DNA from: Ferrimonas futtsuensis DSM 18154
GTDB taxonomy: Bacteria; Pseudomonadota; Gammaproteobacteria; Enterobacterales; Shewanellaceae
Length of the DNA stretch: 64,000 bases
Direction: 5' to 3'
NCBI RefSeq assembly: GCF_000422645.1
Contig: NZ_AUGL01000002.1
Location: 186,001-250,000 of the forward strand
The position numbers and the translations under genes are program-made. The notes under the pieces were generated by a model. That model had not been told where the DNA came from. It saw only the letters and a list, made by a program, of their open reading frames with translations, and searched no databases. Positions 1 to 64,000 of this stretch are shown here, in pieces (within the stretch, counting starts at the first letter, position 1; every line of letters begins with the position of its first letter).

Positions 1-765
1 ATGATGGTGATCAAGGCCAATCCGCAGATCGAGCATGGCCCCATCCGCATCGGCTTTACGCCCGACGAGGAGATCGGTCTGGGCGCCAGCGAATTCGATG
101 TGGCCAAATTCGGTGCCCAGTGGGCCTACACCATCGATGGCGGCCCAGTGGGTGAGCTGGAGTATGAGAACTTCAATGCCGCCAGCGCCACCCTGGTGTT
201 CAGTGGCAACTCGGTGCACCCAGGCAGTGCCAAAGGCAAGCTGGTGAACGCCCTGACACTGGCCACCGGCTTTCATCAGCAGATGCCAGCCAGTGAGACG
301 CCGGAGCACACCGAAGGCTACGAAGGGTTCTATCACCTGGTTGGGATCAAGGGGGGGACCGCCGAGGCCAGCCTGCACTACATCGTCCGGGACTTCTGCC
401 TCGACTCCCTGGCTCGTCGGCGCGCCTACCTGCAGGCTCAGGCCGACGCCTTCACCCGGGCGGGCAACCCCTGTGAATTGCAATGGAGTGATGGCTACCG
501 CAACATGAAAGAGCAGGTGGAGCCTTATCCTCACATCATTGAGCTGGCCAAAGAGGCGATGCAGCAGTGCGGTGTTGAGCCGGACATCAAGCCCATCCGT
601 GGTGGAACCGACGGGGCGGTGCTTTCCTATAAAGGGCTACCCTGTCCTAATATCTTTACTGGAGGCTACAACTTCCACGGAAAGCATGAGTTCATCACCC
701 TGGAGGGGATGGAGCAGGCAGTGGCGGTCATCGTCAGGCTCTGTCAGCTGACGGCGACACGTTAA
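1..765 (+). CDS. pepT: Peptidase T (tripeptide aminopeptidase), 3' part only
   Basis: Cytoplasmic M20-family zinc peptidase that removes the N-terminal residue from tripeptides. The window opens inside the gene, so only about the last 254 residues of a protein normally near 408 are present; the first ATG here is internal. Visible hallmarks are FTPDEEIG (residues 19-26), which carries the catalytic Glu and a zinc-ligand Glu, TIDGG with a metal-ligand Asp (residue 46), RGGTDGA, and FHGKHEF with the distal His ligand (around residue 229). The sequence ends normally at a TAA. A GC-rich hairpin without a T run follows (775-793), and the next gene is co-directional 39 bases downstream. Family assignment is firm; the N-terminal lid and first metal ligands cannot be checked. 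Confidence 0.95.
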
Positions 766-774
766 ATCGATGAC

Positions 775-793
775 GGCGGGGCTTGGCCCCGCC
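775..793 (+). other. Intergenic GC hairpin between pepT and the next gene
   Basis: Perfect 8-bp inverted repeat GGCGGGGC / GCCCCGCC around a 3-base loop, starting 9 bases after the pepT stop. There is no T run, so it is a poor intrinsic terminator; it may protect the 3' end of the pepT message or act as a partial barrier before the downstream ATG at 805. Confidence 0.5.
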
Positions 794-804
794 ATGGAGC
801 ACCT

Positions 805-1143
805 ATGATTGCGGTGATACTGGAGATCTATCCGACACAATCCGGCAAGGAGGCGTTTACCGCCCTGGCGGAACGGTTACTGGTGATGATCAGTGGTCAC
901 CGGGGGCTGGTCTCCATCGAGCGGTTTCAGAGTCTGATGGATGAGCATAAGTTGCTCAGCCTCTCCTTCTGGCTGACCCGGGAAGATGTTCAGCAGTGGC
1001 AACGGCACCTGCAACAGGAGCTGTCCGAGGACCCTGCCGCCAAGGCATTGATTCGCCACTATCGCGTGCGCACCGCTTTGGTGGAGCGGGATCATGCCGG
1101 CGATCACCGCCAAATTGACGCCTATTTTGACCATCTGGCCTGA
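805..1143 (+). CDS. Antibiotic-biosynthesis-monooxygenase (ABM) fold protein
   Basis: 112-residue single-domain protein of the ABM ferredoxin-like superfamily, whose members include small dimeric monooxygenases and proteins of unknown role. The diagnostic features are an N-terminal strand MIAVILEIYP, the segment HRGLVSIERFQS, the core KLLSLSFWLTREDVQQW and a C-terminal strand with VRTALVERD. There is no signal peptide or membrane segment, so it is cytoplasmic. It lies 39 bases after pepT and ahead of a fatty-acid-hydroxylase-like gene, but the functions do not obviously connect. The family covers several chemistries, so the substrate cannot be stated. Confidence 0.8.
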   Translation: MIAVILEIYPTQSGKEAFTALAERLLVMISGHRGLVSIERFQSLMDEHKLLSLSFWLTREDVQQWQRHLQQELSEDPAAKALIRHYRVRTALVERDHAGDHRQIDAYFDHLA

Positions 1144-1225
1144 AATTCGGTCGCTTTCAACCCTTCCGGTTTGCCTCTGGCGTGTTCAGCCGTTAGCTTG
1201 AGGCCAGCATCTGAGGAGGGGCAGC

Positions 1226-1897
1226 ATGTCACAGCAGGGATTTCAGCACGAGTATCGGCGCGGGATCGCAACGGGTTATTCCGGTTACCTTCACGCCGGT
1301 GCCGTGCTGGTCATCGGAGTGGTCGCCCTAGGCTACAGCGCCATTCAGCTCCAATCCCCCTCTCTCTGGCAGTGGCTGACGCTGCCGGCAGCCCTGGTAA
1401 CCGGTAATCTGCTTGAGTATGGGGCTCATCGTTGGCTGGGGCACCGCCGGACCCGGTTGCTGCCGCTGTTCTATCAGCGCCACAGTGGCGATCATCATAG
1501 GTTTTTTACCCATTTGGATATGCTTTGGCAGAGCCACCGCGACTGGCGGGTGGTGCTGTTTCCCCTCTATCTAATCCTGTTGGTGATCCTGGCCAATGGC
1601 GCATTGGGGTGGGGTTTGGCTCAGTTGTTTTCAGCGAACCTGGGGTGGTTGTGGTTGATGGGCACGGTGTTCGCCTATCTGCTCTATGAGATCTGTCACT
1701 TCACCTGGCACCTTCCCGCGGATCACCCGCTGTTTCGCATTGGTGCGCTGGACGCCATGAGGGAGCGGCACAGGTTGCATCACCACCCTAAATGGATGAA
1801 TCGCATCAACTTCAATATTACCTGGCCGTTGACCGACTGGCTGCTGGGTACCGACTCTCCCCGTGAGCCCGGGGGGCAAACGTCATCAAAAGAGTAA
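1226..1897 (+). CDS. Fatty acid hydroxylase / sterol desaturase superfamily membrane protein
   Basis: 223-residue integral membrane protein with several hydrophobic spans and the histidine boxes that bind a di-iron centre in this superfamily: EYGAHRWLGHR, RHSGDHHRFF, HFTWHLP and RHRLHHHP. Such enzymes hydroxylate or desaturate lipids with O2. Start chosen at the ATG at 1226, preceded by GAGGAGGGG at 1213-1221. The next gene starts 9 bases after the stop, so the two are probably co-transcribed. Substrate unknown; the number of His boxes argues that it is catalytically competent. Confidence 0.85.
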   Translation: MSQQGFQHEYRRGIATGYSGYLHAGAVLVIGVVALGYSAIQLQSPSLWQWLTLPAALVTGNLLEYGAHRWLGHRRTRLLPLFYQRHSGDHHRFFTHLDMLWQSHRDWRVVLFPLYLILLVILANGALGWGLAQLFSANLGWLWLMGTVFAYLLYEICHFTWHLPADHPLFRIGALDAMRERHRLHHHPKWMNRINFNITWPLTDWLLGTDSPREPGGQTSSKE

Positions 1898-1906
1898 GGA
1901 GTACTC

Positions 1907-2266
1907 ATGTCAGAAACGGATCTGCACGCCCAGGGCGGCTTTACTGAAAAAGAGGACAGCGCTAAAACCCATGGGCTTATCGCCTATGGGTTAATGTTGG
2001 CCGGCGCCTTTACCGGAATACTGTGGTTGGTGGGGGCCATCTGGGCCATGCTCAAGCGGGCGGACGCCCGGGGTACCCGATTTGAGGATCATTACCAGAA
2101 TATGGTGACCACCTTCTGGTGGGGACTGGGGCTGGCCCTGTTGGGGGTGGTGCTGATCCCCTTTGGGCTGGGATTGCTGGTGCTGTTTGCCATGGGCCTG
2201 TGGACCCTGTACCGACTGATAAAGGGGCTGATCCGCCTGATGGACAACCGCAGTTTTCAGGACTAA
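1907..2266 (+). CDS. Small membrane protein, DUF4870-like
   Basis: 119-residue protein with a polar N-terminus (about 25 residues), a hydrophobic segment around residues 26-48, a short basic loop (KRADARG), and a long hydrophobic stretch from about 66 to 104, giving three to four membrane spans. The pattern of a first helix pair, a loop containing FEDHYQNMVTTFWW and two more helices resembles DUF4870/YtxG-like small membrane proteins. A good ribosome binding site (TAAGGAG) precedes the ATG. It sits 9 bases after the hydroxylase-like gene and is probably in the same operon. Function unknown. Confidence 0.7.
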   Translation: MSETDLHAQGGFTEKEDSAKTHGLIAYGLMLAGAFTGILWLVGAIWAMLKRADARGTRFEDHYQNMVTTFWWGLGLALLGVVLIPFGLGLLVLFAMGLWTLYRLIKGLIRLMDNRSFQD

Positions 2267-2321
2267 AGCAAGACTCGGTGAGGTCAGCGGCCTGCTTGGG
2301 TCCCCGGCATGGCCGCCTGTC

Positions 2322-4805
2322 TTACGGCTTCATCTCCTCGATCAGCAACTTGGTGAGTCTGTCTGAGGTCAGAGGGCGGCTGAACAGGAACCCCTGCGCC
2401 AGCAAACAGCCGCTGTCACTGAGGAAGCTCGCCTGGGCCGGGCTCTCCACCCCTTCGGCGATCACTGTCAGGGAGAGTGAGTGGCCCATGGAGATGATCG
2501 CTTCAACGATGCCGCGGCTGTCCTGATCGCCCGGAACGCCATTGACGAAGCTGCGGTCAATCTTCAGGGTATTGAGGGGCAGTCGCTTGAGGTAGCTCAG
2601 GGAGGAGTAGCCGGTGCCAAAGTCATCGATGGAGATATGGATCCCCATGTTCCTCAGCTGTCGCAGTCGACGAATAGACTCCTCCGGATTCTGAATCATA
2701 AAGCTCTCTGTCACCTCCAGCTCCAGCGCCGAGGCGGGCATGCCGCTGTCCAACAGGACCTGACTCACCTCGCTGACAAAGTTGCCTTTCAGCAGCTGAG
2801 GCCCGGTGATGTTAACGGCAATCCGCCCGAAGCTCAGCCCTTGTGCAAGCCAGCTGGCCCCCTGATGGCAGGCTTGCCTCAGAACCCACAGGCCCACTTC
2901 GTCGATGAGGCCGACCCGTTCCGCCGCGGGAATGAACCGGGAGGGGGAGACGTTGCCCAACTCTTCGGAGTGCCAGCGGAGCAAGGCTTCCAGTCCCACC
3001 AGAGCGCCGTTGTTGAGGTCGACCTGAGGCTGATAGACCAGGTAGAATTCCTCCCGCTCCAAGGCGGAGTGCAGGGCACTCTGCACCTTAAGGTGCTCCA
3101 TGGACTCTTCGGTCAAGGTGTGGGTATAGAAGGCAAAGCTGTTTCGCCCCTGCTGCTTGGCCCGGTACATGGCGGTGTCGGCATTGCGGAGCAGGGTATC
3201 TCTGCTGCTGCCATCCTCGGGATAGAGGGCGATGCCCATGCTGCCGGTGAGCTTCAACTGCTCTCCGGTGCTGAGGGCTACAGGTTGTTGGAAAAGGCTC
3301 ATCAGGCCACTGGCGATGTTGGTGGCGGCGGTGGCCCCGCCGACTTCGGGAAGCAGAATGACAAACTCATCACCGCCGATCCGGGCCACGGTGTCAGAGC
3401 TTCGCAATTGGCCTTTGAGGCGCTGGGCAATCTCACACAACACCTCGTCCCCCACCAGGTGGCCGCGGCTGTCGTTGATCAGCTTGAAGTGATCCACATC
3501 GATAAACACGACCGCAAGTTCACTCTGGTTGCGGTTCGCGCGAAGTATCTCCTGGTCCAGTTGGCTGTGGACACGCACCCGGTTTGGCAAGCCGGTGAGC
3601 GGATCATGGTAGGCCATGTGGGCCAGTCGCTCTTCGGTCTGTTTCTGCAGAGAGATGTCGGAAAAAAGGGCCACCAGATACCGTATCCCTCCTTCATCAT
3701 CATACACCGCCGAGTGGGTAGCCATCTGCGGATAGAGGGTGCCGTCTTTTCGCCGATTCCACACCTCCCCGTGCCAGTGCCCCTGGTCCAGCATGCTTTG
3801 CCACATGGACTGATAAAAAGGCTGGTCGTGGCGGCCCGACTTCAGGATCCTGGGGTTATTGGTCAGAGCTTCCTCCCGGCTGTAGCCGGTGATGCGGCAA
3901 AAGGCTTCATTGACCTCGATGATGGTGCCCCGGTGATCGGTGATCATCACCCCTTCGGCGGAGTTGGCGAATACCGTGGCTGCCAGGGTCAACTGCTCCT
4001 GAAAGGCCCGGCGCTGGGTGACGTTACGGGTCATGCCTATCACCCCCAACAGCTCTCCCTGCTTATCGATAATGGGGCTTTTAATGGTTTCCAGCCAGGT
4101 CTGCTGCTCCGGATCTCCAGGGTCGGCACACTCCTCCACCACCATCTGTCGGCATTGCCGAATCGCCTGGTTATCGGCCTCCTCGAACAGGGCTGCCCGC
4201 TCCGGCCCGAACAGCTGGGTATCGTTCAGCCCAAGGGGCGAACATTGCCAGTCACGAACCACACTTTGGTTGGCGGCGACGTAGATGCCCCTGGCGTCCT
4301 TGATCCAGACATGATCCTCGATGCTGTTGATAAAATCGTTGAGGGTGATGCCTCTGAGTGCCGTGTCCTCTGCCGCCTGAGTATCAGTGCGCTGTTTAAG
4401 CTGTCTGGCCAGGTCGTTTTCCATTCGGCCGCAGAGGTTGTCCCTGAGCAGTCGGGCGTCGTCATTCAGTTGAGTCGGGCCATAGAGGCAGACAAGGCCG
4501 AACAGCACGCCGTTGGGCCAGAACACCTCTTTCAGGTGCAGCCTGGGATCCTGGGCTGATTTATCCGAGGAGTAGTTGAGGCTGGCGCGAAGCTGCTCTG
4601 CCACCGGGGTGAGGATAAAGGCCAGCTGCTGGGGGGAGCAGCGATTGGCGTCGCAGAGCAGAATGGGTTCTGCTCCCTGGTCTACGTGAAGGATGACTCC
4701 CCTGGCGCCGGCTGTGTTAGCCAGCAGGACCATAGAGGGGCGCCAGTTCTGGCCCAGATCTGCAAAGACGCTTGTGTCCAGCCACTCTGGATTCAGTACT
4801 GCCAC
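2322..4805 (-). CDS. PAS-PAS-GGDEF-EAL protein (diguanylate cyclase / phosphodiesterase)
   Basis: 827-residue cytoplasmic c-di-GMP enzyme with no membrane segment. The N-terminal ~140 residues look GAF-like. Two PAS domains follow (about 150-265 and 275-390), then GGDEF (about 395-560) and EAL (about 570-820). Both catalytic signatures are intact: RIGGDEFVILLPE with an upstream RSSD product-inhibition site, and EALLRW, VTESFMI, DDFGTGYSSL, KIDRSFV and EGVES for the EAL domain. It could therefore make or degrade c-di-GMP; the sequence alone does not tell which activity dominates. Monocistronic, with a 288-base structured gap on its 5' side. Confidence 0.95.
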   Translation of the reverse strand: MAVLNPEWLDTSVFADLGQNWRPSMVLLANTAGARGVILHVDQGAEPILLCDANRCSPQQLAFILTPVAEQLRASLNYSSDKSAQDPRLHLKEVFWPNGVLFGLVCLYGPTQLNDDARLLRDNLCGRMENDLARQLKQRTDTQAAEDTALRGITLNDFINSIEDHVWIKDARGIYVAANQSVVRDWQCSPLGLNDTQLFGPERAALFEEADNQAIRQCRQMVVEECADPGDPEQQTWLETIKSPIIDKQGELLGVIGMTRNVTQRRAFQEQLTLAATVFANSAEGVMITDHRGTIIEVNEAFCRITGYSREEALTNNPRILKSGRHDQPFYQSMWQSMLDQGHWHGEVWNRRKDGTLYPQMATHSAVYDDEGGIRYLVALFSDISLQKQTEERLAHMAYHDPLTGLPNRVRVHSQLDQEILRANRNQSELAVVFIDVDHFKLINDSRGHLVGDEVLCEIAQRLKGQLRSSDTVARIGGDEFVILLPEVGGATAATNIASGLMSLFQQPVALSTGEQLKLTGSMGIALYPEDGSSRDTLLRNADTAMYRAKQQGRNSFAFYTHTLTEESMEHLKVQSALHSALEREEFYLVYQPQVDLNNGALVGLEALLRWHSEELGNVSPSRFIPAAERVGLIDEVGLWVLRQACHQGASWLAQGLSFGRIAVNITGPQLLKGNFVSEVSQVLLDSGMPASALELEVTESFMIQNPEESIRRLRQLRNMGIHISIDDFGTGYSSLSYLKRLPLNTLKIDRSFVNGVPGDQDSRGIVEAIISMGHSLSLTVIAEGVESPAQASFLSDSGCLLAQGFLFSRPLTSDRLTKLLIEEMKP

Positions 4806-4939
4806 TCAGATGCTCCCCTAGGCTCTAACAGGCCAAAACCAATAACGCTAATAATAATAGTGATTTGCCTGACTATCTGGGTGGTCAGGCCGATTTTTGT
4901 GCTGGCATTATCTCATTTCGCCTGGCCATTGGGAACCGA

Positions 4940-5065
4940 TGGCTTGCACCGGGATAAAGGGTGTGCGAGGGCGCGATGCATCAGCTGAGAGGGAAGCCGT
5001 CCGCAGAGACCGGCGGACCTTGGGATTGCGTGCCTGTGAGGGGGGCTTCAAGGCACTCGCTTTTG
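4940..5065 (+). other. Structured intergenic stretch, possible small RNA
   Basis: The gap between the GGDEF/EAL gene and the acetyltransferase gene (4806-5093) holds no credible ORF but has strong inverted repeats: GTCCGC 4999-5004 with GCGGAC 5013-5018, and GTGCCT 5030-5035 with AGGCAC 5051-5056, extended inward by TGA/TCA. The second hairpin is followed on the + strand by CTCGCTTTT, resembling an intrinsic terminator. Both flanking genes read leftward, so a rightward transcript ending here would be a separate RNA. No known RNA family was recognised (TPP, glycine and cobalamin riboswitches, RNase P and tmRNA were considered). Confidence 0.35.
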
Positions 5066-5093
5066 CCTGGAGGTCAAGCGGATTCGCGACGTG

Positions 5094-5519
5094 CTATCCC
5101 AGTTCTTTTTTCAGGAAGAAGCTGATGTAGCCGGGAGGCATGTCCTCCAGCTTGGCGAAGACCTCGTAGCTGTGCTGCTGGTAGAACTCCAGGGCGAGGT
5201 AGTTGGTGGTCTTGATGAAGATGCCATGGGCACCCTTGGCATGGGCGTAGCCTTCCAGCTGATTCAGCAAACGGGTGCCGGCACCGCAGCGTCGTTTGTC
5301 CTCATCCACCCAGATGCCATCCACATGGAGCCAGCCCAACTTCACTTCTCCAGCGATACCACCGACAATTCTGCCCTCTTCATCCTTGATGAAGCAGGCA
5401 ACAGTCTCATGTTGCATGGAGCCTGCAACGGCATCGTTGAATCCGATCAGCCCCTGTTTCAGGACCTGTACTTCGCTCTGGTCCGGCGGGGAGACAGGCG
5501 TCAGCTGTAAACTGTCCAT
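5094..5519 (-). CDS. GNAT-family N-acetyltransferase
   Basis: 141-residue single-domain cytoplasmic acetyltransferase. The acetyl-CoA binding motif A is clear: HVDGIWVDEDKRRCGAGTRLL, with the R-x-x-G-x-G pyrophosphate loop. It is followed by a helix, GIFIKTTNYLALEFYQQHSYEVF (motif B region) and a C-terminal strand. Overall it resembles the PhnO/YjdJ-like small GNATs. The substrate cannot be told from sequence. It is transcribed leftward on its own, with a 64-base gap to the stop of the upstream gene at 5600. Confidence 0.85.
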   Translation of the reverse strand: MDSLQLTPVSPPDQSEVQVLKQGLIGFNDAVAGSMQHETVACFIKDEEGRIVGGIAGEVKLGWLHVDGIWVDEDKRRCGAGTRLLNQLEGYAHAKGAHGIFIKTTNYLALEFYQQHSYEVFAKLEDMPPGYISFFLKKELG

Positions 5520-5599
5520 GTTATTGATCTCTTGGGCTGGGTGACGGCACTAAGGTACTGTCCACTCGGGCCAGATGCAACTTCCGCCGAAACCAAACC

Positions 5600-5971
5600 C
5601 TAAAATTGCTCGGAAAATTCGAGCTTCATTGAGGCCAGCTTCCAGTGGCCGTCCCCCTGACGGCACCAGTGTTCGGCCAGGATCTTGCCCCGGCCGATGC
5701 TCATCTGCCACTGGCCGCACAACCGGACCTCATCATCACTGATGAGGGTGACCTGGGTGTTTCTGTAGACCAGATCGTTGGCTCCGGACTGGAGCATTGC
5801 CTGCCAGAAATCATGAATCTGCTGCTGGCCGGTGTACTGCCCCATGGGGGTCACATCAAGAGTCGCGCCATCGGCGAAGCTGGCGACGCAATAATCGAGA
5901 TTGCCGTGGTTAAACTGATTGATCCAGTTCTGGCTGGCCTTGAGGGCGTTAATCAGGGTGTGATGATGCAT
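5600..5971 (-). CDS. SnoaL-like / NTF2-fold protein
   Basis: 123-residue protein with the cone-shaped NTF2-like pattern: an N-terminal helix (LINALKASQNWINQFNHGN), the strand motif CVASFADGATLDVTPMGQYTGQQQIHDFWQ, and three C-terminal antiparallel strands ending in HWKLASMKLEF. Members include polyketide cyclases, ketosteroid-isomerase-like enzymes and stress proteins, so no reaction can be assigned. No signal peptide. The gene lies 92 bases downstream of grxA on the same strand and may be co-transcribed with it. Confidence 0.75.
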   Translation of the reverse strand: MHHHTLINALKASQNWINQFNHGNLDYCVASFADGATLDVTPMGQYTGQQQIHDFWQAMLQSGANDLVYRNTQVTLISDDEVRLCGQWQMSIGRGKILAEHWCRQGDGHWKLASMKLEFSEQF

Positions 5972-6063
5972 AAGCGCCTCCGGATAGTCAGGCCTGATGA
6001 GAAAAGCATAACACCGGAAGGGCGGGGGTGCAGGGCGACAGGGGTCGCCCTGAGGCAGAAGCG

Positions 6064-6327
6064 TTAGGCGTAGAGCCCCAGATTCTCTTTGGCGAAGGCT
6101 TCGAATTCGGTACAGCCGCCAACATGCTCCTGGTCGATGAAGATCTGAGGCACGGTGGCAACGGGCGCGCCAACGGTTTTTTCCAGGTCCTGCTTGCTGA
6201 TCCCTTCGGCGTGCATATCCACGTAGCGGAACTTGAAGTCCTCGCGGGATTCGGTCAGGGTCTCGGCGATCTGCTTGGCGCGAACACAGTAGGGGCAGCC
6301 GGGACGGCCAAAGATAACTACAAACAT
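6064..6327 (-). CDS. grxA: Glutaredoxin 1
   Basis: 87-residue glutaredoxin closely matching E. coli GrxA in length and sequence. The dithiol active site CPYC is at residues 11-14, with FGRPGCPYCVRAK around it, the cis-proline segment ATVPQIFIDQ, and the glutathione-binding GGCTEF near the C-terminus. GrxA reduces ribonucleotide reductase and protein disulfides using glutathione. One oddity is a Cys in GGCTEF where E. coli has Tyr (GGYTDF), so a third cysteine sits close to the glutathione site. An SD-like AAAGGAG precedes the ATG. Confidence 0.95.
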   Translation of the reverse strand: MFVVIFGRPGCPYCVRAKQIAETLTESREDFKFRYVDMHAEGISKQDLEKTVGAPVATVPQIFIDQEHVGGCTEFEAFAKENLGLYA

Positions 6328-6455
6328 GGGACTCTCCTTTAAAACGATGGGGTATTTATACCACAGACGACGGAATCTCCTAAATGGGGCAGGATCCCAG
6401 CATGAAGATGTTTTTCTATATATTATAAGTGTTTACATTATGTTAATCGGTATGC

Positions 6456-8171
6456 CTAATAGGCACTATCGGCTTTTCGGTAGCGCCCCTGATAGTCGAA
6501 CAGGGTTTCGATCACCTTCCAGCCATATTTTTCCTTGCGGGCAATAACAAAATCCGGGTGGCGGAACAGCGGTGCGGCGGCCACCACCGCATCGACATCC
6601 GGCAATCGCAAGGGCGCTCCGGGGGAACGGAGGTGCATCCTGGCAAAGTGGTGGTAGAAAGCGCCTTTTTGACCCGGGGTGGTGAAGCCGAAGATCTGCT
6701 GCAGCTCCACACCATCTTCGTCGTGCCAGGTGACTTTGATGCCCGCTTGACCGGATTTCAGCGTGTGGGGGCTCAGGGAGAGGCCGGCACAGCGTAGCAC
6801 CAGGTAGTCTTTGAGTTTGAGTACCTCCTTGAGGCGCTTATCCGGATCCACCAGGGCCTTGTCACAGGCCTGACAGTGACGGGCGGCAATGTCGTTCTCC
6901 GCCATGCAGTCGGGACACTCCTTGAAGCGGAATCGAAAATCACACTGTTGCTGCTCCTCATTCAGTGACTGGCATCGGCGGCCGTAATGCTCCAGCAGCA
7001 GACCATTGTCATCGTGCTTGCCCCAGAAGTGGTTTTCGTGGCCGCACTTGGGGCAGGGCACTATGGCCACCTGGGCATCGGCTTTTGGCTTGGGCTCCCC
7101 CACCTCAGGGGAAAACAACGAGTAGCCGTTGCCGGCGAAGTCCAGCACCAGGCACTCCTGTTTCCCTTCGGCCAGACGCAGGCCCCGTCCCACCATCTGC
7201 TGATAGAGGGCGACGGAGTCGGTACGGCGCAAGATGGCGATGAGATCGATATGGGGAGCGTCAAAGCCGGTGGTCAGCACAGACACATTCACCAGATACT
7301 TGAGCTTTCTGGCCTTGAACTCCCGAATGATGGTCTCGCGTTGTGACGCCGCGGTCTCCCCGGTGATCAGCGCCGCCTCGCCCTGGGGAAGTTTCGATAA
7401 GACCTCCTGGCCATGGCGCACGGTGGCGGCAAACACCAGCACGCCCTGGTGGTGCTGCCCCAGTTTGCTGAGTTGGTCGCAGATCAGTGAGGTGGCTCGT
7501 CCCTGATTGATCAGCATGGTGTCCGCCTGGGCGTCGTCGGAGGGGAGCAATAGGGACGCCACTGCGCCATCGATGACCCGGGCGGGCGTCAGGTACCCCT
7601 GCTTGATCAACTGACCAATGGGGAGTTCAAACACACAGGTCTCGAAGGGCTTGGGCTCCGTGCTTCTCAGGGTCCCGTTGATGTGCTTCTGATAGACCCA
7701 GCCACCGTCGAGGCGATAGGGCGTCGCGGTCAGCCCCAGGAGTTTCACCTCTGGATTGGCTTTTTGCAGCGCCTGAATCACCCGGCTGTACTGGCTCTCT
7801 CCTTTGAGGCTGACCCTGTGGCATTCGTCGATGATCGCCATGGAGAAGGATTGCGCCATCGTCTGGTCTGACGCGGCAAGGGACTGGATGGAGGCAAACA
7901 CCACTTTGCCACTGGCCCGTTTCTGACCCAGGCCGGCAGAGTAGATGTCAGCCTGGTGGCCCATGGCGACCAATTTACTGTGGTTTTGCTCCACCAGTTC
8001 CTGAACATGGGTGAGCACCAGCACCCTCCCTCTGGCCAGCCGGGCCAGTTCGGCGATGATGACACTTTTTCCCGCTCCTGTGGGCAGAGCCAGCAGGGCA
8101 GGGGATGGGTGTTGCCTGAAGTGTTGGATGACAGCCTTGACCGCATCCTGCTGATAGGGACGAAGTTGCAT
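6456..8171 (-). CDS. radD: DEAD/DEAH-box helicase RadD
   Basis: 571-residue superfamily 2 helicase (E. coli RadD, formerly YejH, is 586). Helicase motifs in order: LPTGAGKS (Walker A, about residue 30), IIDECHR (motif II, DECH), LTATPYR (motif III), and QMVGRGLR (motif VI). The C-terminal part has a cysteine cluster, CPKCGHENHFW, then CPDCMAENDIAARHCQAC, which is the zinc-finger region of RadD. RadD works with RecA and SSB in recombinational repair and resolution of crossover intermediates. Monocistronic; the gene upstream is divergent. Confidence 0.93.
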   Translation of the reverse strand: MQLRPYQQDAVKAVIQHFRQHPSPALLALPTGAGKSVIIAELARLARGRVLVLTHVQELVEQNHSKLVAMGHQADIYSAGLGQKRASGKVVFASIQSLAASDQTMAQSFSMAIIDECHRVSLKGESQYSRVIQALQKANPEVKLLGLTATPYRLDGGWVYQKHINGTLRSTEPKPFETCVFELPIGQLIKQGYLTPARVIDGAVASLLLPSDDAQADTMLINQGRATSLICDQLSKLGQHHQGVLVFAATVRHGQEVLSKLPQGEAALITGETAASQRETIIREFKARKLKYLVNVSVLTTGFDAPHIDLIAILRRTDSVALYQQMVGRGLRLAEGKQECLVLDFAGNGYSLFSPEVGEPKPKADAQVAIVPCPKCGHENHFWGKHDDNGLLLEHYGRRCQSLNEEQQQCDFRFRFKECPDCMAENDIAARHCQACDKALVDPDKRLKEVLKLKDYLVLRCAGLSLSPHTLKSGQAGIKVTWHDEDGVELQQIFGFTTPGQKGAFYHHFARMHLRSPGAPLRLPDVDAVVAAAPLFRHPDFVIARKEKYGWKVIETLFDYQGRYRKADSAY

Positions 8172-8537
8172 GAATGATGGGAGTGATGGTAATTAGGGGC
8201 ATCCTAGCCCGGCTCAGCCCTGTGCTCAAGCTGGCTGGCGGATGAGGGAGTCATTGCGGGGATCCGGCTTCGGGTTAACCGGGATGAGATCGCATTTTTA
8301 GTGAGCGGTGTTCGAAAGAGGTTCGCCCACGGTTCTGGTTGCCCTATGATGCTAAGGTTCTCAATATGTGAACACCTTGGTTAAATGCCAGCCACAAAAA
8401 GTTGGATAATTACATAAATTTGAGTCCTGACTTACATCTCCTGTTGTCAGTTTGTGTGGGCTGCCGGCTTTTTGCTTGGTGGATCACAATTTTTCGTTAG
8501 CATGGGCTAAGCGGTTTTACTCCGGGGGGCGGCATCT
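8172..8537. other. Divergent intergenic region, radD / GGDEF gene
   Basis: 366 bases between two divergently transcribed genes. It must contain both promoters. Its middle (about 8340-8500) is visibly richer in A/T than the surrounding genes, as expected for promoters, but no operator, riboswitch or repeat could be identified with confidence. A GC-rich Shine-Dalgarno-like run (GGGGGGCGG) precedes the GTG start at 8538. Confidence 0.5.
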
Positions 8538-10454
8538 GTGCAAAAGTTTCAATGGCTGAACCGCTGGTTGGGTGTGGATTCACTGACCAAGCGGCACAGC
8601 TATCTGCTGTTATCCGCCTGCTTTATTCTGTTCGGGGCTGCGGTAGCCCTGCTCTCCTCCTTCATCCATTACCGGATGCAGTCCACCAGCATCGAGGCCT
8701 CCATTCATCAGAGGTTCAATCAGCTCAGGGAGCAGAAGCTGGAGATGCTGGAGGGGCGTGTTCAGGAATTGAACGGGTTGGTCCTGGCCCTGGCGGAGAA
8801 TCCGCTGATGACCGAGTATCTGGTGGCCCCCAGCCCGGAACGCCTGGAGGCTCTGCAGTATCTCTTCAGCCTGGTTGCGCGCTCTCACGGGGAATTGATG
8901 CAAGTGCGTTTCCTGGACCGGTCCGGCATGGAGAGGGTTCGGGTAGACAGGGCTCGGGGGGCTGTTGAGCCTCGGGTGATAACCGACGCCCTGTTGCAGG
9001 ACAAGAGTCACAGATACTACTTTAAGGAAACTCAGGATCTGGCGGCTCAGCAGTTCTGGCACTCAAGACTGGACCTGAATCGGGAGCGCGGACGGCTCGA
9101 GCGGCCCATTCGCCCCACCCTGAGGGTGGCCACCCCGGTCTACCTGGGGAACTACTTTGCTGGCATCGTCATTCTCAATACTGAGGCTCAGGCAACCCTG
9201 GACTCCCTGAGTCGGGCTCCGGAGTTTGATGTCTATCTGGTGGATGGGGATGGTGAGGTGCTGGTGAACCCCAACCCCAAGCTATCCTGGAGCCGGTATC
9301 TGGATAACCGGCCCTCCATCAGGGAGCTGATACCCGAACGGTGGGAAACCGCCGAAGGACTGTATCGATTCAGCCTCGATGCGCTGATTCAAAACGGGGA
9401 GTCTTTGGAGCTGGTGGTGGTTCCCAAGGAGGAGGCACTCAGCGAACTGATGCACGCCAATACCCTGGCGGCGCTGCTGATCGCCGCCAGCGTGATTCTC
9501 ATCTCCTTCCCCCTTGCCTGGTTGGCTGCGGTCATTCCCGCCGGGCTGCAGCAACGGCTGCAGGATGCCCTGGCGAAACTGCGAAGCAGCACTGAAACTC
9601 TGGATACCCATGTGATCTCCAGCAGTACCGACAGTGCCGGGCGCATTACCCACGTGAGCGGAGCCCTGTGTCAGGTGTCGGGTTACAAATCCTGGGAACT
9701 GCTTGGGCGCACCCATGAGTTGCTTCGTCATCCTGATGCCCAGCAGAGTCTCTATGACGAGATTCGCGCTGTGGTGACCCGGGGGGGAAGTTGGCGCGGT
9801 GAGCTGATGCAGCTGAGTCGTCAGGGAGAGACCTACTGGGTCAATACGGTGATCACCCCGGACCTTGACAAGGAGGGGGCCGTGTCCGGTTACACCGAGG
9901 TGTCTGTGGATGTGACCGACCGTAAGGCTCTGGAGAAGATGTCGGTTACCGACGAGCTCACCAATGTGGCCAACCGTCGTCGCCTGGATCAACTGCTGGA
10001 AGAGGAGATGGAGCGTTACCAGAGATACCGTCAGTTTTTCTCCGTGATTCTGCTGGATTTGGACAGGTTCAAGACGATCAACGACACCGAGGGCCATCAG
10101 GCCGGCGATGCGGTACTGGCTCAGGTGGCTCAGTGCCTCAAGCAGAACCTGCGTAAGGTGGATCACCTGGGGCGCTGGGGAGGCGAGGAGTTTCTGGTGA
10201 TCTGTTCAGGTACCGAGGAGCCTGGAGCCGCGCAACTGGCGGAGAAGCTCAGGGATAAGGTGGCCGAGCTTCCTCAGCCTGTGGGGCGCAGTGTGACCGT
10301 GAGCCTGGGGGTGGCCCAGGCGAGACCGGGAGAGAAGCTCAATCAGCTGATCAGTCGGGTGGACGCGGCGCTGTACCGCTCCAAACACGATGGAAGGAAC
10401 AGGGTGACTCGCTCTCAGGGGCAGTTTGAAGCGGATTCTCAGACTCTGGGATAA
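8538..10454 (+). CDS. Membrane-bound sensory diguanylate cyclase (Cache-PAS-GGDEF)
   Basis: 638-residue inner-membrane sensor. A first membrane segment (about residues 21-43) is followed by a periplasmic Cache-type domain (about 45-300, with PVYLGNYFAGIVILNTEAQ and VYLVDGDGEVLVNP), a second membrane segment (about 306-330), a PAS domain (about 350-465, CQVSGYKSWELLGRTHELLRHPD) and a GGDEF domain with active-site GGEEF (RWGGEEFLVICSG). An RKVD inhibitory site lies five residues before GGEEF, so product feedback is expected. It converts GTP to c-di-GMP in response to an unknown periplasmic ligand. GTG start. A terminator hairpin follows at 10484-10508. Confidence 0.93.
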   Translation: MQKFQWLNRWLGVDSLTKRHSYLLLSACFILFGAAVALLSSFIHYRMQSTSIEASIHQRFNQLREQKLEMLEGRVQELNGLVLALAENPLMTEYLVAPSPERLEALQYLFSLVARSHGELMQVRFLDRSGMERVRVDRARGAVEPRVITDALLQDKSHRYYFKETQDLAAQQFWHSRLDLNRERGRLERPIRPTLRVATPVYLGNYFAGIVILNTEAQATLDSLSRAPEFDVYLVDGDGEVLVNPNPKLSWSRYLDNRPSIRELIPERWETAEGLYRFSLDALIQNGESLELVVVPKEEALSELMHANTLAALLIAASVILISFPLAWLAAVIPAGLQQRLQDALAKLRSSTETLDTHVISSSTDSAGRITHVSGALCQVSGYKSWELLGRTHELLRHPDAQQSLYDEIRAVVTRGGSWRGELMQLSRQGETYWVNTVITPDLDKEGAVSGYTEVSVDVTDRKALEKMSVTDELTNVANRRRLDQLLEEEMERYQRYRQFFSVILLDLDRFKTINDTEGHQAGDAVLAQVAQCLKQNLRKVDHLGRWGGEEFLVICSGTEEPGAAQLAEKLRDKVAELPQPVGRSVTVSLGVAQARPGEKLNQLISRVDAALYRSKHDGRNRVTRSQGQFEADSQTLG

Positions 10455-10483
10455 GTGTTCTATCTCACAGACATCCTGGGGCT

Positions 10484-10508
10484 AAACCGCTAAGGTGAAG
10501 CGGTTTTT
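10484..10508 (+). terminator. Intrinsic terminator after the diguanylate cyclase gene
   Basis: Stem AAACCGCT (10484-10491) / AGCGGTTT (10499-10506) around a 7-base loop, with a 5-base T run. It ends the diguanylate cyclase message just before the ribosome binding site of the next small gene, which therefore is either expressed by readthrough or has its own promoter. Confidence 0.75.
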
Positions 10509-10522
10509 CCCAGGAGGCAGAT

Positions 10523-10735
10523 GTGATTAATCTGATTATCGGCATCGTCGCGGTCGCGGCTTTGGTGCTCGTGTTGCTAAAGTTAAGGCCCAAACCTCAG
10601 CCTGCCCCTGTGGTGATCGTGCCCGATAAGGCGAGCAAGCGGGACCGGCCTTGTCCCAGGTGTCAGTACACCCTGGGGTACAAGCCTGCCCCGTGCAGAA
10701 AGTGCCGTATCTACCCCCAGCCAGACCAAGCCTGA
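10523..10735 (+). CDS. Tiny membrane-anchored zinc-ribbon protein, unknown function
   Basis: 70-residue protein starting at GTG 10523 behind a strong CAGGAGGCAG site. Residues 1-19 are a single hydrophobic helix (INLIIGIVAVAALVLVLL), followed by a proline-rich basic linker and a C-terminal metal-site pattern CPRCQYTLGYKPAPCRKC, i.e. CxxC...CxxC spaced like a small zinc ribbon. No homologue is recognised. The good ribosome binding site, the coherent architecture and the position immediately after a terminator argue that it is real. A cytoplasmic zinc knuckle tethered to the inner membrane is inferred. Confidence 0.6.
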   Translation: MINLIIGIVAVAALVLVLLKLRPKPQPAPVVIVPDKASKRDRPCPRCQYTLGYKPAPCRKCRIYPQPDQA

Positions 10736-11037
10736 TTACGCCAGATGCCTGTCGGACCCGCTCAGGCAAACCCGGTCTCCACGGCGACCATCGGCAGCCC
10801 GGCAGCAACCGGGTCTGGGCCCCTCGCCGTGCACCCCTCATGACTGCCCATCTCCTCTGCTGCATTAAGGCGTGGCGAAAGTCGCCGGTACGGTCCCGCC
10901 GACACGGACGCACTCCGGCATCAGAAAGGTCTTAATAGCACCAAACACAGTGATTCCAGCGTGGGAGGGCAGGCTCCTGGCTACGCCATCTTTGAAACGC
11001 GTTGGTGACCATTGGCGGAGTGTTGCTTTGCCTGGCC
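10736..11037. other. GC-rich gap with serial inverted repeats
   Basis: About 300 bases without a credible gene between the zinc-ribbon ORF and the acs terminator. It contains several stem-loops: TGCCTG 10746-10751 / CAGGCA 10763-10768; CACGGCGA 10780-10787 / TCGCCGTG 10824-10831 enclosing CCCGG 10798-10802 / CCGGG 10809-10813; and GGCGA 10874-10878 / TCGCC 10882-10886. The nesting suggests a folded RNA on one strand or the other. ORFs across it have unlike-protein composition. No RNA family recognised. Confidence 0.4.
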
Positions 11038-11063
11038 AAAAAAAGACCCCGCCAGGCGGGGTC
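11038..11063 (-). terminator. Intrinsic terminator of acs
   Basis: Perfect 9-bp arms GACCCCGCC / GGCGGGGTC (11045-11063), followed on the minus strand by seven T (the A run 11038-11044). It lies 31 bases past the acs stop codon. Confidence 0.9.
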
Positions 11064-11094
11064 GGAAGGTCACAAAACAGAGTGTGAAATGGGG

Positions 11095-13050
<1,956 letters not shown>

Positions 13051-13086
13051 CGAGGAATCCTTCTCTTTATTCAAAATGATGTCTAC

Positions 13087-13137
13087 CCGGTAGAGTCTTG
13101 CAACTCACTACCGGAGCAACCATTAGACATTGGTCTA
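13087..13137 (-). promoter_or_regulatory. acs leader: hairpin and operator-like palindrome
   Basis: Two symmetric elements lie just upstream of the acs start. A hairpin pairs CCGGTAGAGT (13087-13096) with ACTC..TACCGG (13103-13114, 2-base bulge), ending about 37 bases from the ATG. A palindrome TAGAC-N4-GTCTA lies at 13124-13137. The palindrome is a reasonable candidate for a response regulator site (CrbR would be the obvious one), but its consensus is not known to me, so this is inference. Confidence 0.4.
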
Positions 13138-13486
13138 GCGTGCTTTTAACCATAGCAGTGGCTGACCGAAGGCGGGGTGAGCTGCCTTTGCCAGCCACAA
13201 CCGCATGCTGAGTTAAGTGCATGATAAATTGAAGGTTTATATTTTGGTGGTCAGGGGTGGTTCACGGGATTTCCCGCCGGGCCGGCGATGACGGCCAACG
13301 GCTGGACAGGACCGACCACTTAGGGCGCAGAGAGGTATGGGGACCCGAAAGCCCTTCAGTGGCGGGGAGATCGGCATCAGGGTCGTCTGTCTGGCTAACG
13401 GGGGGGGGGTCTCAGCGCAAGGGAAAATTGTGATTTCAGCCGGGTTGCTGGCATCATAAGGGCATAATTACTAAACAGTTACGCCT
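13138..13486. other. Divergent promoter region, acs / crbS
   Basis: About 350 bases between the acs leader and the crbS start. An A/T-rich patch (GATAAATTGAAGGTTTATATTT region near 13220-13245) and a second one just before crbS (about 13425-13480) are plausible promoter cores for the two directions. A nine-G run lies at about 13400. No further site could be identified. The crbS ATG has no clear Shine-Dalgarno sequence. Confidence 0.45.
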
Positions 13487-16400
13487 ATGTCACCCACGCT
13501 GCTTATCGGGGTTGCCGCCCTCTGTTACCTGAGCCTGCTTTTCCTGATCGCCTGGGGAGGGGATCGCTACATCCGTCAGATCCCCAGCCGGGTAAAACGT
13601 TGGATCTATGGCCTCTCCCTGGCGGTTTATTGTTCCAGCTGGAGCTTCCTGGGCACCGTGGGCCAGGCCACCACGGATCCCTGGGGCTTCATTCCCATCT
13701 ATATCGGCCCCATCCTTCTGTTTACCGTGGGCTTCGGGGTGATACGCAAGCTGGTGACCGTCTCCAAGCAGCAGAACATCACTTCGGTGGCGGATTTCAT
13801 CGCCGCCCGCTACGGCAAATCCCAGCTGTTGGCGGCGCTGGTGACCCTGATTGCGGTGTTCGGTGCTATGCCCTATATCGCCCTGCAGCTTAAGGCCATG
13901 GTGCTCAGCTTCAGCCTGTTCCAGCCCAGGACCACCGCCCTGGAGGGGGACATTCTGGCGCTGCTGATCTCCGCCTGTCTGGCGGTGTTCGCCATCTTGT
14001 TTGGCACCCGCAAACTGGATGCCACCGAGCACAACCCGGGCCTGATGCTGGCCATCGCCTTCGAATCCCTGGTGAAGCTGGCGGCTTTTGTCGGGGTGGG
14101 GCTGCTGGTGGTGTTTGGTCTGTTTGACGGACTTGGGGATCTCATTGCCCAATCCCGGGCTCAAGGGGTGATCAGCGGCGACAGCCACGCATTGCAGCTG
14201 GAGAAACTGATGCCGGAGACCCTGCTGTCCATGGCGGCATTCCTCTGTTTACCCAGAATGTTCCATGTGATGGTGGTGGAGTGTGATCACCCTAGGGCCG
14301 TCGACCAGACTCGCTGGCTTTTCCCATTGTATCTGTTGGCATTTGGTATCTTCGTGGTGCCTCTGGCCCTGGCGGGCACCCTGCTGCTGCCGGCCAGCGT
14401 GGCACCGGATACCATGGTGATCAGCCTGCCCCTGGCGACCGGTCATTTCTGGACCTCGGTGATCGCCTTGCTGGGAACCATCTCTGCCGCCACCGGCATG
14501 GTGATCGTGGCGGTGGTGACCATCTCCATCATGGTGTCCAACGAGTGGCTGGTGCCACTGTTGCTGCGCTCCGGCAAGATCCGCAGCCAGAACTTCTCCC
14601 AGTTTTCCACCCTGCTGCTCAATGCCCGTCGCATCACCATTATCCTGCTGGTGCTGGCGGGGCTGGTGGCCTATCAGACCATAACCTCTCAGGAGTCACT
14701 GGCCAGGCTGGGGATGCTGGCGTTTGGTGCCTTCGCCCAATTGGCTCCCGGCCTGATTGGTGGCCTCTACTGGAAAGGGGGCAATCGCAGTGGGGTGCTC
14801 AGTGGCTTGGCGGTGGGTTTCATATTGTGGTTCTCTGTGGTGTTGCAGCCTGAACTGGCCCACCAATCCAGCCTGTTCGGGGTCAACAAAGGGGTGGTGG
14901 ATCTGTTCCTGGCCCTGCTGGCCAATGCCCTGTTTTACATTGTCGGTTCCCTGCTATTCCGCGCCGGGGTGGCGGAGCGGATTCAGACCAGCGCCTTTGT
15001 GCAGCTGCCGGAGGAGCGCCGGATCAACACCAAGCTGCTGGGGGTGGTCACCCAGCATGACCTGCTGCTGCTGGCGTCCCGATTTGTCGGCCCCACCCGG
15101 GCCTATCAGAGCTTTTCCGAGTTCAGCCCGGGATCGGTGGACTCCCGCTCCTGGGGGCGCAGTGCCCCGGTGGAGCTGATTGCCCATACCGAGCGCCTGC
15201 TTTCCAGTGTGCTGGGGGCATCCTCTGCGGACCTGGTGATGGACTCGGTCTTGCGGGGGCGGGATCTGGCCCTGGACGAGGTGTTCTCCCTGATGGATGA
15301 GGCCTCCGCCAAGATCCTGCTGTCACAGGATATGCTTCGCGGAGCGATCGAGCACGCCTACGAGGGGATGAGCGTGGTGGACCAGGAGCTGAAACTGGTG
15401 GCCTGGAACAACCGCTATCAGGAACTGTATCACTACCCTGATGGCTTCCTGCAGTTGGGGATGCCGGTGGAGCAGATCATCCGTTTTAACGCCGAGCGTG
15501 GCTATTGCGGCCCGGGCGAGATTGAGGACCATGTGGCCCGGCGGGTCTATTTCATGCGCCAGGGCAGTGCCCACAGCTCCGAGCGTCGCCGCGATGATGG
15601 CCGGGTGATCAGCGTCCGGGGCAATCCCATGCCCGGTGGCGGCTTCGTGATGACCTTTACCGACATCACCGAGTTTCGGCAGCAGGAAGCGGCGCTGCAG
15701 AACATCAACGCCACCCTGGAGGCCAGGGTGGAGGAGCGTACCCGTGAGCTGGAAGCGCTGAACCAGAAGCTGGTGGTGGCCAAAGAGGCGGAGGAGGAGG
15801 CCAATCAGAGCAAGAGCCGCTTCCTGGCCGCCATTGGCCATGATCTGATGCAGCCTCTGAATGCCGCCAGGTTGTTTACCGCAGCCCTGGCCCAGCATCA
15901 GAAGCTGGACGAGGAGCTTACCGCCACCGTAGAGAACATTACCGGCTCACTGCATACCGCCGGGGACCTGCTGGCGGATCTGTTGGACATCTCCAAACTG
16001 GAGTCCGGTACCATGGAGGTCAATCGTTCCGACGTCAATGTGATGGACATCCTCGAGCCCCTGGTGACTGAGTTTTCCGCCCTGGCTCAGAGCAACGGTC
16101 AGCGCTTCAGCGCCCACCTGCGTTCGGCCACCATCAATACCGATCCCAATTTGATGCGCCGTATCGTGCAGAATTTCCTCACCAATGCACTGAAATACGC
16201 TCCCAGGGGACGGGTGGTCATGGGAACAAGGATCCATCGCGGCCGGTTGGAGATTCAGGTGTGGGACAACGGTTGTGGCATCGCCGAGGACAAGTTGGGT
16301 GAGATCTTCTACGAGTTTAAGCAGCTGAATCTGCACGCCAGGGTTGGCGGCATCGGCCTGGGACTGGCCATTGTGGATCGCATCAGCAAGGTGCTGGATC

Positions 16401-16912
16401 ACCAGCTGCATCTGCGCTCCTCTTTGGGGGAGGGATCCATGTTCTCGGTGTCTCTGCCCATCAGTGCTTCTCCGGTGGCCGCCAGACCCAAACCCAAGGC
16501 ACTGCCTCAATCCCCTCTGAAGGGGGTTAAAGTCCTGTGCATCGACAATGAGGCCACCATCCTGGCGGGCCTGGCCACCCTGTTGCAGCGCTGGCAGTGC
16601 GATGTGGCCCTGGCGGAGAGCCTGGAGGATGCGCTGATAGAGATGGGACTCCAGGGGTTCAAACCGGACGTGATGCTGGCGGACTACCACCTGGACGACA
16701 ACCGAAATGGCCTGGATGCCATGGATGAGATTCGCCGGCGCTACGGAGATCAGGTGCCCGGGGTGCTGATCACCGCCGACACTCGCGAAGAGCTTAAGCA
16801 GGAGGTGGCCCAACGAGGGTACAACTACATGGCTAAGATGGTGAAGCCCGCGGCCTTGAGGGCCATGGTGTCCTCGCTGATTGCGAAAAAGGCGGGTGCA
16901 GACCATGATTAG
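13487..16912 (+). CDS. crbS: CrbS-type hybrid sensor kinase with SLC5 sodium/solute symporter domain
   Basis: 1141-residue inner-membrane sensor. Residues 1-~500 form an SLC5/SSS-family symporter domain with about 13 hydrophobic helices; a linker leads to a PAS domain (about 620-735), a coiled coil, a HisKA domain with IGHDLMQPLNAAR (phospho-His785), an ATPase domain (NFLTNALKYAP, DNGCGI, GIGLGLAI) and a C-terminal receiver (DVMLADYHLD, phospho-Asp1066). This is the architecture of CrbS/MxtR, which with the LuxR-type regulator CrbR/ErdR activates acs. It is divergent from acs here, which supports the assignment. The cognate regulator is not adjacent; a good candidate lies at 34788-35444. Whether the symporter domain transports is unknown. 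Confidence 0.88.
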   Translation: MSPTLLIGVAALCYLSLLFLIAWGGDRYIRQIPSRVKRWIYGLSLAVYCSSWSFLGTVGQATTDPWGFIPIYIGPILLFTVGFGVIRKLVTVSKQQNITSVADFIAARYGKSQLLAALVTLIAVFGAMPYIALQLKAMVLSFSLFQPRTTALEGDILALLISACLAVFAILFGTRKLDATEHNPGLMLAIAFESLVKLAAFVGVGLLVVFGLFDGLGDLIAQSRAQGVISGDSHALQLEKLMPETLLSMAAFLCLPRMFHVMVVECDHPRAVDQTRWLFPLYLLAFGIFVVPLALAGTLLLPASVAPDTMVISLPLATGHFWTSVIALLGTISAATGMVIVAVVTISIMVSNEWLVPLLLRSGKIRSQNFSQFSTLLLNARRITIILLVLAGLVAYQTITSQESLARLGMLAFGAFAQLAPGLIGGLYWKGGNRSGVLSGLAVGFILWFSVVLQPELAHQSSLFGVNKGVVDLFLALLANALFYIVGSLLFRAGVAERIQTSAFVQLPEERRINTKLLGVVTQHDLLLLASRFVGPTRAYQSFSEFSPGSVDSRSWGRSAPVELIAHTERLLSSVLGASSADLVMDSVLRGRDLALDEVFSLMDEASAKILLSQDMLRGAIEHAYEGMSVVDQELKLVAWNNRYQELYHYPDGFLQLGMPVEQIIRFNAERGYCGPGEIEDHVARRVYFMRQGSAHSSERRRDDGRVISVRGNPMPGGGFVMTFTDITEFRQQEAALQNINATLEARVEERTRELEALNQKLVVAKEAEEEANQSKSRFLAAIGHDLMQPLNAARLFTAALAQHQKLDEELTATVENITGSLHTAGDLLADLLDISKLESGTMEVNRSDVNVMDILEPLVTEFSALAQSNGQRFSAHLRSATINTDPNLMRRIVQNFLTNALKYAPRGRVVMGTRIHRGRLEIQVWDNGCGIAEDKLGEIFYEFKQLNLHARVGGIGLGLAIVDRISKVLDHQLHLRSSLGEGSMFSVSLPISASPVAARPKPKALPQSPLKGVKVLCIDNEATILAGLATLLQRWQCDVALAESLEDALIEMGLQGFKPDVMLADYHLDDNRNGLDAMDEIRRRYGDQVPGVLITADTREELKQEVAQRGYNYMAKMVKPAALRAMVSSLIAKKAGADHD

Positions 16913-16938
16913 ATTGGAACAGGGTAGGGTTCAACCCA

Positions 16939-17631
16939 ATGAGTAAGATGGAAAAGTTTGAGGCGATCTGGCAACGGGCCGCCGAGCGTAAGGGAGGCGA
17001 TGACGCCTTGCGGGCCTTGCTGCCGCCACAGAGCGAAGGCTCTCTGGCCAGTGATGACCGGCTGTTGTCCGCCATGAGCGCCCAGATCTTCAAGTCGGGC
17101 TTTGTCTGGCGGGTGGTGGAGAACAAGTGGCCCGCCTTCGAGGAGGCGTTCTGGGGGTTTGAGCCCCATAAACTGGTGTTGATGTCTCCGGAGCAGCTGG
17201 ATCAGCGCATGCAGAATTCGGCGCTGATCCGCCACGGCAAGAAGATGCAGGCGGTGCTGGACAATGCGCGGATGGTGGCTGAACTGGCCGAGGAGCATGG
17301 CAGTTTCGGTCGATGGCTCAGTCAGTGGCAGAGTCGGGAGGTGGTGGCTCTCTGGGCCGAGCTGAAAAAGCGCGGTGCCCGGCTGGGTGGCAATACCGGG
17401 CCCTATTTCCTGAGAGTGGTGGGGATAGATACCTTCCTGATGACAGGCGATGTGACCTCCTATCTGCAGGCGCATCAGTTGATCGAGGGGGCGCCCACCA
17501 GTAAGCGGGCGCTCACTCAGGCCCAGGCTTGTTTCAACCAGTGGCAGCAGCAGAGTGATCTGCCCCTGGCCAGCATCTCCCGGGTGATCTCCTGCTCTGT
17601 GGGGGACAACCGCCTGGGGGGGAGCCACTGA
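16939..17631 (+). CDS. tag: DNA-3-methyladenine glycosylase I family protein
   Basis: 230-residue base-excision repair glycosylase of the Tag family. The recognisable stretch is AQIFKSGFVWRVVENKWPAFEEAFWGFEPHKLVLMSPEQLDQ and the following ALIRHGKKMQAVLDNARMV, matching the helix-hairpin-helix core of Tag. It is longer than E. coli Tag (187) and lacks the N-terminal Cys and C-terminal His/Cys that hold zinc there, so it belongs to the zinc-less branch and substrate preference may differ. ATG 26 bases after the crbS stop, so it probably shares the crbS transcript. Confidence 0.82.
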   Translation: MSKMEKFEAIWQRAAERKGGDDALRALLPPQSEGSLASDDRLLSAMSAQIFKSGFVWRVVENKWPAFEEAFWGFEPHKLVLMSPEQLDQRMQNSALIRHGKKMQAVLDNARMVAELAEEHGSFGRWLSQWQSREVVALWAELKKRGARLGGNTGPYFLRVVGIDTFLMTGDVTSYLQAHQLIEGAPTSKRALTQAQACFNQWQQQSDLPLASISRVISCSVGDNRLGGSH

Positions 17632-17674
17632 TGATGGCCATTTGGTCTTGAGAGCGCCACTGAAGGAGAACGCT

Positions 17675-18103
17675 ATGGAGTCTAAAACACCCTGGTATTT
17701 CTGGCTGGTGGCGGCTCTGGCGCTGCTGTGGAATGCGGGAGGTGCCCTGGATTACGTGATGACCCAGACCCGCAACGAGGAGTATATGGCCCAGTTCTCC
17801 GAGGCGCAGTTGGCGTTCTTCTACGGATTGCCGGCCTGGGTGGTGGCCTGCTGGGCGACGGCAGTGTGGGGGGGCGTGCTTGGTGCCCTGCTGCTGCTGT
17901 TGCGCCGGGAGGTGGCGGTGCAGGTCTTCCTGGTCTCCTTTATCGCCATGGTGGCCTCCATGGGACACAACTTTGTGCTGAGCAATGGCCTGGAGGTGAT
18001 GGGCGACCCCACTTCCCTGATATTCAGCGCAGCGATATTCGTTATCTCCCTGGGCCTCTACTTGTTCGCCCGCCGGATGGCCAGGGCGGGTATTCTGCGC
18101 TAG
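17675..18103 (+). CDS. Four-helix inner-membrane protein, unknown function
   Basis: 142-residue protein with four hydrophobic segments at about 8-27, 45-70, 76-94 and 112-134. The loop between the first two contains DYVMTQTRNEEYMAQFSEAQLAFFYGLPAW, a pattern often seen in short conserved membrane proteins of marine gammaproteobacteria. Start set at ATG 17675, preceded by GAAGGAGAA; an upstream TTG at 17642 has no such signal. It lies 43 bases downstream of the tag gene on the same strand. No biochemical role is known to me. Confidence 0.7.
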   Translation: MESKTPWYFWLVAALALLWNAGGALDYVMTQTRNEEYMAQFSEAQLAFFYGLPAWVVACWATAVWGGVLGALLLLLRREVAVQVFLVSFIAMVASMGHNFVLSNGLEVMGDPTSLIFSAAIFVISLGLYLFARRMARAGILR

Positions 18104-18114
18104 TCGTTGTTGGC

Positions 18115-18948
18115 TTAGCCTGCCGGTGTCACCAGTTCCCGTATCCTGTCCGTCAGAGCATACATATCGAAGTGTTTCCTGAACTGGTTGGAGGCGCGTA
18201 GGAAAAACCCCAGGGGATAGGCTTCCAAAGAGCGCTGCTCCACCTGTTGCGGCAGGCTCCAGGTTGGCAGCACCACGGCCTGGCCGGACGCTTGAACGGC
18301 GTCTCCCAGTAGGGTGGCTGATTCACTTTGCAGCCACTGGCTCTCTTCATCACTCTCCAGGCCACTCTCTTCGATGATTCTTCGGGCAAGGCTCTGCTCC
18401 AGCATGCTGCTGAATACCACCTTGGAGAGCGGGGCATCATCTGGAGAGCACACCAAGCTCATGGGGTGCTCCACCAGAATGTCTCTTGCCATGGATTTCT
18501 CCTCAGGCCAGGCAAATCCCAGGGTGAGATCTGACTCATCGATGATGGCGGGCGTCATCACCGAGAAGCGCGATATGGAAAGATTGAGGCTGGCGGATTC
18601 TGAAATGACCTGGGCGATGGCGCTGACCAGATCGTTACGAATGCCGTCGCTGATGGAGATTTTAAGGAACTGCTGCTGATCCAGCTTGGCAAATTCGCTC
18701 ATCATCTCATCCTGCAGGCGAATTGCCCTCTGGCTGTAGTGGAACACCAGTTGGCCCTCCCGGGTCAGTTTCAGCCCAGCGCTTTTTTCCAGAAGGCGTT
18801 TGCCAAAATGCTCCTCCACTTTGCGCACATGCTGAGAGACCGCCGGTTGGGTCATGAACAGGGTTGCCGCAGCGTCACTGTAACTGCCTTTGTCAGCGAC
18901 ACAGGCGAAGGTCTTCAGAAATTTGATATCGATAGAGCGATTCATCAC
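18115..18948 (-). CDS. LysR-family transcriptional regulator
   Basis: 277-residue LTTR. The N-terminal winged helix-turn-helix is plain: IKFLKTFACVADKGSYSDAAATLFMTQPAVSQHVRKVEEHFGKRLLEKS. The rest is a periplasmic-binding-protein-like effector domain, somewhat short for the family. It converges on the membrane protein gene (11-base gap) and its 5' end faces the tad locus, with cpaA co-directional 144 bases upstream. Targets and ligand unknown; control of the adjacent pilus genes is possible but unsupported by any visible site. Confidence 0.9.
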   Translation of the reverse strand: MMNRSIDIKFLKTFACVADKGSYSDAAATLFMTQPAVSQHVRKVEEHFGKRLLEKSAGLKLTREGQLVFHYSQRAIRLQDEMMSEFAKLDQQQFLKISISDGIRNDLVSAIAQVISESASLNLSISRFSVMTPAIIDESDLTLGFAWPEEKSMARDILVEHPMSLVCSPDDAPLSKVVFSSMLEQSLARRIIEESGLESDEESQWLQSESATLLGDAVQASGQAVVLPTWSLPQQVEQRSLEAYPLGFFLRASNQFRKHFDMYALTDRIRELVTPAG

Positions 18949-19092
18949 AATCCCCAGTCAATGCATCCATTCTTATTCTAAGTCATTGATATATGTTTCT
19001 TATTGTCTTGGCCTGGCGCCTATCCAGAGCACGTAGGTCCAACAGCTTTACATTTGATTTTAGGTTCTTTTCATTCCGGTCGCCCTGACACT

Positions 19093-19515
19093 TTACTGGC
19101 TGAGGTTGCTGAGAATGACGCCCAGGCAGCCGCCAATGGCGATGGCCGGCCCATAGGGCACGCCTCTCTCTCTGGCTTGCCGGCGATTGATGATCATCAT
19201 GGCGATGGCGATGGTCGCCCCCAACAGCGTGATGACCAGCAGCACCCCGGGAAACAGCTCAGGTTTTATCCCCAGGGAGTAGGCAGCCAGCAGTTTGGTG
19301 TCACCAGCGCCAAGAATATTAAGCATCATTAACGCCATTCCGATAGCGATGATAATAATGGGCAACAGCAACTGAATCTGTTCCCTAGGGCCGGTAAGAG
19401 CAATAATTGCGGTGAGCAGACCGGCAAAAGCGACTGTAATATTTGAAATTTTTCTATCTCTTATGTCGCTATTAATTGCAAATAGACTCACTAGCGCAAG
19501 AGTGATCAGCAGCAC
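19093..19515 (-). CDS. cpaA: Prepilin peptidase CpaA/TadV
   Basis: 140-residue A24-family aspartyl prepilin peptidase, which cleaves the leader from Flp and the TadE/F pseudopilins at the inner membrane. The two catalytic aspartates are visible in SDIRDRKISN and in the GxGD motif LGAGDTKLLAAY. Four to five hydrophobic helices; the N-terminal methylase-like domain of PilD is absent, as usual for TadV. It is transcribed away from flp across a 197-base A/T-rich promoter region, so its expression is separate from the main tad operon. Confidence 0.92.
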   Translation of the reverse strand: MLLITLALVSLFAINSDIRDRKISNITVAFAGLLTAIIALTGPREQIQLLLPIIIIAIGMALMMLNILGAGDTKLLAAYSLGIKPELFPGVLLVITLLGATIAIAMMIINRRQARERGVPYGPAIAIGGCLGVILSNLSQ

Positions 19516-19712
19516 TTTTCACCTCGTAATTTTACCGTCTTATCCGTACGTTAACCCGAGTCGTAACGACTGTATCAGACTTTATCATTTTTTTCTTATA
19601 AAAATATAAGGAGAAAAGGCTAGTGGGGAAAATCGGATCGAACATAGTATTGGAACGGCAAAGCAATCAAGGCAATTGATGCCAAACAAATTATTCCTGG
19701 GGGAATCTTCAT
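19516..19712. promoter_or_regulatory. Divergent cpaA / flp promoter region
   Basis: 197 A/T-rich bases between cpaA and flp, well below the G/C content of the flanking coding DNA. The flp start has a strong CCTGGGGGAATC site. A weak sigma-54-like pattern (TTGGAACGGCAAAGCA near 19650) was examined, but the GG-GC spacing is off by one, so it is not claimed. Confidence 0.45.
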
Positions 19713-19925
19713 ATGTTCGATTACATCAAGTCCAAATTCTACCTCTCTTTCGGTCAGTACATTAAAGACGAGCGTGGTGTAACCGCCGTAGAATACGCCA
19801 TCATCGCCGTAGCCATGTCCGCCATTATCCTGGTTGTATTCAACGATGGCTCCCTGAAGACCGCCCTGACTGATGCTGTTGGCTCCATTAAGACCAACAT
19901 GACCTCTGCGACTACTGCCAACTAA
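19713..19925 (+). CDS. flp: Flp/Fap-type major pilin subunit
   Basis: 70-residue type IVb pilin. A short basic leader is followed by the Flp motif DERGVTAVEYAIIAVAMSAIILVVF: processing occurs after the Gly, leaving the +5 Glu and an adjacent Tyr that define the Flp family. The mature fibre subunit is thus about 47 residues. It is the first gene of the rightward tad cluster and is followed by a strong terminator at 20085-20111, which would let pilin be made in excess over the assembly machinery. Confidence 0.95.
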   Translation: MFDYIKSKFYLSFGQYIKDERGVTAVEYAIIAVAMSAIILVVFNDGSLKTALTDAVGSIKTNMTSATTAN

Positions 19926-20057
19926 TTGTCAGTCGCCAATTAATTGTCCACGGTGGGGTTTGTTATCGACGTCAATTAATTGCCAGTCGCCAAGGATTTG
20001 TCGGCGCCTAATTGCCCCGACAGTCTAAATCGATAATTCATCTTTTTAGTCTGTCGG
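19919..20057 (+). repeat. flp 3' region: 18-bp-phased palindromes plus long hairpin
   Basis: The palindrome CAATTAATTG occurs at 19937-19946 and 19973-19982; a one-mismatch copy, CAACTAATTG at 19919-19928, spans the flp stop codon, and a degraded one (CAAGGATTTG) is at 19991-20000. Starts fall on an 18-base lattice (19919, 19937, 19973, 19991). AATTGTCAGTCGCCAA (19924) recurs as AATTGCCAGTCGCCAA (19978). A long hairpin follows: CCGACAGTCTAAA 20017 / TTTAGTCTGTCGG 20045-20057, one mismatch. Likely a decayed tandem repeat plus an mRNA-stabilising stem. Confidence 0.55.
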
Positions 20058-20084
20058 CGGCCAGACTCAATACCGAATAAGAGC

Positions 20085-20111
20085 AAAAAGGAGGCTTGCC
20101 CTCCTTTTTTT
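20085..20111 (+). terminator. Intrinsic terminator between flp and cpaB
   Basis: Stem AAAAAGGAGG (20085-20094) / CCTCCTTTTT (20100-20109) with a 5-base loop, continuing in T. It ends 10 bases before the cpaB ATG, so most pilin transcripts should stop here and the assembly genes depend on readthrough or on a promoter inside this short region. Confidence 0.85.
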
Positions 20112-20120
20112 ATAGATGCT

Positions 20121-20894
20121 ATGAGTAGATTATTCATTTTCGTCATTATCTTCGGCATCGTGCTGTTTTCTATCTTTTCTTTAGAAGAATTCCTGATTGC
20201 GCCACAGCCCGAAGTCGCAGCCGTAGAGAATAAGGTCAGAGAGGTCGAAGTGGCACGTCTTGTTCGGGACGTAAGTCGCTCTGAGTCCGTAGATAAAACC
20301 TCTCTGGAATTTATCTCCCTGAATGAAACTGCAGTAGTGAGCCAGAACATTACCCCTGCCAGGGAACTTAAACTCACCAAGGGAAGTGTTTTCGGCGACG
20401 ATTACAAGGCTGGAAGCTTTTTATTATCTGACATGGTGTCAAATCCAGGTGACAAAGGGTATTTGATGCTGTCCATCGGCGACAAATATGTCCCCTATTT
20501 TTATTCTTCTGACGACAACCAGGCCATCGACACTATTCCTATTGCCGTAGGTGACCGGGTGAGTTTTGTGGCCACCACTGCCGCGACACACAACATCAAA
20601 GAGGCGGGTTACGCCGAGATTACCGACATCACCAGCCGGGTCATTGTCGATGATGCCAAAGTGATTCAAGTGCTCAGCGCTCCCCAGAACCAGCAGGAGC
20701 AGGAGGAGGTCGACAGCAGCCTGCTGATCGCCCTGACTGTGGAGCAGGTGCTGCAACTGGAGATGGCCAGAAAACTGGGGGACATCACCCTGGTGCCATC
20801 TCGGCTGACCGGCAACACCCTGTCGGTGAAGAGCAGTGACGTCATAGAGCGTCTCAGTGGGGTTCGGGAGATGCGTGCCGGGGAGGCTCAATGA
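20121..20894 (+). CDS. cpaB: Flp pilus assembly protein CpaB/RcpC
   Basis: 257-residue periplasmic/inner-membrane protein with an N-terminal anchor helix (about 3-21) and a SAF domain (VARLVRDVSRSESVDKTSLEF, ITPARELKLTKGSVF), then the RcpC/CpaB C-terminal region (DRVSFVATTAATHNI). CpaB proteins couple the secretin to the inner-membrane platform. There is no good Shine-Dalgarno before ATG 20121, because the upstream terminator stem occupies that space; a purine patch AGATG is all that is seen. Overlaps the next gene by ATGA. Confidence 0.9.
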   Translation: MSRLFIFVIIFGIVLFSIFSLEEFLIAPQPEVAAVENKVREVEVARLVRDVSRSESVDKTSLEFISLNETAVVSQNITPARELKLTKGSVFGDDYKAGSFLLSDMVSNPGDKGYLMLSIGDKYVPYFYSSDDNQAIDTIPIAVGDRVSFVATTAATHNIKEAGYAEITDITSRVIVDDAKVIQVLSAPQNQQEQEEVDSSLLIALTVEQVLQLEMARKLGDITLVPSRLTGNTLSVKSSDVIERLSGVREMRAGEAQ

Positions 20895-22228
20895 TGATTA
20901 TGAGAGTGACAGCCTGGCTGGTGGCCCTTTTGGTGACCCTGGTGATGGCGTTGATGCCCGCCACGGCCGCAACATACAACCTGGATGAAGGAGGGGCCAA
21001 GACCCTGAGATCCAGTCAGCCCATCGATACCGTGTTCATCTCCAACGCCAAGGTGGCGGACTACAAGGTGGTGGATAATCACAAGGTCGTGGTATTCGGT
21101 GTTTCCCCCGGCCTCTCTACCGTGATTCTCTACGGTCAGGAGGGGCAGGAGTTGGCCAATCACACCCTGGTGGTCAACCTTAACCCGAAAGTCCTGGAGC
21201 AGTTGGTGGCAGCACACTATCCGGATGAGAAGATCACCATCCGCAATGTGCTGGAACAGGTGGTGTTGGAGGGGACCGTTTCCAGTGAAACGGTCAAGCA
21301 GTCGGTCTATCAGCTGGTGGGTGAGATGCTGACCAAGGAGGTCCAGGTCAATGAGATCGTCCTCAATGACACCAACGGCAATGAACTGGCCAACCTCGAA
21401 TACGGTCGCACCAGCCTCTACCGAGGTGTCATCAACAACCTCAAGGTCCTCACCACTGAACAGATCAACGTCAAGCTGACGGTGGCGGAAGTGTCCAGTG
21501 GCCTGCTCAGTCAGTTGGGCGTCCAGTATGGCTCCGAAGGGGCCGAAGCGGGTCAGTTTGTGGATTACCTGCTGGACTTTTCTGCCGAAGACATCATCTC
21601 TGTTATCTCCGCTAAGAAGGATGAAACCCTGGGGCAGGTGCTTGCCGAGCCCAACCTGTCGGTGATCTCCGGTGAGACCGCCAGTTTCCTGGTCGGCGGC
21701 GAGATCCCCATCGCGGTGCGCACCGATGACACCGTCTCGGTCACCTACAAGGAGTATGGTATCAAGCTCAATCTGGTGGCCAAGGTGATGGACAGTGACA
21801 ACATCCGCCTCTCCCTGATGCCGGAAGTGAGCTCCATCGACCCGCAGAACACCTATGACAGCACCATCGCCAATATCCCGGCCCTGCGCACTCGTCGTGC
21901 CCACACCACTGTCCAGCTGAAAGATGGTCAGAGTTTTGTTCTGGCGGGCCTGCTCACGTCAGAGGAGCGGGAGCTGCTGTCTCGGGTACCACTGCTTGGC
22001 GACATCCCGGTACTGGGCAGCCTGTTCAGCCATACCGAGTCCGATTACACCAAGACTGAGCTGATCATCGTGGCCACGGTCAATTTGGTGCAGCCCACGT
22101 CGCCTGAGCGTCTGAGGCTGCCGATGATGCAACGTACCAGCGACCTGGAACGGCTGCTGGGGATCGAATTCAGCAACCCTCAGCAACCCGAACTGCAAGA
22201 GGTTCTGACCCAGGGAGGTTTCCGATGA
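20891..22228 (+). CDS. cpaC: Tad secretin CpaC/RcpA
   Basis: 445-residue outer-membrane secretin through which the Flp pilus exits. A signal peptide (about residues 1-26, ending ATA-ATY) is followed by the N-terminal pilus-secretin domain (LRSSQPIDTVFISNAKVADYKVV), a BON/N1-like region and the secretin core with VLAEPNLSVISGETASFLVGGEIPI and QLKDGQSFVLAGLLTSEERELLSRVPLLGDIPVLGSLF, the diagnostic C-terminal beta-barrel signature. Overlaps cpaB and cpaD by four bases at each end, typical of translational coupling. Confidence 0.95.
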   Translation: MMIMRVTAWLVALLVTLVMALMPATAATYNLDEGGAKTLRSSQPIDTVFISNAKVADYKVVDNHKVVVFGVSPGLSTVILYGQEGQELANHTLVVNLNPKVLEQLVAAHYPDEKITIRNVLEQVVLEGTVSSETVKQSVYQLVGEMLTKEVQVNEIVLNDTNGNELANLEYGRTSLYRGVINNLKVLTTEQINVKLTVAEVSSGLLSQLGVQYGSEGAEAGQFVDYLLDFSAEDIISVISAKKDETLGQVLAEPNLSVISGETASFLVGGEIPIAVRTDDTVSVTYKEYGIKLNLVAKVMDSDNIRLSLMPEVSSIDPQNTYDSTIANIPALRTRRAHTTVQLKDGQSFVLAGLLTSEERELLSRVPLLGDIPVLGSLFSHTESDYTKTELIIVATVNLVQPTSPERLRLPMMQRTSDLERLLGIEFSNPQQPELQEVLTQGGFR

Positions 22229-22692
22229 AACAGACCACTATCCTATTGGCAGTGCTGCTGTGTGGCTGCAGCGCCACCCAGGCCCCGGATCCCGCCAAAG
22301 TCATGGTGCGTCAGATGGAGACTCGTCTGGAGCTGGCGTCTGTCAGGCTGCCCGACGCAAACCGACGCTCCCAGGCGTTCATCAATGACTTGAGCGAGCA
22401 TTCCGACCATCTGAGCCTGCGCATTCAATATGGCCCGGGAGCCAAACAGATGGCCAACGCGCTCAAACTTACCGCCTATGGCCAGGGGGTTTCCCCGGTT
22501 CGGGTCAATCTGGTGGCCCTTCCCGGCAGTGCCAGGGACAAACTGACCCTGGATGCACGCTACCTGCTGATTCAGAACGATGAGTGTGGCCGCCTTTCCA
22601 TGGCCCGCCGAGAGCAGTACAGCTTCGGTTGCACCCTGGAGTACAACCGCACACTGAGCCTGACCAACCCCCTGCCTGGAGGTGCTGAATGA
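22225..22692 (+). CDS. cpaD: CpaD/RcpB-like Tad lipoprotein
   Basis: 155-residue lipoprotein with lipobox LCGC (Cys14). The remainder, with SLRIQYGPGAKQMANALKLTAYGQGVSPVRVNLVALPG and a Cys pair (CGRLS, FGCTLEYNRTL), fits the position and size of CpaD/RcpB proteins, which help secretin assembly or gating. Similarity to named CpaD members is weak and the call rests mainly on gene order between the secretin and tadZ. ATGA overlaps on both sides. Confidence 0.75.
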   Translation: MKQTTILLAVLLCGCSATQAPDPAKVMVRQMETRLELASVRLPDANRRSQAFINDLSEHSDHLSLRIQYGPGAKQMANALKLTAYGQGVSPVRVNLVALPGSARDKLTLDARYLLIQNDECGRLSMARREQYSFGCTLEYNRTLSLTNPLPGGAE

Positions 22693-23894
22693 ACCTGAGC
22701 AGCATCTTTAAGAGCGGTGGTGCTGAGAAGAAAGAGGCCAGCCAATGCCTGGATTTGGTGGTGTCTCCCGACTCTGAGTTGCGTGACCGTGTGATGGAAG
22801 GCTATGCCATCGAGGGCTTTGGCCAACCCAAGGTGGAGAGCAGCCTGGAGGCCGTCCGCGAGTGGGCCGAGAGCGAGCACGGCGCGCGCACCCTGATATT
22901 GGATCTGCGCTACGCCGATGCCGAGCAACTCAAAGAGGTTGTTGAGGCCCACACCACTCAGCTGGATGTCCAGATCAGTGTGGTCATCCTGGGGGAGTCC
23001 GATTCCATCAAGTTAAAGAACTGGGTGGAGACTCAGGGCGCCCGCTATGTCTTGTGGGAAGGTAACGTCAACGGCCTGATCCACAACGTCGGCGATCTTC
23101 GTCGCCCCGGTCCTGCCACCGGCAGTTACAAGGCCAGGACCGCCAAACGGATTCTGGTGCTGGGCAGCAAAGGGGGAGTCGGGGTCAGCTGCGTCAGCAG
23201 TGCTCTGGTGCATCTGTTCTCCGCCAAGGCGGGCTTGCCGACCCTGTTGGTGGACCACGACAATGGTGCGGTGAGCAGCGATCTCTATCTGGGCATTGAG
23301 GGGCTGAAGATCCGTCAGAACAGCTCAGATCTCAGCCATAAGGAGATCGATGCCTCCATCGCCCGGACATACCTGAACCGGGTCAACGACCGGGCGGACT
23401 GCCTGATGCTCGAGAGCGTCAACAACTGTGTCGGGTTTCATGCTCCCAACCTGTTGGAGCTGTCCCGTCAATTGGCCCAGGACTACAACTTCATCATCGA
23501 CTCGGTGCCCTCCACCCTGTTTGACGAAGTCAATGACCCGGGATTTGCCGAGCGCTACCACCGCATCTACGTGGTGCTGGACCCATCGGTCAGCTCGCTG
23601 CGCGCTTACAATCAGCTGAAGAGCAAACTGGACAAGGTTCCCCACAGGGTGATCGTCAATCAGTCACGACCCAACGGCGACTATGCCCTCACCATGGCCG
23701 ATGCCCTGGATAAGCTGAAGATGGAGTCCGCCATCTCTCTGGGCTACGAAGCGGGGCTGGAGAAGGGGCTGATTCAGAAAGGACACTCCTTCATCGAGTC
23801 CAAGAAGCTGCTGCGCAGCCTGGCCACCATTGTGGATGAGCTGGCCGGCAAGCGCATCTATGGCGGCGGTCGACTGAGGTGGTTGTCCCGATGA
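22689..23894 (+). CDS. tadZ: Tad localisation ATPase TadZ/CpaE, atypical P-loop
   Basis: 401-residue MinD/ParA-superfamily protein that places the Tad machine at the pole in other species. The N-terminal ~130 residues form a receiver-like domain without a conserved phosphorylation site; the ATPase follows. The deviant Walker A reads LGSKGGVGVSCVSS: signature Lys161 is kept, but the P-loop Lys-Thr is replaced by Val166-Ser167. LLVDHDNGAVSSDLYLG corresponds to the switch I region. Similar deviations are known in some TadZ proteins, so ATP hydrolysis may be weak or absent while dimerisation persists. Confidence 0.88.
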   Translation: MNLSSIFKSGGAEKKEASQCLDLVVSPDSELRDRVMEGYAIEGFGQPKVESSLEAVREWAESEHGARTLILDLRYADAEQLKEVVEAHTTQLDVQISVVILGESDSIKLKNWVETQGARYVLWEGNVNGLIHNVGDLRRPGPATGSYKARTAKRILVLGSKGGVGVSCVSSALVHLFSAKAGLPTLLVDHDNGAVSSDLYLGIEGLKIRQNSSDLSHKEIDASIARTYLNRVNDRADCLMLESVNNCVGFHAPNLLELSRQLAQDYNFIIDSVPSTLFDEVNDPGFAERYHRIYVVLDPSVSSLRAYNQLKSKLDKVPHRVIVNQSRPNGDYALTMADALDKLKMESAISLGYEAGLEKGLIQKGHSFIESKKLLRSLATIVDELAGKRIYGGGRLRWLSR

Positions 23895-25159
23895 GCGTAT
23901 TGAAGAAGATCTACATCGATCTCAGGGATGAGATCTTCGATGCCATTGACGCCGCCAGCATTGGCGACGTCAGCAAGGAGGAGCTGCAGGAGCAGTTGCG
24001 CCTCTCTGTGGACCTGCTGGTGGATCAGCGCCAACTGCAGGTGACCAGCATTCAGCGTATGGAACTGGTGCGTGCCCTGTTTGCCGAGCTCAAGGGGCTG
24101 GGGCCTTTGCAGGCGCTGCTGGAAAACGACGACATCTCCGACATCATGATCAACGGTCCCAACGACATCTTCATCGAGATTGGCGGCAAGGTTGAGCGCT
24201 CCGAGATTCAGTTCGTTAATGAGAAGCAGCTGAACACCATTGCCAAGCGGATCGCCTCCAATGTCGGGCGACGCATCGATGAGGCCAAGCCTCTGTGTGA
24301 CGCCCGCCTCGAAGATGGCAGCCGGGTGAACATCGTCATTCCGCCGCTGGCCATCGACGGTACCTCCATCTCCATCCGTAAGTTCAAACAGCAGAAGATC
24401 CAGATGGAGAATCTGGTGGAGTTTGGTGCCCTGTCCATGGAGATGGCCAAGCTGCTGACCATCGCCTCCCATTGCAAGTGCAACGTGTTGATTTCCGGTG
24501 GTACGGGCTCGGGGAAAACCACCCTGCTCAATGCCCTGTCTGCGTTTATTGGCGAGACCGAGCGTATCGTCACCATCGAGGACGCGGCCGAGCTGCAACT
24601 GCAGCAGCCTCACATCGTGCGCCTGGAGACTCGCCAGGCCAGTGTCGAGGGCACAGGTGCCGTGGATGCCCGGGAGCTGGTGATCAACGCCTTGCGGATG
24701 CGCCCTGACCGCATCATTGTCGGCGAGTGTCGGGGCGGCGAGGCGTTCGAAATGCTGCAGGCGATGAACACCGGCCACGACGGTTCCATGTCCACCCTGC
24801 ACGCCAACAGCCCCAGGGACGCCATTGCCCGAGTGGAAAGCATGGTGATGATGGCCACCGCCAGCCTGCCTTTGGCGGCGATTCGCCGTGCCATCGTCAG
24901 CGCCGTGGATCTCATCGTACAGGTCAAGCGTCTGCACGATGGCAGTCGTAAGGTGATGTACATCTCCGAGGTGGTGGGTCTGGAGGGGGATAACGTGGTG
25001 CTGGAGGACATTTTCCGATTCGAGACCGGCATCGATGGCTTCTCCGGGAACCGCATCCGCGGAGACTTTCGCACCCCGGGTCTCTCCACCCGCTCGGTGA
25101 TCTACGAGCGTGCTCGCTTCTTCGGTCTGGAGCAGGAGCTTAAGGAGATCTTCTCATGA
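23891..25159 (+). CDS. tadA: Tad secretion ATPase TadA/CpaF
   Basis: 422-residue hexameric secretion ATPase that powers Flp pilus assembly and retraction. Start at ATG 23891, overlapping the tadZ stop (ATGA). Landmarks are [26 protein letters not shown] (CpaF N-domain), Walker [15 protein letters not shown], Asp box [11 protein letters not shown], Walker [23 protein letters not shown], and His box [19 protein letters not shown]. All catalytic elements are intact, in contrast to tadZ. Confidence 0.97.
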
Positions 25160-26073
25160 TTCGCCTGGCCTTCCTCCTGGTGCTGTTCGGCCTGCTGTTT
25201 GTCTGGTGGCAGGATCGAAAACGTCACAACAAGATGGACAAGCTGATCGGCATGGAGCGGGAACTGGAGGCCCAGGAGGTGGCGCGGATGGTGATCGACG
25301 CCAGCCGATTCGACGCCAGCGTCAAGACCCGGCTGCGGGGGCACTGGAAAAGCCTGATCAAGCTGATGTCTCCCAAGCCTCAGGTGAAGATGGCGCTCTA
25401 TTTCTGTGTCTCAACCACCGGGCTCTATCTGCTCAATGAGATGTTGCTGCACCTGAGCCTGCCGATGCTGTTGGGGTGGGGGTATCCCATTACTTTCGTG
25501 ATCTTCATTATGCAGCTGCAAAAGATGCGAGAGCAGAGGTTTCAGGATGACTTTCCTGACGCCCTCAACATCCTGGCCGGGGCCCTGTCTGCCGGTCAGA
25601 GTGTGGTACACGCCTTCGAATATGTGGGAGAGCAGCTGGACAATGACGTTGGCCGGGAGTTTAAGCTGATGTCTGAACGACTGCTTATCGGTGAAGATCC
25701 CGATGATGTGCTTCAGCGAAGCGGCAGCACCTTCCCCTATGTGGAGTACTTCTTCTTTGTCTCCACCATCCGCCTCAATCTGAGCCGCGGGGGACAGCTC
25801 AAGGATGTGATCAACCGAATCAACCGGCTGATGTTCGATGCCCGGGCCCTGGACAAGAAGAAGAGCGCATTGACCTCAGAGGCGCGAGCCTCCGCCAAGA
25901 TTGTGGCGGCGCTGCCCTTCGTTTTCCTGCTGATTCTCAAATACACCAGCCCGGAGAACTACAACTTTGTGATGTTCGAGGAGGGCGGTAAACCCATCTT
26001 TTACTACGTGCTGATCAGTGAGTGCATCGGCTTCGCCTGCATCGCCTGGATTCTGAGGGGGGTTGACTCATGA
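25156..26073 (+). CDS. tadB: Tad inner-membrane platform protein TadB
   Basis: 305-residue GspF-type platform protein. Hydrophobic segments lie at about 3-16, 88-106, 110-124 and 255-303. The cytoplasmic GspF domain contains FPDALNILAGALSAGQSVVHAFEYV and the conserved block LNLSRGGQLKDVINRINRLMFDARALDKKKSALTSEARASAKIV. It pairs with TadC to form the pilus-assembly platform. ATGA overlap with tadA and with tadC. Confidence 0.93.
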   Translation: MIRLAFLLVLFGLLFVWWQDRKRHNKMDKLIGMERELEAQEVARMVIDASRFDASVKTRLRGHWKSLIKLMSPKPQVKMALYFCVSTTGLYLLNEMLLHLSLPMLLGWGYPITFVIFIMQLQKMREQRFQDDFPDALNILAGALSAGQSVVHAFEYVGEQLDNDVGREFKLMSERLLIGEDPDDVLQRSGSTFPYVEYFFFVSTIRLNLSRGGQLKDVINRINRLMFDARALDKKKSALTSEARASAKIVAALPFVFLLILKYTSPENYNFVMFEEGGKPIFYYVLISECIGFACIAWILRGVDS

Positions 26074-26939
26074 CCTATGTGCCTCCCTATGTGTTCTACC
26101 TGGTGGCGCTGGTGTCCGCCCTGCTGCTGGCCTGGGTGGGCGCCCGAATCTGGGATCGCTTTGCCACTCGCTGGAATGTCAATGCCCTGCTGGGCAGCGG
26201 CCAGGGAGAGAGAGCCCAGGGGCAGTGGGTAGATAAGGTGGTGAGCCCGTTCAGCTTCAACCAGAAGGAGATGGAGAAGAAGCTGGCCAGTGCCGGAATC
26301 TATCAGGAGTGGGTGGCGCAGAGTTACTACTTCCTGAAGTTCATTCCCTTTGTGGTGGTACTGGCGGTGGGGATCTTCCTGCTGATGCGGGGTTATGTGG
26401 ACTCCACCAAGTTCATCCTGATGGTGAGCCTGAGTGCCGTGGCCTTCCTGGTGGTACCGGACATCTATCTGGATATGCGAGCCAAGAAACTGGTGCGCAA
26501 GATCAGTGGCCGTCTGCCTTTCCTGCTGGATTTGATGAACGTCTGTGTTCATACCGGCATGACGGTGGAAGCGGCCCTGGACCACCTGGCAGGAGAACTG
26601 GTGATGGTGGACCGCCACCTGGCCCGGGTGGTTCGCATCACAGTGGAGCGTTCCAAGGTGGTGGGGATCGAGAAGGCGATCCATGAATTCTATGAGCTGG
26701 TGCCCACCAGTGAGGCCCAGAGTTTTGTAATGACCATTGTCCAGAGTCTGCAGTATGGCTCCTCAGTAGGGCCTGTGCTCTCTGGTCTTGCGTCGGATAT
26801 TCGGGAGATCAACATGATGAACCTGGAGGAGAAGATCGGAAAGTTGGGGGCCAAGATGTCCATCCCGCTGATCCTCTTCATCATGGTGCCCATTGTGGTG
26901 TTGATTGCCGCTCCCGGAATCATGCGGATGTTGAGTTAG
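26070..26939 (+). CDS. tadC: Tad inner-membrane platform protein TadC
   Basis: 289-residue paralogue of TadB with the same GspF fold. Membrane segments are at about 8-25, 88-105, 110-130 and 265-285. The domain signature is LPFLLDLMNVCVHTGMTVEAALDHLA and FVMTIVQSLQYGSSVGPVLSGLASDIR. It starts inside the last codons of tadB and is followed after 5 bases by tadD. It acts with TadB as partner of the TadA ATPase. Confidence 0.93.
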   Translation: MTYVPPYVFYLVALVSALLLAWVGARIWDRFATRWNVNALLGSGQGERAQGQWVDKVVSPFSFNQKEMEKKLASAGIYQEWVAQSYYFLKFIPFVVVLAVGIFLLMRGYVDSTKFILMVSLSAVAFLVVPDIYLDMRAKKLVRKISGRLPFLLDLMNVCVHTGMTVEAALDHLAGELVMVDRHLARVVRITVERSKVVGIEKAIHEFYELVPTSEAQSFVMTIVQSLQYGSSVGPVLSGLASDIREINMMNLEEKIGKLGAKMSIPLILFIMVPIVVLIAAPGIMRMLS

Positions 26940-26944
26940 AGAGG

Positions 26945-28153
26945 ATGATGACCATGACTAGAACCCTGAGCGCCACCCTGTTGGCAATGAGTTTGGTTGG
27001 GTGTGCCAGTCAGCCGGTTGATGATCCGCTGGATACTCGTGAAACCCTGCTTCAGGCCGCCAATAACCAGCCTGGCCTGGTGGCTCATTATAAGGCCAAC
27101 CTGCAGCAGAAGCCGGAATACAAGCTGGCCCTGATCAACGTCTATCTGGATCAGGGTGACATTCGCTCTGCCGAACTGTACACCAGTCTGCTTTCGGAAG
27201 AGGAGCGAGGGCAGGCGCCGGTGAAGCTGGCCCTGGCCCGAATCGATTGCCAGCAGCAGAACTGGCACGCCTGCGAGCAGAAGCTGGAGGAGTATGGTCA
27301 GGCCGGTGGCAATACGGTGCAGTACCTATTGAACCTGGGCCGGGCCAGCGCAGGGCAGGGGCGTTTCGACCAAGCCTTCGCCCAGTTTGAGGAGGCCCGC
27401 CGTCTGGGGGCTGAGGACCTGCTGGTGCAGAACAATCAGGCGGTGGTGCGGATGATGCAAAAGCGCTACACCGACGCCATGGCATTGCTCTATCCCCTCT
27501 ATCTCAGTCACCCTTCGGATACCGGGATTCAGGCCAACCTGATACTGGCATCGATCCAGGCGGACCGACCTGAGGTGGCACTGGATGTGCTTCGTCAGCA
27601 GTTCGATGAACAGCAGGCACAGCGCCGCCTGCGTGCCCTGGTGGGTGGCATGAAGCCTAAGCAGAGGAACCCGGTGTTGTGGATGAAGGAGGATGCGCCG
27701 GAGGCGGCGATGCCTCAGGCAAGTCAGCCGCAGGCGGCCGCCCAATCCAAGCTCGGGGTGACTGCCGGGGCAGAGGAGCAGCCCGATAATGCGCCACAGC
27801 CCCAGAACATCAAGAAAGATAAGTCGCAGCCCGCCGGGGACCATCCCCCAACTCCCCCGGCGGTTGCGGCGTCCTCTTCGTCAGAGGTGGCCCAGTGCGT
27901 CATCGAACCCACTCAAGACAAGAGCTTCTGCATCCAGGTGACCTCCTGGGATCGCCCCCTGAGCGCCAGGATGCGCAACGACTTTGCCCAGCGTTACGGC
28001 AGCCTGTTTGAGCACCAGTCTGGTGGTCGTTACCGTTACTGCGTCAGCGAATTCGATACCTTGTCCGAAGCCAAGGCGTTCCTGCCGCAGATCACCGAGT
28101 CCGGGGCCTATGTGGTGACCAAGACCAACTGCCATGAGCAGGTGGCCCCATGA
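26945..28153 (+). CDS. tadD: TadD-type TPR lipoprotein with C-terminal SPOR-like domain
   Basis: 402-residue lipoprotein: lipobox VGC (SLVGCASQ), TPR repeats over about 60-230 (EYKLALINVYLDQGDIRSAE, LLNLGRASAGQGRFDQAFAQ), a Pro/Gln/Ala-rich linker (about 240-310) and a C-terminal domain, CIEPT.. then SFCIQVTSWDRPLSARMRNDF with YVVTKTN, which resembles a SPOR peptidoglycan-binding fold with a Cys pair. TadD is a pilotin-like factor for the secretin; the added domain could tether it to septal or denuded peptidoglycan. ATG 26945 or the in-frame ATG at 26954 may be used. Confidence 0.8.
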   Translation: MMTMTRTLSATLLAMSLVGCASQPVDDPLDTRETLLQAANNQPGLVAHYKANLQQKPEYKLALINVYLDQGDIRSAELYTSLLSEEERGQAPVKLALARIDCQQQNWHACEQKLEEYGQAGGNTVQYLLNLGRASAGQGRFDQAFAQFEEARRLGAEDLLVQNNQAVVRMMQKRYTDAMALLYPLYLSHPSDTGIQANLILASIQADRPEVALDVLRQQFDEQQAQRRLRALVGGMKPKQRNPVLWMKEDAPEAAMPQASQPQAAAQSKLGVTAGAEEQPDNAPQPQNIKKDKSQPAGDHPPTPPAVAASSSSEVAQCVIEPTQDKSFCIQVTSWDRPLSARMRNDFAQRYGSLFEHQSGGRYRYCVSEFDTLSEAKAFLPQITESGAYVVTKTNCHEQVAP

Positions 28154-28662
28154 AACGCCAGAATGGGGTGATCGCCGTTGAAGCCGCCCTGGGACTGCCG
28201 TTGCTTATCCTGATGGTGCTGGCCTGGCTGGAGTTCTGTGTGCTTACCTACGCCATGAGTGCCACGGATCACGCCCTGGCCACCGCCGTCAATGCCGCAA
28301 AGCGTCAGGGAAGCCTCAGCTCGACCACGGTGGCGGACTATGAGTACGCCCTGTTACAGGCGCTTATCGAGAACGGCGTGACCTGGTGGATGAGCTCCGA
28401 AGAGTTGGCGGCGATGACCGCCGATGTTCTCTATTTCGACAGCATGGCGGATTACGCCTCCTGCAGTGCCGGGGGGGGCGATCTGCTCAGCTGTGCCAAG
28501 GCTCGCACCACAGGCCTCAACGCGCCAGTGGCGGTCTATCTGGTGGATTACAGCTACAAGCCCATGTTCAACATCTATCTCCCCGAACTCAAGGTCCACC
28601 GGGAGGTGGCGGCGATTCAGGAGTATGAACGCTGTAAATTCAAGTATTGGGATGGCTGCTGA
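28150..28662 (+). CDS. tadE: TadE-like pseudopilin
   Basis: 170-residue minor pilin-like protein. The N-terminus KRQNGVIAVEAALGLPLLILMVLAWLEF has the short basic leader, Gly cleavage site, +5 Glu and hydrophobic helix of TadE. The rest is a periplasmic domain with three to four cysteines (SCSAGGGDLLSC, CKFKYWDGC). It is processed by CpaA. ATGA overlap with tadD; the stop codon shares one base with the tadF start. Confidence 0.88.
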   Translation: MKRQNGVIAVEAALGLPLLILMVLAWLEFCVLTYAMSATDHALATAVNAAKRQGSLSSTTVADYEYALLQALIENGVTWWMSSEELAAMTADVLYFDSMADYASCSAGGGDLLSCAKARTTGLNAPVAVYLVDYSYKPMFNIYLPELKVHREVAAIQEYERCKFKYWDGC

Positions 28663-29225
28663 TGAAGAGTAACCAAGGGGTATTCACCGTCGAACTGGCC
28701 TTGGTGCTGGTGCTGCTCTCCAGCTTCTTTGCCTTGCAGGTGAACTATATGATCGCCGTAGCCAAGAAGGGGGCCATGGACAGGGCGGCCTACTCAGCGG
28801 CGGCTCTGGTGGCCGAACGTCGTCAGTTCTTCGATGATGAGGGCTACATCTGCGGTCTCAACGGCGGCGATGCCACCAAGTGCAACAAGCTGATGACCGA
28901 GATCCGGGATGTGGTGGAGGGGGCCATGGCGCGGGCGCTCTCCAGCTTCGACGCCAATGATCTGGCCATAGTGGTGGAGGAGTACATTCCGGCACCGCCC
29001 GCAGCGGCGTACACGGTGCGGACATTGGGCGACAGCACAGGCTGCGATCTGGTCTCCATCAATAACAGCGCCATGGGTGCCCTGTCTCCGCTGACGTCAA
29101 AGAGCCGGAAGTTGCCCATCTACCAGATCTCTCTGTGCTACAAGACCGAATTTAACCTGCTGGGCGCGGTGGAGGGGGATCCCTTCAATATCGTGGCCAG
29201 TTCCATCTCCTTTGCGAGGTTCTGA
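28662..29225 (+). CDS. tadF: TadF-like pseudopilin
   Basis: 187-residue protein with prepilin-type N-terminus KSNQGVFTVELALVLVLLSSFFALQVNYM (Gly cleavage, +5 Glu) and a soluble periplasmic part with Cys residues at about 68, 76, 133 and 166 that could form disulfides. Start set at ATG 28662, sharing the A of the tadE TGA; an upstream ATG would extend into tadE without a ribosome site. Overlaps tadG by one base. Confidence 0.87.
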   Translation: MKSNQGVFTVELALVLVLLSSFFALQVNYMIAVAKKGAMDRAAYSAAALVAERRQFFDDEGYICGLNGGDATKCNKLMTEIRDVVEGAMARALSSFDANDLAIVVEEYIPAPPAAAYTVRTLGDSTGCDLVSINNSAMGALSPLTSKSRKLPIYQISLCYKTEFNLLGAVEGDPFNIVASSISFARF

Positions 29226-30469
29226 TGATGAGGACGCCGAAACAACAACAGGGTGCGGCGATGATCATTTTCGTCGGATTGCTGCCGGTGATGATGATGC
29301 TGTTTGCCTTTGCCATGCACCTTGCACAGCAGATGCTGGCTCACGCAAGGCTGCTGGAGGCGGCCGAGGTGGCCAGTCTGGCGGTGGCGGCTCAGAACGA
29401 ACCGACTCAGGCTGAGTCAGAGAAACTGGCCAAGAGCATTGTCGATTTCTACATCAAGGACAACGTCGGTGAGCTGGCGGTCAGTGTGGATCAGAGTGCC
29501 TGCACCTACGCCAGTGGCTGTATGCAGGAGGCGGGGGAACTGGCTCCCTCCATGCAATCGGATGTGGTGGTGCAGGCTAAGTACAACAGCTGGATCAGCT
29601 ACAACGAGATTGGCATCAAGGATCAGTTTGACCTCAAGGGCGGCTCCCTTTCCAAGCGCTACCTGCCCAAGCCGGTGGATGTCTATTTCATCGTCGATTT
29701 CAGCTACTCCATGAGCTGGTCCTGGACCAATGGCGAACCCAAGTTCGACATCGTCAAGGACACCCTGGCCAGGGTGGTGGATCAGCTTAAGCTCTATAAC
29801 CAGTACAACCAGGACAAAAGTCGCATCGCCCTGGTGGGCTTTAACAAGTACAGCGTGCGTAAGGTTAATGGCAGCCGGGTGCTCTACAACATGGACATCT
29901 ATGACACCACCACAGAGACGGTGTCACGGATGTTTGAGGACAAGCCGCCGGCTTCCAGCTACTACCAGTATTACAGCTACTACTACCCAAGAAACTTCCA
30001 CGATATCCCTCTGACCGAGGATTACGATCACTTCCTGACTGAACTGGGCACCATGACCGCCAACGCCCGTTATGCCGGAACTCACTCCTGGCAGGGGATG
30101 CTTCGTGCCGCGGTGGTCTCCAATGAGGCCACCAACCTTAATCCGGATCAGGTGTTTATTGTGCTCTCCGATGGTCATGACAATGAGATCACTTACAACG
30201 GGGTGAAGACCAACCGTTACCTGAAGATGCTGGTGAACTCGGGCCTGTGCCAGAAGCTGTTTGACAACATGAGGGGCAAGACCGGCCGTCATGGGGAGGA
30301 GATCTCGGTCAAGGCCGGGGTGATTGGCATTGATTTCCTGCTGGATCAGCAGAGCAACGGATTTTACGACTGCGTGGGGGAGAGGAACATCTACCACGCC
30401 AGCCAGGGACCGGACGTGTACAAATACATTTTGCAGATGCTGAACGAAGAGACGGGGCGACTGAAATGA
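29225..30469 (+). CDS. tadG: TadG-like protein with von Willebrand factor A domain
   Basis: 414-residue protein: an N-terminal TadE/G-type anchor (QQQGAAMIIFVGLLPVMMMLFAFAMH), then a periplasmic or surface VWA domain beginning VDVYFIVDFSYSMSWSW, where DFSYS is an intact MIDAS metal-binding motif (DxSxS), with further elements RIALVGFN and QVFIVLSDGHDNEI. An unusual Tyr-rich stretch (SSYYQYYSYYYP, about residue 245) interrupts the VWA domain. TadG proteins are required for pilus biogenesis; a VWA domain suggests adhesion or partner binding. Confidence 0.9.
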   Translation: MMRTPKQQQGAAMIIFVGLLPVMMMLFAFAMHLAQQMLAHARLLEAAEVASLAVAAQNEPTQAESEKLAKSIVDFYIKDNVGELAVSVDQSACTYASGCMQEAGELAPSMQSDVVVQAKYNSWISYNEIGIKDQFDLKGGSLSKRYLPKPVDVYFIVDFSYSMSWSWTNGEPKFDIVKDTLARVVDQLKLYNQYNQDKSRIALVGFNKYSVRKVNGSRVLYNMDIYDTTTETVSRMFEDKPPASSYYQYYSYYYPRNFHDIPLTEDYDHFLTELGTMTANARYAGTHSWQGMLRAAVVSNEATNLNPDQVFIVLSDGHDNEITYNGVKTNRYLKMLVNSGLCQKLFDNMRGKTGRHGEEISVKAGVIGIDFLLDQQSNGFYDCVGERNIYHASQGPDVYKYILQMLNEETGRLK

Positions 30470-31035
30470 TGAAACTGAGCAAAATTGCCGCCTTGGGCCT
30501 GTTGGCCTGGACCCTGGCACCACAGAGTGTCCTGGCGGGGTGCCTGGACAGTCAGGCACTGTATAAGCAAAGCAGCAAACAGACCGGAGCCTGGGCTATT
30601 ACCCATCATGATGGCGACCGCCTGCTGAAGGTGACGCCAATGAATGAGGTCGGGGCATCGAGTGAAACCGTCTCAGAGAGCAGTGACTGCTCCTTCGATC
30701 TGGACAGGCTGACTCTGGTGCTGCACTACGAGGTGGACAAGTTTGAGTTGACCGTGGATCACAAGCAGGCCCTGCTGGAGCTGGTGGTGATGGTGGAGCA
30801 GGGGGGCTCTCTGGCCTTGGGGGTGTCCGGCCACGCCGATCACCTGGGCAGTGACCAGTACAACCTGAGCCTGTCTCAACGACGGGCCCGGGCCGTGTCG
30901 GAGTTTCTTAAGCGGGTGCGGCCGGATCTGGCCACCGAGTCCTACTCCTTTGGTGAGTCCAGCCCGGTGTGCAGCCGGGAAGAGAACGCCAGCCTGGGCT
31001 GTAACCGCCGGGTAGAGATCAAGCTTAAAGTTTAG
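30466..31035 (+). CDS. OmpA-family outer-membrane/peptidoglycan-binding protein of the tad locus
   Basis: 189-residue exported protein with a signal peptide (about 1-25, ending VLA-G) and a C-terminal OmpA domain (LVLHYEVDKFELTVDHKQALLELV, VSGHADHLGSDQYNLSLSQRRARAVSEFL, CNRRVEIKL) that binds peptidoglycan. Four cysteines in the mature chain may form disulfides. It is the last gene of the tad operon (ATGA overlap with tadG), as in other gammaproteobacterial tad loci. Its TAG stop codon abuts a MITE-like insertion whose first base supplies the G. Confidence 0.88.
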   Translation: MMKLSKIAALGLLAWTLAPQSVLAGCLDSQALYKQSSKQTGAWAITHHDGDRLLKVTPMNEVGASSETVSESSDCSFDLDRLTLVLHYEVDKFELTVDHKQALLELVVMVEQGGSLALGVSGHADHLGSDQYNLSLSQRRARAVSEFLKRVRPDLATESYSFGESSPVCSREENASLGCNRRVEIKLKV

Positions 31036-31278
31036 GGCGTGTTTATCTTTGGTGTTTAGAGTTTGGCCGAGAATGGCGACGACTAATCAAGAAGTTCGAT
31101 TGTAGGCATAGTTGCTCTACGTCAAAATCGAACGACGAAGAGTAGTCGTTGTCAGTCCGGCCCCGAAGGGCGCTTTGCTCACTCTAGGTAGCCATTCATT
31201 TTGGGCACAATGTCGACACATCTAGGCCTTAGTGGCTGGATGCCAGCGCAAAAATACTCAGCAAAGGTCAACACGCCC
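31035..31278. mobile_element. MITE-like element with 19-bp terminal inverted repeats
   Basis: 244-base non-coding element. The ends are imperfect inverted repeats: left GGGCGTGTTTATCTTTGGTG, right (reverse complement) GGGCGTGTTGACCTTTGCTG, with three mismatches. TA dinucleotides flank both ends (31033-31034, 31279-31280), consistent with a TA-type target duplication. The left half folds into a long imperfect hairpin (GGCCG 31065 / CGGCC 31158; GACGACTA 31078 / TAGTCGTT 31143; TTCGAT 31095 / ATCGAA 31127). No transposase; probably mobilised in trans, perhaps by an IS5- or IS630-type enzyme. Confidence 0.75.
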
Positions 31279-31306
31279 TAGTCAGACATCTCCCAACGAG
31301 TGTTTT

Positions 31307-31335
31307 GGGGCGCCCACAGGGCGCCCCTTTTTTTT
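31307..31335 (+). terminator. Intrinsic terminator of the tad operon
   Basis: Stem GGGGCGCCC (31307-31315) / GGGCGCCCC (31319-31327), loop ACA, followed by eight T. It lies beyond the MITE-like insertion, so it was originally about 25 bases after the last tad stop codon and is now about 270 bases away. Confidence 0.9.
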
Positions 31336-31351
31336 GCCGGTTTTGCGGGTG

Positions 31352-31594
31352 TCAGTTTGTTGTTATCAGACGCGCGCCCAATCCAACCATACACACTCCG
31401 GTCAGGCGCGTGAACCAGAGCTGGGTCCGGTCGAGCAATCGCTGACAGCCGGGGATGGTTAACAGCAGAGCCAGCAGGCCGAACCACAGCAGGTGGCCCA
31501 GGGCGATGGACAGTCCCAGAGTGACTTGAGCCGTGATGGTGGTGTCCGGACCCAGGAGTTGAGTGAACAGGGCGATAAAGAACAGGGAGTTCAT
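31352..31594 (-). pseudogene. LysE/RhtB-family exporter, C-terminal remnant
   Basis: About 80 codons that read like the last 40 percent of a LysE/RhtB amino acid exporter: NSLFFIALFTQLL, then two hydrophobic helices and FTRLTGVCMVGLGARLI at the C-terminus. Complete members have about 205 residues and begin with three more helices, which are missing: the sequence further upstream is the end of the chemoreceptor gene and its hairpin (31657-31681). No start signal is visible, so it is probably a deletion remnant. Confidence 0.7.
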
Positions 31595-31656
31595 CGATTG
31601 GCTGGTGTCCAGGTTGTCGGGCGATCTGTAGCCTGGGGAGAGACTGGCCGGGGAAC

Positions 31657-31681
31657 GCGCCACTTCAGGTTGAAGTGGCGC
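31657..31681 (-). other. Strong hairpin after the chemoreceptor gene
   Basis: Perfect 11-bp arms GCGCCACTTCA / TGAAGTGGCGC with loop GGT, 8 bases past the chemoreceptor stop. No T run follows on the minus strand, so it may be a Rho-assisted end or an mRNA-stabilising stem. Confidence 0.55.
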
Positions 31682-31689
31682 TTGTGGCT

Positions 31690-33723
31690 TTAGCTGAAAT
31701 GGGCCACCTGTTCAGAAAGGTTGGCCGAAAGCCGCTGCAGCTCCTCGGCGCTGGTGGCGGTCTGGGCAGAGGTTTCCCGGGTCATGCGGTTCAGGTCGCT
31801 GACCTGGGTGGCACTGGCGGCGATCTCCTGACTTACCTGGGCCTGCTGCTCTGAGGTGGTGGCCATACTCTCCGCCATGGAGGCGATGCCCTGGATCTGC
31901 TGGCGGATGGCGCGGAAGGCATCCCCCGCTGTGTGGGCCTTGTCGCTCACCTGGACGCTGGACTCCTGGCTGGCGTTCATCATGGCAACCGCCGACTCGA
32001 TGCGGCTTTGCAGCTCGCCGGTGATGCCGATCACCTCCTGAACCGAACTCTGGGTGCGGTGGGCCAATTGACGAACCTCGTCGGCCACCACCGCGAAGCC
32101 GCGTCCCTGTTCGCCGGCCCTGGCCGCCTCGATGGCGGCGTTGAGCGCCAGCAGGTTGGTCTGTTCGGCCACGGCGTCGATCATCGAAGTGACTGATTCG
32201 ATGCTTTTGCTCTGCTCATGCACCTGGTGGATGGCGTCGGTGGAGTGATTCAGCTGCTCGCCGAGGCGGGCCATCTCCCGCTCCATGTCCTCCACCATGG
32301 TGGCACCGTTTTCGCTGTCGCCGTCGGCGCTGCGCACATTGTTGGCGACCGCCTCCACCTGTTCGGCCACGGAGTTGGCGGAGGAGGCCATCTCCTCGAT
32401 GGCGGCGGCCATCTGGTCGACCTGTTGTTGCTGCTGATCCGCCTGGGCCAGGTTGTCCCCGGCGAATCGGGCCACACCTTCGGAAGCCTGGCCGGATTCG
32501 CTGCTGGTGTGCTTGATCTGCTCCACCAGGCCCTGGAGGCCGCTGGCCATCTGTCCCATGTTGGCCATCAGTTGCACAATCTCATTGCGGGAGTCGTTGC
32601 GCATCTTGGGGATCTGGACGCTTACCTGGCCTTCACCCAGGGCCTGCATATAGCCATTGGCCTCGGTCAATGGGGCCAGCAGGCGCCGAACCATCCAGAT
32701 CAGCACCAAGATGGTGACGGCCCCGGCTACGGCGGCGATCAGTATGATGTCCCTCAGAATCACCTGAGACTCCTTGGTGATCTCATCGATAAAGGTGCCG
32801 CCGGAGATCACCCACTGCCAGCCAGGCACCTTGGCGTAGGCCAGGTATTTCATACCGGTGACGCCATTGAAGGTGTGGGGATAACGCACCACGCCAGAGT
32901 CCCCTTCGAACAGCTTCTGGAAGGGTTTCTCCTCGGTGGCCAGGTCGATGATGTTCTTGCTCAGGTTGCTTTTGTCCGGGTGGTGCAGATAGCGGCCCCG
33001 GTCTTTGTCCGCGTCGCTGAACACGATGGAATAGCCGCTGTCCCCCCAGCTTACCTGGGCCAGGCTGTCGAACAGTGCCTGGGCGGATTTCTCCACCGGC
33101 AGGGCCACCACCACGGCACCTATCATGCTGCCTGCGCGATCTCTCAGTGGGGTGTAGTAGGTCAGGTACTGCTTGCCATACAGGTCAATCTTGTTGTGGT
33201 AGTCCTGCCCCTGAATCAGGGCCTGGTAGCTGGGACTGCTCCTGTCCAGCTTGGTGCCGACGATGCGTTCCCCCTGCAGGTTGGTCAGCGAGGTGGAGAG
33301 GCGGTAAAAGTCGCTGCCCTCCCTGGTGAAGACGGTGGCCCCGGCATGGGTGTCCTCCAGGAAGGCGTCCACCAGCATGTTGTCGCTGACCCTGTCGCCA
33401 AAGATGACAAAGTCGGTCAACTCCTTGCCTTTGATGCTGACCTTGGTGCCACTGACTTCCAGGTCTTCCATGTAGCGGCTGCGCAGGCTGGTGACCAGGA
33501 TCTTGGCCTCTTCCAGATAGCCGTTGAAGCTCTGTTCCAGGGTTAGGCTCAGGGCCTGGACTTTGGACTGATGCTCGCTCAGGGCTTTCTCCATCAGGGT
33601 ACGGTTGCTGTCCAGATAGGCCAGGTAGGCGGTTGCTGAGAAGGCCAGGGTGACCAGCAGGGCGACCGTCAGTCCCAATTGCAGACTAAGGCTCCGGTGT
33701 TTGAGGTTGGATAGTAGGGCCAC
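31690..33723 (-). CDS. Methyl-accepting chemotaxis protein with double Cache sensor
   Basis: 677-residue transmembrane chemoreceptor. TM1 at about 14-34, a periplasmic dCache_1 domain (about 36-320, with [27 protein letters not shown] and [18 protein letters not shown]), TM2 at about 328-350, a HAMP linker, and a cytoplasmic coiled-coil signalling domain whose hairpin tip [20 protein letters not shown] and [15 protein letters not shown] are fully conserved for CheA/CheW contact. dCache sensors bind small organic ligands such as amino acids; the ligand here is not predictable. Single gene. Confidence 0.95.
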
Positions 33724-33938
33724 AAGATTCTCCCCGAATCGCTAGAGGTGTGTATTCTGCTGAGGCGGTATCGCCTGCTGCTCTTTATCGGATGGAAGGG
33801 GGAGGGGCTTGAGTGGAGTTTCTGATTTTGTGAGCTTGATTATTCAGTGGGAAACCCTGAAGTTGATGAAGTTCTCAGAGTGGATAACTTTCTGACGGTG
33901 GGTGTGTTGGCACCCCGTTACCGGGGTGCCAGACAGGA
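33724..33938. other. Gap between chemoreceptor and yibL
   Basis: 215 bases carrying the chemoreceptor promoter on the right-to-left strand. A perfect hairpin GGCACCCCG (33909-33917) / CGGGGTGCC (33922-33930) sits 8 bases beyond the yibL stop and may mark the 3' end of yibL, although no T run follows. Nothing else recognised. Confidence 0.5.
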
Positions 33939-34295
33939 TCAGAACTTCTTAGGGGCGAAGCCGGTGACCTCTTTGATGCCCATCTCCCGGCCCAGGGCGG
34001 TGAGGGGGTGGACCACCACCAGCCCACGGACAGACTTCTTCAGCTTGCCCATGTCCGCCTGTTCCTCCTTGGTCAGGGGGCGCTTAAACGCCAGGGACGA
34101 AACTTTGTTCCCCTGTTTTCCTACCTGTCGGGCCTGGGTCTTCTTCACGCTCTCGATGCGCTTCTTCAGGGCTTGGCTCTCCTCGGAGAACTTGTCGATC
34201 ATCGCCATATCGCCTCTTTCATGGGCGGCATCAAGCTTACGGCGGGTTGCATCCAGGCGGTTGTTCAGCTGCTGGAGCTCTTGTTTCAGGTTCAT
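33939..34295 (-). CDS. yibL: YibL family ribosome-associated protein
   Basis: 118-residue basic, highly helical protein. The C-terminal half is nearly identical to E. coli YibL (TKEEQADMGKLKKSVRGL, VVVHPLTALGREMG, TGFAPKKF), while the N-terminal half is a coiled coil (LKQELQQLNNRLDATRRKLD). YibL co-sediments with large ribosomal subunits in E. coli; its precise role is unknown. The gene is monocistronic and divergent from the YkvA-family gene at 34410. Confidence 0.93.
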   Translation of the reverse strand: MNLKQELQQLNNRLDATRRKLDAAHERGDMAMIDKFSEESQALKKRIESVKKTQARQVGKQGNKVSSLAFKRPLTKEEQADMGKLKKSVRGLVVVHPLTALGREMGIKEVTGFAPKKF

Positions 34296-34409
34296 TGTGT
34301 ATCCTCTGAGGATTTATTGCAGCAAAGCCAGCAGGCGCTGCCTTTGCCCGGCGCAGTGGGGTAGTATATCAGGCAATACCGTGTCGGGTGGGATAAAGAG
34401 GAGAGGCCC

Positions 34410-34751
34410 ATGGACGATTACTCACAGCACTTCAGTGTGGACTCTTTCTGGAAGAAGCTGCGTCGCTACGCCATCACCATTGGCCGGGAAGCGGTCGAGA
34501 AGGCGTTGGTGCTCTACTTCTGTCTGATGGACCCGGCAACACCGACACAGGCCAAGACCGTGATTCTCGGTGCCCTGGGCTATCTGATTCTGCCACTGGA
34601 TGTGATTCCGGACCTGACCCCTGGGGTGGGTTTTTCCGATGATATTGGCGCGCTGTCCGTGGCCCTGGCCACGGTGGCGGCCCACCTGACCGATGAGCAC
34701 TGGGACAGGGCGGCCACGCAGGTTGAGGAGTGGTTTGGTCCTGCCGAGTAG
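34410..34751 (+). CDS. YkvA family (DUF1232) membrane protein
   Basis: 113-residue protein with the DUF1232 signature AKTVILGALGYLILPLDVIPDLTPGVGFSDDIGALSVALATV, a hydrophobic hairpin containing the conserved Pro-Asp-Pro-like turn (LPLDVIPDL). Members are small membrane-associated proteins without an assigned role. Good ribosome site (AGAGGAGAG) before the ATG. It converges on the response regulator gene (36-base gap). Confidence 0.88.
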   Translation: MDDYSQHFSVDSFWKKLRRYAITIGREAVEKALVLYFCLMDPATPTQAKTVILGALGYLILPLDVIPDLTPGVGFSDDIGALSVALATVAAHLTDEHWDRAATQVEEWFGPAE

Positions 34752-34787
34752 CCAGCACCTGCTGATTTTTGCCGGTTAAATTGTTTT

Positions 34788-35444
34788 TCAGACCGGCTTA
34801 TTGTCCATATCCAGCCCCTGAAGGGCGATCACCGCCTGGGTGCGGTTGCGCACCCCCAGCTTCTTGAAGATGGCGGTGGCGTGGGCCTTGATGGTGGCCT
34901 CGGAGACGTCCAGCTCGTAAGCGATCTGCTTATTGAGCAATCCCTCGGCAAACATCTGCAACACTCTGTACTGCTGTGGCGTCAGTTCCGCCAGGCGGGC
35001 ACCGATGTCATCTTCACCATGCTCCTCATCGGCCAGACCCTCCATGCCCGGAGGCAGATAGATCTCTCCATCGAGCACCAGTTGCAGGGCTTCGGCCAAC
35101 TGCTGGGGCTGGGCTGACTTGGGGATAAAGCCCTGAGCGCCGTAGTGGATAGCCTTGCCAACGGTCTGGCCATCCTCATGGGCGGAGATTACCATCACCG
35201 GAATGGCCGGGTAGTGGCTTCTCAGGTGAATCAGGGTGGAATAGCCATGGGAACCGGGCATCTGCAGGTCCAGCAGCACCAGGTCGATATCCGGTTCAGC
35301 ACACAGGCGCTGCTCCAGGGTGTCAGCGCTGTCCGCTTCCAGCCAGCGGGTATCCGCCATAAACAGGCTGAGAGACTGCTTCAGCGCCTGACGAAACAGG
35401 GGATGATCGTCGGCGATGAGAATAGAGCGAGCGGGCTGGTCCAT
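34788..35444 (-). CDS. crbR: LuxR-family response regulator, CrbR/ErdR-like
   Basis: 218 residues: a receiver domain with phospho-Asp59 (LVLLDLQMPG), acidic pocket IADDHP, and conserved Lys in GFIPKSA, then a NarL/LuxR helix-turn-helix (LTPQQYRVLQMFAEGLLNKQIAYELDVSEATIKAHATAIFKKLGVRNRTQAV). This variant (DDHPLFRQAL..., SEATIKAHATAIFKKL) is the one found in CrbR/ErdR/AgmR regulators, which partner CrbS/MxtR to activate acs. The window has exactly such a kinase 18 kb away with no adjacent regulator, so pairing is plausible. Other NarL-type partners cannot be ruled out. Confidence 0.78.
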   Translation of the reverse strand: MDQPARSILIADDHPLFRQALKQSLSLFMADTRWLEADSADTLEQRLCAEPDIDLVLLDLQMPGSHGYSTLIHLRSHYPAIPVMVISAHEDGQTVGKAIHYGAQGFIPKSAQPQQLAEALQLVLDGEIYLPPGMEGLADEEHGEDDIGARLAELTPQQYRVLQMFAEGLLNKQIAYELDVSEATIKAHATAIFKKLGVRNRTQAVIALQGLDMDNKPV

Positions 35445-35503
35445 GGCTTCATGAGTCCTTTTTCTAATAATGCCATTACTTTATGCAAATTTGGCCCAAA
35501 AAC

Positions 35504-35526
35504 AAAGGGGCGCCGTATGGCGCCCC
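35504..35526 (-). terminator. Terminator-like hairpin after the DAHP synthase gene
   Basis: Perfect arms GGGGCGCC (35507-35514) / GGCGCCCC (35519-35526), loop GTAT, followed on the minus strand by TTTGTTTTTGG. It lies 28 bases after the DAHP synthase stop. Confidence 0.8.
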
Positions 35527-35554
35527 TGGTGATCGGATCAGCATGGAGATCCCA

Positions 35555-36613
35555 TCAGCGTTGTCTGCGGGCCCGGCTGGCTTCTGCCAGGTCGCGAAGC
35601 AGCACTTCACTCTCTTCCCAACCCAGGCAGGCGTCGGTGATGCTCTTGCCGTAGATAAGGCTCTGGCCGGGGATCACCTTCTGGTTGCCCTCGTTGATGA
35701 AGCTCTCGGCCATGACACCGGCAATGGTGTGGCCATGGGGCTGCTGCATCTGCCCCATGATGTCTTTGGCCACCTCCAACTGACGGCGATGCTCCTTACG
35801 GCTGTTGCCGTGGGAGAAGTCCACCACCAGCCTGGGGCTGATGCCGGATTCGGTTAGCCGCTCTCCGGCGTCAATCACATGTTGAGCCTGGTAGTTGGGG
35901 CATTTGCCGCCGCGCAGGATGATGTGGCCGAAGGGGTTGCCGTGGGTGCGGTATACCGCCATCTGCCCCTCTTTGTCGGGGGAGTAGAAGATGTGCGGTA
36001 CCCGGGAGGCGCGCACCGCATCGATGGCGATCTGCAGGTTGCCGTCGGTGCCATTCTTGAAGCCCACCGGACAGGAGAGGGCGGAGGCCATCTCGCGGTG
36101 GATCTGACTCTCTGTGGTGCGGGCACCAATGGCGCCCCAGGTGATCAGATCGGCGATGTACTGGCCATTGACCATGTCCAGGAACTCGGTGGCGATGGGC
36201 AGGCGCAGTTCGGAGATGTCGGTCAGCAGCTTGCGTGCCTTGCGCAGCCCCTTGTTGGCGCTGAAGCTGCCATCCAGATCCGGATCTGAGATCAGGCCCT
36301 TCCAGCCCACGATGGTACGGGGCTTTTCGAAGTAGACCCGCATTACGATCATCAGGTCTTCGGCCAGTTCCTTTTGAAGCTTGGCCAGGCGCTCGGCATA
36401 CTCCAGAGCGGCGTCCGCATCGTGGATGGAGCAGGGGCCGATGATCACCAGCAGTCTGGGATCTTCGCCACTTAAAATCGCCTCTACCTGGCGCCGGGCG
36501 CTCAGCAGCGCCTCTGCAGCTCCATCGGAGAGAGGGTATTCGCGGGCCAGCTCTGCCGGGGAGATCACCTTGCACAGCAGGGTGGTCCGCAGTTCATCGG
36601 TTTTAAAAGTCAT
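35555..36613 (-). CDS. aroH: 3-deoxy-7-phosphoheptulonate (DAHP) synthase, AroH-like
   Basis: Catalyses phosphoenolpyruvate + erythrose 4-phosphate to DAHP, the first step of the shikimate pathway. 352 residues, class I-alpha type. Landmarks are LLVIIGPCSIHD (metal-binding Cys), MRVYFEKPRTIVGWKGLI, GARTTESQIHREMASALSCPVG, GNPFGHIILRGG, DFSHGNSRKEH and GVMAESF. The N-terminus (TDELRTTLL..VISPAELAREYP) and overall match are closest to the tryptophan-sensitive isozyme AroH of E. coli, but feedback specificity cannot be proven. A hairpin (GCGGG/CCCGC near 36631-36646) sits in the leader; no tryptophan-rich leader peptide was found. Confidence 0.93.
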   Translation of the reverse strand: MTFKTDELRTTLLCKVISPAELAREYPLSDGAAEALLSARRQVEAILSGEDPRLLVIIGPCSIHDADAALEYAERLAKLQKELAEDLMIVMRVYFEKPRTIVGWKGLISDPDLDGSFSANKGLRKARKLLTDISELRLPIATEFLDMVNGQYIADLITWGAIGARTTESQIHREMASALSCPVGFKNGTDGNLQIAIDAVRASRVPHIFYSPDKEGQMAVYRTHGNPFGHIILRGGKCPNYQAQHVIDAGERLTESGISPRLVVDFSHGNSRKEHRRQLEVAKDIMGQMQQPHGHTIAGVMAESFINEGNQKVIPGQSLIYGKSITDACLGWEESEVLLRDLAEASRARRQR

Positions 36614-36894
36614 GTGTGCCTACAACAGAGCGGGGCGGAGCCCGCCGTTTGCAACAAATTAGTCGGATTATACCCAATCTTTGCCTTTAGGTAAGGGAAC
36701 AATCCAAATCGCGCCAGTGGCTTGGGGACAACTGCGTCAAAAATCATCAGATATGAAAAAGGGGAGGGTATGTCCAGAGTGTCTGTTTTTTCCGTGTTTC
36801 TGTAAGCCAGCTTTGTGTTTGAGCTTTAACCTGCTTTGTGGCTCGGGGCTAGGATGAGTGTTCAGATCGCAAAGCAACAGAGGCTCGGGCAGGA
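36614..36894. other. Gap between the DAHP synthase gene and the LysR gene
   Basis: 281 bases. The part next to the DAHP synthase gene contains its promoter and a GC hairpin; a search for a TrpR operator or a leader peptide found none. The part near 36880 is downstream of the LysR gene and shows no clear terminator. Confidence 0.45.
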
Positions 36895-37794
36895 CTAAAG
36901 CATCCTAGTGGCTTCTGTCTTAAGGAGCTCGATGAAGGCACTCACTTTTGGCGGGGTGGGTCCTCCCTTGTGATAGATGGCGTTCAGCTCACGGATGTCG
37001 TACACGGTGTCCTCTTTGAGCACTTCCACCAGTTTGCCGGTACTGCGATCGGCCTTGGTCATAAAGTCGGTCAGGCAGGCGATACCGGCGCCCTCCAGAG
37101 TCAGTTTCCTGAGCACCTCCCCACTGGATGCGATGATGCTTGGGATGATCTTCAGCTTGTTGCCATCTTTATCCAATACCGGCCAGGTATTGAGGATGGT
37201 AGGACCATCAAGCCCCAGGAGTACGTGATTGTTCAGATCCTCGATGCTCTTGGGGAAGCCGTGCTCCTTAAGGTATTTGGGACTTGCCTGCAAACGGCGT
37301 TTGCTGATGCCAATAGGCATCACGTTGTGCTTGGAATCGTTCACTGCACCCACCCGGATGGCCAGGTCTGATCTCTTTTCGATGATGTCGACGATCTCTT
37401 CATCGTTTTGCAGATGGATCTTTACTCTGGGGTAGAGTTTGGAGTAGCACTTCACTATGGGGCTCACCAGGTGGACCAGAACCGGAGAGGCACCATTGAT
37501 TCTCAGGGTACCGCTCGGCTCGTTCCCTGCGAAGCGAAATTCGTCTTGAATGTTGTCGATGGCGGAGTTGATGGTTTTGGCGTGCTCGATGAGTTGCACC
37601 CCTTCCTGGGTGAACTCCAGCTTCCGGGTGTTTCTCAGAATGAGGCTGGTATCCAGCTTCGATTCCAACCGGGTCAGGCTTCGGCTAATGGTTGACGGCA
37701 TCACCCCGAGTTCCTCGGAAGCCCGGCTGATGGAGCCGCTCTCATAAACGGCTACCAAGCATTTCAGCTCATCCAGTGTGATGCTTTCGCGCAT
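36895..37794 (-). CDS. LysR-family regulator adjoining the c3/OYE/porin genes
   Basis: 299-residue LTTR. The helix-turn-helix is at about 7-65 (LDELKCLVAVYESGSISRASEELGVMPSTISRSLTRLESKLDTSLILRN), followed by the effector domain. Start at ATG 37794, preceded by AAGGAGAC; longer readings into the preceding porin terminator lack a ribosome site. It is on the same strand as, and 83 bases downstream of, the porin gene, separated by a terminator, so it is transcribed separately. As the nearest regulator it is the natural candidate to sense the substrate of the neighbouring reductase; this is inference. Confidence 0.9.
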   Translation of the reverse strand: MRESITLDELKCLVAVYESGSISRASEELGVMPSTISRSLTRLESKLDTSLILRNTRKLEFTQEGVQLIEHAKTINSAIDNIQDEFRFAGNEPSGTLRINGASPVLVHLVSPIVKCYSKLYPRVKIHLQNDEEIVDIIEKRSDLAIRVGAVNDSKHNVMPIGISKRRLQASPKYLKEHGFPKSIEDLNNHVLLGLDGPTILNTWPVLDKDGNKLKIIPSIIASSGEVLRKLTLEGAGIACLTDFMTKADRSTGKLVEVLKEDTVYDIRELNAIYHKGGPTPPKVSAFIELLKTEATRML

Positions 37795-37840
37795 TATCGT
37801 CTCCTTGGATCGGTGCTGGTTGACATTTATATCAGTATCG

Positions 37841-37873
37841 AAAAAAACAGGCCAACCTCGGGGCTGGCCTGTT
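37841..37873 (-). terminator. Intrinsic terminator of the c3-OYE-porin operon
   Basis: Stem AACAGGCCA (37846-37854) / TGGCCTGTT (37865-37873) with a 10-base loop, followed on the minus strand by a seven-base T run (A run at 37841-37847). It begins 5 bases past the porin stop codon and closes the leftward three-gene unit. Confidence 0.85.
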
Positions 37874-37877
37874 CGCA

Positions 37878-38978
37878 TTAGAAGTAGTATCCCAGATTGA
37901 TGTTGATTCGCTTGTCCCACTTGTCAAACTGGTCTTCCAGGCCAACGTGGTTGCTGCGCGAGGACCACAACATGTTTTTGCCTACGATAAAGTCAAACCA
38001 GGCAAACACCGGTCCTTTGCCAACGCTGATGCCGGTAACATTCTGATAGCTCTTGTCGAAGTCGTCAGACTCTGGGCACAGCACGTTGAAATCATTGTAG
38101 ACGGTTAACGCTCCCCATCCCATGTCGACCTTACGGGCCAGGTTAAAGGTGAAGGCACTGGCTTCGGAAGTGATCTCATAGGTGGCGCCGACCACACTCA
38201 GGGCGACCTTGTTCTGATAGTCGGAGGCGACATCGAAATCGTACTTCAGGTACTGGGCCTGAACCTTCCAGTTGTCGACGGAGCCCTCGTAGTGAACGGC
38301 ATAGGCATAGCGATCTTCCTTGCTGCCGTTGGCGGCGTCATACATCTGTCCATATTCAAGAGAGGCGCCAATGGTGAAGTCAATGCCGAATAGCTCGGTG
38401 AAAATGGAGTGACGTAGGTTGAACTGGTTGGTCTCTTCGTAGTTGTATTCGGTACCGTTCACCACCCCTTGAAAGATATCTGCCGCGAAGCGTTTGGTGC
38501 TGGTGGCGCCATTTTCGGCCCCTTTGAAAAAGGCCACGTCGGTCTGATAACCGTCGCCACGATACTCCAGGGAGACGCCGGTATCGTAATCGTCTTCGAA
38601 ACCGACATAGTATTGCAAACTCAGCCAGAAGCTGTTGGAAATATAACCGATATTGCCAAAGGGTACTTTAGCCACGCCCGCCTTTAAAGTGGTGTTGTCA
38701 TCCAGTTTGTAGTAGGCATAGCCATGTTTTATTGCATCAAAGTCATCACGAAAGCGATATTCCATTGACAAGCCAATGTCGTCGCGTTCGCCATTGAAGG
38801 AGAGGGCTGCGACTTCGAATTTGAAGTCACCCAGTTTGTCTTCTGAGGCTTCATTGTAATCGATGTAGGAGTAATTAACTCGGGTCATGCCACCGAATTC
38901 ATATTCGTTGGCTGCAAAAGCGTTAGTGTTCAACAATGTTGAGGCAATAATGATTGCCAGGGTGTTATATTTTTTCAT
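37878..38978 (-). CDS. Outer-membrane porin-like beta-barrel protein
   Basis: 366 residues with a signal peptide (about 1-22, ending AFA-A) and a mature chain made of alternating short amphipathic strands rich in Tyr, Gly and Asp (YEFGGMTRVNYSYIDY, MEYRFRDDFD, GVAKVPFGNIGY), ending in the C-terminal aromatic signature INLGYYF expected of beta-barrel proteins. GVAKVPFG resembles the phosphate-selective/OprP-type porin family. It is probably the entry route for the substrate of the periplasmic reductase encoded just upstream (72-base gap with a hairpin). A/T-richer than most of the window. Confidence 0.82.
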   Translation of the reverse strand: MKKYNTLAIIIASTLLNTNAFAANEYEFGGMTRVNYSYIDYNEASEDKLGDFKFEVAALSFNGERDDIGLSMEYRFRDDFDAIKHGYAYYKLDDNTTLKAGVAKVPFGNIGYISNSFWLSLQYYVGFEDDYDTGVSLEYRGDGYQTDVAFFKGAENGATSTKRFAADIFQGVVNGTEYNYEETNQFNLRHSIFTELFGIDFTIGASLEYGQMYDAANGSKEDRYAYAVHYEGSVDNWKVQAQYLKYDFDVASDYQNKVALSVVGATYEITSEASAFTFNLARKVDMGWGALTVYNDFNVLCPESDDFDKSYQNVTGISVGKGPVFAWFDFIVGKNMLWSSRSNHVGLEDQFDKWDKRININLGYYF

Positions 38979-39001
38979 TATATTATCCAGTCGTCGTGGA
39001 G

Positions 39002-39026
39002 TGCCGCACTTAAGGAAAGTGCGGCA
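39002..39026 (-). other. Hairpin between the OYE-like gene and the porin gene
   Basis: Perfect 10-bp arms TGCCGCACTT (39002-39011) / AAGTGCGGCA (39017-39026), loop AAGGA, with no T run. Its place inside the operon suggests an RNA processing or stability element that would allow unequal expression of the reductase and the porin. Confidence 0.6.
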
Positions 39027-39050
39027 AGTATTTATTTTGCTGGTGTGAAA

Positions 39051-40280
39051 TTAATGCCCTGGAGTGATATAAGCTCGAGAAGCATTGAGGATGCACTGGG
39101 ATTTCTGGGTGCCGTAGTTAGCGATGCACCAGTTGCAAGCCAGGCAGCGGGGTCTGTGGGAGGGATCCTGTTTCCACTTGTTTGCCAGATCTGGCTCAGA
39201 AAGCAGGGTGCGCCCGAAACCAAACGCTTGGATATTCTTGGTGTTGGCGAGAATCTCTTCCATCAACTTGGGCGTGCGGTTGCCTCCGGTGACGATCAGC
39301 GGCACATCAACATTGTCGCTGATGAATTTGGCGTCATCGGCAAAGTAAGACTGATCTTTCTCGTTCTGAATATCCGGGTGGAACTCACCCATGCCGCGCA
39401 CCTTATTCCCGCCGCTGATGTCCAGTGCGGTGATGCCTCGCTCGGCCAGCCCTTTGGCCACAAACAGGTTTTCCTCCTGGGTGTTGCCACCGGCGAGGCT
39501 GCCCAGGTAGTCCCGTCCATGTACCTTGGCAATGATGGGGAACTCAGGCCCCACAGCCGCACGCACCGCCTCGACGATTTCAAAGGCGAAGCGGGCTCGG
39601 TTCTCGATGGGGCCGCCGTACTCATCTTTGCGGTCGTTGTAGTAGGGGAACAGGAACTGGCTCACCAGGTAATTGTGGGCAAAGTGCAGTTCGATGGCGT
39701 CAAAGCCCGATTTCTGCGCTCTGACCGCAGCGTTGGCAAAGGCGTCAACCGCGAAGTTGATGTCCTCCTTGGTCATCACCTGGTTAGGGATGGTGCCGTA
39801 GATGGGGTGGGGGACCTTAGAGGCACCGTACACCTTGCGGCGGTCGGTCCGGTAGTTACTTTGAGGGCCGACCATCGCCAATTGAACGGCGATCTTGGAG
39901 CCATGATCATGGGCGTTTTGGACGACCTTCTTATACATCTCGATTTGGGAGTCGTCATACAACCCGGTACCGCCGTTACCGTACTGGTCTTCGGGCATGA
40001 TGTAGGTCAGGCCGGTGATAATCAGGCTTACGCCGCCTTCGGCCAATTCCCGGTGAACCCGCATCAGATCCTCTGTCGGGTCGCCATCTACTGTTGCCCG
40101 GTATTGAGAGGCGGCTGAACGAATGATTCGGTTTTTCAGCGTCAATGTGCCAAGCTTGGTCTCTTCAAACAGGCTTCGGTGGGTATTGACGCTGGCATTG
40201 GCGTTCAAAGAAAGAGTGGCCGGGCCACTCGCCGCTGCCACACCCATGAATTTCATCATCGTGCGTCGACTAATAGACAT
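39051..40280 (-). CDS. Tat-exported old-yellow-enzyme homologue with C-terminal Cys cluster
   Basis: 409 residues. A twin-arginine signal (MSISRRTMMKF, then a hydrophobic and Ala-rich run to about residue 30, ANA-S) precedes an FMN-binding OYE barrel: TLKNRIIRSAA, QLAMVGPQS, IELHFAHNYLVSQFL with the substrate-binding pair His199/His202, NDRKDEYGGPIENRARF, and the phosphate loop FGFGRTLL. The C-terminus has CLACNWCIANYGTQKSQC (Cys379, 382, 385, 396), similar to the 4Fe-4S site of dienoyl-CoA reductases but with CX2CX2CX10C spacing. No flavodoxin or NAD(P)H domain follows. Export and the cytochrome gene 18 bases upstream suggest cytochrome-fed reduction of an activated C=C bond; the substrate is unknown. 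Confidence 0.9.
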   Translation of the reverse strand: MSISRRTMMKFMGVAAASGPATLSLNANASVNTHRSLFEETKLGTLTLKNRIIRSAASQYRATVDGDPTEDLMRVHRELAEGGVSLIITGLTYIMPEDQYGNGGTGLYDDSQIEMYKKVVQNAHDHGSKIAVQLAMVGPQSNYRTDRRKVYGASKVPHPIYGTIPNQVMTKEDINFAVDAFANAAVRAQKSGFDAIELHFAHNYLVSQFLFPYYNDRKDEYGGPIENRARFAFEIVEAVRAAVGPEFPIIAKVHGRDYLGSLAGGNTQEENLFVAKGLAERGITALDISGGNKVRGMGEFHPDIQNEKDQSYFADDAKFISDNVDVPLIVTGGNRTPKLMEEILANTKNIQAFGFGRTLLSEPDLANKWKQDPSHRPRCLACNWCIANYGTQKSQCILNASRAYITPGH

Positions 40281-40298
40281 ACTTACCTCGACTAGGAA

Positions 40299-40715
40299 TT
40301 ATTTGTGACAGCTGGAGTTAGCGCAGCCGACCAGATCTTTATCTGACTTATTAAATTTTTTCTGGGCATCGCTGTGACAGGAAAGGCAGCGAATAGCAGC
40401 ATCATCCTTGACGGCTTTTTTGCCATGAATAATGGCGTAATAGGAGCCAGAGTCTTTTTTATCTGCTTTTTTTGTAGAGTGGCAACTGGAGCATTTGTAG
40501 GGGGTAAAGCTTTCTACGTCACTTTTCACCTTATGATGGCATGATGCGCACTCGACGTTTTTATGATTTTGGTGATCGAAAGCGACGTGTCGGGACAGTT
40601 GATGCATGGGAAGAATAACTTCCGGACTTTCTTTAACTATAAATTCTCCCATGGCACTGACCCCGACGGAAGCCAAAGAAAGAACCAATCCAATTATTGA
40701 TACTTTAATTTTCAT
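40299..40715 (-). CDS. Class III (c3-type) tetraheme cytochrome c
   Basis: 138-residue periplasmic cytochrome. Signal peptide about 1-21 (VSA-M). Four haem-binding motifs: CASCH, CSSCH, CLSCH and a terminal CANSSCH, which has four residues between the cysteines as in cytochrome c3. The segment FDHQNHKNVECASCHH is the hallmark F-x-H-x-x-H-x5-C-x-x-C-H-H block that supplies distal His ligands in class III cytochromes. It is the first gene of the unit; the OYE-like gene follows after 18 bases, so it is the likely electron donor. Visibly A/T-rich (many AAA, ATT, TTT codons) compared with the surrounding genes. Confidence 0.92.
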   Translation of the reverse strand: MKIKVSIIGLVLSLASVGVSAMGEFIVKESPEVILPMHQLSRHVAFDHQNHKNVECASCHHKVKSDVESFTPYKCSSCHSTKKADKKDSGSYYAIIHGKKAVKDDAAIRCLSCHSDAQKKFNKSDKDLVGCANSSCHK

Positions 40716-41155
40716 GTTAGTTCCAGGTTTGTTGGTGTGCTAAATATTTGACCATCGACAAATCTGACCATCAACGCAGGCGGTGCAAAGCAGTTTTGCA
40801 CACAGGGTGTTTTGATAAAGATGTATAGTCTTAGCGAGAATTGTGAACTGAGGCACTGATTGTCTTGGTCTCTTGGTGTCTGTTGCCAATATGAATTGCT
40901 GTCGGGTAGTTTGTTTTTTATCTTTTGCTGGATTGTGTGATCTGTGGTGTCAGTTTTAGGTGGCAGGCAGTGAGAAGGGGAGGTCTGAAATGATGAATAT
41001 TGAGGAGGGATATCTCTGTTTTTTTTTGAGAGAGGTTCGATAAATGTCGACTTTATCATTGCTTAATCTTGTTTTTATTCGCCTCTTTTATTGTTGGAAT
41101 AATATGCAGTTAATGCATGGCAAAAAAAGAGGAGGGTAGGCCCTCCTCATTTTCG
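40716..41155. promoter_or_regulatory. A/T-rich promoter region upstream of the c3 operon
   Basis: 440 bases without a credible gene (an ORF-like stretch here has non-protein composition). It contains the c3 operon promoter and, at its right end, the 3' flank of the SPFH gene with a CCCTCCTC/GAGGAGGG-type inverted repeat at about 41132-41148 preceded by an A run, a probable leftward terminator for the SPFH gene. The A/T content is high from the porin through here, suggesting that coding and control regions share the same origin. No clear operator seen. Confidence 0.5.
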
Positions 41156-42076
41156 TTATCGCATGGCGGACTTCTGGTCCAGATTCCACAGCACATTCTG
41201 CTCGCTGCCCATCATGGTGCTGGGTAATTTGCCGTCCCAGTTCTGGGCTCGGACATACTCCACCAGCAGCGGACTCTGGGCGATGGCGCCGGCCTTTTCG
41301 CGCATCGCTTCCGCTTCCGCCAGGCCCTTCACCTTGATCGCTTCCGCTTCTGCCTGGGCTTCGGTCAGAATGGCGTAGGCGTTACCATCGGCCCGGGCCT
41401 TTTCGGCATCACGTTTGGCTTCGGCGGTGTTCACCTCCCTCTGGGCCTCCAGTTTCTGGCGCTCTAGGCGGTGTTTCTCGGCGGCCGCCAGGTTTTTCTC
41501 CGTCTGTTTGGTTTCAATGCTCTGCAGATACTTCTGCGGCAGCACCAGGTTCTCTATCTGCACGCTGTCCAGCTTCACCGGGAACTCTCCCATGGTGGTG
41601 ACTACGTTCTCCTCGATCTTGGCGATGACCTTGCCGCGATTCTGCACAATCTCTTCCGCCTTGTAGCGGGCGATGGCGTCCTTGGCCGCCGATCTTAGCC
41701 GAGGGTCCAGAATGCGATTTTCAAACTGATCCAGGCCACCGTAGTTGCGATACAGGTCGAAGGCTTCGCTGCGGATCACCGTCCAGTTGATGGAGACATC
41801 CACATCCACCGGCATCTGTTCGTGGGTGGCAGCCTTCAGGGTTTCCACGTTCTTACGGGTTCGAATCTCCAGTTTTTGCACCGAGTCAGCCAGGGGGATC
41901 TTAATGTGCAGGCCGGGATTGACCTGTTGCTGAGCCTGACCAAAGCGCTTGACGATGCCAACATGGCCCTCATCCACAGTATAAAAGGTGGACATGGTGA
42001 CAACACCAAGCAAAAACAGACCGATGGCGATGGGAGCAGCCTTGGTGGCCAGTTGAGTCTTCGCTGAGCTGTTCAT
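41156..42076 (-). CDS. SPFH/prohibitin-family membrane protein
   Basis: 306 residues. One N-terminal membrane helix (about 14-32), then the SPFH/band-7 domain (VDEGHVGIVKRFGQAQQQVNPGLHIKIPLADSVQKLEIRTRK), followed by a long Ala/Glu/Lys coiled coil (about 190-270) that mediates ring assembly. Closest in layout to prohibitin and HflC. Such proteins form large membrane cages, often around FtsH protease. Single leftward gene, divergent from sodN across 295 bases. Confidence 0.88.
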   Translation of the reverse strand: MNSSAKTQLATKAAPIAIGLFLLGVVTMSTFYTVDEGHVGIVKRFGQAQQQVNPGLHIKIPLADSVQKLEIRTRKNVETLKAATHEQMPVDVDVSINWTVIRSEAFDLYRNYGGLDQFENRILDPRLRSAAKDAIARYKAEEIVQNRGKVIAKIEENVVTTMGEFPVKLDSVQIENLVLPQKYLQSIETKQTEKNLAAAEKHRLERQKLEAQREVNTAEAKRDAEKARADGNAYAILTEAQAEAEAIKVKGLAEAEAMREKAGAIAQSPLLVEYVRAQNWDGKLPSTMMGSEQNVLWNLDQKSAMR

Positions 42077-42371
42077 TATGATTATCTCCTTTTTGTATTA
42101 TGTAATATTTTTTTCGAATCCATGGCTCCAATATATCAAATTTTTATCGACATTAAAAACGAATAGAAGCGGTGAATTTTTCGGGATTTCCGAATTGGCG
42201 ATCGGTCTGGGCAATCGATGCCCCGTTGGCTGCAGTTTTTCGGCAGAGTGCTCATAGGCGAGCCATACTCCTTGGGGAAATTGAACCTGGGAATGGGAAA
42301 AGGCGCAGCCTTTGAATGGCTTGCTGTTGTGTCTCCTCCAGAACCGGGCTGTTTATCAAGGAGAGGGAATC
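42077..42371. other. Divergent region between SPFH gene and sodN
   Basis: 295 bases holding both promoters. The stretch nearest the SPFH gene (about 42090-42170) is A/T-rich. A GAGAGGGAATC ribosome site precedes the sodN ATG. No Nur- or Fur-type palindrome could be identified by eye. Confidence 0.4.
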
Positions 42372-42815
42372 ATGAAACGAGTATTAATGCTGCTTACCCT
42401 GTGTCTGGGAATGCTGTCGCCTCTGGCCTGGTCACACTGCCAGGTACCCTGCGGCATCTACGATGATCATGCCAGGGTTAAGCAGATGCTGGAGGACGCC
42501 GCAACCGTGGCCAAGGCCACCGCCATGATGGCGGAGCTGGCAGGCAAAGGAGACGCTCAGTCGCAGAATCAGATGGTTCGCTGGGTCATGAATAAGGAGC
42601 AGCATGCTCAGAAGGTGATCTCGACCATCAGCGACTACTTCTTGACTCAGAGGGTGAAGTCCAGCCACAAGGATTATCAGCAGCGACTGGTGACCCACCA
42701 TGGGGTGATTGTGGCGGCGATGAAGGCCAAGCAGAATGCCGATCCCAAGTTTGCCGATGCCCTCACCAAGGCGATTGAGGCGTTGGCGCCCTACTACCCG
42801 GAACATAAGCACTGA
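42372..42815 (+). CDS. sodN: Nickel superoxide dismutase with Sec signal peptide
   Basis: 147-residue precursor. Residues 1-21 are a typical Sec signal (MKRVLMLLTLCLGMLSPLAWS); cleavage after A-W-S would expose HCQVPCGIY, the nickel-hook sequence HCxxPCxxY whose free N-terminal His1, Cys2 and Cys6 coordinate nickel. The four-helix body follows (ARVKQMLEDAATVAKATAMM...QLVTHHGVIVAAMKAKQ). It converts superoxide to O2 and H2O2. In Streptomyces and cyanobacteria a dedicated protease (SodX) trims a cytoplasmic pro-peptide; here no sodX is adjacent and signal peptidase could do it, implying a periplasmic enzyme. Start is the ATG with a good ribosome site; a longer reading adds no recognisable sequence. 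Confidence 0.9.
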   Translation: MKRVLMLLTLCLGMLSPLAWSHCQVPCGIYDDHARVKQMLEDAATVAKATAMMAELAGKGDAQSQNQMVRWVMNKEQHAQKVISTISDYFLTQRVKSSHKDYQQRLVTHHGVIVAAMKAKQNADPKFADALTKAIEALAPYYPEHKH

Positions 42816-42834
42816 CGCCGGGACAGGATAAAAG

Positions 42835-42861
42835 AGAGGGCGCCGATTGGCGCCCTCTTTT
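42835..42861. terminator. Bidirectional terminator, sodN / ppsR
   Basis: Stem AGAGGGCGCC (42835-42844) / GGCGCCCTCT (42849-42858), loop GATT, with TTTT on the + side and a CTTTTATCC tail on the minus side. It serves the convergent sodN and ppsR genes. Confidence 0.85.
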
Positions 42862-42867
42862 GCTGGT

Positions 42868-43680
42868 TTAGAACATGCTTCTTTCCAGTCCGGTTTCTGA
42901 GAGGATCTTGGTGGCGATCTCCTCCACCGAGTTGTTGGTGGTATTCAGGAAGGGGATCTTCTCCTTCTTGAACAGCAGTTCCACCTCTTTCACCTCCATC
43001 CGGCACTGGCGGGCTGAGGCGTACTTGGAATCGGCCAGTCGGCTCTGACGGATCTCTGTCAGGCGCTGGGGGTTGATGGTGAGGCCGAACAGCTTCTTCT
43101 TAAACTTCTTCAGATCCGGCGGCAGCTTCAGGTTTTCCATATCTTCGGCAATGAAGGGGTAGTTGGCCACCTTGATGCCGAACTGCATGGAGAGATAGAG
43201 GCTGGAGGGGGTCTTGCCGCAGCGGGAGACACCAATCAGGATCACATCCGCTTCGTTCAGATTCTTCAGGGTCACCCCGTCATCGTTGTCCATGGCGTAG
43301 TGGATGGCATCGATACGGGCGTTGTAGGACTCGTTGGCCATGGAGTGGGTCCTGTGGGCCTTGGGGTCTGCCTTGATGCCCAGCTGCTGCTCCAGGGGGG
43401 CCACAAAGGTGTTCAGGAAGTCGTAGTCCAGTCCTTCTGAGGAGTAGATGATGGCGCGAATCTCCGGGTTCACAATGGAGTGAAAGATCAGAGGACGCTC
43501 TCCCGTCGTAATAAAACAGTCATTGATCTGGTTTCGAACCTCTTCGGCTTTCGCCAGAGTTTCCACGAAAGGGATGGTCTTTTGTTCGAAATCTACTGGA
43601 AACTGGGACAAAACCGCGTGCCCAAACACTTCTGCAGTAATGGCTGTTCCGTCGGAGATGTAGAATACTTTGCGGGTCAT
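42868..43680 (-). CDS. ppsR: PEP synthase regulatory kinase/pyrophosphorylase
   Basis: 270-residue DUF299-family enzyme that inactivates PEP synthase by ADP-dependent phosphorylation of a Thr beside its catalytic His and reactivates it by phosphate-dependent removal. Features: [23 protein letters not shown] at the N-terminus, P-loop-like [17 protein letters not shown] (around residues 149-165), and [10 protein letters not shown]. It is divergent from its substrate gene ppsA across 129 bases, the classical arrangement. Confidence 0.96.
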
Positions 43681-43809
43681 CCGGGCCTCATGTAGTAATA
43701 AAATTACAATAAAAATTAGACTTTTATGGCTATTTGGGCCCAGTGTATGATGCCAGCGACCCCGTAGGAAGGGGTGTCATAATAAATCTGAGGTTGTGAG
43801 GACAGAACA

Positions 43810-46188
43810 GTGACCCAATATGTACTCTGGTACCAAGAACTTGGCATGAACGACGTCAACCGAGTTGGCGGTAAGAATGCGTCTCTCGGTGAGATGATCA
43901 GCAACCTGGCTAACGCCGGCGTTCAGGTACCCGGTGGTTTCGCGACCACTGCGGAGGCCTATGATGAGTTTCTTGAGCAAAGTGGACTGAACGAGCGTAT
44001 CCACACCGTTCTGGACACCCTGGATGTTGATGACGTGAACGCCCTGGCCAAGGCCGGTGGCGAGATCCGCCAATGGATCATCGATACCCCCTTCCAGCCC
44101 GCCCTCGAAGAGGCGATCAAGGAAGCGTACAACGAGCTGAACCAGGGTGGCGCCGAAGGCGCTTCCTTCGCGGTTCGCTCCTCCGCCACCGCCGAAGATA
44201 TGCCCGATGCATCCTTCGCAGGCCAGCAGGAAACCTTCCTGAACGTTCGCGGCATCGAATCCGTGATGGTGGCCATCAAGCACGTATTTGCGTCTCTGTT
44301 TAACGACCGCGCCATCTCCTACCGTGTTCACCAGGGCTACGACCACCGCGGTGTGGCTCTGTCCGCGGGTATCCAGCGCATGGTGCGTTCCGACAAGGCC
44401 TCTTCCGGTGTGATGTTCTCCATCGACACCGAGTCTGGCCACGAAGATGTGGTCTTTGTGACCTCCGCCTACGGACTGGGCGAGATGGTGGTACAGGGTG
44501 CGGTGAACCCTGACGAATTCTACGTACACAAGCCAACCCTGGCCCAGGGCCACATGGCGGTACTGCGCCGTAACCTGGGTTCCAAGCTGGTACAGATGGT
44601 GTACTCCGGCGACGAAGCCCACGGCAAGCAGGTCGAGATCATCGACGTGGACGCCGCGCAGCAGAAGCAGTTCTCCGTGACCGACGAAGAGGTCCTGGAA
44701 CTGGCCAAGCAGGCGATGATCATCGAGAAGCACTACGGTCGTCCCATGGACATCGAGTGGGCCAAAGACGGCATCGACGGCAAGCTGTACATCGTGCAGG
44801 CCCGTCCTGAGACCGTACGTTCCAACGAAGACGCCCAGGTGATGGAGCGCTTCAACCTGGAAGGTCAGAGCGAGGTGATCACCGAAGGTCGCGCCATCGG
44901 TCACAAGATCGGTGCCGGTGTGGCCAAGGTTCTGGACTCCATCGAAGATATGGACAAGATCCAGCCCGGAGACGTTCTGGTGACCGACATGACCGACCCC
45001 GATTGGGAGCCGATCATGAAGCGTGCCAGCGCCATCGTCACCAACCGTGGTGGCCGTACCTGTCACGCCGCCATTATTGCCCGTGAGCTGGGTATTCCCG
45101 CGGTTGTTGGCTGTGCCGACGCCACCGCCAAGATCACCAACGGCAGCGAAGTCACCGTTTCCTGTGCCGAAGGTGACACAGGTTACATCTACGACGGCAA
45201 ACTGGGCTTCTCGGTGACCACCTCTCGCGTGGATGACCTGCCTGAACTGCCGATGAAGATCATGATGAACGTGGGTAACCCTGACCGCGCCTTCGACTTC
45301 GGTCGCCTGCCCAACGAAGGTATCGGCCTGGCCCGCCTGGAGTTCATCATCAACCGCATGATCGGTGTGCACCCCAAGGCGCTGCTGAACTATGACGATC
45401 AGGAAGCCGATGTGAAGGCGGAGATCGACGAGTTGATGGCCGGTTACGCCAACCCCGTTGAGTTCTACATTGCCCGCCTGGCGGAAGGTGTGTCCTGCAT
45501 CGCCGCCTCCGTCTACCCCAAGCGTGTGATTGTTCGTCTGTCTGACTTTAAGTCCAACGAATACGCCAACCTGGTGGGCGGTGATCGTTACGAGCCTGAG
45601 GAAGAGAACCCCATGCTGGGCTTCCGCGGTGCGTCCCGTTACATCGACGACTCCTTCCGCGATTGTTTCGCCCTGGAGTGTGAAGCGATTAAGCGTGTGC
45701 GTGGCGAGATGGGTCTGACCAACGTCGAGATTATGATTCCATTCGTTCGAACCCTGGGCGAAGCGGAAGGCGTGATTGCCGAACTGGCCAAGAATGGTCT
45801 CAAGCGTGGTCAAGACGGTCTGCAGGTACAGATGATGTGCGAGCTGCCCTCCAACGCCCTGCTGGCTGACCAGTTCCTGGATCACTTCGATGGCTTCTCC
45901 ATCGGTTCCAACGACATGACTCAGCTGGCTCTGGGTCTGGACCGTGACTCCGGCATCATCAGCCACCTGTTTGATGAGCGTAACGACGCGGTCAAGGCGC
46001 TGCTGTCCATGGCGATTCAGGCGGCCAAGGCTCGCGGCAAGTACGTGGGTATCTGTGGTCAGGGTCCTTCCGACCACGAAGATTTCGCGGCCTGGCTGGC
46101 GGAAGAGGGGATCGACTCCGTGTCCCTGAACCCGGACACCGTGGTCGAGACCTGGCTGTACCTGGGCAAGGCTCTGCCTAAGAAATAA
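43810..46188 (+). CDS. ppsA: Phosphoenolpyruvate synthase
   Basis: 792 residues, full length. Converts pyruvate + ATP to PEP + AMP + phosphate, the entry to gluconeogenesis from pyruvate, lactate and acetate. N-terminal ATP-grasp domain ([39 protein letters not shown]), central phosphohistidine domain with [21 protein letters not shown] (His419; the preceding Thr is the PpsR target), and C-terminal PEP-binding barrel ([17 protein letters not shown]). GTG start preceded by GAGGACAG. Codon use is strongly biased towards C-ending codons, a sign of high expression. Terminator at 46214-46243. Confidence 0.97.
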
Positions 46189-46213
46189 GTCTGGTCAATA
46201 CTAGAATAATGAG

Positions 46214-46243
46214 GGGGGCGCTGCTAAAGCGCCCCCTTTTTTT
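46214..46243 (+). terminator. Intrinsic terminator of ppsA
   Basis: Stem GGGGGCGCT (46214-46222) / AGCGCCCCC (46228-46236), loop GCTAA, followed by seven T. Confidence 0.92.
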
Positions 46244-46284
46244 ATATGATTCGAGCAAGTATTCATCTGGGGACTTGCGGTCGA

Positions 46285-49284
46285 ATGATCCCATCATTGC
46301 CTACAGCGCAGACACTGGACGCGCGCTACAAGAATTTTACGGAACAGTTGGCCCAACAGGGGTTTAGTGGCGAGATCGATCTCAGCTACAGCGCCCGGTT
46401 GGCGATGGCGGTGGACAACAGCGTCTATCAGTTTATGCCTCAGGCGGTGGTCTACCCTAAGGATGCCCACGACCTGCAGCTGATGTTGCGTCTGGCCCGC
46501 TCCCCCGCCTTCAAGGGGATCCACTTCGCCCCACGGGGCGGTGGCACCGGCACCAACGGTCAGGCCCTGAACTTTGGCCTGGTGGTGGACACCAGCAGGC
46601 ACTTCCAGGGGGTGTCTGACATCGATGCCCAGGGGCGCAGTGTTCAGGTGGAGTGCGGCGTGGTCAAAGACGCCCTGAACGACGCCCTGCGTCCTCATGG
46701 GCTGTTCTTTGCCCCGGATCTCTCTACCTCCAACCGTGCCACCATCGGTGGGATGATCAGCACCGACGCCTCCGGCGCCGGCTCCCTGGTCTACGGCAAG
46801 ACCTCGGATCATGTCCTGGGCGTCACCAGTGTACTGGATGACGGCAGCCTGCTGACCACGGGGCCCTGGAACGCCGACGCCAGGGAGGCCCTCACCGGCC
46901 GCGCCAGGGAGCTGGCGGACGCGGTGCTGAGCCTGTGCCGCAACAAGCAGGCGCAGATCAAGCAGACCTTTCCCGAGCTGAACCGTTTCCTGACCGGCTA
47001 TGACCTGCGCCATGCCTATGACGCGGACAGCGACACCCTGGATCTGACCCGGCTTATCTGTGGCAGTGAAGGGACCCTGGCCTTTGTGGTGAGCGCCAAG
47101 CTGGACCTGACCCAGATCCCAACCCACCGAGCCTTGGTCAACATCAGCTACGACAGCTTCGACTCCGCCCTGCGCCACGCGCCCATCATGGTGGAGGCTC
47201 AGGCCACGGCGGTGGAGACCATCGACTCCACCGTATTGGGACTGGCCAAGGAGGACATCATCTGGCACCAGGTCTCCGAACTGGTGCCCAGCGCCTTCGA
47301 TGCGGCGATGGCCGGCATCAACATGGTGGAGTTTGCCGGAACCCGTGACGAGGTGGAGACCAAACTGGCCAACCTGGAGCAGCTGCTGGCGGAGGGGGCC
47401 AAGGGCGTACTGGGTCACCGGGTCTGCCTGGACAAGGGGGAGATTGCCCGGGTCTACCAGATGCGTAAGAAGGCGGTGGGTCTGCTGGGCAACGCCAAGG
47501 GCGCCCGTAAGCCCATCGCCTTTGCCGAGGACACCGCGGTGCCGCCGGCGCAGCTGGCGGACTTCATCGCCGAGTTCCGCACCCTGCTCGACGGTCATCA
47601 GCTGAGGTACGGCATGTTTGGCCATGTGGACGCCGGAGTGCTGCACGTGCGTCCCGCCCTGGACATGTGCGATCCAGCGGATGAGGCTCTGCTGCGCACC
47701 GTTTCCGACGAGGTGGAGGCCCTGACCCGCAAGTACGGTGGTCTGATGTGGGGTGAGCATGGTCGAGGGGTGCGCTCCGAGTATGGCCCGGCGGTATTCG
47801 GTGAACTGTTTGATGATCTGCGTCGCATTAAGGGCTGGTTCGACCCACACAACTGCATGAATCCGGGCAAGATCTGTACCCCCTTCGAGTCTCAGGAGGA
47901 TGTGTACAGCATCGACGAGATAAAGCGCGGCAGCTTCGACCGTCAGCTGCCACAGGCGGCCCGCAGCCAGTTCGATAAGGCGATCAGCTGCAACGGCAAT
48001 GGCCTCTGCTTTGACTACAACGCCAACAACCCCATGTGCCCCTCCTACAAGGTCACCGGCAACCGGGTGTGGTCCCCCAAGGGCAGGGCGACCCTGATGC
48101 GGGAGTGGCTGAGGCTGCTGGCGCAGGAGGGGGTGAACACCGCCGACCTGGACGCGGTGCCCATGGCCACACTGCGCGAGCGCATCAAGGCCAGCCTGGG
48201 CCGGCACAAGCGCCAGGATTTCTCCCATGAGCTGTATGAGGCGATGCAGACCTGCCTGGCCTGTAAGGCGTGCAGCGGCGGCTGCCCGGTGAAGGTGGAT
48301 GTGCCGGACTTCCGCGCCCGGTTCCTGCACCTCTACCATAAGCGCTACCTGAGACCGGCCAAGGACTACCTGGTGGCCGGCATCGAGTCCGCCCTCGGGT
48401 GGATGGCCAAGGTGCCGCGCCTGGTGAACCTGATGACCCAGAACCCGCTGTCCGGCTGGGCGGCAGGCAAGCTGTTTGGCTATGTGGATACCCCGGCGTT
48501 GTCGGTGCCCACCCTGGCGCAACGTCTGCCGGCAGAGCTGCGCCTGGACGAGGCGGAGCTGGCCAGGCTGAGCGATTCGGAGCTGGCCAACACCCTGGTG
48601 ATCGTTCAGGACCCCTTCACCAGCTACTACGATGCCGTGGTGGTGGAGCGTGCCGCACAGTTATTGCAGGCCCTGGGTTACCGGGTGCGGGTGATGGATT
48701 ACCAGCCCAACGGCAAACCGCAGCACATCAAAGGCTTTATGGACAAGTTCACCGAGACCGCCACCCGCAGCGCCCGAGCCCTCAACCGGGTGGCCAGCTT
48801 CGGGGTGACCCTGGTGGGGGTGGATCCGGCGCTGGTGCTGACCTACCGGGATGAGTACAACCTGGTGCTGGGTGATGCCCGGGGCGACTTCCAGGTGCTG
48901 CTGTTCAACGAGTTTCTGGTGACTCAGTTAGAGCGTTGGCCACAAAAGCCCAAGGGGGAAGCGGTGTACAAGCTGATGACCCACTGCACCGAGAACAGCC
49001 TGCGACCTCAGGCGGTGGCCGAATGGCAGACGCTGTTCCGCCACTTTGGCGGCGAGCTGATTCATCAGGCCGGCGGTTGTTGCGGCATGGCCGGCACCTT
49101 TGGTCATGAGAAGGGCAACCTGGCCATCTCCAAAGATCTCTATGACCTTTCCTGGAAGCCCGCCATCGACGCGGCCACCGAGGAGGTGCTGGTGTCCGGT
49201 TACTCCTGTCGCTCCCAGGTGAAGCGAATTGAGAAGCAGCGGCCCCGTCATCCCCTGGAGGCGCTGTTCGACCTGGTCGACTAG
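46285..49284 (+). CDS. ydiJ: FAD/4Fe-4S oxidoreductase YdiJ (D-2-hydroxyacid dehydrogenase type)
   Basis: 999 residues (E. coli YdiJ 1018), matching it throughout. N-terminal FAD-binding PCMH domain (FAPRGGGTGTNGQALN, STSNRATIGGMISTDASGAGSLVYGKTSDHVLG), FAD-linked oxidase C-terminal domain (FGHVDAGVLHVRPALDMCDP), then ferredoxin-type clusters (CNGNGLCFDYNANNPMCPS; CLACKACSGGCPVKVD) and CCG-type cysteine motifs (GGCCGMAGTFGHE). YdiJ has been described as a D-2-hydroxyglutarate dehydrogenase; other D-2-hydroxyacids are possible. Start chosen at ATG 46285 (MIPSLPTAQ) by match to E. coli; an ATG at 46246 would overlap the ppsA terminator tail. Confidence 0.92.
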   Translation: MIPSLPTAQTLDARYKNFTEQLAQQGFSGEIDLSYSARLAMAVDNSVYQFMPQAVVYPKDAHDLQLMLRLARSPAFKGIHFAPRGGGTGTNGQALNFGLVVDTSRHFQGVSDIDAQGRSVQVECGVVKDALNDALRPHGLFFAPDLSTSNRATIGGMISTDASGAGSLVYGKTSDHVLGVTSVLDDGSLLTTGPWNADAREALTGRARELADAVLSLCRNKQAQIKQTFPELNRFLTGYDLRHAYDADSDTLDLTRLICGSEGTLAFVVSAKLDLTQIPTHRALVNISYDSFDSALRHAPIMVEAQATAVETIDSTVLGLAKEDIIWHQVSELVPSAFDAAMAGINMVEFAGTRDEVETKLANLEQLLAEGAKGVLGHRVCLDKGEIARVYQMRKKAVGLLGNAKGARKPIAFAEDTAVPPAQLADFIAEFRTLLDGHQLRYGMFGHVDAGVLHVRPALDMCDPADEALLRTVSDEVEALTRKYGGLMWGEHGRGVRSEYGPAVFGELFDDLRRIKGWFDPHNCMNPGKICTPFESQEDVYSIDEIKRGSFDRQLPQAARSQFDKAISCNGNGLCFDYNANNPMCPSYKVTGNRVWSPKGRATLMREWLRLLAQEGVNTADLDAVPMATLRERIKASLGRHKRQDFSHELYEAMQTCLACKACSGGCPVKVDVPDFRARFLHLYHKRYLRPAKDYLVAGIESALGWMAKVPRLVNLMTQNPLSGWAAGKLFGYVDTPALSVPTLAQRLPAELRLDEAELARLSDSELANTLVIVQDPFTSYYDAVVVERAAQLLQALGYRVRVMDYQPNGKPQHIKGFMDKFTETATRSARALNRVASFGVTLVGVDPALVLTYRDEYNLVLGDARGDFQVLLFNEFLVTQLERWPQKPKGEAVYKLMTHCTENSLRPQAVAEWQTLFRHFGGELIHQAGGCCGMAGTFGHEKGNLAISKDLYDLSWKPAIDAATEEVLVSGYSCRSQVKRIEKQRPRHPLEALFDLVD

Positions 49285-49304
49285 GTTGGCAGGAGTGAAT
49301 AAAG

Positions 49305-49326
49305 GGGCGTTTCTGCGCCCTTTTTT
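49305..49326 (+). terminator. Intrinsic terminator of ydiJ
   Basis: Stem GGGCG (49305-49309) / CGCCC (49316-49320), 6-base loop, then six T; 20 bases after the ydiJ stop. Confidence 0.8.
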
Positions 49327-49356
49327 GATCGCTGCGCGCGTCACCTTGACTGGCGA

Positions 49357-49372
49357 CGTGATCTTGGTCACG
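49357..49372. promoter_or_regulatory. CRP-like palindrome
   Basis: CGTGATCTTGGTCACG is a perfect inverted repeat with the core GTGA-N6-TCAC of CRP-family operators. It lies 31 bases after the ydiJ terminator and about 350 bases before the LysR gene, so its target promoter is unclear. Confidence 0.5.
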
Positions 49373-49719
49373 CCGAAAAAGTGGCTGGCCGAATCGGGAT
49401 CACGGTTTGGCTTGAATTTGAATAATCTGAAGGGGATTTGAAGAGGGGTGGGGCACAGCAGAGGGGATAGCGTCGTATCACCACTCTGCCGGCGACCTTG
49501 TCACCTTGTATATGACGCGGTCGACGCGATCAGAGCAGCAAGTAAGGGAGCACTGTCTGACCGGGCCCGGCAGCGGAACAAAGGGCTAACTCGATGGGTT
49601 CACTCACTGGTTTTGTGAACCCTGTCCCGCTGTCGACCCTTGCATACTACTTAGCCTTGCGCCTCCCTGACAGCGAATTATCATTATCCTCGAATTAATT
49701 CAATTAATCCGAGGTGGCT
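49373..49719. other. Gap before the LysR gene at 49.7 kb
   Basis: About 350 bases without a credible gene. The last 60 bases are A/T-rich with AATTAATTCAATTAATC repeats next to the LysR start, probably its promoter and perhaps an autoregulatory LTTR site (T-N11-A type symmetry). An inverted repeat GGTTCAC / GTGAACC (about 49598 and 49615) is also present. Nothing else recognised. Confidence 0.45.
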
Positions 49720-50685
49720 ATGTTAAACGGCGCGATACTCTCTTCGCTGCACTGTTTTGAGTGCGCGGCCCGTCATCTGAGTTTCACTAAAGCGGCGGAG
49801 GAGCTCTACCTCACCCAATCCGCCGTGAGTCATCGAATCAAGAAACTGGAGGAGCAGCTGGGGTTCAAGCTGTTCCTGCGGTTCAATCGCCGGTTGCAGC
49901 TGACCGATCAGGGGGCGGGACTCCTGGCGGAGCTGGACCAGTCTCTGGGCAGCCTGGAGATTGCCATCCGCGATCTCAAGCAGCAGGATTTCTCCTCCAC
50001 CCTGAGCATCGCCGTGCCCCACAGCTTTGCCCGTTGCTGGCTGGCCGAGCGCCTGGGCGACCTGCACTCCAAGTTTCCCCGCCTGACCCTTCAGGTTCGC
50101 GCCCAGTCCAGAGCCACCGACTTCCAGCATGAGTCTGTGGATCTGGCGGTCTACTATTCCGACCACCTCACCTCCGGCCTCTATGGCACCGACCTGATGG
50201 AGGAGAGTCTGGTGCCGGTGTGCAGCCGGGAGTATGCCGACATCAATGAGCTGTGGAACAGCCCCGAACGTTTGGCCCAGTGTCTGCTGTTGCACGATGA
50301 GACCGCCTGGCAAAGCTCCGGTTTCTACACCGAATGGCAGTACTGGGCGCGGCTGGCGGAGATTGAGGGGCTGTCGGTGGACCGGGGCTTCGTCTTCAAC
50401 CGGGCGGACCTGGCCTATCGGGCGGCGATGTCCGGTCAGGGGGTCGCCATGGGACGCTGGAGCATGGTGGCGCCTCAGGTGGAGGCAGGCAACCTGGTGG
50501 TGCCCATCGAGTCCTTTGTGCCGGCAGGGCAGCGCTATTATCTGGTCTGCCACCCGGATCGCAAAGACACCCCGGCGGTGAAGGCGATGTTTGACTGGCT
50601 GCAGGAGCAGGCCACCCAGCGCATCTCACTGGGGGAGGCCAGCATGGCCAAGTACAGTGAGCTGGCGAGTCAGCGCGCCTTCTAA
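49720..50685 (+). CDS. LysR-family regulator, GcvA/DsdC-like
   Basis: 321-residue LTTR. HTH SLHCFECAARHLSFTKAAEELYLTQSAVSHRIKKLEEQLGFKLFLRFNRRLQLTDQG is the GcvA/AmpR/DsdC subtype (LxxFExAARHLSFTxAAxELxxTQSAVS). Start at ATG 49720 with CCGAGG seven bases before; an in-frame GTG two codons upstream would overlap that site. Targets unknown. A hairpin with T run (GCCGCCAAACTC / GAGTTCGGCGGC, 50709-50735) forms its terminator. Confidence 0.92.
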   Translation: MLNGAILSSLHCFECAARHLSFTKAAEELYLTQSAVSHRIKKLEEQLGFKLFLRFNRRLQLTDQGAGLLAELDQSLGSLEIAIRDLKQQDFSSTLSIAVPHSFARCWLAERLGDLHSKFPRLTLQVRAQSRATDFQHESVDLAVYYSDHLTSGLYGTDLMEESLVPVCSREYADINELWNSPERLAQCLLLHDETAWQSSGFYTEWQYWARLAEIEGLSVDRGFVFNRADLAYRAAMSGQGVAMGRWSMVAPQVEAGNLVVPIESFVPAGQRYYLVCHPDRKDTPAVKAMFDWLQEQATQRISLGEASMAKYSELASQRAF

Positions 50686-50708
50686 AATAGTCTCTGTTTA
50701 TGAGAAAC

Positions 50709-50739
50709 GCCGCCAAACTCAATGAGTTCGGCGGCATTT
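50709..50739 (+). terminator. Terminator after the GcvA-like regulator
   Basis: Stem GCCGCCAAACTC / GAGTTCGGCGGC with a short loop (AAT), followed by ATTTTACTG; 24 bases after the stop. Confidence 0.7.
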
Positions 50740-50851
50740 TACTGTCTGTTCTATACTCTGAGTCCCGACTGGTCTGTCCATCTCGGCCGGGAAAGTCGGT
50801 ATCCTGTTCTGTTTAGAGTAAATATGCCACTTAAGAGAACCTTCTGAAGGA

Positions 50852-51673
50852 ATGACAGTGCTTCAATACCACGCCAACCAGATCCCCACGACGATCCCAC
50901 TGATTGCCCGAGCCATCCTCAAGCGTACGCCTCCGGCGCAGCTGCCCGAGAAGGCCATTGAGATTCAGGATTTTCGTTTTGATGCCGGCAAGCTGGAAAA
51001 GTACAACACCTTCTGTGGCTTTCCCAAGGGCAGCCTGCCCCTGAGCTATATGTTCGTTGCGTCTCAGCCTGTGCAACTGATGCTGCTGACCCAGCCCGAC
51101 GTACCGGTCAAGCCCCTGGGGATGATTCACCTGGGTGTGAGCTTTGAGCAGCACCAGCCCATGAGCCTGGACAAGAGCTACCAGTTCACCCTGAAAGTGG
51201 GTGATCAGCAGGAGACCATCAAGGGGCTGGAGTTTGAGCTGCTGGGTGAATTCCGCCATGAGGGAGAGGTGACCGCCAGCTACGTCAGCCGTTGTCTGCT
51301 GAAACTCGAGGGGCCTCGCAAGCGCGGTCGTCCGGCGCGTGAGCCTCGGGTCGCCTACGACTGGAAGCCGGTATCCAACTTGATGATGCAGGAGAGCGAT
51401 GCTCGCCGTTATGCGGCCATCTCCGGCGACTACAACCCCATCCACCTGCATCGCCTGACCGCCAAGCCTTTTGGTTTCGAAGCGCCCATCGCCCATGGCA
51501 TGTATATGGTGGCCAAGATGCTGGCCAGTGTCGCCGAGCCGATCACCAGCGCCAGTTTCCAGTTCCAGCGTCCGGTGTTGATGCCCTGTGAGGGCACCAT
51601 CGAACGTGACGGTGAAGGTCTGCGCCTGGTGAATGAGGCGGGCAAGGCCCTGGTCTCTGCCAAGGTCGCCTGA
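50852..51673 (+). CDS. MaoC-like hot-dog dehydratase/hydratase
   Basis: 273 residues comprising two hot-dog halves. The C-terminal half has the MaoC/R-hydratase signature AAISGDYNPIHL with catalytic Asp193 and His198, followed by FGFEAPIAHGMYMVAKML; the N-terminal half is degenerate. Such enzymes hydrate trans-2-enoyl-CoA to R-3-hydroxyacyl-CoA, or act in fatty acid synthesis. Single gene with its own terminator. No partner reductase or PHA genes are adjacent, so the physiological role is open. Confidence 0.87.
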   Translation: MTVLQYHANQIPTTIPLIARAILKRTPPAQLPEKAIEIQDFRFDAGKLEKYNTFCGFPKGSLPLSYMFVASQPVQLMLLTQPDVPVKPLGMIHLGVSFEQHQPMSLDKSYQFTLKVGDQQETIKGLEFELLGEFRHEGEVTASYVSRCLLKLEGPRKRGRPAREPRVAYDWKPVSNLMMQESDARRYAAISGDYNPIHLHRLTAKPFGFEAPIAHGMYMVAKMLASVAEPITSASFQFQRPVLMPCEGTIERDGEGLRLVNEAGKALVSAKVA

Positions 51674-51690
51674 TTCAGGTTGCAGATACA

Positions 51691-51716
51691 AAAAAGGCTC
51701 CTTTCGGAGCCTTTTT
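51691..51716. terminator. Bidirectional terminator, MaoC gene / YbjN-like gene
   Basis: Stem AAAAAGGCTCC (51691-51701) / GGAGCCTTTTT (51706-51716), loop TTTC; T runs on both strands serve the convergent genes. Confidence 0.92.
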
Positions 51717-51729
51717 TAGTGCTGTTCGC

Positions 51730-52230
51730 TTAATGCAGCAGGTGCTGCTGCCCCAGTTCGATTTCCGGGGCGGCATGGCTCTCTTCGTCGTTGTCGTCCG
51801 GTAGGGCATAGCCCTGCTCGTGGATCCACTTCAGCAGCTGTACCTTCACATCGCTGTGGAAGCCGACGAAATCGGCAAACTGCTCTTCGGTGAGCCCGGC
51901 GGCGGTGCGTACATGGCTGCTGATCACCAGTTTGGGCAGGGTGTCATCCATCAGCTCGACGAAAATCTTCAGCTCGTTATGCCTGTTGTTCAGTTCACCC
52001 AGTTCACTGTATAGCTTGAGCAGAGTGGCGGGTCGCAGCTCCATGGAGGTGCTGAACTGCAGCAGGCCCTGCTCCTCAATCAGCTCCAGCTTGCTGTCGA
52101 ACACGCCCGGGCACTCCTGCATCTTGGTCAGGTGAAAACCGTCGCAGGCGCCGCACAGGTAGAACTCCACCTGCATCGCTTCCAACCAGCGATGGATGTC
52201 GGCGTGTCCGGGTTGAGAGATTTGAGGCAT
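51730..52230 (-). CDS. YbjN-domain protein
   Basis: 166-residue acidic protein with the alpha/beta pattern of the YbjN/type III chaperone-like fold: HRWLEAMQVEFYLCGACDGFHL, GLLQFSTSMELRPATLLKLYSELGELNNRHNELKIFVELMDDTLPKLVISSHV, and AGLTEEQFADFVGFHSDVKVQLLKWI. The family has been linked to stress responses in enterobacteria, but its biochemistry is unknown. Monocistronic, converging on the MaoC gene. Confidence 0.7.
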   Translation of the reverse strand: MPQISQPGHADIHRWLEAMQVEFYLCGACDGFHLTKMQECPGVFDSKLELIEEQGLLQFSTSMELRPATLLKLYSELGELNNRHNELKIFVELMDDTLPKLVISSHVRTAAGLTEEQFADFVGFHSDVKVQLLKWIHEQGYALPDDNDEESHAAPEIELGQQHLLH

Positions 52231-52365
52231 AGAATCGGGAACGCTTTAGTCAGACTTAGGGAGCAAGAGTAACATTCACACTTTAGGAAACCAAGGTAAC
52301 GAGCCTCAGAGTGTGTTACATCTCTTTAAATCATCTTAGACCGGTGTTGACCGGTGCCGGAAACA

Positions 52366-52392
52366 GAAACGCCCCGCCTGGCGGGGCGTTTC
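52366..52392 (-). terminator. Terminator of the leucine dehydrogenase gene
   Basis: Perfect 12-bp arms GAAACGCCCCGC / GCGGGGCGTTTC with loop CTG; the minus-strand arm ends in TTTC. It lies 12 bases after the dehydrogenase stop. Confidence 0.75.
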
Positions 52393-52404
52393 CACATCTG
52401 GGGC

Positions 52405-53448
52405 CTACGCCTTGGCGGCGCGGGCCTGGGCGATGATCTCCCGGGCCATGATGTCGGCCACTTCTCCCGTGGTTTTACCCTCTTCGTCCGCTTTGGCGAA
52501 GATGGTCAGCAGGGTGTCGTAGATCTTGCGCACCTTGGCTTCAGACTTGTTGGCGTCATACTCCTTTTCGAAGGAGACGTTGATGATGCCGCCGGCGTTA
52601 ATCACATAATCCGGGGCGTACAGAATCCCTTTCTCCTTGAGGATCTCACCGTGACGGGGCTCGGCCAGTTGGTTGTTGGCACAGCCGGCAACGATGGTGG
52701 CCTTGAGTTGGGGGAGGGTGGCGTCGTTGATTGTGGCGCCCAGGGCACAGGGGCAGTAGACATCGACGTTCTGGCTGTAGATCTCATCCAGGCCGACGAC
52801 GGTGGCGCCAAACTCGGTGGCGGCACGATCCAGCTGCTCTGGGCTGAGGTCGCAGACGATCAGTTCGGCACCGGCGTCATGCAGGTGACGGCAGATGTCG
52901 TAGCCCACATGGCCCAGGCCCTGTACCGCAACCTTGATCCCTTCCAGGCTGTCCAGGCCGCGCTGGTGTTTCACTGCGGCCTTGATGCCGAGGTAGGTGC
53001 CCAGTGCCGTATAGGGGGAGGGATCGCCGCTCTGCCCTTCCAGGCCACACATGTAAGGGGTGACCTCATGGGCCTTCATGATGTCGGAGGTGTTGATCCC
53101 CACATCTTCGGCGGAATAGTAGCGGCCACCCAGCGAATCGACGGCGCGGCCGAAGGCGTGGAACAGTGCATCGGATTTGTCGGACTTGGGGTCGCCGATG
53201 ATCACCGACTTGCCGCCACCGAACTCCAGGCCGGCCAGGGCGTTCTTATAGGTCATGCCACGAGAGAGGCGCAGTACGTCGTTGATGGCGTCCTCTTCGC
53301 TCTCGTAGGGCCACATGCGGCAGCCGCCTACGGCTGGACCCAGAGTAGTGTCGTGTACGGCAATGATCGCTTTAAGGCCAGAGGCCTTGTCGTGGCAGAA
53401 CATGACGTGCTCATGTTCATCAAATGAGATGTGCTCGAAAATGGACAC
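52405..53448 (-). CDS. Leucine/valine/phenylalanine-type dehydrogenase (leucine dehydrogenase)
   Basis: 347-residue NAD+-dependent oxidative deaminase. Dimerisation-domain motifs GPAVGGCRMWPY and LAGLEFGGGKSVIIGDP (with the catalytic Lys of GGGK), and Rossmann motif VAVQGLGHVGYDICRHL. The set matches leucine dehydrogenases (branched-chain amino acid to 2-oxo acid + NH3), a hallmark of Shewanella-type marine gammaproteobacteria. Cytoplasmic. A CRP/FNR-like site (TTGACATAGATCAC, 53581-53594) lies 133 bases upstream between this and the divergent DUF4826 gene. Confidence 0.93.
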   Translation of the reverse strand: MSIFEHISFDEHEHVMFCHDKASGLKAIIAVHDTTLGPAVGGCRMWPYESEEDAINDVLRLSRGMTYKNALAGLEFGGGKSVIIGDPKSDKSDALFHAFGRAVDSLGGRYYSAEDVGINTSDIMKAHEVTPYMCGLEGQSGDPSPYTALGTYLGIKAAVKHQRGLDSLEGIKVAVQGLGHVGYDICRHLHDAGAELIVCDLSPEQLDRAATEFGATVVGLDEIYSQNVDVYCPCALGATINDATLPQLKATIVAGCANNQLAEPRHGEILKEKGILYAPDYVINAGGIINVSFEKEYDANKSEAKVRKIYDTLLTIFAKADEEGKTTGEVADIMAREIIAQARAAKA

Positions 53449-53580
53449 TGGCTTGCTCCCTGTGCAGTTTGCCTTTGTTTCAGGCCTTTTTATATGTGAT
53501 TATGGTCGCCACCATACCAGTGACACACTGGTGCGCCAAGTCGAACCAGGGCCTGAAAGGGTGTCAAATGGCAAGCAAAG

Positions 53581-53594
53581 TTGACATAGATCAC
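53581..53594. promoter_or_regulatory. CRP/FNR-like half-conserved site
   Basis: TTGAC-ATAG-ATCAC resembles an FNR box (TTGAT-N4-ATCAA) with two deviations, and the right part TCACA also matches CRP. It lies in the divergent region between leucine dehydrogenase and the DUF4826 gene and could serve either. Confidence 0.35.
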
Positions 53595-53655
53595 ACTGCC
53601 GGCCCCTCTGCGCAAAAGTTGACTGGTATAAGGCAGTAGCAAGAAGGAAGAGGCA

Positions 53656-54075
53656 ATGACAGAACAACAACAGCCCCCCCAGCAGGAGCAGGAGTGGATC
53701 CGGACTCAATTTCAGAAGGCCAACCGTCACATGGCGGAGAAAGGTCTGATTCCGGGCAAAGTGTATGACAAGGAGTGCCGGGTGCTGCCCCCCTTCCTGG
53801 CCCTTTGGAAGATCATGGAGAGTGGCAGTGGCAAGCGTTACTGGGTACTCAGTGGCGATCTGCCTGCAGATCTGATGCAGGACACCCACATCGAGGGGGC
53901 TCGCGATGCCCTGCGCCATTTCTCATTGAACTGGCAGATGAAGGCGGAGAACATCCGTCGTACCACCCAGGACAAGACCCAGCTGGAGTATGCGGAGCTG
54001 CTGATCAACCGCGCCGAAGCGATGGCGCAGATGCAGATGGATGAGCGTTTCTGGACGGGAGAGGCCAAGGCCTGA
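53656..54075 (+). CDS. DUF4826 family protein
   Basis: 139-residue soluble protein: a Gln/Pro/Glu-rich N-terminus, then WIRTQFQKANRHMAEKGLIPGKVYDKECRVLPPFLALWKI, RYWVLSGDLPADLM and a C-terminal helical part with ALRHFSLNWQMKAENI. These blocks are typical of DUF4826, conserved in Shewanella-like bacteria and of unknown function. Good ribosome site (GAAGGAAGAGG) before the ATG. Confidence 0.8.
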   Translation: MTEQQQPPQQEQEWIRTQFQKANRHMAEKGLIPGKVYDKECRVLPPFLALWKIMESGSGKRYWVLSGDLPADLMQDTHIEGARDALRHFSLNWQMKAENIRRTTQDKTQLEYAELLINRAEAMAQMQMDERFWTGEAKA

Positions 54076-54092
54076 GTCCTGCCACCGCATTG

Positions 54093-54119
54093 AAAAGGGG
54101 AGCCATCGGCTCCCCTTTT
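54093..54119. terminator. Bidirectional terminator, DUF4826 gene / response regulator gene
   Basis: Stem AAAAGGGGAGCC (54093-54104) / GGCTCCCCTTTT (54108-54119), loop ATC; T runs on both strands between convergent genes. Confidence 0.92.
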
Positions 54120-54120
54120 T

Positions 54121-55500
54121 CTATTCCCCCTTGGCCAGCCGGCGACTCAGTGCGCTCTGACTGATCCCCAGCATCTTGGCGGCGGCGGTCTGGTTATTGG
54201 CGGTACGGCTCATCGCCTCCTCGATGATGGCGCGGTTTACCTCGGCCAGGCTGGGTAACTGCTCCGGGAATCGCAGCAGTTGAGCCGGTGCCGTGTCCCC
54301 CTGATGTTCCTGCATCGCTTCCACAAAGGGGGCGATGTTCAGGTGGGTGTCATCGCTGCGGCTGACCGCGTCAAACACCATCCCCTTGAGCTCCTGCAAG
54401 TTGCCCGGGAAGGGGTAGCCCGCCAGTCTGGCGGCCAGGTCTGCCGGAAGCAGCGGGGCCGGGCGCTGCATCTGCTCGCTGGCTTGCTCGATGAAGTGGT
54501 TGAGCAACAGCGGCAGGTCCAGCGGGCGCTCCCTCAGGGGAGGCAGGTTGATGCGGTGGGCCCTCAGCCGGTAGAGCAGATCGTTACGAAACCGCCCCGC
54601 CTTTTTCAGTTCCAGCAGGTCGTGCTGGGTGGAGGTGACCACACGGCAGCGTACCGGGAAGGGGCGGTCGCTGCCGATGGGGTAGTACTGCCGGTACTGC
54701 AGCAGATCCAGCAGTTTTGCCTGAGCTTCCAGCGGCAGGTCGCCAATCTCATCCAGGTAGAGCAGACCCTCTTGGGCGCTGTGCACCAGACCGGCCCGGG
54801 CTGGCTCATCCTCTTCGACGGCACCGCGAACCTGGCCAAACAGGGTGGCCTCAAACCCCTGCAGGCTCAATCCCGCCAGATTGACCCGGACGAAAGGGGT
54901 CTCGGTCCCAATCAGTCGGTGCAGGGCCTGGGCAAACAGATCCTTGCCACAACCGCTCTCCCCGGTAATCAGGATCGGTTCTGGGCTGATGGCCAGGGCT
55001 TCCAGGTAGCGCAGCCGGTCCAGCATCGCCGGCTCGCAGGTGAGAATGTGGTTGAACGCCTCGGGTTGAGCCAGCTCTCGGCTGAGGAAACTCTCCTTGA
55101 TCTGCTGGTAGCTGCGCTCCAGGCCCACCACTTCCAGTGCCCGGCGCACTGTGCTGGCCAGATCCTCCACGTTGCCGGTCTTGATGAAGTAGTCGTAGGC
55201 GCCGCGCTTCATGCAGCGCACAGCGGTTTCCACCTCATTGACCCCGGTGACGATGATCACCCGGGTGTTGGGGAAGCGACCGCGGATCTCCTCCAGCAGC
55301 TGTTCGCCGGAGTGGAAGGGCATGGTCAGGTCCAGCAGCACCAGGGCATACTCCTTGAGCTCCATGCGGTTCAGTACCTGGCGGCTGTCCACGCAGGTAT
55401 CCAGGGTGGCTTCAGGCACCAGCCGGGTCAGGGTCATGGAGAGGGTGCGCAGCCACTGGGCTTCGTCGTCCACCAGCAATAGGTTTCGTGCCAGCTTCAT
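54121..55500 (-). CDS. NtrC-like response regulator with degenerate GAFTGA loop
   Basis: 459 residues: receiver (VDDE, phospho-Asp57 in LVLLDLTMPF, Lys in YFIKTG), AAA+ domain (Walker A GESGCGKD, Walker B GLLYLDEIGDLPL, sensor LRERPLDLPLLLNHF) and a Fis-type HTH (IIEEAMSRTANNQTAAAKMLGISQSALSRRL). The sigma-54 contact loop, normally GAFTGA, reads GAVEED here (in LFGQVRGAVEEDEPARAG), so activation through sigma-54 is unlikely; TyrR-like action on sigma-70 promoters or repression is more probable. ATG 55500 overlaps the kinase stop by two bases. Pairs with the upstream kinase. Confidence 0.9.
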   Translation of the reverse strand: MKLARNLLLVDDEAQWLRTLSMTLTRLVPEATLDTCVDSRQVLNRMELKEYALVLLDLTMPFHSGEQLLEEIRGRFPNTRVIIVTGVNEVETAVRCMKRGAYDYFIKTGNVEDLASTVRRALEVVGLERSYQQIKESFLSRELAQPEAFNHILTCEPAMLDRLRYLEALAISPEPILITGESGCGKDLFAQALHRLIGTETPFVRVNLAGLSLQGFEATLFGQVRGAVEEDEPARAGLVHSAQEGLLYLDEIGDLPLEAQAKLLDLLQYRQYYPIGSDRPFPVRCRVVTSTQHDLLELKKAGRFRNDLLYRLRAHRINLPPLRERPLDLPLLLNHFIEQASEQMQRPAPLLPADLAARLAGYPFPGNLQELKGMVFDAVSRSDDTHLNIAPFVEAMQEHQGDTAPAQLLRFPEQLPSLAEVNRAIIEEAMSRTANNQTAAAKMLGISQSALSRRLAKGE

Positions 55501-57467
55501 GCTTGCTCCTCCTCGGGGAAATAGAGGGTCATGGTGGTGCCACAATCCAGTTCGGACTCCACCAGCCATTTGCCATGATGTTCATTGATGATGCGGCTGC
55601 ACACCGACAGCCCCAGCCCGGTGCCACCCACGTGACGGCGGGTGGTAAAGAAGGGCTCCTTGATGCGCTGTACCGTCTCTTGGTCCATGCCACAGCCGTT
55701 GTCCCGAATCCGGATAAAGACTCCCTGGGGATCCCGGCCGGTATCCAGTTGCAGCACGCCCCGGTCAGGGCTCATGGCATGGCAGGCGTTCTGAATCAGG
55801 TTGATCATCACCTGTTGCAACTGCTGGGTATCGCCGCGCATTCTCGGGTCGTGTTCATCCAGTGCAGTCTGGACACCGAAGCGCTTCACCTGGTTGGCGG
55901 TGAGGCGCAGGGCGACCTGAACCACATCATTGAGGCTCAGACTCTGGTGGCTGGCCTGGTCGGCGGGGCGGGCGTACTGCTTGAGGTCGTCGACAATTCG
56001 GGCGATGCGTCTGGCCCCCTCTTCGATGGTGTGGCTGCCGTTGTCCAGCTCCCTCAGAGCCCGATCCGGATCCAATCCGGCGATAAGCCAGAAGGGGTCC
56101 TGTTGTCGATAGTGCTCGATGGCAGGCTTGAGATCCTGCATCGCTTCGCTGAACAGGGCGATGGCGTGGACAATCAGCCCGGTGGGGTTGTTGATCTCAT
56201 GGGCGATGCCGGCGGACAGCTCCCCCAGCGAAGCCAGGCGGCTGGCCTGTTCGTTGGCCTGGCGCAGCTTGTGCTGCTCCGTGGTCTCTTCCAGCATCAC
56301 CACCGCCTGTTCCTGACCTATGGGGTGGATCTGCAGCTGCCAGTATTGCTGCCCCTGGTGCAGCTCCTTGACCTGGCCTTTCTGGGTGTTGAGCACCATC
56401 CTCAGCAGAGGTGCCAGCTGGAAGTGCAGCCCCAGGCTGTCCAGCAGGGCTCCGGACTCCAGCATCGACTGGTTCTTGCCGTTACTCCACAGGCACTCCT
56501 GGCGCCGATCGAACAGGAACACCCCGTGGGGAATGCCGTCGAGCACCGACTGGAACTGGCGTGACAACTGGGAGATACGTCGTTCCGCCAGGCGCCTCTG
56601 CTCCAGCTCGTTGTCCAGATCCAGGGTGCGTTTGTGCAGCCGCCTGCTGATGGAGAAGGTAAACACCAGGCCGATGGCCGCCAGGGTGGCGATCAGCACC
56701 GAGCCCCACATCACCTGCTCGTGGGTGGAGGTGAGATCCACCTTCTCCCGCCCGGTGCCAAACCACTTGTTGACCAGCAGGTCGTACTCGCCGGAGAGCT
56801 TGAGCTGACGCAGGGCCTTGTTGATCTCCGCCATCAGCGCCGCGTTCTTGTCGTTACTGACGAAGTTGAAGGCGCCGTAGATCAGCGGGTCACTGGCGCT
56901 GCGCACCGAGGGGTAGAGAGGCTGCAGCCGGCGGGCGACGAAGTTTTCTGCCAGCACCACGTCTACCCGTTTTTGCAGCAGCATCTTGAAGCCGGTTTCA
57001 TAGAGATCCACATCGATGCGGATAAAGTTCTGCGGGTGGCCCCGCAGGTAGACGTCGACGAAGGAGCCTACCTTGATCGCCACCCGCTTGCCCGCCAAGT
57101 CCTGCCAGTTATTGATGAAGCTTTTCCCCTGCAGGGTGTAGGCCTTGGCGTGGGTGGCGTAGATGGGGTCGGACTGCTGGGCGTTGCGGCTGATGGCCAC
57201 CGGGCTCACCACACAGATGACGTCGATGTCGCTGTCTGGGTTTTGCACATCCCGCACCAGTTGCTGGAAGGATTTGCGTCTGGGGTGGATGCTGTGGCCA
57301 GTCAGCTGGCCGATGCGCTTGAGCAGTTCGATATTGAAGCCCTGATCCACCCCGTTTTTTCGCCACTCCAGTGGCGCGGTGTTGGAGTGCACCCCAAATA
57401 CCACGGGCTCGCTGGAGGCCAGACACAGGGATGAGAACAGCAGCAGAATTGAGAGGCAATATTTCAT
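55497..57467 (-). CDS. Sensor histidine kinase with periplasmic solute-binding domain
   Basis: 656 residues: signal peptide (about 1-18), a periplasmic SBP_bac_3-type domain (about 20-255: VVFGVHSNTAPLEWRKNGVDQGFNIELLKRIG, NFIRIDVDLYETGFKMLLQKRVDVVLAE), one membrane helix (about 272-290), a PAS-like domain (about 315-400), HisKA with GIAHEINNPTG (phospho-His423) and an ATPase domain (NLIQNACHAM, DNGCGMDQE, GGTGLGLSVCSRI). Architecture as in EvgS/BvgS-like or amino-acid-sensing kinases without receiver. The ligand of the binding domain is unknown; the downstream gene is the cognate regulator. Confidence 0.92.
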   Translation of the reverse strand: MKYCLSILLLFSSLCLASSEPVVFGVHSNTAPLEWRKNGVDQGFNIELLKRIGQLTGHSIHPRRKSFQQLVRDVQNPDSDIDVICVVSPVAISRNAQQSDPIYATHAKAYTLQGKSFINNWQDLAGKRVAIKVGSFVDVYLRGHPQNFIRIDVDLYETGFKMLLQKRVDVVLAENFVARRLQPLYPSVRSASDPLIYGAFNFVSNDKNAALMAEINKALRQLKLSGEYDLLVNKWFGTGREKVDLTSTHEQVMWGSVLIATLAAIGLVFTFSISRRLHKRTLDLDNELEQRRLAERRISQLSRQFQSVLDGIPHGVFLFDRRQECLWSNGKNQSMLESGALLDSLGLHFQLAPLLRMVLNTQKGQVKELHQGQQYWQLQIHPIGQEQAVVMLEETTEQHKLRQANEQASRLASLGELSAGIAHEINNPTGLIVHAIALFSEAMQDLKPAIEHYRQQDPFWLIAGLDPDRALRELDNGSHTIEEGARRIARIVDDLKQYARPADQASHQSLSLNDVVQVALRLTANQVKRFGVQTALDEHDPRMRGDTQQLQQVMINLIQNACHAMSPDRGVLQLDTGRDPQGVFIRIRDNGCGMDQETVQRIKEPFFTTRRHVGGTGLGLSVCSRIINEHHGKWLVESELDCGTTMTLYFPEEEQA

Positions 57468-57578
57468 GGGAGAATCATACCTAAGAGTAGGTAGCCGAGA
57501 TGTGCAGGGGATCGCGAATTGGACTCAGGCCCAGGACGGATTCTCACCCCGGGGAGCGTTCGCTGTGTCGCCGGTCCC

Positions 57579-57603
57579 AAAAAAAGGGGCCTGAAGGCCC
57601 CTT
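57579..57603 (-). terminator. Intrinsic terminator of the porin gene
   Basis: Stem AAGGGGCC (57584-57591) / GGCCCCTT (57596-57603), loop TGAA, followed on the minus strand by a seven-base T run (A run 57579-57585). 20 bases after the porin stop. Confidence 0.9.
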
Positions 57604-57622
57604 GGAGTACGTCGTACAGGAG

Positions 57623-58672
57623 TTAGAACTTGTAGTGCAGACCCATGGTGAAGATGTTGTCACCTTCGTCGTACAGTGTGGTGGCAGCGGTGGCCACTTC
57701 CGCATCGAAACGGCTGTAGTGGGTGTACAGCTTGGCGGCTTTGCTCAGCTTGTAATCGGCGCCAACGGCGTAGTTGGTCACTTCAGCCTTGGTCACGTCG
57801 CCCTTGTTCAGGCCAGCCAGGCTCTTCATTACGTTGCCGGCGTATTTGCCGTTACCGGAGTCGTCCTGGCCGTAACGTACCTTCAGGGTGATCACGTCAG
57901 TCAGAGGGTAGGCGGCGTCAACAACGAAACCACTGCCATCCAGGTTCTCGAAGCTGAGGTCTTTGGTGTCCTGGAACATGGCACCCAGCTTCACCTTGCC
58001 CAGTTTTACCTGACCGGTGATACGGTAGGCTTCATCGCCGCCCAGACCGGCGTTGTAGCCCAGGGCCACGAAGTAGTGCTGCTTCGCCAGCTTCTTGTCG
58101 CCGTACAGGGCGGACACGGAGTACAGGTCACCCTCGACGTCTGCGTCGGCGCCGTAGGCATCATCTTCCAGCTGGTAGGTGCCCATCAGAGTCAGGCCAC
58201 CCAGTTTAGGGGAGGTGTAGCTGATCATGTCGCCGTAGCGGCTGTTGCCGGAGAACAGACGGTTGATGTCGCTGTTGGTCAGGTTGAACTTGTCTACGCC
58301 GCCTTCAGCTTTCCAGAATGCGGAGCCCATCTTACCGAAGGTCAGCTCACCGAAGCCGCCTTTCACACCCAGGTAGGTGTCACGAGAGGAGAAAGGGTTG
58401 CTGGCGGCGCTGTCTTCACCGCGAACCATCACTTCGGCCTTGTACACCAGAGCCAGGGCGTCGTTCAGGGCAACGTTGCCCTTGATGCCAACCAGGGAGA
58501 AGTCGTTCTCGATGGTGGTGCCTTCGCCACCGCCGATGTTGGAGGCGAAGCCGGTGTCGGCGTCAGTCACGGCCAGACGCATGGCGCCGTAGAAGGTGGG
58601 CATCTCTGCCTGTACTGCAGTGGAGCCCAGCAGAGCCAGCAGCATAGAGGAAGCTACAATGCTTTTTTTCAT
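57623..58672 (-). CDS. General (Gram-negative) porin
   Basis: 349-residue outer-membrane trimeric-porin-family protein. Signal peptide about 1-22 (AVQA-E), then porin_4 landmarks: TFYGAMRLAVTD, SFSLVGIKG-like NDFSLVGIKGNVALNDALALVYKAEV, DTYLGVKGGFGELTFGKMGSAFW (constriction loop start), and the C-terminal FTMGLHYKF with terminal Phe. Its codon use resembles highly expressed genes. It is divergent from fccA across 432 bases. Substrate is probably small hydrophilic solutes. Confidence 0.93.
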   Translation of the reverse strand: MKKSIVASSMLLALLGSTAVQAEMPTFYGAMRLAVTDADTGFASNIGGGEGTTIENDFSLVGIKGNVALNDALALVYKAEVMVRGEDSAASNPFSSRDTYLGVKGGFGELTFGKMGSAFWKAEGGVDKFNLTNSDINRLFSGNSRYGDMISYTSPKLGGLTLMGTYQLEDDAYGADADVEGDLYSVSALYGDKKLAKQHYFVALGYNAGLGGDEAYRITGQVKLGKVKLGAMFQDTKDLSFENLDGSGFVVDAAYPLTDVITLKVRYGQDDSGNGKYAGNVMKSLAGLNKGDVTKAEVTNYAVGADYKLSKAAKLYTHYSRFDAEVATAATTLYDEGDNIFTMGLHYKF

Positions 58673-59104
58673 CTTACATACCCTATTTTATTTGGTGTGG
58701 GATTGCTTGGCGAAAAGATTAAGAAATAAATAGCCGGCATAATGTGATCTGAAGTGGAATTTATATTTGTTTAATTGTCTGTGGTTTTAATATTTGCCCC
58801 AGCCCGTATTTTATTGTTTTTTTTGAGCCTGATGGTGGGTCGCTATGCAAAAACGCATAGGGGCGCATGCTGCAATGCACAACCGCATAGTGCCAAAACC
58901 CCGCTGTGACAGTGGCTTCACTTCTGCCCATTAGATGGGGAACCGACTTGTATTTCCTCCTTGGCTGACAAAAGATAAAAGGTAAAAGAGAGTAGGCATT
59001 AAATTGTTCCGTTTATTAAATTCGATAAATTGAATATTAAGCCTCTTTTATTAACGGCATGGATAATCACTTTCCATGTACGTAAAACCACCTAGGAGAT
59101 ATCG
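58673..59104. promoter_or_regulatory. Divergent porin / fccA control region with 10-bp-phased repeats
   Basis: 432 A/T-rich bases. GCATAG-type hexamers occur at 58855 (GCATAG), 58865 (GCATGC), 58875 (ATGCAC) and 58885 (GCATAG), i.e. exactly every 10 bases, and the first forms an inverted repeat with CTATGC at 58843-58848. Decamer-spaced direct repeats are how OmpR/TorR-class regulators bind. The site is about 180 bases from the porin start and 220-250 from fccA. CCTAGGAGATATCG supplies the fccA ribosome site. No clear FNR or CRP box seen. Confidence 0.5.
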
Positions 59105-60892
59105 ATGAACGCTCGCAAATATGCACTGTCTCTGAGTGCACTTTTGGTGTCCGGTGTATTGTCTGCTTCCACTCTGGCTGCAGACAATCTGGCCGATTTC
59201 CACGCTGACAACCTGGGCTGCGAAGCCTGCCACACCGAGAGCATGGATCTGTCCGACGACAACCTGAGCCATGAGAACGGCCAGTGTGTCAGCTGCCACG
59301 GCGATCTGAAGGAGGTGGCCGAGTCCACTAAGCACGAGCACTTCAATGCTCACGACTCCCACTTCCCCGGTGAACCCGCCTGTACTGCTTGTCACGCGGG
59401 CCACCAGAAGTCTCTGAACTACTGTGACTCCTGCCACAGCTTCGACTTCGACATGCCTTACTACGGCAAGTGGGAGCGTCACGAGCCCTCCATCGCCGAG
59501 CTGCACAAAGATAAGGCGGACCGTGAAGCGGCGCTGGCTGCTGCCCCACGTGACACCGTAGACGTGCTGGTTGTCGGCTCCGGTGGTGCCGGTTTCTCTG
59601 CCGCGGTATCGGCCTTCGACAACGGTGCCAAGGTGATGCTGATTGAGAAAGAGCCCGTGATTGGTGGTAACGCCAAGCTGGCTGCCGGTGGTATGAACGC
59701 CGCCGAAACCAAGCAGCAGGCCGCCAAGGGCATCAAAGACAGCATCGAACTGATGACCAAGGACACCATGAAAGGTGGCCGTAACATCAACGATCCTGCC
59801 CTGGTTAAGGTTCTGGTTGAGGATTCCGCGGGCTCCATCGACTGGATGACCGGCATGGGCGCGGATCTGAGCGATGTGGGCCGTATGGGTGGTGCTTCTG
59901 TTAACCGTACCCACCGTCCAACCGGGGGTGCCGGTGTTGGCGCCCACGTGGTTCAGGTTCTGTATGACAACGCCGTGAAGCGCAACATCGACATGCGCAT
60001 GAACACCCGCGGTGTCGAAATCCTCAAAGACGATTCCGGCAAAGTGAAAGGCATGCTGGTTAAAGGCAAGTACACCGGTTACTACTGGGTGAAAGCCGAC
60101 GCCGTGGTGCTGGCCACCGGTGGTTTCGGTAAGAACAACGACCGTGTTGCCAAACTGGATCCCAAGCTGAAGGGCTTCAAAGCCACCAACCAGCCTGGTG
60201 CCACAGGTGATGGCCTGGACGTTGCTGGCGAAGCCGGTGCCGAGATGGTTGACCTGAAGTACATCCAGGCCCACCCAACTCTGTCCATCAAGGGCGGTGT
60301 GATGGTGACCGAGGCGGTTCGTGGTAACGGTGCGATCCTGGTCAACCGCGAAGGTAAGCGCTTCGTCAACGAAATCACCACCCGTGACAAGGCTGCCGCA
60401 GCCATTCTGCAGCAGACTGGTAAGACTGCCTTCCTGATCTTCGATGACTCCGTACGTAAGTCTCTGAAGAAAATTGAGAAGTACATCGGTCTGGGCGTAG
60501 TGCCTGCCAATGCCTCCGTCGTAGAGCTGGGCAAATCCCAAGGCATCAATGGTGAGGAGCTGAAGAAGTCCATCGCCCGCTACAACGAGTTTGTGGCTGC
60601 CGGTAAGGACAGTGACTTCGAGCGTCCTCAGCTGCCTCGCGCACTGAACGAAGGCCAGTACTACGCCATCGAAGTGGGTCCAGGTGTACACCACACCATG
60701 GGTGGCGTGAAGATCGACAACAAGTCCGAAGTTCTGGACACCAAGGGCAAGGTCATTCCTGGTCTGTACGGTGCCGGTGAGGTGACTGGCGGCGTTCACG
60801 GTGCCAACCGTCTGGGTGGCAACGCCATCTCCGACATCGTGACCTTTGGTCGCCTGGCCGGTGAAGAAGCGGCCAAGTACTCCAAGCAGTAA
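59105..60892 (+). CDS. fccA: Periplasmic tetraheme flavocytochrome c fumarate reductase
   Basis: 595-residue precursor. Sec signal 1-25 (TLA-A). Haem motifs CEACH 39-43, CVSCH 61-65, CTACH 93-97 and CDSCH 107-111, then an FAD domain ([30 protein letters not shown]) and substrate clamp. Subtracting the 25-residue signal, the active-site residues of the S. frigidimarina enzyme are all present: His365, Thr377, Glu378, acid catalyst Arg402, His504 and Arg544 (precursor 390, 402, 403, 427, 529, 569). It reduces fumarate to succinate in the periplasm, fed by quinol oxidation through a CymA-type donor (not in this window). Terminator at 60926-60952. Confidence 0.97.
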
Positions 60893-60925
60893 CAGTTAAC
60901 ATCAGTTTCATTCCTGCACGTTTTT

Positions 60926-60952
60926 GGGAGGGCCTCGCGCCCTCCCTTTTTT
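60926..60952 (+). terminator. Intrinsic terminator of fccA
   Basis: Stem GGGAGGGC (60926-60933) / GCCCTCCC (60939-60946), 5-base loop, followed by six T. Confidence 0.92.
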
Positions 60953-61096
60953 GTGCCTGTTGCGCCAGATTCAGCCTGAACTCTGTTTGTTGCCACTGTG
61001 GGCAGCAGTGAGTTCCGGCTGGGCAGATGGCTGAGGTGACCCCTGCTGCCGGTCGTCAGAAACTCAGCAGGGAATTCGGTATAGTGGAAATAAAAG

Positions 61097-61112
61097 TGTG
61101 ATCAAAGTCACG
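61097..61112 (+). promoter_or_regulatory. CRP-like operator upstream of the DUF2057 gene
   Basis: TGTGATCAAAGTCACG matches the CRP consensus TGTGA-N6-TCACA in nine of ten positions. It lies 70 bases before the ATG at 61183, a suitable distance for class I or II activation. Confidence 0.65.
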
Positions 61113-61182
61113 TTGTCTGTTAGATCTTATAGGGAGTGGCGGCGATGAGCCGCAAAGCACGCGCTACAGGGAGAGAACAACA

Positions 61183-61581
61183 ATGCGTACACTGATTGCA
61201 TCCGCGGCCATGATGATGGCATCCATGGCTTCTGCCAGCACCCTGACCCTGCCTACTGGCTTCTACGCCATGGAGGTGAATGGTGCGCCCGCTCAGCAAC
61301 AGGGTCGAACCCTGGAATTGGGCGAGGGTAAACAGGTGGTGACCCTGAGGTACATCAACCCCTACATCAGCCACCCCGAGTCCAACGATTTTTACACCTC
61401 CAAACCCCAGTATCTGGTGTTTAACGCCGGCCGTGGGGAGATGAAACTGGTGCTGGAAGAGCGTCGCCAGTTTGACCCCTACAAGGGGGACTTGAAGTTC
61501 CACATTCAGGCTGATGGTCGAAAGGTGGCGATGAAGCGCTACAGCGGCCACACCGCGATTGCTGCCGCGTTGGCTGACTAG
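61183..61581 (+). CDS. Exported DUF2057 (YccT-like) protein, short form
   Basis: 132-residue secreted protein. Signal peptide 1-18 (ASA-S), then STLTLPTGFYAMEVNGAPAQQQGRTLELGEGKQVVTLRY, the start of the DUF2057/YccT fold, with the second half much shorter than in E. coli YccT (220). YccT has been linked to curli control in enterobacteria; function here is unknown. ATG with AGGGAGAGAAC before it. A CRP-like site is upstream. Confidence 0.8.
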   Translation: MRTLIASAAMMMASMASASTLTLPTGFYAMEVNGAPAQQQGRTLELGEGKQVVTLRYINPYISHPESNDFYTSKPQYLVFNAGRGEMKLVLEERRQFDPYKGDLKFHIQADGRKVAMKRYSGHTAIAAALAD

Positions 61582-61621
61582 TTCCGCCGGCGACATCTGT
61601 CATCATCCGCACGAAAATCTC

Positions 61622-61647
61622 GGGGAGCCATCGGCTCCCCTTTTTTT
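61622..61647 (+). terminator. Intrinsic terminator of the DUF2057 gene
   Basis: Stem GGGGAGCC (61622-61629) / GGCTCCCC (61633-61640), loop ATC, followed by seven T. The stem-loop core is the same as the one at 54097-54115. Confidence 0.92.
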
Positions 61648-61740
61648 ATCCCGACTCCGTTCGGCACGTCGTCAACCTGAGGCGCCGTTGCCTGTGACCA
61701 CCAGCGTCAAACGGCCGAGCCACCATCGGGTGAATTAGGA

Positions 61741-62862
61741 TTACTCCAGGTACCAGTATCCCAGGTTGATGAATTCCAGCAGGCTGGTGCTGTCTGCTCT
61801 GTCCGCCAGAAGTGGCGTCAGGGAACCCAAATCCAGACGTGTCCGCTCTCTCAATGGCAGGGCCAGCGCCTCGGTGTTCAGTTGCCAGTGGTGGCCATCC
61901 AGGTAGAGGCTGCCGGGCTGGTCTCCCTCCAGCTGCAGCACCTTGAGGCCGCCGATGCGCATCAGCTCCTTGCCCTGCTCCAGGGCTGCGGTAAGCCCGG
62001 GCAGGTCCAAGGGCTCTTCCGGGGGCAGGGGATCCAGTTCGAAGCGGCTCTGGCTCAGCAGGGTCCCCAGCATGGGGCGCAGGGTGCTGGGGGCGGCCAT
62101 CAGCTGGATCATCAGGTCTGCCAGCCCCTGCTGATGATCGCCGCTGATCAGGGAGGCCTGCTCTGGCTCCGAGTCAGAGATGAATCGTTTCTGGCCTGTT
62201 CCGGTCTCCTGCAACTGGTCGGCCAGCTGACACAGCAGTTCCTGTTGACTGGGGGCGCGAAACCCCACCGAGTAGGAGAGTGACGGGGTCAGGGTCTGGC
62301 CGCAGTGTGGGTAGCCGGGAGGAATGTAGAGCAGGTCCCCGGGGCCCATCTCCACGTCCAGCAGAGGCTCAAAATCCTCCACCAGGGCCAGGGCGCCGCT
62401 GCCCTCTCTGGGTTTGTGATCTCCTTTGTCGCCCACCTGCCACCGACGCAGTCCCTGCCCCTGGATGATGAATACGTCGTAGTTGTCGATATGGGGGCCC
62501 ACTCCGCCACCGGGAGCGGCAAAGGAGGCCATCAGATCATCGAAGCGCCAGTCCGGCAGGAAGCGGAAGCAGGCGGCCAATTCGCTGGCGGCGGGCTCCA
62601 GATGGTTGACCGCCTGAACCAACAGCTGCCAGCCGGACTCGCCCAGTCGTTCGAAGTCGGTGACTGGCCCAGATTCACTGCGCCACTGGCCTTTGCGCTG
62701 GATCACCAGGCGGCTGCTGACCGACTCTTCGGTGGCCAGGCCCGCCAGTTCATCGGGCGCCAAGGGGTCCTGGAAGTTGGCAAAGGCGGCCTTGATAAAC
62801 AGGGGTTTCTTCTGCCAGTGGTGGCGAACAAACCCCGGGATGTCGAGATTGAGGTGGTACAT
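61741..62862 (-). CDS. roxA: Ribosomal protein uL16 arginine 3-hydroxylase
   Basis: 373-residue 2-oxoglutarate/Fe(II) oxygenase of the cupin-4/JmjC class (E. coli YcfD) that hydroxylates an arginine in ribosomal protein L16. The iron facial triad is visible: His124 and Asp126 in GGGVGPHIDNYDVF and His186 in PPGYPHCGQ. Also matching are RHHWQKKPLFIK, DPLAPDELAGLA and the C-terminal winged helix ending NLGYWYLE. Start at ATG 62862 behind AAGGAGCG; nine further in-frame codons upstream have no such signal. Downstream of a 47-base gap from the RND pump gene on the same strand. Confidence 0.94.
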   Translation of the reverse strand: MYHLNLDIPGFVRHHWQKKPLFIKAAFANFQDPLAPDELAGLATEESVSSRLVIQRKGQWRSESGPVTDFERLGESGWQLLVQAVNHLEPAASELAACFRFLPDWRFDDLMASFAAPGGGVGPHIDNYDVFIIQGQGLRRWQVGDKGDHKPREGSGALALVEDFEPLLDVEMGPGDLLYIPPGYPHCGQTLTPSLSYSVGFRAPSQQELLCQLADQLQETGTGQKRFISDSEPEQASLISGDHQQGLADLMIQLMAAPSTLRPMLGTLLSQSRFELDPLPPEEPLDLPGLTAALEQGKELMRIGGLKVLQLEGDQPGSLYLDGHHWQLNTEALALPLRERTRLDLGSLTPLLADRADSTSLLEFINLGYWYLE

Positions 62863-62909
62863 GGCGCTCCTTGTCGATCCTGCTCTCAATGAGCCGGGAT
62901 TATATCCGC

Positions 62910-64000
62910 TTACCTGGGCGATGGAATACGGAAGAACAGGGCGTAGAGCACCGGCACCACGATCAGGGTAAGCAGGGTGGCAAAGGAGAGTCCGCCCACC
63001 AGCACCACCGACATGGAGCGGAAGAAGGCGTCGAAAAACAGCGGCAGCACACCCAGTACCGTGGTCAGGGCGCCCATCATCACCGGCCGGACCCGGCTGG
63101 CGGAGGCGTCGATCACCGCCTGGTAGGGGGGCTTGCCCTCATTGATCTCCAGATCGATTTGGTCCACCAGGACAATGGCGTTCTTGATCAGCAGGCCGGA
63201 GAGGGAGAGCAGGCCCAGGATCCCCATAAACTCCATCGGCGTGGCGGTGGTCAGCAGGCCGGCGACCACCCCAATCAGGGCCAGGGGCACCACCAGCCAG
63301 ATGATCACCGGCTGGCGGACGGTGCCGAACAGCACAAAGACGATCACCACCATAAACATGATGCCCAGGGGGATCACCGAGGCCAGGTCCTCCTGGGATT
63401 CGCTGGAGTCGCCATACTCCCCGTCCCATTCCAGGGTGTAGCCGTTGGGCAGAGGGATCGCCTCCACCTGACTCCTGATCCGCCCAAGCAGGTCCGATGC
63501 CAGCTCGCCGGGGAGTGGATCGCTCTGGGCCTTGATGGTCCACAGCCGATCCTCCCGCTTTATCTGGCCGTCGCGCCAGGTGGTGCGAAATCCCTCCACC
63601 ACCTGGGTGATGGGGACCGTCTGCCCTGTGGTGGCGCTCAGCACCTGAATGTTCTGAATCCCGTCAATCCCGACCCGTTCCAGGGCGGGGGCCCGGGCAA
63701 AGATGGGGATAAGGTCGTCAAACTCCCTGAACGTACCTATCTGGCGGCCGGAGAAGTTGGTCAGCAGCGCCATGGCCAGATCTTCCCGGTTGATGCCGGC
63801 TCGCCTGGCCTCTGACTCTGAGTAGAGCGGTTCAATGACGCTGACCGGCTGGCGCCAGTCGTCTTTGATGGCGATGGCCCCGCCGTCGGCGATCATGATC
63901 GCCTTGGCCTGATCCGCCAGTTGTCTGAGCCTGGCCCGATCCGGCCCCTTGAAGGTGGCTTCAATCTTGGAGCCTCCTCCCGGGCCCAGCACAAAGCGCC
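62910..64000 (-). CDS. RND efflux pump permease (AcrB/MexB-like), 3' part only
   Basis: About 363 C-terminal residues of a ~1030-residue inner-membrane proton/drug antiporter; the window ends inside it. Visible: part of the porter domain (KIEATFKGPDRARLRQLADQAKAIM, INREDLAMALLTNFSGRQIGTF), then the last six membrane helices (SVIPLGIMFMVVIVFVLFGTVRQPVIIWLVVPLALIGVV, MEFMGILGLLSLSGLLIKNAIVLVDQI, and VRPVMMGALTTVLGVLPLF). GLLIKNAIVLVDQI and RPVMM are RND family signatures. Subfamily resembles the HAE1-like pumps of marine bacteria; substrate unknown. Confidence 0.93.
   Translation of the reverse strand, partial: RFVLGPGGGSKIEATFKGPDRARLRQLADQAKAIMIADGGAIAIKDDWRQPVSVIEPLYSESEARRAGINREDLAMALLTNFSGRQIGTFREFDDLIPIFARAPALERVGIDGIQNIQVLSATTGQTVPITQVVEGFRTTWRDGQIKREDRLWTIKAQSDPLPGELASDLLGRIRSQVEAIPLPNGYTLEWDGEYGDSSESQEDLASVIPLGIMFMVVIVFVLFGTVRQPVIIWLVVPLALIGVVAGLLTTATPMEFMGILGLLSLSGLLIKNAIVLVDQIDLEINEGKPPYQAVIDASASRVRPVMMGALTTVLGVLPLFFDAFFRSMSVVLVGGLSFATLLTLIVVPVLYALFFRIPSPR

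Follow-up and report, generated by a model that had tools for sequence, protein, structure and literature searches.

An OYE-family flavoenzyme with a Tat-type signal and a four-cysteine tail, encoded beside a c3-type tetrahaem cytochrome in Ferrimonas and Shewanella, as a plausible respiratory reductase

A Tat-type signal, an OYE-family enzyme of the Fe-S type and a dedicated c3-type cytochrome form a rare module in the stretch of DNA analysed here (64,000 nucleotides from Ferrimonas futtsuensis DSM 18154, hereafter the window), and this module is plausibly a new respiratory reductase. The genes, a Tat-type signal that is marginal by score, the four invariant cysteines, the haem motifs and the gene order are established for this gene pair. 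The four-cysteine site by itself is ordinary, and the novelty lies in the predicted export of an OYE and its proposed wiring to a cytochrome. Enzymes of the OYE kind are usually driven by NADPH, and among the papers listed in searches of the open-licence PMC literature there was none on a periplasmic or cytochrome-linked OYE. The features of the locus are as follows.

36895..37797, minus strand: LysR-family regulator (PF03466, PF00126; in 7/7 loci)
37845..37874, minus strand: terminator-like hairpin between the porin and LysR genes (13 pairs, T tail)
37878..38978, minus strand: outer-membrane porin-like protein, 366 aa (no Pfam match at 0.001; in 6/7 loci)
39051..40280, minus strand: OYE-family flavoenzyme with Tat-type signal and four-Cys C-terminus, 409 aa (PF00724, 215.2 bits; translation)
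39093..39146, minus strand: CX2CX2CX10C, residues 379-396, probable [4Fe-4S] ligands (sequence, conservation, solved relatives)
40191..40280, minus strand: Tat-type signal peptide SISRRTMMKFMG, residues 1-30 (TIGR01409, 16.7 bits; RR in 7/7)
40299..40715, minus strand: class III (c3-type) tetrahaem cytochrome c, 138 aa, probable redox partner (PF02085, 65.7 bits)

In the Pfam search, the PF00724 match of the OYE extends over residues 36-371 and its score is far above the gathering score of 27; no other family was found in this protein at 0.001. The chain ends 13 residues past the last cysteine of its tail and an NAD(P)H/FAD module is absent from it, so that the original prediction, made from the sequence alone, was right in stating that the flavodoxin/NADPH half is missing. 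The substrate-binding His pair and Tyr of OYEs take the form HxxHxY or HxxNxY, and the residues H199, H202 and Y204, which line up with the HxxHxY of YqjM and are invariant in alignment A1, are taken by us, from their role in YqjM, to be the ene-reductase residues. Assignment to the BilR, BaiCD, NamA, NemA or mycofactocin OYE families was rejected, as the scores lie well below every NCBIfam cut-off; for bilirubin reductase they are 172.2 bits against a cut-off of 425 (NF045592) and 167.4 against 750 (NF045599), and the HGDR motif of BilR is absent, the OYE reading HGRD from residue 254.

The predicted barrel is confirmed to be of the OYE type by the second of two AlphaFold models and by structure comparison. 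Model 1, based on 5 sequences, has a mean pLDDT of 57.3, with the Cys tail below 50; model 2 (376 residues, 14 sequences) has a mean pLDDT of 82.2 and a pTM of 0.87, with a good barrel and values below 50 at residues 381-409 and in a loop near 292-307. With regard to a convergence of the four cysteines near FMN, the tail is thus left at a pLDDT below 50 by both models. The best 50 structural matches listed for model 2 are all OYE-family proteins (Z 40.2-45.1), the first of them being NCR, an Fe-S OYE (Z 45.1, rmsd 2.3, 353 residues aligned), with plain OYEs following from Z 43.4 down, dienoyl-CoA reductase at 42.4 and trimethylamine dehydrogenase (TMADH) at 41.5. The tail region is reached in this comparison by the Fe-S OYEs (NCR, 1ps9, TMADH 1djq and histamine dehydrogenase), but a few plain OYEs (8e5h, GluER and 7qfx) reach it too, and hence the structure comparison is no test of the cluster.

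The tail encoded by positions 39051-39160 carries the motif CLACNWCIANYGTQKSQC, which reads C379-X2-C382-X2-C385-X10-C396, and these are the sole cysteines of the 409-aa protein; the translation agrees with the cysteine positions and the distance to the chain end that had been proposed for it. A stretch of 18 residues contained all four cysteines in 4 of 20000 shuffles of the protein, and the exact motif was obtained in none of them. The same four cysteines, and no others, are present in all seven OYE orthologs, which share 78-88% identity and in which the Cys codons alternate synonymously between TGC and TGT. Invariant columns in the seven make up 24 of 28 positions in residues 377-404, 233 of 336 in the barrel and 11 of 30 in the signal; on this comparative evidence the four-Cys tail is under selection.

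In an alignment with proteins of the dienoyl-CoA reductase (DCR) type, the first three cysteines coincide and the fourth lies within a few columns. The solved Fe-S members of the fold show two forms of this site. The first, CxxCNxxC with X11, is that of DCR and NCR; the description of the DCR site as CX2CX3CX11C, on which the original prediction relied, is borne out by 1ps9 (X2/X3/X11). The second, CxxCNxC, is found in TMADH (1djn, X2/X2/X12) and in histamine dehydrogenase (HADH; 3k30), whose tail CIGCNICVSGDLTMSPIRC is X2/X2/X11. The OYE tail fits the second form, with a last gap of 10 as against 12 and 11, and CX2CX2CX11C occurs in L060, a 635-aa relative encoded on an IMG/VR contig. For gut Fe-S flavoenzymes the motif is given, in the available portion of one review, as CX2CX3CX11-13C (PMC11574389). 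This pattern, that of the three-domain enzymes DCR, NCR and BaiCD, is absent from the window OYE, and there is no X3 gap in TMADH and HADH either. The claim that the spacing is unusual therefore does not hold, and the spacing was rejected as a mark of novelty; CX2CX2CX10C is a normal variant, as judged from these sequences, CxxCNxC being a known [4Fe-4S] form of the fold. It is probable that the four cysteines of the OYE hold a [4Fe-4S] cluster. Queries of the PDB with the 80-aa tail alone, or with the L060 fragment at 1e-50, returned nothing relevant.

The OYE seems to be exported to the periplasm. Tat exports folded proteins with their cofactors, and the twin-arginine motif (RR) is present in 7/7 OYE orthologs. 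By score, however, the predicted Tat-type export signal is marginal. Against TIGR01409, with a cut-off of 16.7, the window OYE scores 16.7, the F. sediminum protein 14.6 (below the cut-off) and that of L007 17.5 (above it), with no match for L010; against PF10518 (cut-off 22.7) the window OYE scores 19.4, three of four N-termini falling below the cut-off and the fourth giving no match. In a search of the whole genome with TIGR01409 at E<=0.001, the window OYE is not among the 10 matches.

The distribution of the exported OYE is narrow in the samples searched. Within the family, 7 of 152 genomes contain an ortholog at E<=1e-100; three belong to the genus of the window (its own genome, G030 and G400) and four to a second genus (G419, G465, G471 and G481). 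The order-level search (E<=1e-60) gave matches in 31 of 394 genomes, with orthologs in the own genome and G030 only; at the class level, profile A1 at E<=1e-80 matched 1 of 369 genomes, viz. the own genome, and at the phylum level there were matches in 7 of 398, the orthologs again being from the own genome and G030. The class and phylum samples are sparse, as the Shewanella orthologs gave no signal in them, and the scan of genome contigs (4 loci of 17 stretches) reaches close relatives only; due to this, pairs of a Tat-OYE and a cytochrome in other phyla are possible. Thirteen plasmid records were matched, none with at least 60% identity, and in viral contigs searched by protein or alignment no OYE relative was seen. 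Of the stretches found with two DNA patterns, all 7 from the first and 4 of the 40 from the second contained an OYE frame.

The nearest relatives outside of the Tat clade are 30 single-domain proteins with CX2CX2CX7C and 39-43% identity, a set that includes one 281-aa fragment and one protein of the own genome (L002). The same table further lists 5 Tat-clade rows and 10 that lack a four-Cys tail; 5 of the latter are cytochrome frames, as the query contained both window proteins. The twin-arginine pattern is absent from all 30. This X7 group, about 38-43% identical to the window OYE, is widespread, with members in the same order as the window and beyond it (L002, L009 (Clostridia), L011-L038, L107 and L108 (Fusobacteria)), and no Tat motif was seen in it; the plasmid-borne L107 and L108 show the X2/X2/X7 spacing as well. 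The X7 proteins carry the four cysteines at the same place as the window OYE, from which they differ in the shorter last gap, in the lack of a twin-arginine pattern and in their surroundings, as no open frame in the neighbourhoods of L002, L009, L107 and L108 (4-11 kb each) carries more than one CXXCH. Among the genes annotated beside L107 and L108 are one of the nitroreductase family and one resembling a quinone oxidoreductase. In a midpoint-rooted tree of 29 selected rows, in which some other branches are long, the 7 exported OYEs form one clade (100/100) that is the sister of 9 X7 relatives (99/96). Based on this sisterhood, the trimmed single-domain state probably predates the cytochrome partnership. 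The trimming is real, and it is not specific to the exported OYEs.

The cytochrome matches PF02085 well above the cut-off of 22.9. Its haem sites are at residues 56, 75, 110 and 131, three being CX2CH and the last CX4CH. The haem attachment residues and five further histidines (38, 48, 51, 61 and 97) are invariant in 7/7, and these five would suffice as the four distal haem ligands, a role presumed for them here. The cytochrome gene lies 18 bp upstream of the OYE gene in the window and the two genes adjoin, 17-20 bp apart, in all seven loci. No close paralog of the cytochrome is encoded in the own genome, where the only other matches are at E 0.001-0.002. It was part of the original prediction that a trimmed Fe-S OYE of this kind would be well suited to a haem donor. 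Of that prediction, the OYE fold, the likeness of the motif to the Fe-S sites of relatives, the missing flavodoxin/NADPH half and a tetrahaem cytochrome gene directly upstream in 7/7 loci are supported; the link between trimming and haem is not borne out, as the X7 relatives are equally single-domain and no multihaem frames occur in the four neighbourhoods.

The order cytochrome-OYE-LysR on one strand is kept in all seven loci, from Ferrimonas and Shewanella, and the porin gene is present in six; in the G030 locus (L054 9175-9342) it is missing between OYE and LysR. The porin ortholog of S. atlantica matches Porin_4 at 2e-4, below its cut-off, and a second porin near the F. sediminum locus (L055 14189-15394) has 32% identity to the operon porin. 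The ATG start of the LysR gene lies within a longer GTG frame reaching 37920. Terminator-like sites such as that between the porin and LysR genes number 9 in the region, against 5.7 expected. A 10-pair hairpin at 39002-39026, between the OYE and porin genes, has no T run on the genes' strand; a role in mRNA processing or in attenuation is possible. Three NapC/NirT-family genes of the own genome score above the cut-off and a fourth match lies below it; their products are possible quinol dehydrogenases.

In 4/4 Shewanella loci (L056 10349-12992, L057 4593-7128, L058 10524-13167 and L059 13430-15999), the third of which is presumably that of S. sediminis, genes for a glyoxalase, a NemA-like OYE and an EamA transporter run divergently from the cytochrome gene. 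At the F. sediminum locus the glyoxalase is the only one of these genes (L055 11512-11982), and the window and L054 are without them. Two OYE genes of S. sediminis, YP_001474442 and YP_001474445, have been tabulated (PMC2824531), and their spacing would fit the nemA gene and the Tat-OYE of L058.

Several known systems resemble this pair in part. TMADH and HADH, which share the CxxCNxC form with the window OYE, exchange single electrons with a separate protein, which for TMADH is ETF. They are longer chains (729 and 690 aa) with covalent FMN, attached in TMADH at Cys30, and they oxidise amines. Attachment of FMN as in TMADH was ruled out, since the window OYE has no cysteine outside 379-396, and its candidate partner is a c-type cytochrome. 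In DCR (1ps9) and NCR, as in the window OYE, the OYE barrel is followed by the four-Cys motif at the same place; both, however, continue into a C-terminal second half and lack the Tat-type signal and the cytochrome partner. The portion of the NCR study consulted here gives the distances of the [4Fe-4S] cluster as 6 A to FMN and 9 A to FAD, and has it feed FMN with single electrons (PMC6502838). Coupling of gut-bacterial Fe-S flavoenzymes to electron-transport chains has been proposed, with MFS, flavodoxin or ETF neighbours, in a survey of these enzymes whose main text contains neither 'cytochrome' nor 'periplasm' (PMC7371122). The short BilR is a single-domain OYE with the flavodoxin-like BilS encoded beside it, BilS being thought, in an excerpt of that work, to participate in electron transfer (PMC10769871); it shares with the window OYE a separate partner gene, which for BilR is flavodoxin-like. 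In Geobacter AM-1, according to an extract of its description, the periplasmic methacrylate reductase Mrd receives electrons from the tetrahaem cytochrome Mcc, both being encoded in one operon with signal peptides of different types, that of Mcc being Sec (PMC4427408). As far as this extract goes, Mrd/Mcc is, like the pair predicted here, a periplasmic flavoenzyme with a tetrahaem cytochrome in one operon, and for Mrd an alkene acceptor is known. The flavoprotein Mrd is, however, of the fumarate reductase type, whereas that of the window is an OYE barrel (PF00724), and assignment of the window pair to the Mrd/Mcc type was rejected, PF00724 being the only family found at 0.001.

For the gene pair we infer cofactors, location, electron route, direction, substrate and a link to energy conservation, as follows. 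The OYE would acquire FMN and a [4Fe-4S] cluster as it folds in the cytoplasm, before its export by Tat. A quinol dehydrogenase of the CymA/NapC type would probably reduce the c3-type tetrahaem cytochrome, which, being co-encoded, is the natural candidate for a separate electron-transfer partner of the OYE, and the cytochrome would pass electrons one at a time to the cluster of the C-terminal tail. In relatives this cluster sits between FMN and a second redox module; in the absence of that module its outer face would be free. The cluster would load FMN with two electrons, and FMN would reduce the activated C=C bond of a substrate, or a similar compound of the kind that OYEs accept; this substrate may enter via the linked porin and be sensed by LysR. 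Three points favour the direction from quinol to alkene: the ene-reductase residues, the lack of a TMADH-type cysteine and the parallel with Mrd/Mcc, so far as the extract cited describes it. We consider it moderately probable that the pair is a two-component, periplasmic, quinol-linked ene-reductase with the route cytochrome to [4Fe-4S] to FMN to activated alkene. That the OYE is a terminal respiratory reductase, in which the quinol pool, acting via a dedicated c3-type cytochrome docked at a [4Fe-4S] tail, replaces NAD(P)H in the extracytoplasmic respiration of a specific unsaturated organic compound by some Ferrimonas and Shewanella, is a more tentative proposal, to which we give nearly an even chance.

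The same cofactors and partner could also serve to clear electrophiles (enals, quinones, maleimide-like or nitro compounds) from the periplasm rather than to respire. OYEs and NemA act on electrophiles, and the divergent glyoxalase, nemA-like and eamA genes, complete in the four Shewanella loci and reduced to the glyoxalase in F. sediminum, hint at reactive electrophiles as the OYE substrate. However, the window and L054 lack these genes, and a dedicated cytochrome of low-potential type together with a porin better matches an electron acceptor; detoxification is accordingly considered unlikely. A flow of electrons in the opposite direction, with FMN oxidising a periplasmic substrate and the cluster sending electrons out to the cytochrome, is rather improbable. 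Among solved structures, those with CxxCNxC belong to dehydrogenases whose cluster carries electrons out in this manner, TMADH delivering them to ETF, and the window OYE has their spacing and TMADH among its structural matches; it has, however, no cysteine that could bind FMN as Cys30 does in TMADH, and it carries the HxxHxY of OYE type. That the four cysteines bind zinc or form disulfides, with the cytochrome reducing FMN directly or serving another enzyme, would agree with the unordered tail of the AlphaFold models and with a cluster that is itself deduced, but it is highly improbable, as CxxCNxC sits where solved relatives bind [4Fe-4S], Tat handles folded cofactor proteins and the cytochrome gene is adjacent in every locus.

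Extracytoplasmic C=C respiration is known for fumarate-reductase-like flavoproteins acting on fumarate, urocanate and methacrylate, as described in the portions available of two reports (PMC8238504, PMC4427408). If the respiratory reading of the exported OYE and its cytochrome is true, such respiration would have the OYE as its second catalytic scaffold, and periplasmic alkene respiration would have had an origin separate from that of the fumarate-reductase-type enzymes. It would further show how a cluster that works with a flavin module of the same chain can take on a new role as the docking point of a cytochrome, and a possible gain would be an ene-reductase driven by haem or an electrode, for which NADPH is not needed. 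In these Ferrimonas and Shewanella species, the exported OYE and its cytochrome could place the OYE kind of enzyme in a respiratory chain.
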